Positions 1 through 46,872 of a DNA stretch of 46,872 nt are shown piece by piece. This stretch comes from Gammaproteobacteria bacterium (GTDB lineage Bacteria; Pseudomonadota; Gammaproteobacteria; Tenderiales; Tenderiaceae). The DNA is taken from positions 1 through 46,872 of the forward strand of contig JAKFXL010000047.1 in assembly GCA_021731365.1 (NCBI GenBank), given 5' to 3'. The first letter of the stretch is position 1, and each line of letters begins with the position of its first letter. Position numbers and translations under genes: made by a program. The notes under the pieces were generated by a model. The model was given only the letters and a program-made list of their open reading frames with translations, did no database searches and was not told where the DNA came from.

Positions 1-13
1 TAGGATGAGGCAT

Positions 14-75
14 GGCTGGCGACTCCAGATGGTTGCGAATTGTGTGGTAACAATCAGCTTATCATCTCGCCAGCC
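14..75. repeat. Inverted repeat upstream of the methyltransferase remnant
   Basis: A perfect 9-base inverted repeat, GGCTGGCGA at 14-22 and TCGCCAGCC at 67-75, is separated by 44 bases and followed by the T-rich run TTCTTATTTCTTC. It lies at the point where the methyltransferase gene loses its 5' end. It could be part of a terminator for an upstream gene or a scar of a rearrangement. The sequence does not decide between these. Confidence 0.25.
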
Positions 76-130
76 TTCTTATTTCTTCAATAGGTTAGTG
101 GCTTTTCATGCGCTGCTATGGCTTAAGTAA

Positions 131-796
131 GTGCCATTCGGGTGTGGCCCCGGCATTGATACCGTGGCATTAGGGCGTTTGGTAGGGACGACCGGTTGTG
201 TGGTCGGCATTGATATCGACAGTGAGATGTTGGAGCAGGCCGATGTTGCCGCCGCCGATGCTAAGCTTGATGGGGTGGTTAAACATCAGCAGGCAGATGT
301 CACTGCATTGCCGTTTGCAGACGAGTGGTTTGATGCATGCCATGCGGAACGACTGTTTCAGGTGCTGCCAGCAAGCTACTCTGCCAATACTGTTTTAACT
401 GAGATGTTGCGTGTATTGCGTCGTGGTGGCCGATTGGTGGTGGCCGATACCGATTGGGCAACGGCCTCGGTCGATTATTCAGATGCACTGCTTGAGCGGC
501 GGTTGATGAGTTTTTTTGCGACACAACTGCGCCCCAACGGTTATGCAGGACGACAGCTCTACTCCCTGTTTCAGCAACAGCGGCTGGAGGATATTCAGGT
601 AGAGGTATTTCCACTGGTACAGAGCGACTTTAAGCAGTCACCGCTAGGTGGCTGGTTAACGGGGGAGGCGTTAGCTGCCGGTATCGCTACGCAATCAGAA
701 CTGGATGGCTGGACGGCAGAGTTGGCAGCGCGTGATGCCATTGGGCAATTTTATTGGAGCGTTAACATGGTGGTGATTGCAGCGCTGAAGGGGTAA
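131..796 (+). pseudogene. 5'-truncated class I SAM-dependent methyltransferase
   Basis: The protein matches the C-terminal part of a class I (Rossmann-fold) methyltransferase. The SAM-binding motif I, GCGPGIDT, lies at residues 4-11. It is followed by the acidic ribose-binding strand (GIDID, about residue 26), a motif with ALPFADEWFD, and the late strand RRGGRLVVADTD. Family members normally have 40 or more residues before motif I, including the first beta strand that ends in VLDxGCGPG. Here an in-frame TAA at 128-130 sits directly before the only possible start (GTG at 131), so strand beta-1 and the N-terminal cap are missing. I found no continuation in the other frames of bases 1-130. It is most likely a decayed gene. 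The substrate cannot be told, and a short functional protein is possible but unlikely. Confidence 0.6.
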
Positions 797-816
797 GTAA
801 ACTTAATGCGGCGGTA

Positions 817-1770
817 TTAAGTGTGCAGCTGAAGCCGGGCAATAATGGTTTCGTAATCTTTGAAGGCCCTGACCTGTTGAAAGCCGGATTGTGCTTCACC
901 GTAATGGCTTCTTAAGTAGGTGAGCCACTGTTTGAGTCGGGTGGTGATGTAACGCCCGTTGCTGATATCGGAAGGTTTTAGCAGTTCGGGCAGCTGTACC
1001 AGCAGTGCCAGAATGGTGGGCCATGTAATGGCCTCAATGTCCTCTCCCTGGGTATTGGCTTTAATCTGCCGCGCCAATCCGGGATTGGCCAGTGCACCCC
1101 GCCCCAGCATCACATCTTGAATGCCGCTGATTTCACAGCAGCGGCGATAATCATCAAGGGTATTGATATCACCATTGCCGATCATCGGAATGGTGATGGC
1201 CTCATTAATCTGTGCCAGCCACTCCCAGCGTGCCGGATGTTTGTAACCATCCATTTTGGTGCGGGCGTGTACGGTAATGTAACTGGCTCCGGCGGCCTGT
1301 ACCGCATGTGCATTCTCCAGTGCCGGTTGGCAATCATCATAACCGAGCCGGATTTTTGCAGAGACCGGTATGTGTGCCGGGACTGCATCACGCACCGCCC
1401 GGACAATGTCATAGATTCGATGTGGCTCTTTGAGCAGTACCGCGCCACCGGCCTTGCGGTTTACCAAGCGGGATGGGCAGCCGAAGTTGATATCGATGCC
1501 CGGCGCACCAAGTTTGGCGATATGGTGTGCATTTTCGGCCATCGCCTCAGGGATTCCGCCAAGCAGTTGCACGATGACGGGTGTGCCCGAAGGGGTCTGT
1601 CCACCCCGGCGGAGTTCGGGGCAGTAGCGGTAAAACACCTTGTTGGGTAGCAGCCGGTCAATAATCCGGACAAACTCCGTCACGCAGTGGCTATAACCAC
1701 CCAGGTCGGTGAGTATGGCGCGCATGTGGTAATCAAGCACACCTTCCATAGGGGCGAGATGAATTTTCAT
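817..1770 (-). CDS. dusC: tRNA-dihydrouridine(16) synthase DusC
   Basis: This flavoenzyme reduces a uridine in the tRNA D-loop to dihydrouridine (position 16 for the DusC subfamily) using FMN and NAD(P)H in the cytoplasm. The 317-residue protein is full length. It starts with LAPMEGV, which binds the flavin, and carries the NFGCPS active-site motif with catalytic Cys98, then SAKIRLG, the HARTK motif, NGDI and the phosphate-binding segment ending in MLGRGAL. The N-terminal CVTEFVRI and C-terminal LKQWLTYLR segments resemble E. coli DusC more than DusA or DusB. The ATG overlaps the tamB stop as ATGA (1767-1770), so it is the last gene of a tamA-tamB-dusC transcript and is probably translated by coupling. 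Confidence 0.93.
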   Translation of the reverse strand: MKIHLAPMEGVLDYHMRAILTDLGGYSHCVTEFVRIIDRLLPNKVFYRYCPELRRGGQTPSGTPVIVQLLGGIPEAMAENAHHIAKLGAPGIDINFGCPSRLVNRKAGGAVLLKEPHRIYDIVRAVRDAVPAHIPVSAKIRLGYDDCQPALENAHAVQAAGASYITVHARTKMDGYKHPARWEWLAQINEAITIPMIGNGDINTLDDYRRCCEISGIQDVMLGRGALANPGLARQIKANTQGEDIEAITWPTILALLVQLPELLKPSDISNGRYITTRLKQWLTYLRSHYGEAQSGFQQVRAFKDYETIIARLQLHT

Positions 1771-4700
1771 TCGCTGTCGATGGTATAAATTATGTCGGCA
1801 CTTTGATTGATGCCCGACTCGGCCTTGATCTGCCAGTGCTGTGAAAGCTGGTAACGCATGGTGAGGGTATTGGTGGCATCGATAATACCCACACCGTATC
1901 CGACATAGAGACGGGGGGTGAGATAACGACCCATGACCAGCGATGCCTGCTCACCATTTTCTGAGCTCTCAATGCGCATCTCTTCGATGCCAAACTGGTT
2001 GCCGATATTACGGGCCAGAAAATCGCCGCCCTTGAGTCCGATGGCAAGTGCTGCCTGTGCCATGATGGCGCCATCACTGTTTGAGGTGGTCTGTTCCAGC
2101 GGTGCACCAAGCACCAGATAGGCCAGTGCATCTGTTTGATCCATCACCGGTGTCGAGAAGAGCTCAAACTGCGGTTGCCGTAATGGCCCGTAGACTTTGA
2201 TACCTGCTGTTATATCCTGAATGTGGCGCACAGCCCGAAGATCCAGTGCTGGGTTGGTAACGGGGCCGCCAGCAAACAGCAGGCGTCCCTGTTCGATGTC
2301 GAGCCGTTGGCCATAGGCGCGGTAGCGTCCTTCAATAACGTTTAACTCACCGCTGGCGGCAGTGATCTTGCCCGGCTCATCGATCAACAGCAGGTTGCCA
2401 TTGATGTTGCCTTCAAAACCAAAACCGTAAAGTGAAACACGATCACCCAGGATCAGGCGCACACGATTGTGGAGACGCCACGGTTTTAACCTCTCTGCTT
2501 CAGTACCGATAATCACAACATCGCTGGAGGTGGTGGTGGCACTGCTAAACTCTTTTGGCTCAAGGCGTGCCTGAGGCACTAATACTTCGCCATTGAGCCA
2601 TAGCTCACGATGAGCCATCTTTATTTTCAGGTTGGGTGATATCAGGACCCGTGCTTCAGGGATGCGCGAAACCTCAAACATCTCCCCGGTCAGTGCAATC
2701 TCTGTGGGCCAGCCGGTATGAGCGTTTAATTGTGTCTCACCCTTGGCCTCGATGGTACCGTCGCCAGAGTGGGCCTGCAGACGATAGGTCAATGTATCGG
2801 TGCCGCTGCTATTGGCATCAAACTGCACATCGGTGAGTGAAAGGCCGAGTCGTGGAATCTGTAGTTTGGTATTTTGCAGGCGCAGGGCACCGGTGAGTTG
2901 CGGTTTTACCAGGGTGCCGCCAATACGGCTGTTGATTTTGATCTCTCCCTGTAGCCCCTGAATATCGTCAAACAGATTATCGATCAGTCCAAGATCGCTG
3001 ATATTGGCGTTGATTTCACCGTTGATGGGCTGTTCGTTTACGGCCGTTGTGAGCGGATTGTAACCCTTCAATTCGAGTGTGGCCTGTATCTGATCTTGCG
3101 CCTTGTTAGAGGTTGCCAGCGCCAGATTCAGATCTGAGCGCAACCCCTGTGCATCAAGATTGCTCTGCCAGATACCTTGGTTAAAACGCCATTCACTGCG
3201 TTCGCCATCGATGATCGGGTATGAGATAAAACCGTTATCGAGGGTGATACGTGCCTCCGCAACCAGCGGCTGTTGCGGTGTGTAGGTGGCCGTTGCTTGT
3301 AATGTTGTTGCGCCGTGCAGCTGCATCTCATTGGGTAGCCAGGGACTGACCATTGCCAGGTTGATCTGTTTGCTATGCAGCGCAGCGTGCCACTCATGTT
3401 GCTGTTGCTGAATATCAATGCAGAGTTGGCTGTCGTGTTGCTGCCAGCAGAGGGGGGCTAGTTTAATCTGGTTGGTCGAGGCGGATAGCGCTGCAGGCGA
3501 GGCAAGTTGCCACAGTCCCAGTTTGTTATTGTTTAGATCGGCCCGTTCAATGTTCCCTTGCCACTGTTGTGTATTGGCATTGAGATTGCCACTTAGTAGC
3601 CATGTTGTCTCCAGCTGTTCTGTTTTCAGGTAGAGCTGTACCTGATGATCGGTTGCTTCGCCTTGAGCACCAATATCCAGGGCATCTATCTGTTGACCGG
3701 CCAGCTGTAACTGTTCTGCCTGCAGATCGATTAATATCTTTTGCCAGCTGAACAGCTGTACTTCAGCCTCACCTTTCAGCAGGCCTATCTGCTGTCCATC
3801 ATAAGCGAGCTGTTTGCCATCCAGTTGCAGTTGCAGCAGCGGTGCTGATTGGCTGCCGCTGAGCTGTGCCTGTGCCTGTAACGCGCCGCTGACATCCGGG
3901 TAAAGCTGTCCCAGTTGCGGTGAGTCGAGTTGCAGTTGTAGACCCATGGTGGTGCCAATGTTGCCGTGGGCGGTAACGTGGGAATCGGCAGAGGTGAGTG
4001 AGAGATTTTTAATCAGCAGCGCCTCTTTTGTCAGCGCCAGCTGCGATTCCAATTGCAGCGGGTAATCGCGCAGCGTGCCGCTGAGCTGTTGTATATCCAC
4101 TTCCCCCAGCAGCTGATTGCGGTTGTAACTGCCACGATGGTGAAACTGGGTGGCGAGATTACCGTGCCACTCTGTCAGCCGTTGTGGTTGCCACACGGCG
4201 GGATTAATCCCCGTGCCAGAGAGTGCTGTCTGCCACTGCAGTTGTGGTTGCCAGAGCACCTTACCGTTACCACGTACGGTTGCGCCGAGTGAGCTGAGCA
4301 TGAGCTGTTTGAATGTCAGGCCTTGGCTATTGCCATCCAGTATGACATTGATATTGGCCCGGCCAGCGGGCAGCCCCTGCCCTTCAAGTGCCATTAATGG
4401 CCAGAGCTGTGTCAGTGATAACGCTTGGGAGCGCAGCTCTGTCTGCCAGTGTAACGGTTCACTCCAGCGCACGCTGGCATTGCCGTTGATGGTGCCATCA
4501 AAGGCACGCAACGTCACATCGCTGGCAGTGAGCTGTTCAAGATCGCCAGCTACCCGGCCTTTGATACCGGCACGAACCATCGGCCCATTGACCTTGAGCA
4601 GTGCCCAGAGTGCAATAAAGTCAAAGCGTGGTGTATCGACCTCAGCTTGCCAGTGGATTCCATCCTGCCAACTAAATTGACCTTTGCCTGCTATCTGGCT

Positions 4701-5567
4701 GTTGAGTGTCTGCAGCTCGAAGCTATCAATGGTGGCCTGTTTTAAATCGCCACTGCCACGGGCATTAAGTGCCACATGTTCACTTGGCCATGTTTCATAC
4801 ACACTATCCAGTGGCTGTTTGGGAATCTGTAGTGACGCCTGCCAGCGCAGTGTCTGCAGCAGATCAAAGAGGGTGAGTGAGGTGTTGGCCTTAACCGGGA
4901 AGGTCAGATTATGTTCCAGTGAGGTCTGCTGCAGATCACCCTTGAGCTTACCGCTGCCATTCAGGGTGGGTTGCTGGGGGAGCTGGAGCTGCCACTGCAG
5001 GTTAAGATCATGCCAGTAGTGGTCGTAGGGGTGCAGTGCGCCGTGCAGTGAGAGCTGTGCAATGTCACTGCTGATGTCCAGATATTGAATTTGTACATTA
5101 CTGTTGTAGGCGCTGGCCCGCAGGCTGGCGTTGTTAATTTGTAACGTGGGCTGTTCTGGGCGAATAATTTTAAGGTCGTTGATCTGTATATCATCCAGCT
5201 TAATATTGAGGGGCAGATGGATGTTGGGCAGTTGCAAGGGTGTCTCATTGCTGGCGGCAAGTTCGACAGTCAGCTGTTTCAGATAGAGCATCTCGGTACG
5301 GAACTCTTTGTGCCAGAGTGCGGATGGGTGCCATTTGAGCATGGCATCATCAAGTGTGATTTTTATTTTATCGTCGTGGTAACGGAGCCCGGTGATATGC
5401 AGTGAGCCGAGCAGATTGCCCTGAATGGTATCGATCTCCAGTGATTTGGAGAGCACAACCTGTGTTAGTAGCCAGCGTAGCCCATGACCACTGTTCACCA
5501 CCCAGCCGATAAACAGTGTCGGCAGCAGCAAAAGCAACAGTGTGGCAATGATCAGGCGGCGTTTCAT
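1767..5567 (-). CDS. tamB: Translocation and assembly module subunit TamB (DUF490)
   Basis: TamB is a very long inner-membrane-anchored periplasmic protein that works with the outer-membrane barrel TamA. It is linked to outer-membrane protein assembly and phospholipid transport between membranes. I place the start at ATG 5567 (MKRRLIIATLLLLLLPTLFIGW), giving 1266 residues with an N-terminal signal anchor. This ATG overlaps the tamA stop as ATGA, and an upstream alternative start at 5600 has no support. The body is a long run of short beta-strand repeats rich in Q, L and N, typical of the hydrophobic-groove beta-taco fold. The C-terminal roughly 330 residues form the conserved DUF490/TamB domain, including VYGPLRQPQFELFSTP and DALAYLVLGAPL. 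The length is close to the E. coli protein. Confidence 0.95.
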   Translation of the reverse strand: MKRRLIIATLLLLLLPTLFIGWVVNSGHGLRWLLTQVVLSKSLEIDTIQGNLLGSLHITGLRYHDDKIKITLDDAMLKWHPSALWHKEFRTEMLYLKQLTVELAASNETPLQLPNIHLPLNIKLDDIQINDLKIIRPEQPTLQINNASLRASAYNSNVQIQYLDISSDIAQLSLHGALHPYDHYWHDLNLQWQLQLPQQPTLNGSGKLKGDLQQTSLEHNLTFPVKANTSLTLFDLLQTLRWQASLQIPKQPLDSVYETWPSEHVALNARGSGDLKQATIDSFELQTLNSQIAGKGQFSWQDGIHWQAEVDTPRFDFIALWALLKVNGPMVRAGIKGRVAGDLEQLTASDVTLRAFDGTINGNASVRWSEPLHWQTELRSQALSLTQLWPLMALEGQGLPAGRANINVILDGNSQGLTFKQLMLSSLGATVRGNGKVLWQPQLQWQTALSGTGINPAVWQPQRLTEWHGNLATQFHHRGSYNRNQLLGEVDIQQLSGTLRDYPLQLESQLALTKEALLIKNLSLTSADSHVTAHGNIGTTMGLQLQLDSPQLGQLYPDVSGALQAQAQLSGSQSAPLLQLQLDGKQLAYDGQQIGLLKGEAEVQLFSWQKILIDLQAEQLQLAGQQIDALDIGAQGEATDHQVQLYLKTEQLETTWLLSGNLNANTQQWQGNIERADLNNNKLGLWQLASPAALSASTNQIKLAPLCWQQHDSQLCIDIQQQQHEWHAALHSKQINLAMVSPWLPNEMQLHGATTLQATATYTPQQPLVAEARITLDNGFISYPIIDGERSEWRFNQGIWQSNLDAQGLRSDLNLALATSNKAQDQIQATLELKGYNPLTTAVNEQPINGEINANISDLGLIDNLFDDIQGLQGEIKINSRIGGTLVKPQLTGALRLQNTKLQIPRLGLSLTDVQFDANSSGTDTLTYRLQAHSGDGTIEAKGETQLNAHTGWPTEIALTGEMFEVSRIPEARVLISPNLKIKMAHRELWLNGEVLVPQARLEPKEFSSATTTSSDVVIIGTEAERLKPWRLHNRVRLILGDRVSLYGFGFEGNINGNLLLIDEPGKITAASGELNVIEGRYRAYGQRLDIEQGRLLFAGGPVTNPALDLRAVRHIQDITAGIKVYGPLRQPQFELFSTPVMDQTDALAYLVLGAPLEQTTSNSDGAIMAQAALAIGLKGGDFLARNIGNQFGIEEMRIESSENGEQASLVMGRYLTPRLYVGYGVGIIDATNTLTMRYQLSQHWQIKAESGINQSADIIYTIDSE

Positions 5568-7306
5568 AAGTCCGGCCCGACATTGATATGAAACTTCCAT
5601 GGCCTGCCAGGCTCCGAAATCGCTGAAGCGATATCAAAACGGAGCGGGCCGACGGGTGTTTGCCAACGTATACCGGTGCCAACCCCCTTTTTAATGTTGG
5701 GATTAAAATCGTTGAAGGCGTTACCAGCATCAACAAACAGTGCCCAGCTCCACTCCTGGTTCAGGCGTAACTCATATTCCGCGCTGCTGGTCAGCAGATA
5801 TTTTCCACCGATCTCTTTTCCATCACTATTGAGCGGAGAGAGGGACTGGTAACGAAACCCACGGACACTCTGTGTGCCGCCAGCATAAAAACGTAATGAG
5901 GCGGGCAGTTTGTCAAACTCAATGGCGTTAATGCCACCGATGGTGCCACGCATGATCAGACGTTGCCGTTCACTGAGCGAGGTAATGCCCTTGGCGTGCA
6001 GCTGTCCCTGGAAAAAATTGATATCTGAAAAGGCACCCTTGGCACCGCCACGAATTTCGGCGCTGAGACGAAGGCCTTGATCTATGAGGGCATAGTCACC
6101 ACTAAGACGGCGGCTAATGCTGAATCCTGGCATCAGCAGTGTTGTGCGACGGTCGATATTGGCAATTTTATAACTTTCGTTATGGTAGTTAAGAGAGAAA
6201 GTCTCTTGCCATGGGCCGTGCACCTGCAACAGGCTGACACCAAGATTGGCGATGCTGCTCTCGCTGCTGTCCAGACGGGTATTGGCCAGACTGCCGCTGA
6301 ATATCAGCTGCTCTTTACGTGGATTACGAATAGGGATTCGGTAGCGGCCACTGAGATTGTTGCCAATGGCTGACGCCCGATATTCGGTATCGATGCGATG
6401 GCCTGCACGGTTGATTCGGGGCATCTCCCAACCCAGTTTGCCACGGGGTCCGGTATCCGTGCCGTAACCGAGAGCGATTAAATAACGGTGCTGTTTACGT
6501 GGCTCCAGGTTGACCAGCACAGGTACCGTATTGTCGCGGCGGTTGGGTGGCTGTGGTTGTAGTTCCACGACGCTGAAGTAGTCACTCCCCATTAACCCCT
6601 GTTGTAGATCCAGCAGTTTATTGATGCTGTAGGGATCGCCCTGTTCGAATGGGACAAAGCGATATAAAAAATCTTCGTTCAGCACACTCTGGTTCAGTTC
6701 GGTCTGGCCAAAATGGTAACGTGCACCGCTGCTGAACTGGAGTGTAATGTGAGAGGCATACTGCTTTAAATCGATGGCGATTTGAGCAATGGTAAAATCG
6801 GCATCAAAATAACCACGCTCATTGGCCAGCTTCAATATATCCCGTTTGGCCTGTTCATACAGGGACTGATTAAGCACATCCCCCTCTTTTAGCGGAAAGC
6901 TATCCCATAGCTCTTTAAGGGGGGTGTCGGTTGCAGCATCACCACCGATGGTACGGGTGAGTGTGGTGATTGTAAGTGGCTCTCCCAGCACAATGTTATA
7001 GGTGGCATACCACTGTTCATCGCTTTTCAGGACCAGGTTCTTTTTGATGGTGGCGCGATAGTAACCAAACGGTTGCAGTGCGTTGTTAATCTCCTCATCG
7101 GCCTTGCTGTGCAGTCGCTGGATGCGCCCTTCGGTAAGCAGTGGATGTTCGCGCTGCTGTTCGATGCTGAGCAGCTGCTGCACATTGGTGAGCAGCTCAT
7201 TATCAACACCTTCAATGGTGACCGTGACTGCGGGCGCAGCCATGGCCACAGCGCCGTGGAGCAGGCTGACGATGATGAGCAAACATTGAATGGTTGTGCG
7301 ATTCAT
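5564..7306 (-). CDS. tamA: Translocation and assembly module outer-membrane protein TamA
   Basis: TamA is a BamA/Omp85-family outer-membrane barrel that pairs with TamB. The 580-residue length is essentially that of E. coli TamA. A signal peptide covers residues 1-24 (LLIIVSLLHGAVAMAA). Three POTRA domains follow, to about residue 275 (for example PFGYYRATI, FDADFTIAQI and QGDPYSINKLLDLQ). The 16-strand barrel includes the conserved GGTQSVRGFRYQSLSP region and ends in a hydrophobic last strand, KFHINVGPDL, as expected for recognition by the BAM complex. It is the first gene of the tamA-tamB-dusC unit. A 7-bp hairpin sits about 28 bases upstream of the start. Confidence 0.95.
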   Translation of the reverse strand: MNRTTIQCLLIIVSLLHGAVAMAAPAVTVTIEGVDNELLTNVQQLLSIEQQREHPLLTEGRIQRLHSKADEEINNALQPFGYYRATIKKNLVLKSDEQWYATYNIVLGEPLTITTLTRTIGGDAATDTPLKELWDSFPLKEGDVLNQSLYEQAKRDILKLANERGYFDADFTIAQIAIDLKQYASHITLQFSSGARYHFGQTELNQSVLNEDFLYRFVPFEQGDPYSINKLLDLQQGLMGSDYFSVVELQPQPPNRRDNTVPVLVNLEPRKQHRYLIALGYGTDTGPRGKLGWEMPRINRAGHRIDTEYRASAIGNNLSGRYRIPIRNPRKEQLIFSGSLANTRLDSSESSIANLGVSLLQVHGPWQETFSLNYHNESYKIANIDRRTTLLMPGFSISRRLSGDYALIDQGLRLSAEIRGGAKGAFSDINFFQGQLHAKGITSLSERQRLIMRGTIGGINAIEFDKLPASLRFYAGGTQSVRGFRYQSLSPLNSDGKEIGGKYLLTSSAEYELRLNQEWSWALFVDAGNAFNDFNPNIKKGVGTGIRWQTPVGPLRFDIASAISEPGRPWKFHINVGPDL

Positions 7307-7333
7307 GAATATCAGTATTGAGTCTTATGTTTT

Positions 7334-7350
7334 ACCCCCGTGCCGGGGGT
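7334..7350. other. Strong GC hairpin between mscS-like gene and tamA
   Basis: The arms ACCCCCG (7334-7340) and CGGGGGT (7344-7350) form a perfect 7-bp stem with a 3-base loop. It lies between the stop of the channel gene and the start of tamA, both on the minus strand. No T-run follows on either strand, so it is not a textbook terminator. It may protect an mRNA end or partly attenuate readthrough into tamA. Confidence 0.35.
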
Positions 7351-7386
7351 GGTAGAAAAATTAGGTATTATCGGTGAAAAGTATAT

Positions 7387-8226
7387 TTAAGGTCTCTGTT
7401 CATTACCTACAATCTTGATTGATAACGGCTCCGCCCCAGGCGTTAGTGAGCGCTGCGGAAACGGAATCTCAATGCCATGGGCATCAAAGGCCTCTTTGAT
7501 CTCGATCTGAATGGTATTTTTAAGCTCCAGGAAATTTTCCCGTTTGGCCCAGACAGAAAATTGCAGATTGAGTGACGAGTCACCAAAACCTAAAAAGATA
7601 AAGAGTGGTTTGGGCTCTTCCAGGCAGAGTGGGTTTTCATCGGCAACCTGCTCCATAACGGTACGCACTTTTCTTACATCTTCTTTATAGGCAATGCCGA
7701 TCAACAGGTCTATGCGCCGAATGGGAAAGCGGGTCATGTTGGTCACTTCTGATTTGATCAATGTCTCATTCGGAATGCGTACCAGCAGATTGTCAAAGGT
7801 GCGTAACTTGACTGACAGCAGGTCGATAGAAAGCACCTCACCGGAGGTGGTCCCCACACGGATCATGTCGCCCACGGAGAAGGGGCGTTCAGTGATCAGA
7901 AACAGGCCGCTGATGATGTTAGAGGCGGATGTCTGCGAGGCAAAGCCGATAGCAACAGAGAGAATGCCAGCCGCGCCGAGCAGTACGCTGAGATTAAACC
8001 CCATCTGATGCAAGGCCGTGATGAAAAACAGAATCAGGATCAGGTAGTAGCTGCCGCGCCTGAGCATGATTGACTGGTGGTGATCAAGATGGTTTTTTGC
8101 AGCGCGGGTGAGCCCCAGGCTGGCAAGTTTGGCAATAAAAAATCCCGCCACCAATAGACTGGAGGCGCGCAGCAGTTGTATGAGTGTACCGCTGTCGAGC
8201 ATGGCATTGATCTTTTCTATCACCAT
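7387..8226 (-). CDS. Small-conductance mechanosensitive channel, MscS family
   Basis: This is a membrane channel that opens under tension to release solutes during osmotic downshock. I use the ATG at 8226 (MVIEKINAMLDSG), giving 279 residues, because it has an AAGGGGG ribosome-binding site overlapping the stop of the preceding gene. The longer reading upstream is Cys/Ala-rich and overlaps that gene. Three membrane segments are visible: about residues 20-38, 58-78 and the pore helix near 85-110. The pore helix is rich in G and A (LLGAAGILSVAIGFASQTSASNI), the pattern that lines the MscS pore. It is followed by the conserved RPFSVGDMIRVG and the beta domain with RIPNE. The C-terminal alpha/beta domain ends near IEIPFPQRSL. 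The length matches E. coli MscS (286 residues). Confidence 0.93.
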   Translation of the reverse strand: MVIEKINAMLDSGTLIQLLRASSLLVAGFFIAKLASLGLTRAAKNHLDHHQSIMLRRGSYYLILILFFITALHQMGFNLSVLLGAAGILSVAIGFASQTSASNIISGLFLITERPFSVGDMIRVGTTSGEVLSIDLLSVKLRTFDNLLVRIPNETLIKSEVTNMTRFPIRRIDLLIGIAYKEDVRKVRTVMEQVADENPLCLEEPKPLFIFLGFGDSSLNLQFSVWAKRENFLELKNTIQIEIKEAFDAHGIEIPFPQRSLTPGAEPLSIKIVGNEQRP

Positions 8227-8233
8227 CGCCCCC

Positions 8234-9061
8234 TTAGTCGAACAGTACGCTGAAGGCGCGTATTGCCAGACTGCTTTTGTGCAGCTTGCTGCGTGGCTCG
8301 CACAGGCGCACGGGTGACTCAAGTTGCGCCGGGGGGTGTGGTGCTATCGCTAGCGATGCCATGTCACCATCACTTTCACGCTCCAGGGTGATGGTCTCCG
8401 TCCAGAGTTGTGACTCCTGGTCAGCATAGAGTGAAAGGTTGGGTGCTGGCAGGCTGATACGCTCCAGCAGCAGATTGGTGCCAGCGTTGTTTTTAACCAC
8501 CACGGGTGTGATGGCCCGATGCATCCGTATGGGCACCTGTTGCAGTGACAGATAGCCATGGGTGCGGCTGGCATAACAGAGTTCACCACTCCGGGTGCTG
8601 CTGCCAAACCAGGTGTCAGAGATACGCTGAATGGGGATATCGAGCAGAGGCAATGTCCCCCCTTCGCTATATACCTGCATCCAGAGGGGTGAGCTGACAA
8701 AAAGGGTCACCTCTTCATCCGGCGGCAAATTGAGCGGTGTGGTGGGCGTGGTAATAACGGGGCGGTCAGCCAGCGCTGGAATGATGTTGAGCGCAGTGTG
8801 TGTGGTGCGAAACATAAAACGCGCCATCTCTTTATATTCATCCGGGGCGACATCGCCCAGCTGCTGTTGCCAGTGGCTGGCGGGTGGTGTGGTGCTTACG
8901 CCAGGCTGGTCATAAAAAAATCGCCACTCATTCAGATGGCGAGTCACCGCAAACCGCAGCCCCTCCAGCTCGATTTTCAGTGATTGTTGGCACTCCAGTT
9001 CGCGTAGACCCCACCACGCAGCCGCATGGCTGGGTGAATGGCTGGCAACGGATTCAGTCAT
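8234..9061 (-). CDS. Uncharacterised protein, possibly DUF432 family
   Basis: The 275-residue soluble protein has no signal peptide and no clear membrane segment. It has alternating beta-like stretches (VTLFVSSPLWMQVY, LLLERISLPAPNLSLY) and a WFGSSTRSGELCYASRT segment near its centre. The general look and the position directly before an mscS gene suggest DUF432, a family I recall as a neighbour of MscS channels. I could not confirm this from motifs, so treat it as a guess. Its stop codon TAA lies inside the ribosome-binding region of the channel gene, so the two are very likely co-transcribed and translationally coupled. That points to a role linked to the channel or to osmotic response. Confidence 0.6.
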   Translation of the reverse strand: MTESVASHSPSHAAAWWGLRELECQQSLKIELEGLRFAVTRHLNEWRFFYDQPGVSTTPPASHWQQQLGDVAPDEYKEMARFMFRTTHTALNIIPALADRPVITTPTTPLNLPPDEEVTLFVSSPLWMQVYSEGGTLPLLDIPIQRISDTWFGSSTRSGELCYASRTHGYLSLQQVPIRMHRAITPVVVKNNAGTNLLLERISLPAPNLSLYADQESQLWTETITLERESDGDMASLAIAPHPPAQLESPVRLCEPRSKLHKSSLAIRAFSVLFD

Positions 9062-9227
9062 GGATTGATTCTACAGTTAATAATGGCCATAAAAGGTTTA
9101 CGACAATATCTATATAGTAACCCGGCAAGGGGGCGTGTGATACCTCCGGGGCTTTAATTGAGCTGTAAAAGATCAATTCATACCGCTGGTGGTACCACAA
9201 TCGCTAATACGAGTGATGACGGGGGCA

Positions 9228-9252
9228 GGCGGCCAGCAAACCGCTGACCGCC
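9228..9252 (-). terminator. Hairpin downstream of the aminotransferase gene
   Basis: Ten-base arms at 9228-9237 and 9243-9252 pair with one G-U wobble around a 5-base loop. The hairpin starts 9 bases past the stop codon at 9261. No U-run follows on the minus strand, so it may act as an mRNA 3' end structure rather than a strong intrinsic terminator. The rest of 9062-9227 holds no gene I can see and probably contains the promoter of the gene pair starting at 9061. Confidence 0.4.
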
Positions 9253-9260
9253 ATCTTCAT

Positions 9261-10442
9261 CTATTCAGCCAGTTTTTGTTGTGCAGCGGCAACCGCTACA
9301 CCACGTGTGATGGGGGCCTTCAGCCGTCCCAGCACATCATCCAGCGCGTGCAGGCAGAGTAATACATTGCGGTTGTTACAGGTATGGCCCATCAGGCCGA
9401 TACGCCACACCTTGCCCGCCATAACCCCCAGCCCGGCACCAATCTCCAGCTGGTACTCATTGAGCAGCATTGACCGCACCTGGGCATCATCAACCCCGGC
9501 AGGCAGTGTAACGGCGTTAAGTTGTGGCAAACGTTCCGCCTCGGGCACAACAAAGCTCAACCCCATTGCCTCGATCCCGGCACGCAGGGCGAGGTGATAT
9601 TTATGGTGACGGGCCCAGGCATTGGCGAGCCCCTCTTCATTGAGAATAACCAGCGCTTCGTGCAGACCATAAAGTGCATTCACCGGTGCGGTGTGGTGAT
9701 AGCTCCGTTTAATCCCGCTACCCCAGTAGCCCATCACCAGATTCAGGTCCATAAACCAGCTCTGCACCTTATGTTTGCGCTGTTTGATCTTTTCCAGGGC
9801 GCGTTCATTAAAACTGACGGGGGAGAGTCCCGGTGTGCAGGAGAGGCACTTTTGCGTGCCGGAGTAGATTGCATCCACATCCCACTCATCCACCAGCAGG
9901 GTGGTCCCTGCCAATGAGGTAACGGCATCCACAATCGTCAGCGCATCGTAGCGGTGGGCAATCTCCACCAATGTTTTAACATCGGACTGCGCCCCGGTAG
10001 AGGTCTCGGCATGGACAAATGCCACCACCTTAGTATCGCGGTTGGCCTTGAGTGCATCCTCAAGCTTTTGTGGATCCACCGCACGGCCCCAATCATCCTG
10101 GACCATCACCGCCACACCACCGCAGCGCTCCACGTTCTCCTTCATGCGTCCGCCAAACACACCGTTCTGGCAGATGATCACCTTGTCACCCGGCTCAACC
10201 AGATTCACAAAACAGCTCTCCATCCCGGCAGAGCCAGGGGCTGATACTGGCATGGTCAGCTCATTACGGGTTTGAAAGGCGTACTGCAACAGCCCCTTAA
10301 CCTCATCCATCATTCCCACAAACAGAGGGTCAAGATGGCCAATGGTAGGACGCCCCAGCGCCTCCAGAACACGGGGATTAACATCAGACGGCCCTGGTCC
10401 CATCAAGGTACGCTGGGGTGGATGAAATGATTTTATAGTCAT
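9261..10442 (-). CDS. Class V aminotransferase (alanine/serine-glyoxylate type)
   Basis: This PLP enzyme moves an amino group from alanine or serine to glyoxylate, giving glycine. The 393-residue protein has the family N-terminus (LMGPGPSDVNPRVLEAL, GHLDP), the cofactor-site motif SAPGSAGMESCFVNL, HAETSTG at about 144-150, the VDAVTSLAG segment holding the PLP aspartate, and SGTQKCL with the Schiff-base lysine K198. The next block, CTPGLSPVSFNERAL, is also conserved. A C-terminal domain ends with WRIGLMGHTCNNRNV, which contains the conserved RIG substrate-binding arginine. TGAGG at about -13 serves as ribosome-binding site. The amino-group donor cannot be fixed from sequence alone. The gene is divergent from the WYL regulator, with 195 bp between them. 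Confidence 0.9.
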   Translation of the reverse strand: MTIKSFHPPQRTLMGPGPSDVNPRVLEALGRPTIGHLDPLFVGMMDEVKGLLQYAFQTRNELTMPVSAPGSAGMESCFVNLVEPGDKVIICQNGVFGGRMKENVERCGGVAVMVQDDWGRAVDPQKLEDALKANRDTKVVAFVHAETSTGAQSDVKTLVEIAHRYDALTIVDAVTSLAGTTLLVDEWDVDAIYSGTQKCLSCTPGLSPVSFNERALEKIKQRKHKVQSWFMDLNLVMGYWGSGIKRSYHHTAPVNALYGLHEALVILNEEGLANAWARHHKYHLALRAGIEAMGLSFVVPEAERLPQLNAVTLPAGVDDAQVRSMLLNEYQLEIGAGLGVMAGKVWRIGLMGHTCNNRNVLLCLHALDDVLGRLKAPITRGVAVAAAQQKLAE

Positions 10443-10637
10443 GATGATGCCTCACTAGGTTCAGTAGTCTTTTATTCAGGCACGTATCTCACTAAAGACG
10501 CCAATGAAATGCAAGGAAATATTAGAAAATCGTTGTTTAGTGATGGAAAAAGAGCAACCCTTTCCTATACGCAAGTAGGGTAGTATCCGCCAGTAGGTAA
10601 AAAAAAAGCTATAAAAAATCTGAATGACGGGGGTGGT

Positions 10638-11606
10638 TTGGATAAGTTTGATCGTATTTATGCGCTGCATAAACGGCTAAGTGCTGCCCGATATCCAATA
10701 TCGCGCCTGCAAATGGAACAAGCGCTGGAGTGCAAACGTGGCACCATCGTTCGCATCATCAGCTATATGCAGGATTTTCTTGGCGCGCCACTTGAATATG
10801 ACCCCAAAGCCAACGGCTGGTACTACAACCACAAAGCAACCGACCCGCCATACGAACTCCCCGGCCTCTGGTTCAATACCCAGGAGCTACAATCCTTAGC
10901 TACACTTAGCCACCTAATAAGTGATCTGCAACCCGGCCCGCTTTCTGATCAGTTACGCCCCTTTGAACGGCGCATCGAAACGCTACTCGCCACCAAGCAA
11001 TTTGGTAATGGAAAAGCAAAACAATCTATTCGCCTGCTCGGCATGGGCACACGCAACGGTGGCGACGCCTTTCAGCGCGTGGCCGAAGGGCTGCTGCAAT
11101 ATAAACGTATCGACATCACTTATCACGCCCGCGAAAGCAACCAGACCAGCCAGCGCATCGTCAGCCCGCAACGCATCGTCCGCTACCGTGACAACTGGTA
11201 TCTCGACGCCTACTGCCATCAACGTGAAGCTCTACGCAACTTCGCCATCGATCGTATTAAACAGATCAAACTGCTCAACATCCCCGCACAACAGATCGAC
11301 GAAGAGATGTTGAGTCAACACTTCGCCGACGCCTATGGCATCTTTGCCGGCAAAAGCGACAACACCGCCGTACTCATCTTCAACGAATATCGTGCCCGCT
11401 GGGTAGCCGAGGAGACATGGCACCCTAAACAGCAAGCGCGGTTTTTAACCGACGGACGTTATGAGCTAAAAATTCCCTACAGAAAATCCCAAGAATTATT
11501 AATGGATATATTGAAATACGGCCCCGATGTAGAAGTGGTCGCGCCAGAAGAGTTACGGCAGGCGGTGAAGGTACGACTGGAACAGGCGGTGAATCAGTAT
11601 AAATAA
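10638..11606 (+). CDS. WYL-domain transcriptional regulator beside the cas operon
   Basis: This is a DNA-binding regulator with an N-terminal winged helix-turn-helix (about residues 1-65; FDRIYALHKRL and CKRGTIVRIISYM). It also has a central WYL domain around residues 150-220 (ITYHARESN, SPQRIVRYRDNWYLDAYCHQREALRNFAIDRI) and a C-terminal WCX extension. WYL domains bind nucleic acid or nucleotide ligands, and such proteins are known to control some CRISPR-Cas and anti-phage systems. The start is a TTG at 10638, with GGGGGTGG just upstream; its MDKFDRI opening is the usual one for this family. The gene ends 163 bp before cas3 and runs in the same direction, so it may regulate the cas operon. 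That is inference from position. Confidence 0.85.
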   Translation: MDKFDRIYALHKRLSAARYPISRLQMEQALECKRGTIVRIISYMQDFLGAPLEYDPKANGWYYNHKATDPPYELPGLWFNTQELQSLATLSHLISDLQPGPLSDQLRPFERRIETLLATKQFGNGKAKQSIRLLGMGTRNGGDAFQRVAEGLLQYKRIDITYHARESNQTSQRIVSPQRIVRYRDNWYLDAYCHQREALRNFAIDRIKQIKLLNIPAQQIDEEMLSQHFADAYGIFAGKSDNTAVLIFNEYRARWVAEETWHPKQQARFLTDGRYELKIPYRKSQELLMDILKYGPDVEVVAPEELRQAVKVRLEQAVNQYK

Positions 11607-11692
11607 ACAGTGGATGGGGTGCGGGGTGTATCGCGGGATGGAACACCGCTTGTGTTAAAAAGGGTTGGTCCCAACGTCTGATGAGGTGTGAA

Positions 11693-11767
11693 ATGAAAAA
11701 CAATATAACCAAGGAAGGTTCAAGAATGAGTGTTTTCAGGTTCTTGCTACTGTTTATTAGGTGCTAG
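11693..11767 (+). CDS. Possible 24-residue leader ORF directly before cas3
   Basis: An ATG at 11693 is preceded by GAGGTG. It opens a 24-codon frame with a charged N-terminus (MKNNITKEGSR) and a hydrophobic tail (MSVFRFLLLFIRC), and the TAG ends 2 bases before the cas3 ATG. This spacing would allow the ribosome that ends here to start cas3, or would hide the cas3 ribosome-binding site when translation fails. I know of no homologue, and random ORFs of this length are common. Confidence 0.25.
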   Translation: MKNNITKEGSRMSVFRFLLLFIRC

Positions 11768-11769
11768 TG

Positions 11770-14391
11770 ATGAAAGTCATGAAGCCAGGATTGTCGGGCG
11801 CATTTGGAAAGCTTTCGCGTGATGATGAAGGAGCTATCACCGGTTGGCATCCATTGGTTGATCACATGATTGATGTGGCGGCCTGCTTTGAATGTCTAAG
11901 CACTTGTCATTCAATTCGTCGGGCTATGGAGAAAGCTGCGGGCAGGGAGTTGGATGAATGCGACATTGCGCGCCTTGCGGTGCTGGTTTTTTTACACGAC
12001 CTAGGTAAAGCCAATAGTGGGTTCCAAGCCAAGCGTTGGAAAAACTCCCATGACATCCCCAAAGGTTGGCCTCTTCATGCGGGGCATGGTATTGAAGCAA
12101 TCAGGCTGTTTTATGAAGCTTTGGCCCGACAGCCGATTGAATTTTTGATTGAACAGATTTGTACCTGGGGTGATGCAAGTGAGCCGTTGCTGATCGCCAG
12201 CATCAGCCACCACGGTCGCCCGATCAAGGACAACCCCGGTGATTGGAATAAAAATATCTGGAAACAGGTGGCGGGTGCTTACGATCCTGCCGTCGTGCTG
12301 CAGGATATTGGCGAACGTGCCGTAGCAAATTACCCGCAAGCCTTTGAATCAGGCGGCAAGCCACTGCCCGATGCCCCGGCCTTTGGGCATTTGTTTGCAG
12401 GTCTTGTGCAATTGGCTGACTGGCTGGGGTCGGATATGGATTTCTTTCCCTACTCTAAAGAAGGAGAGAATAGAGCCGCCACCGCCAAGGAAAAAGCGCG
12501 TAAGGCTATCACTACCATTGGCTTGGATGCTGAGGATTGGCGCAGCAAGCTGAATGATCGCTCGCCCAATTTTGCGGCTACTTTCGGTATTGCAGAACCT
12601 CGTCCTATTCAAGAGGCTATGAGCGATGATGACCTTGGACCGTTGGTGATTCTTGAATCGGAAACTGGCAGCGGTAAGACTGAAGCGGCCATATGGCGAT
12701 TTGTGAATCTATTCAGAGCCGGGCTGGTGGACAGCCTGTATTTTGCTTTGCCAACCCGTGTGGCCGCCTCGCAGGTTTATAACCGAGTTCAAGCCGCTGT
12801 CAAAAACCTCTGGCCGGAAAATCCGCCACTCACGGTGCGCGCTTTGCCCGGTTATGTCAGTGCCGATGGGGCAGATGTTAAGCAACTTCCTGATTTTGTG
12901 GTGCTGTGGTCAGATCATCCTAATGATGCCAAAGCCCAGCAACGTTGGGCGGCAGAATCTGCCAAACGTTTCCTTGCTGCGCCAATTGCCGTTGGCACCA
13001 TCGATCAAGCATTGCTGGGTGCATTACAAGTGCGCCATGTCCACTTGCGTCATGCCATGCTGGCGCGCAGCTTGTTGGTGGTGGATGAGGTTCATGCTTC
13101 TGATCCTTATATGACAGTATTGTTAGAGCACTTGCTCAAGGCACATCTGAATAATGGCGGGCAGGCATTGCTGCTTTCTGCAACGCTCGGTTCCAGTGCG
13201 CGCAACCGTTACCTGGCCTTGCGCGCAAATGTGAAGAGACCACAAGCCAAACCCATGACCTTCGAAGCTGCGTGTGCCGTTCCGTACCCGGCCATTTCTG
13301 ACAATAATAAAACGTTAACTGTTAATGCCAGTGGCAACACCAAACAGGTGACATGGACGGCGCATGACATTATTGATTCCCCCGATAAGATCGCAAACAT
13401 GGCAATAGCTGCTGCCAAGCTCGGTGCAAAAGTGCTGGTGATACGCAACACCGTACCTACGGCTATCGCCACACTCTCGGCCATTGAGGAGGGTATTACT
13501 GATAAGGCGTGGCTGTTCACGGTGAACGGAATTCCCACGCTTCATCACAGTCGATTCAGCAGGCAAGATCGACCTATCATGGACAAAGCTATTGAAGCGC
13601 AGCTCGGCAAACAACGTCCATCTGGCCCGTTGATTGTAGTGGGGACACAGACACTTGAACAAAGTCTGGATATAGATGCTGACGTGCTGATTACAGACCT
13701 CTGCCCGATGGACGTATTGTTGCAGCGCATCGGTCGTCTGCATCGTCATAACCGTCCAACGCCAGAACGTCCCGAGGCATTTCAAACAGCACAAGCTTGG
13801 GTATTAACGCCAGCAGGGAATGACCTCAACCCCTTAATTGGAAAATCACAGCATGGTTTGGGAATGTTTCACAATGGCGGCGGAGTCTATGCCGACCTGC
13901 GTGTGCTGGAAGCTACACGGGCATTGCTTGTTGAGCGTCCTGTTGTGTCAATTCCTGCTGACAATCGCTACCTCGTAGAAGCTGCCACTCATCCGGATAA
14001 ACTGTGCTCTATCCAAAATGAACATGGGGACGCATGGCAAACCTTGGGGCAGAGAATCGAAGGCGGTACCGGCGCACAACAAACGATTGGGCACTTGCAC
14101 GCATTAGACGTTGAGCAAACCTTTGGTGAGCAAGAGTTTCCCAACGACGTAAAAATTGCTACCCGTCTTGGTGCGCAAGACAGGATTTTGCACTTTGATC
14201 TTAAGTGGCCGAGCCCATTCGGTGAACCTCTCAAAGAGTTGCCGATTCGTTATCACCTGCTACCCAAAGGCTTGTCGCCCGATGCAGAGCCAAGCGACAT
14301 TAACCAAACCGCAACAAGTCTTACCTTTCGCTTGGGCGATACACAATTTTGCTATACACGACTTGGGCTAGAACGCCTCAAAAATGATTAA
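11770..14391 (+). CDS. cas3: CRISPR-associated helicase/nuclease Cas3 (type I-E)
   Basis: Cas3 is recruited by Cascade after R-loop formation. It unwinds and degrades the target DNA. The protein has 873 residues from ATG 11770, which has AGGTG six bases upstream; a GTG at 11761 in the same frame is less likely. It carries an N-terminal HD nuclease domain: His near residue 27, the HDLGK motif at about 76-80, SHHGRP near 146-151 and a late Asp in QLADW. The superfamily 2 helicase follows, with Walker A ETGSGKTE near residue 300, DEVH at about 439-442, SAT at about 470-472 and the arginine-finger motif QRIGRLHR at about 652-659. All key residues are present, so it appears functional. It heads the cas operon and is 23 bp from cas8e. 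Confidence 0.96.
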   Translation: MKVMKPGLSGAFGKLSRDDEGAITGWHPLVDHMIDVAACFECLSTCHSIRRAMEKAAGRELDECDIARLAVLVFLHDLGKANSGFQAKRWKNSHDIPKGWPLHAGHGIEAIRLFYEALARQPIEFLIEQICTWGDASEPLLIASISHHGRPIKDNPGDWNKNIWKQVAGAYDPAVVLQDIGERAVANYPQAFESGGKPLPDAPAFGHLFAGLVQLADWLGSDMDFFPYSKEGENRAATAKEKARKAITTIGLDAEDWRSKLNDRSPNFAATFGIAEPRPIQEAMSDDDLGPLVILESETGSGKTEAAIWRFVNLFRAGLVDSLYFALPTRVAASQVYNRVQAAVKNLWPENPPLTVRALPGYVSADGADVKQLPDFVVLWSDHPNDAKAQQRWAAESAKRFLAAPIAVGTIDQALLGALQVRHVHLRHAMLARSLLVVDEVHASDPYMTVLLEHLLKAHLNNGGQALLLSATLGSSARNRYLALRANVKRPQAKPMTFEAACAVPYPAISDNNKTLTVNASGNTKQVTWTAHDIIDSPDKIANMAIAAAKLGAKVLVIRNTVPTAIATLSAIEEGITDKAWLFTVNGIPTLHHSRFSRQDRPIMDKAIEAQLGKQRPSGPLIVVGTQTLEQSLDIDADVLITDLCPMDVLLQRIGRLHRHNRPTPERPEAFQTAQAWVLTPAGNDLNPLIGKSQHGLGMFHNGGGVYADLRVLEATRALLVERPVVSIPADNRYLVEAATHPDKLCSIQNEHGDAWQTLGQRIEGGTGAQQTIGHLHALDVEQTFGEQEFPNDVKIATRLGAQDRILHFDLKWPSPFGEPLKELPIRYHLLPKGLSPDAEPSDINQTATSLTFRLGDTQFCYTRLGLERLKND

Positions 14392-14414
14392 CTTAATGAT
14401 GCTGGAGGACTACC

Positions 14415-16004
14415 GTGATACTTCAATACTCCCTGCTCGATGAACCACTGATCCGCGCCCGGCTGGTGGATGACGGACAACTTATTAAATACAGCCTGCC
14501 TGGCCTGTTTGTGGCACTTGCGCGTGATGAAGTGCGCGACTTCCCCGCGCTCCGTCCGCACCAACGCCACCCGTGGCACGCTTTTCTGGTGCAACTCGCC
14601 GCCATGGCATTGCATCATGCTGGGCGAGACAAGCCCTTTGAAACAGAACAAGAATGGAAAGCAGCGCTGCTGGCACTTACGCCGGAGCACCCGGATGGCG
14701 CGGCTTGGTGCTTGATTGCACTGCATGATAAACCAGCTTTCATGCAAGCACCTGTGCCGGATGGCAAGGTAAGTGATTGGAAAAATACCCTTTATGCGCC
14801 TGACGAGTTGGACATGCTGGTGACTTCAAAAAACCATGATTTGAAAGCAGCACGGATGCGGCAAGTTTTTCCAGATGATTGGGTAATGGCGTTAATCAGC
14901 CTGCAAACGCAAGAAGGATTTTTGGGCGCAGGAAACTATGGTATCTCTCGCATGAATGGCGGGTTTGCTAGCCGTCCGGCAATAGGTATTGTACCCATTG
15001 GGTACTGGGGCATACGTTGGCAAAGGGATGTGGCGGTTCTATTGAAGCACAGGAGAGAGATAGTCGAGTTCATGGGATTGCAAAATGAAAGTGGCATTGG
15101 ACTCGTCTGGCAAAAAATATGGAGCGGTGAGAGCAGCTTGGCTTTCGCATCTCTCGATCCTTTTTATATCGAAATATGCCGTCGGATCAGGCTGGTTCAG
15201 CCTGATGGTCGGCAATCAATTAGTGCGGTTGCTACGGGAAGTAAAGCTGCGCGTATCGAAGCCAAAGAGCGCAACGGAATTACTGGTGACCCTTGGATGC
15301 CTATAGACACGGCTGCGGGCAAAGCCTTAACCATCGGTTCTGATGGGTTCCACTATCGCTTAGCTGCAGAACTACTTTTTGGGAATAAATTTCGTAGTCC
15401 CATCGCCCAAATACCTAATGCCGCTGATGGCGAGGCGGGCATAATGGTTCTGGCGCAAGGGGTGACGCGAGGACAAGGAAAAACGGAGGGCTACCACGAA
15501 CGTCGTATTCCAATCTCACCCAAGGTACGCAACATGCTTCGCCAAAAGAAAACTGATCTCTTGGCGAAGGTTGCTGGTGAGCGCGTCGATGCTATTGGGA
15601 AAATGCGCAGTGTATTGTGGACTGCATTGGCTGCACTGTTTGACCAAGGCGCAGTTAAAGATAAGTTTTCTGACAGCGCCAAAGATAAAGCGGCTGTATT
15701 CACCAAAACATTTGAACAAGCCGAAGACCCCCGTTTCTTTGAAGAACTCAATGTGGAAATAGAATCTGACGACCCCGAAAACCAGCGTTTGCAATGGCTA
15801 CTTTTCATGGTGGATCGTGCCGAAGCAATCCTCAAGACGGCATTCATCGCAGGGCCGCAAGGTGGAGAGCAACGATACCGCGCCAGATCAGCCGCGCTGA
15901 CCAGATTTCATGGCGGATTGCGTAGTGACAAAACATTTCCCACGCTTGCAAATTATTATCATCAGCTAACCACCAACAAGGAGATCGCACATGAGCCTGT
16001 CTGA
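14415..16004 (+). CDS. casA: Cascade large subunit Cas8e (Cse1/CasA)
   Basis: This is the large subunit of the type I-E Cascade complex. It recognises the PAM, binds the 5' handle end of the crRNA and recruits Cas3. The 529-residue protein is of usual length (E. coli CasA has 502). It begins MILQYSLLDEPLIRARL, contains the family segment GFLGAGNYGISRMNGGFASRP around residues 170-195 and ends in a helical bundle near 390-529. The start is GTG 14415 with GGAGG six bases upstream. It overlaps cse2 by 14 bp. The PAM-reading loop cannot be mapped with confidence from sequence alone. Confidence 0.92.
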   Translation: MILQYSLLDEPLIRARLVDDGQLIKYSLPGLFVALARDEVRDFPALRPHQRHPWHAFLVQLAAMALHHAGRDKPFETEQEWKAALLALTPEHPDGAAWCLIALHDKPAFMQAPVPDGKVSDWKNTLYAPDELDMLVTSKNHDLKAARMRQVFPDDWVMALISLQTQEGFLGAGNYGISRMNGGFASRPAIGIVPIGYWGIRWQRDVAVLLKHRREIVEFMGLQNESGIGLVWQKIWSGESSLAFASLDPFYIEICRRIRLVQPDGRQSISAVATGSKAARIEAKERNGITGDPWMPIDTAAGKALTIGSDGFHYRLAAELLFGNKFRSPIAQIPNAADGEAGIMVLAQGVTRGQGKTEGYHERRIPISPKVRNMLRQKKTDLLAKVAGERVDAIGKMRSVLWTALAALFDQGAVKDKFSDSAKDKAAVFTKTFEQAEDPRFFEELNVEIESDDPENQRLQWLLFMVDRAEAILKTAFIAGPQGGEQRYRARSAALTRFHGGLRSDKTFPTLANYYHQLTTNKEIAHEPV

Positions 16005-16587
16005 TGCTGTTCCACTGGAGCCGCCCGAACAATCAAACAATGGCGCCCCCACTTCTATAGAGAGAAAGGAGCAACCGATCTCACGTCTGGCTCGCATCAT
16101 TGCGCAAGTTTCACGTTTTTCGGGTGACGCGCACGGCTTGGATAATGGCGAGCGTGCCGCACTGGCACGGCTCGACCCCGATGGCGAATTGCGTCCACAT
16201 CAAATAGCAGCGCTGTCGCGTGCCTTGATTTACGCCGAATTTGACCCGGACACATGGAGGCCCGAAACATGGCGGCTCTGGGCACTGATTGCGCATGGCA
16301 TGGCACTGGCTGGACACGATGCCAGCCAGAGTCTGGGGCAGCAATTCAGCAAGGCTGACGTATCCGAATCTCGTGTCACCAAACTACTTACCTCCCGTGG
16401 CGATGCTTTTCGCCAACTGTTGCCGCGCCTGTTGCGGCTGATTGCCAGCAAGGGCATTGCCCCCAATTGGTACGAGTTGGGAGGATTGATTCTTAACCAA
16501 GAATGGGATGAGGAGAAAGCTGAAGACATTCGACTCAAAATTGCGGGACGATTTTTCTCTGCTGAAGTTAAAAAACCAAAACACTAA
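15991..16587 (+). CDS. casB: Cascade small subunit Cse2 (CasB)
   Basis: Cse2 forms the dimer on the belly of Cascade and stabilises the R-loop. The 198-residue protein is all-helical by appearance and has the typical LARIIAQVSRFSGDAHGLDNGERAALARLDP start and the C-terminal RLLRLIASKGIAPNWYELGGLIL block. It begins at ATG 15991 inside the end of cas8e, with AAGGAG seven bases upstream. It is a little longer than E. coli CasB (160) because of a polar, Pro/Ser-rich N-terminal tail of about 30 residues. Confidence 0.9.
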   Translation: MSLSDAVPLEPPEQSNNGAPTSIERKEQPISRLARIIAQVSRFSGDAHGLDNGERAALARLDPDGELRPHQIAALSRALIYAEFDPDTWRPETWRLWALIAHGMALAGHDASQSLGQQFSKADVSESRVTKLLTSRGDAFRQLLPRLLRLIASKGIAPNWYELGGLILNQEWDEEKAEDIRLKIAGRFFSAEVKKPKH

Positions 16588-16611
16588 CAGTTTAATAATT
16601 GGAGATCGACT

Positions 16612-17811
16612 ATGTCACTGCCACGTTTTATTCAAATTCACACCCTGCACGCTTACCCAGCCTCTTTACTGAATCGCGATGATGCCGGTTTGGCGAAACG
16701 TTTGCCGCTGGGTGACGCCGTGCGCACCCGCATTTCTTCGCAATGCCTGAAACGGCATTGGCGTGTCACGGAAGATCACTTCTCCTTGTCCAATCTGAAT
16801 GTACCGATGGCGGTTCGTTCGCGATCAACATTGGAGCTCATCAGTAAGCGCATTCAGGAAAATGGCATTTCCGCCGCGCTGGCGCAAGCTGCCGTTGAAG
16901 CGATGCGCGATGCGGGGCTACTGGACAAGAGCGGCAAGGATAAAAAAGGTGAAGACGCCCTGAAAACCGGGCAAGCCGTGCTGTTGGGCAAACCTGAAAT
17001 CGACTATCTGGTTCGCCGCTGTACCGAGCTGGCGCAAAGCTGCGACGATGAGAAACCGCTCAAGGCAGCAATTATCAGCGCACTGAAAGACGAGAAGAAA
17101 AACATCGAGGCAATCAAGCACGGCAGTGGATTGGAATCTGCCCTGTTCGGTCGCATGGTGACCTCAGATATTCTCGCCAGTCGTGAGGCCTCTGTTTCTG
17201 TCGCTCATGCGTTCACCGTTCATCAAGCCCAAGTCGAAAACGATTACTTCACCGTAGTCGATGATCTCATTCAGGAAGCTGGTGAGTTAGGTTCTGCTGG
17301 AATTTTCGATACAGAACTTGCCTCCGGTCTCTACTACGGCTACGTAGTAGTGGATGTGCCGCAATTACTCGAAAACCTGGAAGGCATCGACGCCAAGAAT
17401 TGTTTTTCTGATGGCACATCGGCGGAACACCGCGAACTGGCGGGGCGGGTGGTGCAACATCTGCTGCATCTTATTGCCACTGTCAGTCCCGGTGCAAAAC
17501 GCGGCTCGACTGCACCTTTCGATTGGGCAAAGTTCATGCTGGTGGAAGCGGGTGATTGGCAACCACGCAGCTTGGCCGGTGCATTTCACGATGCGTTACC
17601 GCTGGAAGTCAAAGGCAATACTGAGACTATCCGCCAACGTGCTGTGACGCGCATGACACAAGAAATCTCGGCGATGGATGACGCCTATGGTGCACCTCTG
17701 GCCCGGCGTTTTCTGGCACTGGATGCTGTTGATGTGCCAAATGCCGAACGCGTTAACCTTGCCAAGCTTGGTGAATGGGCAAGCGAGATTGTGCGGCAGG
17801 GAGCATGTTGA
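16612..17811 (+). CDS. casC: Cascade backbone subunit Cas7e (Cse4/CasC)
   Basis: Six copies of Cas7e wrap the crRNA guide in Cascade. The 399-residue protein has the RAMP-fold opening FIQIHTLHAYPASLLNRDDAGLAKRLPLGDAVRTRISSQCLKRHWR, in which the NRDD and RISSQCLKR motifs are hallmarks of type I-E CasC. Later conserved parts include VSVAHAFTVHQAQVENDYFTVVDD and GAKRGSTAPFDWAKFMLVE. GGAG nine bases before the ATG serves as ribosome-binding site. The stop is one base before the cas5e start. Confidence 0.95.
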   Translation: MSLPRFIQIHTLHAYPASLLNRDDAGLAKRLPLGDAVRTRISSQCLKRHWRVTEDHFSLSNLNVPMAVRSRSTLELISKRIQENGISAALAQAAVEAMRDAGLLDKSGKDKKGEDALKTGQAVLLGKPEIDYLVRRCTELAQSCDDEKPLKAAIISALKDEKKNIEAIKHGSGLESALFGRMVTSDILASREASVSVAHAFTVHQAQVENDYFTVVDDLIQEAGELGSAGIFDTELASGLYYGYVVVDVPQLLENLEGIDAKNCFSDGTSAEHRELAGRVVQHLLHLIATVSPGAKRGSTAPFDWAKFMLVEAGDWQPRSLAGAFHDALPLEVKGNTETIRQRAVTRMTQEISAMDDAYGAPLARRFLALDAVDVPNAERVNLAKLGEWASEIVRQGAC

Positions 17812-17812
17812 A

Positions 17813-18532
17813 ATGCCACGTCATTTATTACTGCGACTAGAAGCACCTCTTATAGCCTTTGGCGGTGAGACCATCGACAACCTCGGCGTGATTCGTGACT
17901 TTCCGGCGCTTTCTATGATTACCGGATTGTTTGCCAACGCGCTCGGCTGGCGGCGGGAAGAGTGCGAATTACATGATCGTTTGCAGAGCCGCTTGGTAGT
18001 CGGTGCGCGGCTGAATACGCCGATACAACGCCTCACCGATTTTCAAACCGCACAACTGGGAAAAGAGGATAAAGGTTGGACTACCTGGGGTGTGCCTGAA
18101 GAACGGCGAGGAGGCGCTGGTACTTATAATGGGCCTCATTTGCGCTACCGCGACTATCACGCCAGCCTTAACGTACTAGTCGCTCTGCGGCTGAAACCTT
18201 CGGAAGAAGTTCCCACGCTGGACGATCTTGCTCTTGCACTTGACCACCCTGCGCGCCCTTTATTTATCGGTCGCAAACCCTGCCTGCCCAGCAAACGGAT
18301 TTCTGCCGGATGGCAAGAAGCCGACAACGTGCTACATGCCTTGCAACTCGCACACCCTCCGCAAACTGATTGCAAGCAATCGCTACGGATGCAATGGCCG
18401 GACGGCGAAGGCAATCTTGCCGGAGATCGCCTGATTGATTTGTGTGATGAACGTAACTGGACCAGCGGTGTGCATGGTGGTTGGCGGCCAGTACGTGAGG
18501 GCAGTTTTACACCACAAGGAGTGCAAACATGA
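17813..18532 (+). CDS. casD: Cascade subunit Cas5e (CasD)
   Basis: Cas5e caps the crRNA 5' handle in Cascade. I choose ATG 17813 (MPRHLLLRLEAPLIAFGGE), giving 239 residues, because it matches the family start and lies immediately after the casC stop. The open frame runs further upstream but only inside casC. The visible Cas5 features are the RAMP strand LLLRLEAPLIAFG, the DFPALSMITGLFANALGWRR helix and a C-terminal LFIGRKPCLPS motif that is conserved in CasD. The stop overlaps the cas6e ATG (ATGA), which indicates coupling. Confidence 0.93.
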   Translation: MPRHLLLRLEAPLIAFGGETIDNLGVIRDFPALSMITGLFANALGWRREECELHDRLQSRLVVGARLNTPIQRLTDFQTAQLGKEDKGWTTWGVPEERRGGAGTYNGPHLRYRDYHASLNVLVALRLKPSEEVPTLDDLALALDHPARPLFIGRKPCLPSKRISAGWQEADNVLHALQLAHPPQTDCKQSLRMQWPDGEGNLAGDRLIDLCDERNWTSGVHGGWRPVREGSFTPQGVQT

Positions 18533-19254
18533 CTTTTCAATTGATGCGCTTGCAACCCGATCCTATTGCACTTGCGGCTTGGGCGACACGCCATGGCGTG
18601 TTATCACCAGACGGTGATTACGGATACGCCTTGCATGGTTTGCTCAGTGCCGCATTTGGTGAACAAGCCCCCAAGCCATTTCGTTATATGGATAACAAGC
18701 AAGGATTGCTTGCCTATACTCATGAGAATCTGGAAACCTTGCGTCAACATGCCAGCTTGGCCATGCCGGATGTTGCACGGGCCTTAGGCCTGAATGAGTT
18801 GGATGCACGTCCATTTCCTAACACATGGAAAGAAGGTCAGGTACTGGGATTTGAAGTACGAATTCGACCAGTTATCCGCGCTAAAGATGGGCGAGAACGT
18901 GATGCCTTCTTGCACGCTGTTGATGCGATTCCTGCAGCAGAAGGTGGTGGGATAGCCCAGCGTGCCGAGATTTATAGCGGCTGGCTTGCCAAGCAATTTT
19001 CTGTAGATGGGGCAGCGCAAATTATCCAGGCACAAATGGATGAATTTCGTTTAACCCGTGTATTACGCAAGGCAAGCACTGGCGAAAATGGCAAACGGAA
19101 ATCGCAGGCTGTTACTGGCCCGGATGCAGTATTCAAAGGGCAGTTGCAAGTAGGTAACCCGGAAGCTTTTGCACGCCTGTTGGCACGAGGTGTTGGGCGA
19201 CATCGTGCTTTTGGTTTTGGCATGTTGCTGCTCAAGCCAGCACGCTCATGCTGA
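18529..19254 (+). CDS. casE: CRISPR RNA endoribonuclease Cas6e (Cse3/CasE)
   Basis: Cas6e cuts the repeat stem-loop of the precursor crRNA and stays bound as a Cascade subunit. The 241-residue protein has two RAMP-like halves. The N-terminal half contains GYALHGLLSAAFGE with His36, the likely counterpart of the catalytic histidine near residue 20-26 in characterised Cas6e proteins. The C-terminal half ends with the glycine-rich loop GVGRHRAFGFGMLLLKP, the family signature. It is linked by ATGA to cas5e and overlaps cas1 by 7 bp. The matching hairpin substrate (CCCCGC-ACCC-GCGGGG) is present in every full repeat downstream. Confidence 0.92.
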   Translation: MTFQLMRLQPDPIALAAWATRHGVLSPDGDYGYALHGLLSAAFGEQAPKPFRYMDNKQGLLAYTHENLETLRQHASLAMPDVARALGLNELDARPFPNTWKEGQVLGFEVRIRPVIRAKDGRERDAFLHAVDAIPAAEGGGIAQRAEIYSGWLAKQFSVDGAAQIIQAQMDEFRLTRVLRKASTGENGKRKSQAVTGPDAVFKGQLQVGNPEAFARLLARGVGRHRAFGFGMLLLKPARSC

Positions 19255-20138
19255 AGGGGCGACTAGGGCTTGAAACGGCTCGTATCCCGCATTCGGATCG
19301 ACACGGATTGGTCTGGCTGGAACGTGGCGAATTGTGTGTTGTCGATGGCTGCCTCAACTTTATGGCAGGCAAGAACACTCTCACCCCGCACATCGATCAG
19401 ATTCCCCATCAGGCCGTGTCGATGATCCTACTCGGCCCCGGCAGTAGTGTGACGCACGATGCATTACGACTATTAGCGCGGCATGGCACCTTGATGGCAG
19501 CAGTCGGGCAGGATGGTGTGCGTACGTACACCGCACCAGCGCTCATGCCGGATCGTTCTGATATTGCCCGTCGTCAAGCTGAGTTATGGGGAACTCCGCG
19601 ACGCCGCATCAGTGTGGCGCGCCACATGTATGCCCTGCGCTTGGGTGAAGTGTTGCCTCATCGTGATCTGGATACCTTACGAGGCATTGAGGGTTCACGC
19701 GTCAAAGCCATTTACCGCTTAATGGCAGAGAAATATGGCATCGAATGGAAAGGGCGGCATTATGACCGAGCCAAACCCGAAGCGACAGACATTCCAAATC
19801 AGGCCATCAACCATGCGGCGACAGCGGTACAAGCTGCTGCTGCCATTGCTGTACAGGCCGTGGCAGCTATCCCACAGCTTGGGTTTATTCACGAAGATTC
19901 GGGGCAGTCTTTTGTACTGGACATCGCCGACCTCTATCGTGACACCATCACCCTGCATATCGCCTTTACTGCTGCCAAGAAAGCAAAGTCGGATGATTCG
20001 ACCATAGACCGTTTGGTCAGGCGCGAAGCGGCTACGGTATTTCGTAAGCAAAACGTAATCCCATCAATGATCGACAGTATCAAGAAAGTGATACGAATGG
20101 AGGAGCTGGGTGGCACTGACAGTAATAGTGACGCGTGA
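19248..20138 (+). CDS. cas1: CRISPR integrase Cas1 (type I-E)
   Basis: Cas1 and Cas2 form the complex that inserts new spacers at the leader end of the array. The 296-residue protein has the expected catalytic set: E148 (RGIEGSR), H215 (GFIHED), D225 and D228 (FVLDIADLY). These line up with E141, H208, D218 and D221 of E. coli Cas1. An alanine-rich helix (about residues 190-208) precedes the histidine motif. The start ATG lies inside the end of cas6e. The last 29 bases overlap the start of cas2. All active-site residues are present, so adaptation could be active. Confidence 0.96.
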   Translation: MLKGRLGLETARIPHSDRHGLVWLERGELCVVDGCLNFMAGKNTLTPHIDQIPHQAVSMILLGPGSSVTHDALRLLARHGTLMAAVGQDGVRTYTAPALMPDRSDIARRQAELWGTPRRRISVARHMYALRLGEVLPHRDLDTLRGIEGSRVKAIYRLMAEKYGIEWKGRHYDRAKPEATDIPNQAINHAATAVQAAAAIAVQAVAAIPQLGFIHEDSGQSFVLDIADLYRDTITLHIAFTAAKKAKSDDSTIDRLVRREAATVFRKQNVIPSMIDSIKKVIRMEELGGTDSNSDA

Positions 20139-20406
20139 AGTAGCAGACCGATATCGCGGGTTCTTAGCCTCGGTCATGCTTGAAGTGGCACCGACGGTGT
20201 ATATCTCACCACGTATGAATGCAGGTGTGCGCACGCGCACTTGGCAAGTATTGGGCGGATGGCACAACTCTGAACCTCGAGGCAGTCTCATAATGATCTG
20301 GCGCGATCTCAACGAAACGGGAGGGGTAGGAATCGAAACACTGGGTTCCCCTTCTCGTGAATTAGTGGAAATTGATGGCCTATGGTTAACACGCCGACAG
20401 CTGTAA
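20110..20406 (+). CDS. cas2: CRISPR adaptation protein Cas2 (type I-E)
   Basis: Cas2 is the dimeric scaffold of the Cas1-Cas2 integrase. It has 98 residues, close to the 94 of E. coli Cas2. It opens with the ferredoxin-like strand ALTVIVTREVADRYRGFLASVMLEVAPTVYI, as in type I-E Cas2 proteins, and includes GSLIMIWRDLNETG. The start is GTG 20110, four bases after GGAGGAG (20099-20105), and lies within cas1. The stop is 67 bp before the first repeat, so the gene borders the leader. Confidence 0.95.
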   Translation: MALTVIVTREVADRYRGFLASVMLEVAPTVYISPRMNAGVRTRTWQVLGGWHNSEPRGSLIMIWRDLNETGGVGIETLGSPSRELVEIDGLWLTRRQL

Positions 20407-20473
20407 ACTGTTCTTTAATAATTTGGATGTAATTTGATGTTTTCTTTTCTAGATTATGGGCTTATCTAGGAGA
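20407..20473 (+). promoter_or_regulatory. CRISPR leader
   Basis: A short AT-rich stretch runs from the cas2 stop to the first repeat. It contains a direct repeat, AATTTGGATGT (20420-20430) and AATTTGATGT (20431-20440), followed by the pyrimidine run TTTTCTTTTCT. This is the integration end of the array, because cas2 abuts it and the far end of the array has the degenerate repeat. I did not find a convincing IHF consensus or a clear -35/-10 pair, so the array promoter may lie partly inside cas2. Confidence 0.7.
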
Positions 20474-23400
20474 GTTTCCCCCGCACCCGCGGGGATAGGC
20501 CCGCTGAACCGATATTTTTACTCACCCGGCTGGCGTTTCCCCCGCACCCGCGGGGATAGGCCCCCTTGTCAATAAAGCTACTACTCACAGATAGTGTTTC
20601 CCCCGCACCCGCGGGGATAGGCCCCCATTTGACGTGCTGAAAGAGCAGATGGATGAGTTTCCCCCGCACCCGCGGGGATAGGCCCAATGCTTAAAACCTC
20701 TCCTTCAATAGCAAGAAGTTTCCCCCGCACCCGCGGGGATAGGCCCGAGCGCGGTGGAATCATATGTCACGACTTGAAGTTTCCCCCGCACCCGCGGGGA
20801 TAGGCCCGAGTACCCTTGGCGTCAAGCCAACACACCAGGGTTTCCCCCGCACCCGCGGGGATAGGCCGTTGAAATCTACAACGATTCCGGTGGACATTAT
20901 GTTTCCCCCGCACCCGCGGGGATAGGCCCAGACAGCGGGCAGCGATACAGGAGGCAGAAACGTTTCCCCCGCACCCGCGGGGATAGGCCCAAAGGGACCG
21001 GTTTTCTCAAGGCCGAAACTGTGTTTCCCCCGCACCCGCGGGGATAGGCCGTTGTAAGTTTTACTCCCAGCAGAAAGCGGGCCGTTTCCCCCGCACCCGC
21101 GGGGATAGGCCCACACTCGGAAATCTTAGGGCAGAGCTGTATAAGTTTCCCCCGCACCCGCGGGGATAGGCCCAAAGAATATGTGGCCAGCCTACAAGAG
21201 CAGGCGTTTCCCCCGCACCCGCGGGGATAGGCCCTGGTGGATGCTATCGATAGCCAGCTGGAGCGTGTTTCCCCCGCACCCGCGGGGATAGGCCCGCACC
21301 GAGGGCCACGAGACCACCGCGCCCGCGGTTTCCCCCGCACCCGCGGGGATAGGCCCTGACCACCGGCGCGCCGTTTGTACAGCCGTTCGTTTCCCCCGCA
21401 CCCGCGGGGATAGGCCCGTATCCTGTGGTTGCACCCGTTGCGGTACCAAGTTTCCCCCGCACCCGCGGGGATAGGCCCCAATTTTGCATGTTGGCGCTCC
21501 GTGAGTTGTTGTTTCCCCCGCACCCGCGGGGATAGGCCCGGATTGAGCTGGTACACTACTGCGACATATGAGTTTCCCCCGCACCCGCGGGGATAGGCCC
21601 TCACGCGCCACCAATCTTCATCATCTGAAGAAGTTTCCCCCGCACCCGCGGGGATAGGCCCGATGAGGCCCGGGCAAAAGAACAGCAGCAGGCGTTTCCC
21701 CCGCACCCGCGGGGATAGGCCCGGTTAGAGTAATGGAAAATGCTGGAAAGGATGGTTTCCCCCGCACCCGCGGGGATAGGCCCAAAGCTTCTTGAGGAAA
21801 ATGTCCACCCACAGTGTTTCCCCCGCACCCGCGGGGATAGGCCCCGTGAAATATTCGTGGTGGGTGACTGATGGCAGTTTCCCCCGCACCCGCGGGGATA
21901 GGCCCGGTGCCAGATGTAGCCCCGCCAATCGTGCAGTGTTTCCCCCGCACCCGCGGGGATAGGCCCACAGCAGGAACCGACATTGCTGACATAATCCTGT
22001 TTCCCCCGCACCCGCGGGGATAGGCCCGCCAGTACCAGCAAGTGAGGCGCTGTTGAAGTGTTTCCCCCGCACCCGCGGGGATAGGCCCGCATCCGCAACA
22101 TCATCATCCCGGCCAGTTCCGTTTCCCCCGCACCCGCGGGGATAGGCCCAGCGGATCCCGGCACAATTGCTGATTCCGGAGGTTTCCCCCGCACCCGCGG
22201 GGATAGGCCCGACAGAAACGACACAGTCGGTTGCACCGACTGGTTTCCCCCGCACCCGCGGGGATAGGCCCCGTACTCTGGCACCTACCGGGCAGCGCAC
22301 CCTGTTTCCCCCGCACCCGCGGGGATAGGCCCCGGCCAGTTTTTGGTTGGGACGAAAAAAAACCGTTTCCCCCGCACCCGCGGGGATAGGCCCGAGTCCT
22401 GAGCACTGTTGACAGCGACTTGTCCGTTTCCCCCGCACCCGCGGGGATAGGCCCTGGGATTGCAGCGCCCGGATCTGATCGGCGTAGTTTCCCCCGCACC
22501 CGCGGGGATAGGCCCCCGATGCGCCAGTACTCAGTTGGCGCGGGTTGGTTTCCCCCGCACCCGCGGGGATAGGCCCGCAGCCGCCACGGTCGTAGCCACA
22601 GTTACCCTGTTTCCCCCGCACCCGCGGGGATAGGCCCGCCGCGCCTCCACTGGGATCCCCCTCACGCCAGTTTCCCCCGCACCCGCGGGGATAGGCCCAT
22701 ATCTTATTGCATGTGCTGGGCTACCTACAAGTTTCCCCCGCACCCGCGGGGATAGGCCCCGGTGATCGGCAAAATGCCCGCGACCTATTCAGTTTCCCCC
22801 GCACCCGCGGGGATAGGCCCGGCATCGGCCGCGCCCAGTCAAAGATCGATGAGTTTCCCCCGCACCCGCGGGGATAGGCCCGGCTGGGGCACGCTGGCAA
22901 AGTCGGTGATGGTGTTTCCCCCGCACCCGCGGGGATAGGCCCCAATATTTAAATGCCGGGTGGAAATTAATAGGGTTTCCCCCGCACCCGCGGGGATAGG
23001 CCCTGGGATTGCAGCGCCCGGATCTGATCGGCGTAGTTTCCCCCGCACCCGCGGGGATAGGCCCTACACGTTACATTGGTGTTAGCGGCTGAAGTCGTTT
23101 CCCCCGCACCCGCGGGGATAGGCCCCGTCACGATGATGTTTCCGTTGATGACAATCGGTTTCCCCCGCACCCGCGGGGATAGGCCCCATATTGGGATATC
23201 GATGTAGTAAATACCGTTGTTTCCCCCGCACCCGCGGGGATAGGCCTTTAATATCAGTGGGGGATTGGTCACTCATCGAGTTTCCCCCGCACCCGCGGGG
23301 ATAGGCCCCGGTCAGTCGTGGTGGCACAGTATATTTTGGTGTTTCCCCCGCACCCGCGGGGATAGGCCCCGGTCAGTCGTGGTGGCACAGTATATTTTGG

Positions 23401-24955
23401 TGTTTCCCCCGCACCCGCGGGGATAGGCCCAACATATGCCAATGCGGGCAGCCGTCATGGTGGTTTCCCCCGCACCCGCGGGGATAGGCCCCTGACAGGG
23501 CCAACCCGGCGACGTATTGCAACGTTTCCCCCGCACCCGCGGGGATAGGCCCGCGGGCAGCACGGGGGAGGTGTTTGTGGGTGAGTTTCCCCCGCACCCG
23601 CGGGGATAGGCCCGCTTCCGACATTGCCACATCCATCATCACCGGGTTTCCCCCGCACCCGCGGGGATAGGCCCTGTCCAGCAAAGGCCGACGAAAACGG
23701 AACGGCGTTTCCCCCGCACCCGCGGGGATAGGCCCCTCCGCCAGTTGCGTTTTTTCTCACCCATGCCGTTTCCCCCGCACCCGCGGGGATAGGCCCTTAC
23801 CATCCAACACCCCCGTACAGTTATCGACGTTTCCCCCGCACCCGCGGGGATAGGCCCGCCTTAGATTCCACTGCTGTCATCTTCATCCAGTTTCCCCCGC
23901 ACCCGCGGGGATAGGCCCATGGAGGATACGGACTGGCCACGGCTAGCGACGTTTCCCCCGCACCCGCGGGGATAGGCCCGGCTATTGTTATTCAACAGGC
24001 CAGTCCGCTACGTTTCCCCCGCACCCGCGGGGATAGGCCCATACGTCACGCGGGCAGCGTCCACCGGCGCTTGTTTCCCCCGCACCCGCGGGGATAGGCC
24101 CATGTTGGTAATATTTAACACACGTCAAGGCAAGTTTCCCCCGCACCCGCGGGGATAGGCCCGAGCTTGTCCGGGCAGCTATTTATCCACGCTGGTTTCC
24201 CCCGCACCCGCGGGGATAGGCCCCGCATACGGAGCGACACAAGACGCATACGACCGTTTCCCCCGCACCCGCGGGGATAGGCCCTTTGGTCAAGGCGGCG
24301 GGGCTGTCGGCGGATGGTTTCCCCCGCACCCGCGGGGATAGGCCCGTATACGACTGCCCCAGCTCGTTAACGGCTTGGTTTCCCCCGCACCCGCGGGGAT
24401 AGGCCCTTATCGACCTCCTTTGATGAACCATAAACAGAGTTTCCCCCGCACCCGCGGGGATAGGCCCCCGCAGATAATGGTAATGGCAAAGCCCCCGCCG
24501 TTTCCCCCGCACCCGCGGGGATAGGCCCGTGTTGCAGTATCTATTTGACAAGGCGTTGATGTTTCCCCCGCACCCGCGGGGATAGGCCCGGACCGGCAAG
24601 CGATCTATATTCTCGGCCAACGTTTCCCCCGCACCCGCGGGGATAGGCCCGCTTACAAAGGATCAAAGCCAGTACCAACGTCGTTTCCCCCGCACCCGCG
24701 GGGATAGGCCCCGAAGTTTATCCAGCATCGGTTGGGCGCTGGAGTTTCCCCCGCACCCGCGGGGATAGGCCCATCATCAAAGCCATCTCAGCGGTACGCA
24801 ATATGTTTCCCCCGCACCCGCGGGGATAGGCCCTCCGCCCGGCACTCATCACGCAGCGCCTCTGGGTTTCCCCCGCACCCGCGGGGATAGGCCCTGCAGA
24901 TACACCGCTACCCTCTGACTGGTTGCGTTTCCCCCGCACCCGCGGGGATAAGTTT
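20474..24955 (+). CRISPR. Type I-E CRISPR array, 74 repeats and 73 spacers
   Basis: A 29-base repeat recurs with an exact period of 61 (32-base spacers) from 20474 to the terminal copy at 24927; (24927-20474)/61 = 73. The repeat starts GTTTCCCCCG and contains the stem CCCCGC-ACCC-GCGGGG. It ends GATAGGCCC, so Cas6e cleavage would leave the 8-base handle AUAGGCCC. All full repeats look identical except for the last base: G at 20868 and 21051, T at 23247, otherwise C. Spacer 33 (22455-22486) equals spacer 42 (23004-23035), and spacer 47 (23309-23340) equals spacer 48 (23370-23401). The other spacers appear unique. Transcription runs on the plus strand from the leader. Confidence 0.99.
24927..24955 (+). 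repeat. Degenerate terminal CRISPR repeat
   Basis: The last repeat keeps the first 24 bases of the unit, including the full hairpin, but its final five bases are AGTTT instead of GGCCC. A worn copy at the end far from the leader is usual and marks the oldest end of the array. It confirms the plus-strand orientation. Confidence 0.9.
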
Positions 24956-25024
24956 GAAAATGAGTCTGATTACTCTCAATGGAGTGTGAACTGCTGAAGC
25001 TTTTAACGGGGGATTGAGGTTGTT

Positions 25025-25053
25025 ACTCCCACCAACAACGGTGGGAGTGTTTT
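25025..25053 (+). terminator. Intrinsic terminator of the CRISPR transcript
   Basis: A perfect 9-bp stem, ACTCCCACC (25025-25033) and GGTGGGAGT (25040-25048), with loop AACAAC, is followed by GTTTTG on the plus strand. It lies 70 bp past the last repeat and before the convergent minus-strand gene. The opposite strand lacks a T-run after the stem, so it mainly serves the array. Bases 24956-25024 hold nothing else I can name. Confidence 0.75.
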
Positions 25054-25066
25054 GCTTATATGAAAT

Positions 25067-27253
25067 TTACTGAATGCTATCTGTTGTTTGTGTTGTGGAT
25101 GCCGCCGCTGCATTGGGTTGTGCAGTATCGGTTTTTAGTTTTGTGTAGTAGTACGCGCCACCTACGGCGAGGGTGATGAGGAGGATGATCCAGATCCATG
25201 CGCCGGTGTTGCTTGATTTGTAGGGGTCGGACATCCGGCGTTGGGCGTGGGCGGGTAGTTTGGCGGTGCCGGTGAGTGAGGCGCCAAAGGGGATGTTGAT
25301 TTTGACGCGGGCGTTGACGGCCCAGCCGTTGGCGTCGAGGATGCGGCCCAGATTGCGTTGGCGTAGTTTGAGCCAGGCGAGGATGACGGATGCGCCGGAG
25401 ATGAGGGTGAGTATGCCAAGTATGGCGAGTGGCATTTGCCACCAGGCGAGTGCGGCAAATCCGGAGAAGATGCTGACCAGTACGGTGCCAAGTGCGCCGA
25501 TGGCGAGGGCGACGGCGGCAAAGATTCCGACAAATTTACCTATATCAAACGGGGTGGGGGGTTTGCCAGTATCTATTTTTTGGGTGGTGCTGATGTTGGC
25601 GGCGGCTTTGTCGGCGGCGGCTTTGTCGCGGGCGGAGGCCATTTTTTCGATCTGATCATTAATCATGCGGCCAAAGCGTTTGTAGGGGGCGAGTATTGCC
25701 TGGCGTATGCTGATGGGGTTTTCAATGATTTTGGTGATGGTGGCGTCCCAGTCTTGCCCTTTGCGGTCATAGAATATGCCGTTGCGGCCAACGATGAGTT
25801 GGTCGGAGTCGCCACCGGTGAAGGCGGCGGCGATGGTTATTTTTTCGTTGCTGCCTTTGCGCGTGCATTGGCAGTAGGCGAGGTAGGCTTTGCTGAGGGT
25901 GGCGAGTGTGGCATGTTTGGCGGCGTCGTCTACGAGTACGCAGAGGTCGCAGCTGCGGCCATCAAGATAGAGTGTGCCGGCCTGGAAGATGGCCTTGCCT
26001 GTGGGTGAGTAGAAGTCACGAAAGCTGACGAAGTTGTTGAGCAGCGGATAGAGATCGCGATGGTAACGCGCTAGCCGTTCTACGGCGTCGATGGCGTTCA
26101 TCTCTGATTCCAGGGCTTTGTCTTCAGCGATGAGTGTGATGAGGCGGGCGTGTGTATCGCTGCTGAGTAGTTCGCGTATGCGCGGTAGCCCCAGGGTTTC
26201 GACGGCGGCCCCTTTTTTCTCATGGAGCCAGGTTTCGTAGGCTTGGAATTTTTCGACGATGTCACGCCACTCTGCGGCGTTCAGTTCATGTTTGCCTGGA
26301 CCAAACAGCGGTTCGATGACCTCTGTGTGTAGTTGTGAAATAGCCTCTGCCCAGGCGGGGTTGATGCCTTCGAGCAGGGGCAGTGGTTTGTCAGCGGCGA
26401 TTTGTGCCAGTGGGAAGTCGGCTATTTCGCTGCCGTTGGCGGAGAGTGACTGGCTGGCGAGTGCTTCGTACTCTTCGGCGTTGCGATTGAGGGCGGCGGT
26501 GGCACGGTTGTCGAAGGCGGCCATGCGGCAGCGGGTGAAGTAGTCTTCTACTTTGGCGCGTATTTTGGTGATGATGGTGGCGGCGGCTTCGCTTTTTTCG
26601 GCCAGGGGGAGGCGGGCGATGTCGGCCTCTTCGGCATTTTTCCACCAGTCGGAGTAGTCCTGCAGTTCATTAAAAAACTGATCGAGCTGTTCCTGGTTGA
26701 TCCCTTGCTCGCCGCTACGGTCGGTGGTGGTGCCAATGTTGTCACAGACTGCTTTGATGATGGTTTGTAGTTCGTCATCTGTTGTAGTGGCGGGGGTGAT
26801 GATGCCGTCGCCATTGAAGCGGGTCTGTGCAAAGATTTTGGTGGTATCGGCACTGTCGGCCACGCTGATGGCGGTGGCTTCTGTCTTTCCCAGGTTGGCG
26901 AGTATCTGTTTTGCTGAGGCTAACAGTTGTGCCCCCTCTTCGTTGGTATCGTTGATGGCCTCCAGGGGGAGTGTGTCGCTGCTGTTGAGCAGTGAGTCAG
27001 GGGTTTTGAGTCGTGCGGCGGCCCATTTGATGGCGGCGAGTATTTCAGGCACGCGGATCTGGCCATCGTTGTCGCTGTCGATAAGGGCCAGGGTGCGTGT
27101 ATCAAATTCGACGCCGGTGGTGGGGCAGCTGAGTGCTACCCACAGTTTCTGGTCGAGCTGGTCAAGTGCGAGCAGGTCGCTGCCCGATTCGAGTACAACT
27201 TGGTCAAAGCCGCTGACGCGGGCAAACTTCCATGTATGGTTTTTTGGGGTCAT
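25067..27253 (-). CDS. EF-hand membrane protein of unknown function
   Basis: The 728-residue protein has one canonical EF-hand calcium loop, DSDNDGQIRVPE, at residues 59-70, with acidic positions 1, 3, 5 and 12 and the central glycine. Two weaker Asp/Gly-rich loops follow (NGDGIIT near 150 and DRSGEQGINQEQ near 190). There is no signal peptide. A long helical, Ala/Glu-rich middle section follows, to about residue 540. The C-terminal part has two adjacent hydrophobic segments (about 560-625: IFAAVALAIGALGTVLVSIF and MPLAILGILTLISGASVILAWL), a GRILDANGWAVNARVKIN motif and a last membrane helix (GAWIWIILLITLAVGGAYYY) before a Thr/Gln-rich tail. It is likely a calcium-responsive membrane protein. 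I do not recognise a named function. Confidence 0.7.
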   Translation of the reverse strand: MTPKNHTWKFARVSGFDQVVLESGSDLLALDQLDQKLWVALSCPTTGVEFDTRTLALIDSDNDGQIRVPEILAAIKWAAARLKTPDSLLNSSDTLPLEAINDTNEEGAQLLASAKQILANLGKTEATAISVADSADTTKIFAQTRFNGDGIITPATTTDDELQTIIKAVCDNIGTTTDRSGEQGINQEQLDQFFNELQDYSDWWKNAEEADIARLPLAEKSEAAATIITKIRAKVEDYFTRCRMAAFDNRATAALNRNAEEYEALASQSLSANGSEIADFPLAQIAADKPLPLLEGINPAWAEAISQLHTEVIEPLFGPGKHELNAAEWRDIVEKFQAYETWLHEKKGAAVETLGLPRIRELLSSDTHARLITLIAEDKALESEMNAIDAVERLARYHRDLYPLLNNFVSFRDFYSPTGKAIFQAGTLYLDGRSCDLCVLVDDAAKHATLATLSKAYLAYCQCTRKGSNEKITIAAAFTGGDSDQLIVGRNGIFYDRKGQDWDATITKIIENPISIRQAILAPYKRFGRMINDQIEKMASARDKAAADKAAANISTTQKIDTGKPPTPFDIGKFVGIFAAVALAIGALGTVLVSIFSGFAALAWWQMPLAILGILTLISGASVILAWLKLRQRNLGRILDANGWAVNARVKINIPFGASLTGTAKLPAHAQRRMSDPYKSSNTGAWIWIILLITLAVGGAYYYTKLKTDTAQPNAAAASTTQTTDSIQ

Positions 27254-27339
27254 GTTAGCCGTTCTCTTTGGTCTTTTTAGTGGTAGAAATGTACCACGAT
27301 GTAATAAAAAAGAGATATCTGGCAGCAGTCAGTTTACAG

Positions 27340-27352
27340 TTGTTTGCAACAT
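27340..27352. promoter_or_regulatory. 13-base element TTGTTTGCAACAT, copy 1
   Basis: This 13-mer lies about 90 bases upstream of the EF-hand protein gene, in the 120-bp gap after the GGDEF-EAL gene. The same 13 bases occur at 31445-31457 upstream of the cytochrome c peroxidase gene. The core TTGCAA is palindromic, as in some operators. A shared regulator is a guess. Confidence 0.25.
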
Positions 27353-27373
27353 TGGGTGTGAATTGCCGGGGGT

Positions 27374-30322
27374 TTAGCGGTCTGTTTGTTGTGTGTTGAT
27401 GAGGCGCTGTTCCATAAACTTATGAATGGGCATGGGTTCTGAGATGGCAAAACCTTGCAGGTAATCAACACCTATTTCGCGTATTTTTGAGATGATTTTG
27501 TTGTTTTCCACGTATTCGGCAATGGTACGGATACCCATGACGTGGCCGATTTCGTTGATGGAGCGGACCATGGCAAAATCAATGGGGTCGTCGACGATGT
27601 CGACGATAAAGTTGCCATCTATTTTCAGGTAATCAACGGGCAGGTTTTTCAGATAAGCAAATGATGAGAGGCCGCTGCCAAAATCATCAAGTGCAAAGCG
27701 GCAGCCGCGTTTTTTCAGCTCTTTAATAAAGTGCACTGCCTTGGCGAGGTTGGCGATGGCGATGGTTTCGGTAATTTCAAAGCAGATCACGTTGGATGGC
27801 ATCTGCCAGTGGTCTATCTGTTCATGGAGAAACTGCAGAAACTGCTCATCGTTGAGCGATGCGCCGGATAAATTGATGCAGCATATATCATGTTGCATAT
27901 CGGGGTTGTGGTGGGCGTATTTCTGGTAGATGGAAAATGTTTTACGGATGACCCAACGGTCTATTGTTGGCATCAGGTTGTAGCGTTCTGCAGCGGGTAT
28001 AAATGCCCCAGGCGGTACCAGCTGGTTGTTTTCATCCACCATTCGTAATAGTACTTCGTAATGGGCACCTATTTTATCGTTGTCGTAGGTGGGCACGATA
28101 GGTTGGCAATAGAGTATGAAACGGTCGTCTGTGAGTGCCTGAGCCAACCGGGGCACCCACTGCATTTCACCATAACGCTGTTGTAGTTCTTTATCATCTG
28201 AATGGTAGACGTGTACCCGGTTGCGGCCTTTATCTTTAGCAGCATAACATGCGGTATCTGCGGCACTCATGACGCTGGTGATGTTTTCACTGGATTTTGT
28301 AATGGCTACCAGGCCGATGCTGACGCCGAGTTCAAATGCTTTGTCGCCCCAGACGAAACGAAAATCTTTAACAATGGCACAGATCTTTTCAGCAATCTCT
28401 TTGGCCTTTGATAGTGAACACTCACCCAGCAGTATTCCAAACTCATCGCCACCCAGCCGCGCCAGTGTGTCGCGATCACGTATGTTGTTCGATAGCACAG
28501 TGGCTAATTGGCGTAGTAGCTCATCACCGGCAATGTGGCCGCAAGTATCATTGACCAGTTTGAATTGATCAAGGTCAAGATAGCAGAGTGCATGTTCGTA
28601 ATTATATGTCTGGGTGCTTTCCAGTAACAGGTTGAGGCGGCGTTCAAATTCCCGTCGATTAATCAGTTCTGTCAGGGCGTCGTGTGAGGCTTGATAGTTC
28701 ATCTGACTCGCCAGCGTACGTACAGCAGTGACATCGTGCATTATAACAACAGCACCGATGGCGCGGTTATCACGGTTGAGCAGTGGTGTAATTGCAATTT
28801 CGATGGCGTAGTTATGGCCGTAACGGTTGGTGAGGATGACGTTAGGTTCTAAAAGGTTGTTTTCATCTTTCAGGCAGAGTTCTACCAAATTGGTAATGGG
28901 TGTGGCGTTGATCTGGTCGTGAATGGAAAATATCTGGTTCAGATCGAGGCCTTTTGCCTGGGTATGGCCCCAGCCGGTGAGATGTTCTGCCTGGGGATTG
29001 ATGTACTCAACCTTGCCATGTATGTCGGTAGTGATAACACCATCAGCAATGGCTTGTAGTGTAACTAAGGCTTGCTCTTTTTCACGGAACAGCGCCTCTT
29101 CCAGATTTTTGTGTTCGGTAATGTCGGTGCGAATGGAGATGTATTGATAGGGGTTGTTGTTTTCATCCATAAAGGGAACGATGGTGGAATCGACCCAGTA
29201 GTAGTGATTATTTTTAGTGCGATTTTTTATCTGACCATTCCAGACTTTGCCGCTGGAGATAGTGCGCCACATTGCCTCGAAGAACTCTGGTGGATGGTGT
29301 CCAGAGCTGAGAATGTTATGGTTTTTCCCCTGCAGCTCATCTCGTGAGTACTGGCTGACATCAATAAGCCGCTCATTTACATAAAGGATTTTCCCGCTAA
29401 CGTCGGAGATGCTGACGATGGAGTGTTGGTCCATGGCAAATTTCTGGTAATTGAGGTCGGTAACGGTACGTTTTAATTTTGCCGCACTATTGCGTAGGCG
29501 TAAAACGATGTAGCTGATATAACCTAATAGCGCCAGTGTAAAGACGTACAGATAACGTTGGTAGATACGGTTTTCGTCATTTTTTATTTTGTGGTAGTAG
29601 CTGTAGTTGCTTGATAGATTGTTGAGCTGTTGGGCGATGTTGGTATTGGTGGCTTGCCCGACCAGATCGTCTACGATGGGGTTTTCGTTAAGGATCATAT
29701 GGGTGTGTAGCAGCAAATGATCGAGTGTCTGCTGAAGTTCATCTGGATAATGTGAGCGGCTGGCATTGATAATATCTATTATCTGAAGGACCTGTGTTTT
29801 GAATGCGTCATCAGCGGTGACGCTATAACTTAAGGTGTTGCTGAGCAAACCGTATATCTGGTTGATTAATGTTGTGCTGACATTTTGTTCAATCATTTTT
29901 TTAATCATGCTTTCAACGCCCGCGGGCAGATAGCGTGAGGAGTTTTTTAGGATGGCATTTCTTGATTTGAAGGTTTCGACGACGTCGATTTTATTTTTAA
30001 TCAGAGTCTCAAGTGCATTGATATGTTGGTCGCTGTATTCCGCGCCGTGATGTTGAGTATTAAACTCATGGATCTGAAGTTGTTGAAGCAGCGCCAACAT
30101 CTTGAGCTGTTCGTTTTTGAGAGTGTCGTAATGCATTAACAGGTTATAACGTACCTTTAAAATATCCTGATTAAAGGTGGCGTCGGTCTGTTCTATTTTT
30201 CCTAAGAGTTCAATGACCTGGTTGTATCGCTGTGTATGGTTATCCTGAGTATTAATATAGAGGAATGCCAGTGCCGCTGAGGCAACCAGGATAATGGCGA
30301 TCTGTCGGAATACACTGCTCAT
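27374..30322 (-). CDS. Membrane sensor with PAS-PAS-GGDEF-EAL domains (cyclic-di-GMP turnover)
   Basis: This protein makes and/or breaks cyclic di-GMP in response to a signal. The 982 residues contain TM1 at about 7-24 and a helical periplasmic sensor (25-255) containing DILKVRYNLLMHYDTL, which resembles the DAHL ligand-binding domain. TM2 lies at about 257-275, PAS-1 at about 295-405 and PAS-2 at about 415-535. The GGDEF domain has an intact GGDEF at 624-628 and an inhibitory RxxD site at 615-618. The EAL domain has its signature as EVL at 756-758, with DDFGSG at 879-884 and K900. Both cyclase and phosphodiesterase residues look complete. The ATG overlaps the peroxidase stop (ATGA at 30319-30322), so the two are coupled. 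Confidence 0.92.
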   Translation of the reverse strand: MSSVFRQIAIILVASAALAFLYINTQDNHTQRYNQVIELLGKIEQTDATFNQDILKVRYNLLMHYDTLKNEQLKMLALLQQLQIHEFNTQHHGAEYSDQHINALETLIKNKIDVVETFKSRNAILKNSSRYLPAGVESMIKKMIEQNVSTTLINQIYGLLSNTLSYSVTADDAFKTQVLQIIDIINASRSHYPDELQQTLDHLLLHTHMILNENPIVDDLVGQATNTNIAQQLNNLSSNYSYYHKIKNDENRIYQRYLYVFTLALLGYISYIVLRLRNSAAKLKRTVTDLNYQKFAMDQHSIVSISDVSGKILYVNERLIDVSQYSRDELQGKNHNILSSGHHPPEFFEAMWRTISSGKVWNGQIKNRTKNNHYYWVDSTIVPFMDENNNPYQYISIRTDITEHKNLEEALFREKEQALVTLQAIADGVITTDIHGKVEYINPQAEHLTGWGHTQAKGLDLNQIFSIHDQINATPITNLVELCLKDENNLLEPNVILTNRYGHNYAIEIAITPLLNRDNRAIGAVVIMHDVTAVRTLASQMNYQASHDALTELINRREFERRLNLLLESTQTYNYEHALCYLDLDQFKLVNDTCGHIAGDELLRQLATVLSNNIRDRDTLARLGGDEFGILLGECSLSKAKEIAEKICAIVKDFRFVWGDKAFELGVSIGLVAITKSSENITSVMSAADTACYAAKDKGRNRVHVYHSDDKELQQRYGEMQWVPRLAQALTDDRFILYCQPIVPTYDNDKIGAHYEVLLRMVDENNQLVPPGAFIPAAERYNLMPTIDRWVIRKTFSIYQKYAHHNPDMQHDICCINLSGASLNDEQFLQFLHEQIDHWQMPSNVICFEITETIAIANLAKAVHFIKELKKRGCRFALDDFGSGLSSFAYLKNLPVDYLKIDGNFIVDIVDDPIDFAMVRSINEIGHVMGIRTIAEYVENNKIISKIREIGVDYLQGFAISEPMPIHKFMEQRLINTQQTDR

Positions 30323-31434
30323 TTTATCCCTTCGTAGGGGTACTCTCCGGTCAAGGTATTTAAAAAACTAACAATGAGTGCAACATCGGTATCAGGGATG
30401 GTGCGGCCAAGCTGATATTCGGCCATGATGTGTACGGCCTGTTCCAGGGTGTCCCTTGAGCCATCATGAAAATAGGGCGCGGTGAGTGCCACGTTACGCA
30501 GACTGGGTACCCGGAATCGGTACTTGTCCTCTTTCCGGCCCGTGACATTAAAACGTCCTAAATCGGCACGTGTTATGTTACCCCGGTTCTCAAAATAGTT
30601 TTTAGCAACACCAAAGATCTGAAACATATTGCCGCCGATGTTCATGCCCTGGTGGCAGGCAACACAGCCGTAATCCTTGAAGAGCTGGTAACCGGTTTTT
30701 TCGTTTTCGCTAATGGCGTCTGTTTCGCCGCGAAGATAACGGTCAAAACGGGAGTTGGGGGTGATTAAAGATTGTTCAAAGGCAACGATGGCGTCTTTGA
30801 TGTTCTCTTCGTTAATCCCATCGGCATAGACTTTGCCAAAAAGCGTCTCATATTCGGTGATCTGTTGTAACTTTTTTTCCAGTCGGTCCCATGTAATCCC
30901 CATTTCCAGGGGGTTGTGTATGGGGCCATCGATCTGTTCGTTTAAAGTGGCGGCGCGGCCATCCCAGAACCAGGCAATCTGGTAGGCGGAGTTAAATACA
31001 GACAATGTATTAACTTGGCCCCGTGCGCCTCCTGCCCCTGTTGAGACCTGTTTGCCATCTGCCCCGCCAGAACTTAAGTTATGGCAACTGATGCAAGCCA
31101 TAGTGTTGTCCTGAGAGAGACGGGTGTCAGAAAACAGCATTTTACCTAACGCAACCTTGTCAGGGTTGAGTTTGACGGTTAAAGGTAGTGGCTGGATTGG
31201 TTCATGAATGGTGATGAACTGCTCGGTGCCTGAGAGTGATATTTCAGGTTGCGGAGGTTCCGGAGCGGTGTGGTCGCCAAATACCAGCCATATGGCGGTG
31301 CCAAAGAGTACTAATAGGAATGATAAAAATAGAAAAAATGCCCAGCGTTCACTGTGCTCGTCCACTAGGCTGGGGGGGGGAGTGGGGTTGCCATATGTTT
31401 TATTTGTAGGTCGTCTGTTATTGGCGTCTGGCAT
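30319..31434 (-). CDS. Membrane-anchored diheme cytochrome c peroxidase (MauG/CcpA family)
   Basis: This enzyme reduces hydrogen peroxide in the periplasm using electrons from small cytochromes or quinol. The 371-residue protein has an N-terminal cytoplasmic tail and one membrane helix (about 31-52, WAFFLFLSFLLVLFGTAIWLVF) instead of a cleaved signal. The two c-type heme motifs are CISCH at 114-118 and CVACH at 257-261. Family blocks visible are LGKMLFSDTRLS, SVFNSAYQIAWFWDGRAATLNEQ, HNPLEMG and the C-terminal RVPSLRNVALTAPYFHDGS. It is the first gene of a coupled pair with the GGDEF-EAL sensor. The tight link suggests that peroxide or redox state and cyclic-di-GMP signalling are tied together, but this is inference. 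Confidence 0.93.
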   Translation of the reverse strand: MPDANNRRPTNKTYGNPTPPPSLVDEHSERWAFFLFLSFLLVLFGTAIWLVFGDHTAPEPPQPEISLSGTEQFITIHEPIQPLPLTVKLNPDKVALGKMLFSDTRLSQDNTMACISCHNLSSGGADGKQVSTGAGGARGQVNTLSVFNSAYQIAWFWDGRAATLNEQIDGPIHNPLEMGITWDRLEKKLQQITEYETLFGKVYADGINEENIKDAIVAFEQSLITPNSRFDRYLRGETDAISENEKTGYQLFKDYGCVACHQGMNIGGNMFQIFGVAKNYFENRGNITRADLGRFNVTGRKEDKYRFRVPSLRNVALTAPYFHDGSRDTLEQAVHIMAEYQLGRTIPDTDVALIVSFLNTLTGEYPYEGIK

Positions 31435-31444
31435 ATCACTTCAT

Positions 31445-31457
31445 TTGTTTGCAACAT
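31445..31457. promoter_or_regulatory. 13-base element TTGTTTGCAACAT, copy 2
   Basis: This exact second copy of the 13-mer at 27340-27352 lies 10 bases before the start codon of the peroxidase gene, so it overlaps its untranslated leader and ribosome-binding region. A position so close to the start would suit a repressor or an RNA-level site. Confidence 0.25.
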
Positions 31458-31649
31458 CCGCCCCCGCAGTTGTTCCGTTAAGTTTCTGATTGGTTGAGTA
31501 TATTAATATTTACTTAAATAGACCTTAATTTGTCTCAAATGTCACGCCGTTTTTACACTGTTGGACATATACCGGCTGTTTTTATCTGTAGCGATTATTG
31601 CCCCTTGGATTGACACTGTCTCTATTTCTGTAACGGCAGGAGGGTGGTG

Positions 31650-31748
31650 ATGCTTAGTCTGTTGGCAGTGTGTTTAAATGTGATTGCCTGCGGTAGAGAT
31701 TATTTAGGGGGCTTGTTGTCCCGCTGCCCCAGGCGGATAAACAGGTAG
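31650..31748 (+). CDS. Possible 32-residue peptide with strong ribosome-binding site
   Basis: ATG 31650 is preceded by AGGAGG (31638-31643) at six bases' distance. The frame encodes a hydrophobic start MLSLLAVCLNVIAC that ends in a lipobox-like VIAC and a basic tail (RCPRRINR). A TTGACA hexamer sits at 31610-31615 but without a good -10 partner. The frame overlaps the end of the psiE-like gene on the other strand. I know of no homologue. The rest of the gap 31435-31649 shows no gene. Confidence 0.2.
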   Translation: MLSLLAVCLNVIACGRDYLGGLLSRCPRRINR

Positions 31749-32191
31749 GTTAGTCCCAGTAGTGTGGCTGCGCCCACCCAAATGCCCACTTCAGTTGGGG
31801 TTGGGTGTTTGTTTTCGATGGGGAGCATGATGATCTCCCGCACCATTACCACTAACGCGACTTCGACAAAAACGGCAAAATTGACATCTTCACCCCGTAA
31901 AAAACGGATTTCGGTGACGATTAGCTCCGATATAGTCCAGAGCAGCAGCAGTATGCCCAGCGCGTGTAGAAAGCCGTCAATCAGGGTGTGTGACACTACC
32001 GCCTGATAGAGTTGCTGAAAAAAGTAGAGTGATATGAGCACGGTGGCAATCATCAGGGCGATACTGATGATCAGATGAGTCAGGTAGCTGCTTTTTTCAA
32101 GAATGGTGATCAGGATCTGGTTGCTTTTGGCGTCGTTCACTGTGTCTTCATCCTTTATCTGTGTGGTGAGGTGATTATTACTACCTAACAT
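31700..32191 (-). CDS. PsiE-like inner-membrane protein
   Basis: The 163-residue protein has a polar N-terminal tail and four hydrophobic segments (about 38-60, 70-90, 102-122 and 135-155). It contains the family's ELIVTEIRFLRGEDVNFAVFVEVALVVMVREII core, in which charged residues sit between membrane helices. This matches the phosphate-starvation-inducible PsiE family, whose biochemical role is unknown. It is the last gene of the minus-strand run that starts with corA. The 59-bp gap to the preceding gene leaves room for its own promoter. Confidence 0.75.
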   Translation of the reverse strand: MLGSNNHLTTQIKDEDTVNDAKSNQILITILEKSSYLTHLIISIALMIATVLISLYFFQQLYQAVVSHTLIDGFLHALGILLLLWTISELIVTEIRFLRGEDVNFAVFVEVALVVMVREIIMLPIENKHPTPTEVGIWVGAATLLGLTYLFIRLGQRDNKPPK

Positions 32192-32250
32192 TTATCCAGT
32201 ATTAAGATAGGTGTAGGAGTACGCCCCTCTAATCCCCACAGACATGCCGG

Positions 32251-33294
32251 TTACATGATGGGCCCTTCGGGTCCTAGTGGCTCGTTGGCCTCTGGCAGAT
32301 GGTGGTCGTTAAACTCCTCCACCAGCGCAGCCGCCTCATGATGTTCTTTAAAGCGGGCAATGTGGAAAAGTGCATCACCTTCGTTTGCCAGCGGCAGGTT
32401 GGTACGGCCGATGATGATGCCGTTGTAGGGGGATTTGACCTGGACCTCTTTTTCGCCAAATGGATCGGAGATGACCCCCAGCAGGCTCTCTTTAGCCACA
32501 TGGCCGCCCAGTTTGACCATGGGGCGCAGGATACCGCTGCTGGCGGCACGGATCCAGTGGGTGGTATTGGTGATGACCGGATCAATCTGGCCCGGATGGC
32601 GGCGGCTGGCGGGTAACATGCCCAATGTACGCATCACCTCTACCACCCCCCGGACGCCAGCGCGGATGGCTATTTCGTCGAAGCGTAACGCCTCACCGGC
32701 CTCGTAGAGCAGTGTGGGGATGCCCGCTTCGGCGGCGGCTTCGCGCAGTGAGCCATCGCGTAGTGAGGAGGAGATGATCACCGGGGTACCAAAGACCCGC
32801 GCCAATTTTTCGGTCTCCGGGTCGTCGAGGTTGGCGCGAATCTGTGGCAGATTGCTGCGGTGGATGGCCCCGGTGTGGATATCGATGCCGTGGGTGCTGT
32901 TGGCGACGATCTCACGCATGAAGATGCTGGCCAGTCGCGCTGCCAGTGAACCGGTTTCGCTGCCGGGAAAGACCCGGTTAAGGTCGCGGCGATCGGGCAG
33001 GTAGCGCGACTGGTTGATAAAACCGTGTACGTTGACGATGGGCACGGCGATGAGGCTGCCGTGCATCTGTTTGAGTGCGCTTAACTTGAGCAGGCGGCGG
33101 ATGATCTCAACGCCGTTGATCTCATCGCCATGGATGGCGGCACTGACAAACAGGCTCGGCCCGGGTTTGCGGCTATGGATGACATGCACCGGCATTGACA
33201 TGGGGGTGTGGGTATAGAGTTTGCCGACGGGCAGATCGATGGTGATGCGGCTGCCGGGTTTGACCTCCGTGCCGTTGATGGTGATCGATTGCAT
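32251..33294 (-). CDS. M14-type zinc hydrolase, succinylglutamate desuccinylase/aspartoacylase-like
   Basis: This is a zinc-dependent amidohydrolase of the carboxypeptidase-A clan. The 347-residue protein has the zinc site HGDEINGVE near residues 54-62 and the arginine block RYLPDRRDLNRVFPG. IDIHTGA near 138 supplies a second zinc ligand, and LLYEAGEA holds the likely catalytic glutamate. A C-terminal beta barrel (VKLGGHVAKESLLGVISDPFG) follows, as in AstE/AspA proteins. Its ATG overlaps the rimK stop (TAATG), so the two are co-translated. In this setting it probably is not the arginine-catabolic AstE. A role in removing amino acids added by RimK is attractive but unproven. Confidence 0.85.
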   Translation of the reverse strand: MQSITINGTEVKPGSRITIDLPVGKLYTHTPMSMPVHVIHSRKPGPSLFVSAAIHGDEINGVEIIRRLLKLSALKQMHGSLIAVPIVNVHGFINQSRYLPDRRDLNRVFPGSETGSLAARLASIFMREIVANSTHGIDIHTGAIHRSNLPQIRANLDDPETEKLARVFGTPVIISSSLRDGSLREAAAEAGIPTLLYEAGEALRFDEIAIRAGVRGVVEVMRTLGMLPASRRHPGQIDPVITNTTHWIRAASSGILRPMVKLGGHVAKESLLGVISDPFGEKEVQVKSPYNGIIIGRTNLPLANEGDALFHIARFKEHHEAAALVEEFNDHHLPEANEPLGPEGPIM

Positions 33295-34199
33295 TAACCT
33301 TTGCCCTTGGTGCGTGTTTTGTGCGGTTTGGCGTTGTTTTCGATGAGCTCAATGATGATGCTGGCGATGTTTTTGCTAGTGGCGGCCTCAATCCCCTCAA
33401 GGCCGGGAGAGGAGTTGACCTCCATGATCAGCGGACCACGGCTGGAGCGCAGCAGGTCAACACCGGCAACATTCAGGCCGAGGGTGGCGGCGGCGCGGAT
33501 CGCCATGGAGCGCTCCTTGGGTGTGATCTTGATGAGGGTGGCGCTGCCGCCGCGATGCAGGTTGGAGCGGAACTCCCCTTCTTGGGCACGCCGTTCCATG
33601 GCGGCGACCACCTTGCCGCCAACAACCAGACAGCGGATGTCGGCACCGCCCGCCTCTTTGATGAACTCCTGTACCAGGATGTTGGCTTTTAGTCCCATGA
33701 AGGCCTCGATGACACTTTCAGCAGCCTTTTTGGTCTCGGCCAGTACTACGCCGATCCCTTGTGTGCCTTCCAATAGCTTGATCACCAGCGGTGCGCCGCC
33801 GACCATCTTGATCAGATCCTCCACATCATCAGGGGAGTGGGCAAAACCGGTGATCGGCATACCCACCCCCTTGCGTGACAGCAGCTGCAGGGAGCGCAGT
33901 TTGTCGCGGGACCGGCTGATGGCGACCGACTCATTGATGGAGTAGACCCCCATCATCTCAAACTGGCGTACCACGGCGGTACCATAGAAAGTGATAGAGG
34001 CCCCGATGCGCGGGATGATGGCGTCGTATCCCACCAGATCGGCCCCTTTGTAATGAATGCTCGGTTTGTCGGCAGCAAGATTCATGTAGCAGCGCAGGGT
34101 ATTAATGACGTGCATCTCGTGGCCACGCTGAGTCCCTGCCTCAATTAACCGGCGGGTGGAGTAGAGCTTGGGGTTGCAGGATAAGACACCGATTTTCAT
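33294..34199 (-). CDS. rimK: RimK-type ATP-grasp glutamate ligase
   Basis: RimK uses ATP to add glutamate residues, in E. coli to the C-terminus of ribosomal protein S6. The 301-residue protein is of E. coli size and starts [22 protein letters not shown]. It shows the ATP-grasp parts: [15 protein letters not shown] (substrate side), [19 protein letters not shown] (nucleotide-binding glycine loop), [21 protein letters not shown], and the magnesium-binding [17 protein letters not shown]. It sits between a RimB-like protease gene (53-bp gap) and the M14 hydrolase gene (1-bp overlap). All catalytic segments are intact. Confidence 0.94.
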
Positions 34200-34252
34200 A
34201 GATATTCCCTTATAGTGTGGCCGCTGGCTGATGCCAGCATAGCCCTGTGTAA

Positions 34253-34723
34253 TTATAGTGTAATGATGGGGCCACGGAGCTGTTCGCGACTGGGCTTACC
34301 CAGCAGGTAGGCGGCCCCGGGGTCGATCTGCATACGTGTCTGCATAGCCGTGCGTCCCAGTAACATGCGAAACCGCATGGTATCGCGGTTGGTGAGTGTC
34401 AGTTCAATGGGCCAGGTCTCACTGCCGGCAGAGAGCTGGGTGCTGATGACATAACGGCGCTCTTTGTGGCCGCCAGAGTCAGTCACATTGCGCTCGTCAA
34501 CAACCGGCGCGCAGCAGATCACCTCGTTATCCCGGCGGCGCTGTCTTGGGTGGATACCAAACCGAACCATGGCAATACCATTGTCACTGTAGGGTTCAAT
34601 GAAAAAGGCGTGCAGGGCAGAGGTGCGGGCACCACTGTCTACCTTGGCTTTAATCCAGGGGAGACCCAACTCCGGGAGTGCCAGCCATTCACGCCAGCCG
34701 ACGGTAATCAGACTATCTGTCAT
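34253..34723 (-). CDS. RimB-like retropepsin (ATP-dependent zinc protease family)
   Basis: The 156-residue protein begins at ATG 34723, which overlaps the end of corA by 11 bp; a GTG 9 bases upstream is an alternative. It has the aspartic-protease signature [13 protein letters not shown] (Asp-Ser-Gly) and the later MLLGRTAM strand typical of single-domain retropepsins, which act as dimers. The family is often annotated as 'ATP-dependent zinc protease', although the visible motif is aspartyl. In Pseudomonas the RimB member works with RimK, apparently trimming its glutamate tails. The neighbouring rimK here supports the same link. Confidence 0.85.
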
Positions 34724-35813
34724 TGATGTCACTGTTGCGCTGTAACCACCCTTTACGTTTGAAAAAAACCAGCATCACCACGGCGATGGTAACCATAATG
34801 CCCCACGCCATTGGGTAACCATAGTACCAGCTGAGCTCAGGCATCGCCCACGGGCTGTGGCTGTTGTTGCCAAAATTCATGCCGTAGACCCCCGCCACAA
34901 AGGTGAGTGGCATAAAGATGGTGGCGATCAGGGTCAGCACACGCATGGTGTCGCTGAGTCGGTTGCTGACGGAGGAGAGGTAGACATCCAGCATGCTGCT
35001 GGCCATGTCGCGGTAGTTCTCCAGTAGATCCATAATCTGGATATTGTGGTCGTAACAGTCGCGCAGATAGATATGGGTGGTATGTTGGATGAGGGGTTGA
35101 TCGTCGTGCAGCAGGTGGTTGATCACCTCACGCTGGGGCCAGATCATGCGGCGCAGCTGCAACAGCTCACGGCGAATGGTGTGGATCTGGCCGAGTGTCT
35201 GACGGTTGGGGGATTCGAGCAGCCGGTCCTCCAGTGCCTCAATGGTGGTACCAAACGCCTCCAATAGCGGAAACCCCATATCCACCACCAGATCGATCAC
35301 GGCATAGAGCAGGTAGTCGGCCTTCTGGGTCGAGAGTCGCTCGCCATGGCTGCGTAGCCGTTTGCGGATCGGCTCCAGCAGTGAATCGTCGCCAGGGTAG
35401 AGGCTGATGAGGTAGTTGCTGCCGAGGAACAGTGACAGCTGCTCCACCTCAATGGCGTCGCTGCTGCCCACCGGCACCGCCAGGGTGATAAAGAGCTGCT
35501 CATCATATTCGTCGACCTTGGGGCGCTGGCCACTGTTGAGCACATCCTCCAGTGCCAGGGGGTGCAGGCCAAATGCCGTGCCCAGCGCCTCCAGCAGCGC
35601 GGGCTGTACCTGCCCGGTAATGTGAATCCAGGTGCTGGTGGAGTGTGTTAAATACTCTTTGCAGGCGGCGGGATTATCCAGTTGCAGCTCTGTGAGCTGG
35701 CCATCACTGTAACCAATCAGGTGAAAACGGGGGGGTGTTGCCTCCGTCTCACGGGCCGTCAGGGTGCCGGGGGAGGTGCCAGGTGGGTGGTAGTTTTTCG
35801 TGAAATAGGCCAT
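34713..35813 (-). CDS. CorA-family divalent cation transporter (CorA/ZntB type)
   Basis: This is a pentameric inner-membrane channel or transporter for magnesium, cobalt or zinc. The 366-residue protein has a large cytoplasmic N-terminal domain, a long stalk helix (about 240-300, with [31 protein letters not shown]) and two C-terminal membrane helices. The selectivity motif YGMNF follows the first helix, and [19 protein letters not shown] is the second. The ion cannot be chosen from sequence. It appears to be the first gene of the corA-rimB-rimK-M14 run. The 72-bp gap 35814-35885 separates it from the hexaheme gene. Confidence 0.92.
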
Positions 35814-35885
35814 TGCTGTTTGCCTGCGGTGTCGTGGGCCGCTGAGTGGAGTTGATTAGCAGTGTATGGCAAATGGCCGTCAGAG

Positions 35886-37628
35886 TCATGGCACCGTTGA
35901 TGGCTGTCTGGCGTAGTAGGCGGCAATTGCCTTGATTTCGATCAGGCTCAAACCGTAGGCCATCGCCTCCATTTCGGCATCTTTGCGTATCCCCTGCTGA
36001 TACTGCTTCATGGCGACCACTATATAAGGTTCGCTCTGTCCCGCCAGCCGTGGCACACCGGGGGTAGTGCTAATGCCGCCGTCACCGTGGCAGCGGCTGC
36101 ATCTTTTTTCCACGATCATCTCTGCCTCTTCCGGCAGCCAGGTCTTTACCTGCTGTGGTGCCTGTGCGGCAAAATAGTGGGCAATCTGCTGCAGAGTGGA
36201 GGTATCGGTTTCGGCGGCCACCTTGGCCATGGCCTCATTTACCCGTTTGCCACTGCCGTAGGCCTGAACCGCGCTGATCAGATAGGCAGCGCTCTGCCCG
36301 GCCAGGCTGGGGGTGGTCTCGGGCGTCGGGCTGATGCCCCGCTCACCGTGGCAGAGGGTGCAGCCGCTGCTCAGTGCCTCACCCGTACGGGTATCGCCAG
36401 CGCTGGTCGGCGGGGTTGGGGTGAGTGGCAGCAGGGCGTAGTGGTAGGCGACCTTCTCGATGTCGGTATCACTCAGGTAGGCGACCATCTGCTGCATGGT
36501 GGTGTGCTGGCGTTCGCCGGTCTGGTAGGCGAGTGTTGCACTCACCAGATAGGGCACACTCAGTCCGGTGAGTGCGGGCACAACAGCGCTGCGGTCAGCA
36601 CCGTGGCAGCTGTCGCAGTTGCTGGCGATACGTTTGCCGTCGGCCAGCGGGTTGAATGCCTGGGGCTGGTTGAGGGTTTTGTGCAGCGGCGACTCCGGCT
36701 GCTGCCGGGCGTAGTAGGCGGCAAGATTGGCGATGGTGGTATCGCTGAGGTTTTTGACGGGCCCTTTCATCAGGGGGCTGTTGCGTTGACCGTCACGATA
36801 CTGTGTCAGCGCCTTACGCAGATAGTCGGCGCTCTGGCCCGCAAGGTTGGGCACGTTTGGGTTCAGGCTGTTGCCATCATAACCGTGGCAACCGGCGCAG
36901 TGGCGCGCGGCCGTTTTGCCCGCGGTGGCGTTGCCCTGGCTGGGGGCTGGTGCCTTGACGGGGATTTGATGGGCGTACCAGACACCCAGGTTGTAGATAT
37001 CCCGGTCACTCAGGGAGAGATGAAACTGCCCCATGATCGGGTCGTGGCGTTTGCCGTTGAGGTAACTCTTCAGGCTCGGTACAAAATACTCCAGCGGCAT
37101 GCCCGCCAATGTCGGGATTGCCTGCTGCTGACGGTAGAGCTGTGCGCGGTCGTGGCAGGAGTCACAGACGACGGCGAGTGTTCGGGCCGCAGCCCGTGCC
37201 TGTTTGTCCTTGAGCACAGCTTTGGACTGATCGTCGGCGACCGCGCCGCGCCAGGGGGTCTCAAGGGTGGCGTACCAGGCGGTGATGTCGGCAAGTTGAA
37301 GCGGATTGAGGGCGCTAGCCACCGCCTGCATGGCCAGATCCTGGCGCGCACCCACCTGATAGGCAAGCAGTGAGCGGACCAGATACGCCTGCTCCAGCCC
37401 GGCAATAAAGGGGGCACCGCTACGGGCATCCGCCCCCTCCAGGCCGTGGCAGGTGGCGCACCGTTCAGCCAGCACCTTGCCTGCGGCGGGGTCGCCAACA
37501 CGGGCCTTGCCGCTGACGGGCGGGTTAGCTGGATGGCTGGGTGGAGGGGTGGTATCACAACCGCTGATCAGCAGCAGCGCTACCATCCATGCCCAGACAC
37601 CGCGCCGAACCGGTATCACAGGTATCAC
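35886..37628 (-). CDS. Hexaheme lipoprotein of six tandem cytochrome c domains
   Basis: This is a periplasmic electron carrier. The start is GTG 37628, which overlaps the previous stop as GTGA and gives 580 residues. It opens with a lipoprotein signal (VRRGVWAWMVALLLISGC), so the protein is probably anchored to a membrane. Six c-type heme motifs follow, each in its own domain of about 65-105 residues: CATCH at 57, CDSCH at 155, CAGCH at 244, CDSCH at 338, CTLCH at 423 and CSRCH at 510. Each domain repeats the c4/c553 pattern: heme motif, a P-x-LAG or similar turn, a YL..aL..Y..G.R helix, a distal methionine (for example DLAM, DPIM, SPLM, DAEM) and a final I..laAYYA helix. Six tandem copies of this domain are unusual. 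Confidence 0.88.
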   Translation of the reverse strand: MIPVIPVRRGVWAWMVALLLISGCDTTPPPSHPANPPVSGKARVGDPAAGKVLAERCATCHGLEGADARSGAPFIAGLEQAYLVRSLLAYQVGARQDLAMQAVASALNPLQLADITAWYATLETPWRGAVADDQSKAVLKDKQARAAARTLAVVCDSCHDRAQLYRQQQAIPTLAGMPLEYFVPSLKSYLNGKRHDPIMGQFHLSLSDRDIYNLGVWYAHQIPVKAPAPSQGNATAGKTAARHCAGCHGYDGNSLNPNVPNLAGQSADYLRKALTQYRDGQRNSPLMKGPVKNLSDTTIANLAAYYARQQPESPLHKTLNQPQAFNPLADGKRIASNCDSCHGADRSAVVPALTGLSVPYLVSATLAYQTGERQHTTMQQMVAYLSDTDIEKVAYHYALLPLTPTPPTSAGDTRTGEALSSGCTLCHGERGISPTPETTPSLAGQSAAYLISAVQAYGSGKRVNEAMAKVAAETDTSTLQQIAHYFAAQAPQQVKTWLPEEAEMIVEKRCSRCHGDGGISTTPGVPRLAGQSEPYIVVAMKQYQQGIRKDAEMEAMAYGLSLIEIKAIAAYYARQPSTVP

Positions 37629-38401
37629 CGGGGGTTGCGTTGGGGCATGGCGCAGTAGAACTGCTGCTGCACCTCGTCTGGCAGTTTGTAAAACCACATC
37701 TGGTAGAGGGAGATCAGTACTTGAGCGGCAAAACTCAGCCCCATCAGTGCGCCACTGCCCACCACCACCCAGGCAAACGGTTGGTAAACCTTGGTGAGGT
37801 ACCAGGAGAGGATGTCAAAAATGATCGATACAAACGGGATCACAATCAGCGTGATCTTAAGCCACTCATGGCGCAGGTAGGCGTGAATAAAGACCATGCT
37901 GACCACAAAAAAGATAAAGGTCAGGCCAAACAGATGGATGTGGGAGACCCGCACCAGGGTGAAAATATCGGCCCCGGTATCCTCGGCCGCCATTTTTTTG
38001 ATCCCGTCGTAACTCTCCAGGGAGGGGAGGTGCGGGTTACGGCTGTTGTGACAGGTGATGCAGCGGTCATTAAAGATGTTTTTCAGATCCCCATCATAGG
38101 CCGCCTGTTTGGCCCCTTCGTGCAGCCAGGCGATGATCCGCACATTCTCCTCGGCAGGCAACATGCCCGACATTGGCCCTTTCAGCGCCGCCTCCAGTTT
38201 GGTGCCGGTTTTGCTGCCGCTGTAGGCGATGACGATGTCCTGTACCGACAGCCCCGGTTTGCCGTCCCGGTTGTGGTGCGACTCAAAGATGTAGATCATC
38301 GCAAACAGGTAACCAAAGCTGAGCACACCAATCGCGCCGGTATAGAGCAGCCGCTGTACAACCGGCAGATGGGAGAAGTGCAGGGTAAAACGTTGATTCA
38401 T
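37625..38401 (-). CDS. Membrane-bound monoheme cytochrome c-like protein
   Basis: The 258-residue protein has an N-terminal membrane helix (about 18-40) and a periplasmic stretch carrying one heme motif CITCH at 114-118 (DRCITCHNSRNPHLPSLESYDGI). Three more membrane helices follow (about 150-172, 178-200 and 207-232). The first of these is preceded by RVSHIHLFG, which has histidines that could bind a further heme or a quinone site. I do not recognise a named family. The stop overlaps the GTG start of the hexaheme lipoprotein gene, so the pair is translationally coupled and probably forms one electron-transfer unit between membrane quinones and the periplasm. No oxidoreductase gene lies beside it in this window. 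Confidence 0.75.
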   Translation of the reverse strand: MNQRFTLHFSHLPVVQRLLYTGAIGVLSFGYLFAMIYIFESHHNRDGKPGLSVQDIVIAYSGSKTGTKLEAALKGPMSGMLPAEENVRIIAWLHEGAKQAAYDGDLKNIFNDRCITCHNSRNPHLPSLESYDGIKKMAAEDTGADIFTLVRVSHIHLFGLTFIFFVVSMVFIHAYLRHEWLKITLIVIPFVSIIFDILSWYLTKVYQPFAWVVVGSGALMGLSFAAQVLISLYQMWFYKLPDEVQQQFYCAMPQRNPR

Positions 38402-38581
38402 GACGTTAACCTCGGGGGAGCGGTTGTCAGCGACTCACGGTAAAAGCAGAGTAACAGGTGCGGCCATTTTACCTGATAAGTCAAAAGGGTATTTGCCCCA
38501 TTTCACCGCCGCCAGCAGTGCTTGGAGTGGTGTGATTCCCCCAAACAGATGCAGATCAGTGGTGAGCAGGAGGGGGGAATT

Positions 38582-38629
38582 ATGGTAACTTTGCCACCCT
38601 TACCCACTATATTAATGTCTGGAGTCTGA
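38582..38629 (+). CDS. Possible 15-residue leader peptide before gatC
   Basis: ATG 38582 follows AGGAGGGGGGAATT, a very strong ribosome-binding site. The frame reads MVTLPPLPTILMSGV and stops at 38629, three bases before the gatC ATG. The GGAG that would serve gatC lies inside this frame, so its translation could affect gatC initiation. The PP motif is a known slow site for ribosomes. It may be a chance ORF. The remainder of 38402-38581 holds the divergent promoters; I see no gene there. Confidence 0.25.
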   Translation: MVTLPPLPTILMSGV

Positions 38630-38632
38630 AAA

Positions 38633-38920
38633 ATGAGCCTTGAGCGCAGTGATGTGGAGAGAATTGCCCATCTGGCACGGCTGGAGGTGGCTGAAAAAGA
38701 TATCTCCGAATATGCCCGCAACCTCTCCAATATTTTTGGCTTGGTAGCGCAGCTGGAGGCGGTAGATACCGACGGTGTTAAACCGATGGCCCACCCCTTT
38801 GACGCGGTACAGCGGCTGCGTGCCGATGAGGTGACAGAGTCCAATCAGCGTGACCATTTTCAACAGATCGCCCCCAAAGTGGCCGACGGACTCTACCTGG
38901 TCCCCAAAGTGCTTGATTGA
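38633..38920 (+). CDS. gatC: Asp/Glu-tRNA amidotransferase subunit C
   Basis: GatC is the small subunit that holds GatA and GatB together in the enzyme converting Glu-tRNA(Gln) and Asp-tRNA(Asn) to the amidated forms. The 95-residue protein shows the family pattern: [49 protein letters not shown], then LRADEVTES and a final [11 protein letters not shown]. Its presence indicates that the organism makes Gln-tRNA and/or Asn-tRNA by the indirect route. It is first of gatC-gatA-gatB. Confidence 0.95.
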
Positions 38921-38971
38921 GTAACTGGGTAGCCCCGTACCGATTTAACGAATACTTTTAAAGAGCCTCAA

Positions 38972-40426
38972 ATGCATACAAAAACAGTCGCGCAACTGGC
39001 GCAAGGCCTGCAACAGGGCGAATTTTCCAGTGTAGAGCTGACCACCGCCTATCTTGAGCGCATCGAAAAGCTCGATGGTCAGGTCAACGCCTACGTTACG
39101 GTAACGGCAGAGCAGGCGCTGGTGGCGGCCAGGGCGGCGGATGCCCGCATCAAGGCCGGTACCGCCGGACCACTCACCGGTATCCCCATCGCCCACAAGG
39201 ATATCTTCTGCACCGACGGTGTCCGCACCAGCTGTGGTTCGAAGATGCTCGACAACTTTGTCGCCCCCTACGATGCCACCGTGGTGAGCCGTTTTAAGGA
39301 GGCCGGTGTGGTGATGCTGGGCAAGACCAACATGGACGAATTTGCCATGGGTTCATCCAACGAGACCAGCTACTACGGTCCGGTGCGGAATCCCTGGGAT
39401 CTTAACGCCGTGCCCGGTGGCTCCTCCGGTGGCTCTGCCGCCGTGGTGGCCGCCCGTCTTGCGGCGGCCTCCACCGGTACCGATACCGGTGGCTCGATCC
39501 GCCAGCCCGCCGCGTTGTGCGGCATCACCGGCCTCAAACCCACCTACGGACTGGTATCACGCTACGGCATGATCGCCTTTGCCTCCAGCCTCGATCAGGC
39601 CGGGCCGATGGCGCAGAGCGCCGAAGATTGCGCCATCATGCTCGGGGCCATGGCCGGTTTTGATAAACGTGACTCCACCAGCCTGGAACGCAGCGTGCCC
39701 GACTACCGCGCCGGGCTGAATAACCCCCTGGCGGGGCTGAAGATCGGTCTGCCCAAGGAGTATTTTGGTGAAGGGTTGGATGCAGGTGTTGCCCGGGTGG
39801 TGGAGGCGGCGATTGCCGAGTACAAAAAGCTGGGGGCGGAGGTGATCGAAATCAGCCTGCCCAATACCCATCTGGCGGTGCCGGTCTACTACGTGGTGGC
39901 CCCGGCGGAGTGCTCCTCCAACCTCTCCCGTTTTGACGGGGTGCGGTTTGGTTACCGCTGTGAAGATCCCAAGGATCTGATGGACCTCTACAAACGTTCC
40001 CGTGGCGAAGGGTTTGGCCCGGAGGTCAAACGTCGCATCATGATCGGTACCTACGTACTCTCCGCCGGCTACTACGACGCCTACTACCTCAAGGCGCAGA
40101 AGGCGCGTCAGCTCATCAGCAATGATTTCAAAAGCGCCTTTGAACAGGTGGATGTGATCATGGGCCCCACCGCGCCAACGGTCGCCTTTAATCTCGGCGA
40201 AAAGAGCAGCGATCCGGTCACCATGTATCTTTCTGATATCTACACCATTGCCGCCAACCTGGCCGGACTGCCCGGCATGTCTATCCCGGCCGGTTTTGTG
40301 GGCAACCGCCCTGTTGGCTTGCAGCTGATCGGTAACTACTTTGATGAGGCGCGGCTGCTCAATGTGGCCCATCAGTATCAACAGGTGAGCGACTGGCACA
40401 GCCGTCTGCCTGATGGGTTTAAATAG
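38972..40426 (+). CDS. gatA: Asp/Glu-tRNA amidotransferase subunit A (amidase)
   Basis: GatA releases ammonia from glutamine for the amidation reaction. The 484-residue protein carries the amidase-signature triad: K76 in PIAHKDIF, S151 in [14 protein letters not shown] and S175 in [17 protein letters not shown]. These have the same spacing as K79, S154 and S178 of Staphylococcus aureus GatA. Other family blocks are [37 protein letters not shown] and DVIMGPTAP. It is 51 bp after gatC and 61 bp before gatB, in one operon. Confidence 0.97.
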
Positions 40427-40487
40427 GCGGTTGCACTCGCTGTGGCGTTTGGTGCCACGTTAAAAATAATTGGATGAGGTAACAGAT

Positions 40488-41918
40488 ATGCAGTGGGAAG
40501 TTGTTATTGGCCTGGAGATCCACGCCCAGCTCGCCACCCAGAGTAAAATTTTTTCCGGTGCCGCCATTGCGTATGGCGCGGAGCCTAATACCCAGGCCTG
40601 TGCCGTCGACCTGGGACTGCCCGGTGTATTGCCGGTGCTTAACGCCGAAGCGGTACGCATGGCGGTGAAGTTTGGACTGGCCACCGGCTGCGAGATCGGT
40701 CAACGCTCCATCTTTGCCCGTAAAAATTACTTCTATCCCGATCTGCCCAAAGGCTATCAGATCAGCCAGCACGACCTGCCCATCGTGGGCCGTGGAGCGC
40801 TTGAGATCGAGCTGGAGGATGGCTCCATCAAAATAGTAGGCATCACCCGCGCCCACCTTGAAGAGGATGCGGGCAAGTCGCTGCACGAGGATTTTGCTGG
40901 CCTTACCGGCATCGATCTCAACCGCGCTGGCACCCCGCTGCTGGAGATCGTCTCCGAGCCGGACATGCGCTCCGCCAAAGAGGCGGTGGCCTACATGAGG
41001 AAGATCCACGCCCTAGTGCAGTATCTGGAGATTTGTGACGGCAACATGCAGGAGGGCTCCTTCCGCTGCGACGCCAACGTCTCCGTTCGTCCCAAGGGGC
41101 AGCACGCCTTTGGTACCCGCGCCGAAATCAAAAACCTCAACTCCTTCCGTTACATAGAGCGGGCCATCAACTTTGAGGTGGAGCGCCAGATTGATGTGAT
41201 TGAGGGCGGCGGCACCATCGTCCAGGAGACCCGCCTCTATGATCCCGACAAACATGAGACCCGCTCCATGCGCTCAAAAGAGGAGGCGTTTGACTACCGC
41301 TACTTCCCCGACCCCGACCTGTTGCCGGTAGTGATCGAAGACTCCTTCATCGAAGCGGTGCGCGCCACACTGCCCGAGTTGCCTGCCGCCAAAAAACAGC
41401 GTTTCGAACAGGACTACGGCCTCAAGGGCGACGAGGCGGCGATCCTCACCGGCAGTCGTGAACTGGCCAGCTACTTCGAGACCGTGGTGCAGGCCTCTGG
41501 CGGTGAGGCCAAACTGGCGGCCAACTGGGTGACCAGTGAGCTGCTGGGTGCCCTTAACCGTGATGGTAAAGAGCTGGGTGACAGCCCGGTGTCAGCGGAA
41601 ATGCTGGCGTTGATGATCAAACGCATCGTCGACAACACCATCTCCGGCAAGATCGCCAAACAGGTGTTTGCCGCCATGTGGGCAGGTGAGGGCGACGCCG
41701 ATACCATCATCGCCGCCAAGGGGTTGAAGCAGGTGACGGATACGGGCTTTATCGAAAAGATCATCGATGAGGTGCTGGCCAACAGCCCGACGCAGGTTGC
41801 CGACTACAAGGCCGGCAAGGAGAAGATGCTGGGGTATCTGGTGGGGCAGATCATGAAGGCAAGCCAGGGCAAGGCCAACCCCGCCCAGGTCAATCAGCTG
41901 CTCAAACAGAAGTTATAA
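40488..41918 (+). CDS. gatB: Asp/Glu-tRNA amidotransferase subunit B
   Basis: GatB activates the misacylated tRNA by phosphorylation and receives ammonia from GatA. I use ATG 40488 ([15 protein letters not shown]), 476 residues, with GAGGT 7-8 bases upstream; a TTG at 40470 is the alternative. Family signatures are [54 protein letters not shown] and [13 protein letters not shown]. The helical and YqeY-like tail ends in QAYNQLL-like VNQLLKQKL. The gene is complete. Confidence 0.97.
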
Positions 41919-41936
41919 CGGGCTGGATGGCGGGGG

Positions 41937-41965
41937 TGGCGTGGATTGCTTAGTCAACCACGCCA
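41937..41965. terminator. Hairpin between gatB and the RES toxin gene
   Basis: The arms TGGCGTGG (41937-41944) and CCACGCCA (41958-41965) pair perfectly, with a possible inner TTG/CAA stem in the 13-base loop. It lies in the 82-bp gap between two convergent genes and could end both transcripts. No T-run follows on either strand, so its strength as a terminator is uncertain. Confidence 0.35.
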
Positions 41966-42000
41966 GCTCCCGCTCCTCGTAACGTTGATCGTCCCCGCCC

Positions 42001-42732
42001 TTAAACCGCAAACTGCGTCTGTTTAAATGTCCACTGCTCGTTGTGGTTATTGGCATTGGCACGTTTGCAGTTGGCCTCAGCCTCTGACAGATAGAGAAAC
42101 CAGGTCTGTACCGTTTTAGGCTGCTTTGATGCAAACGCAGCGGGGGAGAGCAGGGCAATATTGATCCCGGGTTCAATATCTCTCACCGACTCATAACGGA
42201 TCATCTCAACACCGGCCTGCCGGGCCGTATCAGCAAACGCCTGTGTGGGCAGGTAATCCGTGGCATGGGTCCAGCGCTGCCGCTCATTTAAAAAGGGTGG
42301 CTGGGTGAGATCCACCGTCCGGGTAGAGCTGTAATCCACTGAAAAGAGTGACAAACACTCCTGGTTGCAGGGCAAGATGGTGGCGGGGGACTCGTTGAAA
42401 AATCGGATTCGGTAGTTGCAATACTCGGCCAGGGCAGTGCGGATCTGCTCAGAGGCGTAAAAGACACCTTCAGTGGAGCCGGCACGGCGAAAACGTGAGC
42501 CAATCGGATAGGGGGCATCGTAGCGGAAGGGGGTGTGTAACAGGTAGTGGAGCCCTGCTGCCTCCTGGGGCACCGGTGGTTTTGTCGCCTCCAGAATATC
42601 CTCCAGCAGCGCCTGATCATCCTGGGTGGCCACAAGTTTGCGTGTTGAGACGGTATGTTGCCCCTCGACCACCCGCCATGCCGCCCCCACGCGGCGGCGA
42701 ACCTCAGACTCGAGCGCGGTAGGCGTCCACAT
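42001..42732 (-). CDS. RES-domain toxin of an Xre-RES toxin-antitoxin pair
   Basis: Characterised RES toxins degrade cellular NAD+. The ATG at 42732 gives 243 residues; a TTG at 42738 is possible. The RES core is visible: RFRRAGSTEGVFYAS (Arg 82/83 and Tyr), RTALAEYCNYR (Glu 103) and MIRYESVRD (Ser 182), which supply the Arg-Glu-Ser set naming the family. The protein is longer than many RES toxins (about 150-230) because of an N-terminal extension of roughly 65 residues. The start lies 29 bases inside the antitoxin gene, as expected for a coupled pair. Confidence 0.88.
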   Translation of the reverse strand: MWTPTALESEVRRRVGAAWRVVEGQHTVSTRKLVATQDDQALLEDILEATKPPVPQEAAGLHYLLHTPFRYDAPYPIGSRFRRAGSTEGVFYASEQIRTALAEYCNYRIRFFNESPATILPCNQECLSLFSVDYSSTRTVDLTQPPFLNERQRWTHATDYLPTQAFADTARQAGVEMIRYESVRDIEPGINIALLSPAAFASKQPKTVQTWFLYLSEAEANCKRANANNHNEQWTFKQTQFAV

Positions 42733-43090
42733 AATCAACAGTTTTTGCCAGTCCTGAAACGGTGGTAATGATATTCAGCGGTATCTCTTTGAGTGCGGTG
42801 TTGTAGCCTTTAAGCCATGACCGCAGCGAGCGCTCATCCCCCGCCACAATGGCATCCAGACTGCGGAAGAGCCGGACCAGGAGTGCGGCCAGCTCCCACT
42901 CCTTGCTCTTCTCTTTGAGCAGATAATCCCCCGTCTTCATGCGTGAGACAGAGGAGCCGCTGACGCCAATCGTTTGTGCCAGCAGGGCCTGATTCAGCCC
43001 CATGATCTCGGCGGCATTGATGACCGCCTCTGTTAAAACCCGCTGGCGCTGATGAGTTACATCGATATTAATCGCGCTGTTTCTGTACAT
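42704..43090 (-). CDS. Xre/MbcA/ParS-family antitoxin
   Basis: This protein neutralises the RES toxin and normally represses its own operon. I use ATG 43090 (MYRNSAINIDVTHQ), 128 residues, with GGAG nine bases upstream; a TTG at 43105 is less likely. The N-terminal half has an Xre-type helix-turn-helix (LNQALLAQTIGVSGSSVSRMKTG). The C-terminal half has the toxin-binding DUF2384-type domain (LVRLFRSLDAIVAGDERSLRSWLKGYNTAL and IPLNIITTVSGLAKTVDYVDAY). The short final helix is expected to reach into the toxin active site. Confidence 0.88.
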   Translation of the reverse strand: MYRNSAINIDVTHQRQRVLTEAVINAAEIMGLNQALLAQTIGVSGSSVSRMKTGDYLLKEKSKEWELAALLVRLFRSLDAIVAGDERSLRSWLKGYNTALKEIPLNIITTVSGLAKTVDYVDAYRARV

Positions 43091-43120
43091 GGTTACACGC
43101 TCCAAAGAGTGTCTACAGCA

Positions 43121-43149
43121 ATAATAGATGTTTATATTTTCTGCCGCAA
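43121..43149 (-). promoter_or_regulatory. Candidate promoter of the Xre-RES operon
   Basis: On the minus strand a -35-like TTGCGG (43144-43149) is followed after exactly 17 bases by TATTAT (43121-43126), a near-consensus -10 box. Transcription would start about 25 bases before the antitoxin ATG. The -35 box matches only three of six bases, in keeping with an autoregulated or weak promoter. Confidence 0.5.
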
Positions 43150-43223
43150 CTAAAAAGGGTATCGGCGCAGTGAATAATGGGCTTTAGCCAGACCGTTATT
43201 GTGCGAGTGACAGGGGGTTCCCC

Positions 43224-46200
43224 CTAAAACCACGCCTCACCCAACACCTCAGCCTGCTGCAATATCAACTCCACAGCCGCCTTCTCCTGGTCCGGTGGGT
43301 ATCTGTATTTGCGCAGGATACGTTTGACCATCAGCCGCAGCTTGGCACGTACACTCTCCCGTTCTGACCAATCCACACTCAGGTTGCGGCGCAGGTTTTC
43401 GGTCAGTTCATGGGCAATCTTTTTCAGGGTCTCGTCGCTCAGTTCCCGCACCGCGGACTCGTTGTCCGCCAGGGCATCGTAAAACCGGATCTCGTCCTCC
43501 GTCAGCCCCAGTGCTTCGCCGCGCTCGGCAACGTCACGGAAGTTTTTGGCCATCGCGATCATCTCTTCGATGACCTGTGCTGTTTCTATAGAGCGGTTCT
43601 GGTAGCGCCGGATGACATCGACCAGCAGGTCGGAGAACTTCTTTCCCTGCACCACATTGCCGGCAAAGCGGCTCTTGATCTCCCCCTCCAGCAGCCGCTC
43701 CAGCAGCTCCACCGCCAGATTACGTTCGGGAAGGTTGCGCACTTCAGCCAGAAAGGCGTCGTCGAGGATGCCGATGTTGGGTTTATCCAGCCCCACCGCG
43801 TCGAAGATATCGACCACCTCTTCCGAGACCACGGCAGAGTTGATGATCTGGCGGATCGCCAGCTCGCGCCCCTCATCGCTGCGTCGCTGCTGGCTGATGT
43901 CACGCTTGGTCAGCATCACCTTCACCGCCTGAAAAAACGCCACCTCCTCACGCACCGCCTTGGCCTCATCCAGTGTGCAGCAGAGGCTGAAGGCCTTGCT
44001 CATGGCCAGGGCGGTGTCGGCAAAACGTTTCTTGCCGTCCCGCTCGTCCATTACATGGTTGGCGGCACCGGCCAGCCCCTTATGGCCGGTGGTGAGAAAT
44101 TCGCTGTAGTCGTGGCCATGCAGCATGCCCCGCAGAATGTCGATCTTCTCCGCCAGCACCGCATAGGCCTCAGCCGCGTCCACTGTCGGGCGGCCGCGCC
44201 CCTGGCTGTTGGTGTACTCCTTCAAGGCGCTGCGCAGCTCGTTGGCGATGCCGATGTAGTCCACCACCAACCCGCCCTGTTTATCCTTGAAGACACGGTT
44301 GACGCGGGCGATGGCCTGCATCAGGTTGTGGCCCTTCATCGGCTTGTCCACATAGAGCGTATGCACGCACGGGGCGTCAAAGCCGGTCAGCCACATGTCG
44401 CGCACAATCACCAGTTGCAGCGGGTCGGCCGGGTCTTTGAACCGTTTTTCCAAGCGCTTCCTGACCTGGCCGCTGTAGATGTGCGGCCGCAGCAGCGCCT
44501 TGTCACTGGCCGAGCCGGTCATCACAATCTTGATCGCCCCCTGCTCCGGGTCGGCGTTGTGCCACTCCGGCCGCAGCCGGGTGATCTCGTTGTAGAGGTG
44601 CACACAGATCTCCCGGCTCATGGCAACGATCATCGCCTTGCCGCTCTGCGCCTTGTTGCGCTCCTCAAAGTGGCTGACCAGATCGGCGGCCACACGGGTG
44701 ATGCGCGGCTCCGCCCCCACCACTTTTTCCAGCGCCGCCCAACGGCTCTTGAGTTTGGCCTGCTGGTCCTCCTCCTCATCTTCGGCCAGCTCATCGACCT
44801 CGGCATCGATCAGCGGCAGCTCATCGGGATTGAGCGACAGCTTGGCCAGCCGCGACTCAAAGTAGATGGCAACCGTCGCGCCATCCTCTTTGGCCTGCTG
44901 CATGTCGTAGATGTGGATGTAGTTGCCAAACACGGCGCGGGTATCGCGGTCTTCCGACGAAACCGGCGTGCCGGTAAAGGCCACATAGGTGGCGTTGGGC
45001 AGCGCATCGCGCAGATGCTGGGCGTAGCCGACTTGATACCTGAACTCAGTAGGTCGGGTTCCCCCATTCGGGGACAAGAGCGCAGCGTAACCCGACGCTT
45101 CATCGGCAGGCTGTCGGGTTACGCTATCGCTCTTGTACTCTTTAGGGTGAACCCGACCTACGGGGGATTTGACACTCTTCAGCTTTGCCTCAAAGCCATA
45201 CTGGGTCCGATGTGCTTCGTCGGCGATCACCACGATGTTGCTGCGCTCGGAGAGCACCGGGAATGTATCTTCATCCGCGCCCGGCATAAATTTTTGAATG
45301 GTGGCAAAGACGATGCCGCCCGACGGCCGGTTGCCGAGCTTGGCGCGCAGATCCTGCCGCGTCTCCACCTGCACCGGTTGTTCCCGCAACAGATCCTGCG
45401 CCAGGGAGAAGACACCGAACAGCTGGCCGTCCAGGTCGTTGCGGTCGGTGATCACCACGATGGTCGGGTTCTGCATCGCCGCCTCCTGCATCACCCGCGC
45501 GGCAAAACAGGTCATGGTGATGCTCTTGCCGCTGCCCTGGGTGTGCCAGACCACACCACCCTTGTGTGTGCCGCCGGGGCGCGAGGCCTCCACCACCTGA
45601 GCGATGGCAGCACGCACCGCGTGGAACTGGTGATACCCGGCAATCTTCTTCACCAGCGTACCGTCATCCTCAAACAGCACAAAAAAGCGCAGGTAGTCGA
45701 GCAGGGTGGCCGGGGCCAGCAGGCCACGCACCAGCGTTTCAAGTTCGTTGAACTGCCCCAGCGGGTCCAGCGTCACCCCGTCAATGGTGCGCCACTGCAT
45801 AAAACGCTCGGCATTGCTGGTCAGCCCGCCCAGGCGTGCCTCGCTGCCATCAGAGATCACCAGCAGCTCGTTGTACTGGAACAGGTCCGGAATCTGCGCC
45901 TTGTAGGTCTGAATCTGGTCAAACGCCTTCCAGATGTCGGCGTTTTTGTCGGCGGGGTTCTTCAGCTCCAGCAGCACCAGCGGCAGGCCATTCACAAACA
46001 GAATGATGTCCGGGCGGCGGGTATGGTGGCTGCCCTTGATGGAAAACTGGTTGATCGCCAGCCACTCGTTTTTGGCAGGTTCTGCCCAGTCAACCAGCCG
46101 CACAAAGTCCCCCCGGGTCTCGCCCGCCTGCTGGTACTCAACCGGCACACCCGTCACCAGCAGTTGGTGAAAGCGGCGGTTGGCGGAAAGCAGCACCGGA

Positions 46201-46478
46201 ATACCCAGATCCACCACCTGCTTGATCGCATCGTCACGGGCGGCAACAGGGATGGCGGGGTTGAGCTTATTGACCGCAGTCCGCAGCCGATCCACCAGCA
46301 CCACCTGGCGGTAGTCACTGCGTGTTTGGCTGCTGCCATAACCGATGGCCATCTCCCTGATCTCGCCAGTCACCTTGTCGGCGGCGATGCCGGGCGCGAT
46401 ATCAGGACCATACAGCAGCGTGTAGCCCACATCGGCCAGCCAGCCGAGGGTCTCCTGTTCCAGTTGGTCTTCGGTCAT
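43224..46478 (-). CDS. hsdR: Type I restriction enzyme endonuclease/translocase subunit HsdR
   Basis: HsdR is the DNA-translocating and cutting subunit of a type I restriction system. The 1084-residue protein has an N-terminal PD-(D/E)xK nuclease (D157 in RPDIIL; E171 and K173 in LLELKNP) and a superfamily 2 translocase. The translocase carries Walker A HTQGSGKS at 312-319, DEAH at 420-423, [12 protein letters not shown] from 501 and the late [10 protein letters not shown] motif. A helical C-terminal part follows. Residues 440 to about 477 are an extra segment encoded by a palindromic element (45049-45161) that keeps the frame open, so the protein is probably intact. The hsdM and hsdS genes are not in the window and should lie beyond its right edge. 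Confidence 0.94.
45049..45161. repeat. Nested palindromic element inserted in frame within hsdR
   Basis: The outer arms GTAGGTCGGGTT (45049-45060) and AACCCGACCTAC (45150-45161) are perfect inverse copies. Inside them CAAGAGCGCAGCGTAACC- (45075-45096, ending CCGAC) pairs with a near-perfect inverse at 45113-45135. The whole folds into a long cruciform-like hairpin. It looks like a small dispersed palindromic repeat of the REP or MITE kind, without any coding capacity of its own. It is read through in hsdR as V440 to about T477, with no stop. I found no second copy in the window. Confidence 0.8.
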
Positions 46479-46495
46479 CTGTCGCTCACCAGTTT

Positions 46496-46521
46496 TTTAC
46501 ATGAGCGCTCTATCATGTAAA
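46496..46521. promoter_or_regulatory. Palindrome 1 upstream of hsdR
   Basis: The perfect 9-base arms TTTACATGA (46496-46504) and TCATGTAAA (46513-46521) surround 8 bases. The palindrome lies 18-43 bases before the hsdR start, a usual place for an operator. It shares the TTTACATGA half-site with the second palindrome nearby. Confidence 0.5.
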
Positions 46522-46549
46522 GATAATTGAATATTCTTTCAATGATGAC

Positions 46550-46580
46550 CGGCTCATGTAAACATTTTCAACATGAGCCG
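46550..46580. promoter_or_regulatory. Palindrome 2 between the Fic-like gene and hsdR
   Basis: The perfect 10-base arms CGGCTCATGT (46550-46559) and ACATGAGCCG (46571-46580) surround 11 bases, directly after the stop of the Fic-like gene. It carries the same ACATGA core as palindrome 1, in the extended form ACATGAGC. It could be an operator for hsdR or a 3' end hairpin of the upstream gene; no T-run follows. Confidence 0.45.
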
Positions 46581-46585
46581 TCGGG

Positions 46586-46872
46586 CTATTTCACCAAAAC
46601 ATTGAAAAACGCATCGTTGATATAGTAGTTCTCACGCCAGACAGCCTGCTCGCGCAGCAAGCCGATGCCGGACAACGCCTTCAAATACTTGGTGCAGGTG
46701 GGCCGGGAGCCAAGTCCAGCCTCTTCCAGAAAACGCACTTTACAGTAGGGGTGGCGGAACACGACCCCCAGAATGGCGGGGACCTGGACCTTGGGCAACA
46801 CCGCCTCTGCCTTGGTAGTGGCCTCTTCCATCAAAGCCACGATGGCTAAAATTCGGTCACGGGTCGTATTGG
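46586..46872 (-). CDS. C-terminal end of a Fic-like protein (partial)
   Basis: The frame stays open to the right edge of the window, so only the last 95 residues or so are present. They form a helix (TTRDRILAIVALMEEATTKAEAVL) and a winged helix-turn-helix (VPAILGVVFRHPYCKVRFLEEAGLGSRPTCTKYLKALSGIGLLREQ). They end with the REN.YYINDAFFNVL segment typical of the C-terminus of Fic-family AMP-transferases. The Fic core HPFxxGNGR is not in view, so the call rests on the tail alone. Such genes often sit among hsdM, hsdS and hsdR in type I restriction loci, which fits the next gene. Confidence 0.65.
   Translation of the reverse strand, partial: NTTRDRILAIVALMEEATTKAEAVLPKVQVPAILGVVFRHPYCKVRFLEEAGLGSRPTCTKYLKALSGIGLLREQAVWRENYYINDAFFNVLVK

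Follow-up and report, generated by a model that had tools for sequence, protein, structure and literature searches.

Cytochromes c4 consist of two c-type heme domains, each with a CxxCH motif and a distal Met. The periplasmic diheme shuttle PdsA (NCBIfam NF049874) also has two domains and is listed, in the available part of PMC8805035, among the functionally characterized members of the MtrCAB pathway. CymA, MtoC/CbcL/MtrH, and NetBCD are quinone modules of the inner membrane. A carrier with six hemes has been named in passing: the 'predicted hexaheme lipoprotein' Tel_04230 of Ca. Tenderia electrophaga was put forward as a possible path for extracellular electron transfer. Its gene showed no differential expression, and its expression pattern resembled that of cyc2 and of a bd oxidase (PMC5371394). 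The available portion of that article gives neither a membrane partner nor a domain analysis for this protein.

The window analyzed here, a stretch of 46,872 nucleotides from a gammaproteobacterium of the family Tenderiaceae, encodes a protein that shares the six hemes and the lipoprotein signal with Tel_04230. Its domains belong to the same family as those of cytochrome c4, with CxxCH motifs and distal Met residues, and one modeled domain pair superposes on c4. Unlike c4, which has two domains, it has six; in addition, it bears a lipobox, and its gene is linked to that of a membrane cytochrome, which carries a CITCH heme motif and is referred to as the CITCH protein below. PdsA is the best NCBIfam match of the six-domain protein (five stretches, E 7.1e-50), but the score of 169.6 bits lies below the cut-off of 330, and PdsA has two domains where the window protein has six. 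The CITCH protein would occupy a place in the pathway comparable to that of the quinone modules, between the inner membrane and the periplasm, whereas it matches no Pfam or NCBIfam model and holds one CxxCH only. In kind, the array is a form of c4-type electron carrier whose membrane partner has no name yet.

The gene pair and its surroundings

The source organism is akin to cathode-growing, 'electron-eating' microbes. Both genes lie on the minus strand. The upstream gene (37625..38401) codes for the CITCH protein of 258 amino acids. Four membrane helices are predicted for this protein, with a monoheme c domain placed between the first two; its single heme-binding motif is located at 38048..38062. 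It is followed by the gene of the six-CxxCH lipoprotein (35886..37628), which comprises 580 amino acids when counted from the GTG at 37628. Stop and start codons overlap in a GTGA at 37625..37628, as had been stated in the preliminary description. The exact start of the six-domain gene is uncertain, because a second in-frame GTG follows three codons past the first and neither is preceded by a clear ribosome site; the mechanically called ORF starts farther upstream, at 37697. Among 13 linked CITCH/six-domain loci, an overlap of four bases was found in two, a gap of 0-89 bases in ten, and an overlap of 104 bases, given by the longest-ORF start, in one. Thus, the GTGA-type overlap is not general.

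On one flank, the pair is accompanied by corA, a rimB-like gene, rimK, and an AstE/AspA-like gene (ORFs, Pfam, and NCBIfam), and on the other flank by gatCAB, an assignment made by reading the sequence and not by a profile search. None of the genes next to the pair codes for an oxidoreductase, in agreement with the preliminary description. A promoter scan returned 0 promoter-like sites, and four terminator-like sites were counted where 2.4 were expected.

Six ordered heme domains

Cytochrome c domains were recognized by Pfam in the six-domain protein. Its first heme domain (CATCH, distal M100) spans 37251..37499 and is followed by domain 2 (CDSCH, M199; 36957..37205), domain 3 (CAGCH, M287; 36690..36938), domain 4 (CDSCH, M378; 36420..36653), domain 5 (CTLCH, M467; 36159..36401), and domain 6 (CSRCH, M553; 35898..36134), all on the minus strand and with approximate limits. 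In an alignment of 10 homologues, all six heme motifs and all six candidate distal Met residues are invariant, which bears out the initial reading of six c4/c553-type domains with one CxxCH and one distal Met each. The best PDB profile match is cytochrome c4 (6q2u, E 3.3e-34) over domains 3-4, whereas residues 326-490 of an AlphaFold2 model, which correspond to domains 4-5, are arranged like a c4 dimer; they superpose with Z 18-20 on structures of c4 and of TsdBA (5lo9), in the latter case on its c4-like part. The position of the c4-like pair thus depends on the method. The closest solved relatives are c4 proteins, including chain K of the Pseudomonas aeruginosa bc1-cbb3 supercomplex (8smr). 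Confidence in the whole-chain model is modest (pLDDT 70.6, pTM 0.60), and the global shape of the array is therefore not given by it.

A tree was calculated from 116 domains of 13 six-domain proteins, nine four-domain proteins, and one diheme protein, with few alignment columns and a bootstrap that had not quite settled. In this tree, positions 1, 2, 3, 4, and 6 each form one clade, with weaker support for position 3 (91/78), and position 5 is not resolved. The final domains of the six- and four-domain proteins group together (91/98). Because the positions form clades of their own, the six-domain architecture is old and ordered. An origin from three recent copies of one c4 pair is not supported, as the tree contains no grouping of odd versus even positions. 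The array may derive from an old pair duplication; the deep forks of the tree are not resolved.

Lipobox and predicted location

The lipobox (LISGC) has its Cys at 37557..37559 on the minus strand, and an Asp follows directly. By rule, a lipobox was recognized in 20 of 25 distinct six-domain proteins. Among the five that the rule missed, one (L031) has Arg in place of the Cys, two (L155 and L063) look lipoprotein-like by eye, and in two (L144 and L159) no lipobox was seen. The residue after the lipobox Cys is Asp in 13 and Glu in 4 of the 20 homologues, as compared to Asp in 1 of 58 other lipobox ORFs (Fisher p 4e-9, with homologues that are not independent, the 1/58 derived from the odds ratio, and the other ORFs taken from the same set of loci). 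In E. coli, an Asp in this position retains lipoproteins in the inner membrane. The frequent Asp in the homologues (13/20) suggests that the array lipoprotein, too, is anchored in the inner rather than in the outer membrane.

The CITCH membrane protein

An AlphaFold2 model of the CITCH protein, built from 18 sequences (pLDDT 75.6), predicts helices at residues 14-42, 146-171, 179-203, and 209-236. The residues of the heme motif (C114, C117, and H118) and three further histidines (H154, H156, and H173) are invariant in all 18 sequences. Searches of Pfam at E 0.01 and of NCBIfam gave no match, and hence no NapC/NirT or b561-type domain was identified. The PDB also contained no convincing solved relative according to a structure search with this model (Foldseek, best E 1.5) and a sequence search (best E 0.035). 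As neither sequence nor fold searches found a profile or a solved relative, the CITCH protein is regarded here as a family that has no name in Pfam, NCBIfam, or the PDB. Its membrane part has heme-less relatives that carry an SHVH motif and are encoded in small groups of genes; a DUF4198 gene was confirmed in the one group tested.

Distribution and linkage

The distribution of both proteins was analyzed in 369 gammaproteobacterial genomes drawn evenly. The array profile matched at E 1e-60 or better in 21 of these genomes; locus reading assigned six CxxCH motifs to 17 of the matches and four to three others, and one was cut by a contig end. CITCH proteins were found at E 1e-20 in 57 of the 369 genomes, and this family merits a name and a profile model. 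Their best scores are split into a close subfamily with more than 360 bits, present in 30 genomes, and a remainder below 279 bits. All 21 array genomes, from 11 families, are among the 30 genomes with the close subfamily, where 1.7 would be expected (hypergeometric p 1.6e-27, phylogeny not corrected). The search for six-domain homologues beside a CITCH gene, proposed in the preliminary description, was successful in part. The six-domain gene is directly adjacent to the CITCH gene in 9 of 17 genomes (G000, G001, G004, G085, G087, G212, G213, G315, and G344) and lies elsewhere in the other eight. The same description had considered that the domains might turn out to lack a linked membrane partner, which holds for these eight genes as far as linkage is concerned; all eight genomes nonetheless encode a CITCH protein.

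A second sample consisted of the best 80 of 568 CITCH relatives from a scan of genome contigs; it is not an even sample and overlaps with the 369-genome set. In 13 of these best 80 loci, a six-domain gene follows on the same strand at most 100 bases downstream, and in 32 a four-domain array is found within 1.2 kb. One of the latter (L061) is truncated where its contig ends and might in full be a six-domain gene. Several other loci of the best 80 have a monoheme gene close to the CITCH gene. As CITCH loci may carry six-domain, four-domain, or monoheme genes, the CITCH protein appears to be the constant part and the length of the array the variable one.

Candidate partners

Among the best 80 of the 568 CITCH loci, MtrA or MtrB is encoded in eight, NrfD in 14, and a nonaheme protein in 13, two of which (L066 and L077) lack either type of array. 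MtrA, MtrB, or NrfD is present near the CITCH gene in 17 of the 32 four-domain loci, as compared to none of the 13 six-domain loci and none of the 35 others in this best-80 set. All 17 have a four-domain array by the CITCH gene and come from records that name beta- or alphaproteobacteria. In two loci profiled by Pfam and NCBIfam, MtrB/PioB, a DmsE-type decaheme cytochrome, NrfD, and an NrfC-type protein were identified. The 13 linked six-domain loci are also devoid of the nonaheme gene, and an NrfC-type match was obtained in one of them (L059). At its C-terminus, the nonaheme protein weakly matches the b561 family, which recalls the MtoC/CbcL type.

The preliminary description had proposed to look for co-occurrence with sulfur, iron, or nitrogen oxidation genes. 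MtrB was matched in 6 of 21 array genomes versus 27 of 369 overall (p 0.0022, phylogeny not corrected). Cyc2-like proteins are not clearly enriched (6/21 versus 54/369, p 0.069, phylogeny not corrected), and either MtrB or a Cyc2-like protein was found in 10 of 21 array genomes versus 78 of 369 (p 0.0048, phylogeny not corrected). Eleven of the 21 array genomes have neither; in two of these (G000 and G001) the Uet electron-uptake system was looked for and is present in both.

MtrAB is rejected as the partner in the window's genome, as PF11854 matched in none of 11 genomes including this one and a repeat search also gave no match. Cyc2 is not supported as a general partner by the above counts, and the window's genome has no Cyc2-like match at E 1e-8. 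Sulfur oxidation of the dsrA type is rejected for the window's genome, where no dsrA match was obtained.

The probable Tenderia counterpart and the Uet-type cluster

One genome of the sample, that of the relative G004 (2 contigs), encodes at 3.601-3.610 Mb two triheme proteins, one other protein, a third triheme protein, two other proteins, and an undecaheme protein, in the order and spacing of Tel_16515-Tel_16545 as given in the available part of PMC5371394. Counting locus tags in steps of five from this anchor places Tel_04230 at about 0.92 Mb and Tel_03480, the cyc2 homologue, at about 0.76 Mb. In G004, a six-domain lipoprotein is encoded at 0.901 Mb, within about 2% of the expected place of Tel_04230, and a fused cytochrome-porin at 0.752 Mb. 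The 506-aa product of the G004 gene at the place of Tel_16525 contains an At5g54830-like domain and no tetratricopeptide match according to Pfam, whereas Tel_16525 was described as a tetratricopeptide repeat protein (PMC5371394). This domain counts against the assignment; because the order and spacing of the heme genes and the expected positions agree, G004 is very probably Ca. Tenderia electrophaga or a very near relative, and its lipoprotein is very probably Tel_04230, identified by gene order rather than by accession. The G004 lipoprotein is 58% identical to that of the window, and both have six hemes and a lipoprotein signal. Via this gene-order match, the window lipoprotein very probably corresponds to Tel_04230 as its orthologue. 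The literature searched contained no other description of such a six-domain array. Whether the family was already characterized had been raised at the outset: as far as seen, a counterpart has been pointed out in print (PMC5371394, available part) but apparently not studied.

The window's genome also contains an undecaheme gene that is 76% identical to that of G004. It belongs to a cluster coding for a tetraheme protein, a PPIC-type isomerase, a 608-aa protein, two triheme proteins, a 514-aa protein, a further triheme protein, two NHL-repeat proteins, and the undecaheme protein. This arrangement fits the uet list as far as it is given in the available part of PMC10734462, with the tetraheme UetA, the isomerase UetB, the porin UetC, the trihemes UetDEG, the NHL proteins UetHI, and the undecaheme UetJ. 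The 608-aa protein has no Pfam match and, judged from its place in the cluster, presumably is the porin UetC. The presence of this cluster marks the organism of the window as a relative of the Tenderiales. The Uet-type cluster is located on contig C40 and the CITCH/array pair on contig C25; the cluster contains neither gene of the pair, and no inner-membrane electron carrier was seen in it as read. A long undecaheme match was obtained in 10 of 11 family members tested, the remaining one (G002) having a short match only, and none of nine genomes outside the family had any match.

A proposed relay and its alternatives

We propose that the pair forms a single module for electron relay in the cell envelope. 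The CITCH protein would reside in the inner membrane with its single c heme facing the periplasm, and the array, lipid-anchored at the periplasmic face of the same membrane, would present a row of six heme domains of the c4/c553 type. The CITCH heme might then exchange electrons with this row, along which they would travel to or from soluble or outer-membrane cytochromes. On its near side the module would connect to the respiratory chain, and the far-side partner in the window's organism most likely is the Uet electron-uptake system. This proposal builds on the heme domains and their conserved ligands, on the joint conservation of the array and the close CITCH subfamily, on the Asp behind the lipobox Cys, and on the Uet-type cluster encoded by the same genome. 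That the domains are loaded with heme, that the module sits in the inner membrane, that the two proteins touch, which way the electrons flow, and that Uet is the partner are features that we infer. An inner-membrane-anchored periplasmic relay of some kind is probable, and whether such a relay also has an extracellular-electron role is close to an even question that leans slightly to the negative. This role is likely in the Tenderiales, because the array keeps company with Uet there, and plausible elsewhere. Against it stands that the pair has no linked gene for a redox enzyme in the window and that searches of the window's genome for MtrB and, at E 1e-8, for Cyc2-like proteins gave no match. 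Of the original interpretation as a molecular wire from the quinone pool to periplasmic or outer-membrane acceptors, the genuine and conserved six-domain unit, its frequent linkage to CITCH, and a plausible function as a relay between the inner membrane and chemistry outside have held, so that this interpretation is supported in part; contact with quinones or with an outer-membrane acceptor would be conjectural.

Alternatively, the array might be an ordinary part of respiration, namely a multi-unit c4 protein that receives electrons from the bc1 complex or other periplasmic donors and passes them to a cytochrome oxidase, with the CITCH protein as a docking subunit and without electrons from outside. 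This would be in line with c4 proteins being the closest solved relatives, among them chain K of the bc1-cbb3 supercomplex, and it stays a real rival because nine of the 21 array genomes, which the Uet search did not cover, show neither an MtrB nor a Cyc2-like match. An ordinary donor does not need six domains, however. Moreover, a c4-type diheme protein is encoded separately in the window's genome (contig C26), and no ccoN exceeds the curated cut-off there; the one ccoN present is divergent and lies a few kb from a diheme cytochrome gene. A purely respiratory function thus is possible but not likely.

The hemes might also serve as a capacitor at the inner membrane, which would buffer a fluctuating donor and need no defined far-side partner. 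The occurrence of six or four domains beside some CITCH genes and of a single-heme gene beside others would be expected if capacity and not geometry were selected; a fixed order, as seen in the separate clades of five positions in the 13 six-domain proteins, would be needless for capacity alone, and we consider such a store improbable. Finally, CITCH could be a sensor or an assembly factor instead of an electron carrier, with the two genes being neighbors by descent only. The heme-less relatives next to a DUF4198 gene and the 8 of 17 six-domain genes not adjacent to CITCH would agree with this explanation, which is nevertheless highly improbable given the close CITCH subfamily in all 21 array genomes, even where the genes are unlinked, and the heme motif that is invariant in 18 of 18 sequences.

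How electrons cross the periplasm in cathode- and mineral-oxidizing bacteria is an open question, and the covalent six-unit chain with the CITCH protein is a concrete candidate. The relay proposed above might even be one case of a general inner-membrane 'boom', in which CITCH and a tandem c4 array reach across the periplasm to the lineage's own outer-membrane conduit: Uet in the Tenderiales, MtrAB in some beta- and alphaproteobacteria, and Cyc2-like porins for a second CITCH subfamily. This generalization is unlikely at present; if true, the 'boom' would supply the inner-membrane end that is seemingly absent from the Uet cluster. In the distant CITCH subfamily, the CITCH gene adjoins a Cyc2-like gene in G050 (L021), where the two genes are divergent, in G031, where they abut, and in G210, where they are 0.9 kb apart; the latter two cases were seen among 14 further loci that were read. 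A fourth genome, G304, has a Cyc2-like match about 3 kb from the CITCH gene of the distant subfamily.

Genes Surrounding the Cytochrome c Arrays and CITCH Proteins

Beyond the pair itself, the window carries a gene for a MauG/MbnH-like diheme enzyme (30319-31434), located approximately 4.5 kb from the pair on the same strand, and a 728-aa ORF (25067-27253) that has no match in Pfam or NCBIfam. RimB-, rimK-, and AstE-like genes lie near the gene for the tandem heme-domain array in three genomes (window 32251-37628, L154:4709-9100, and L163:3276-8443), the array having six domains in the window and in L154 and four in L163; in L154 and L163, these gene names are based only on resemblance of the N-termini. 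The window's own genome also harbors, on a different contig (G000:C40:2634-14806), a ten-gene cluster of the Uet electron-uptake type, whose products include a tetraheme, an isomerase, a putative porin, three trihemes, two NHL proteins, and an undecaheme.

At other loci, large octaheme cytochrome genes, three of them within one locus, adjoin the six-domain gene (L164:490-7657 and L036:10159-11799). The four-domain array with CITCH is adjoined by a nonaheme protein (L088:7223-9346 and L086:10471-12501), which shows a weak C-terminal b561-type match and is possibly of the MtoC/CbcL type.

Cyc2-like porin-cytochrome genes adjoin the second, more distant CITCH subfamily in three genomes (L191:3352-5501, L021:1-1945, and L192:3360-6199), and in L191 the two genes abut. 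The membrane part of CITCH also has heme-less relatives with an SHVH-type motif, which occur within small gene groups (L145-L148); in L146, this group was confirmed to contain a DUF4198 gene.
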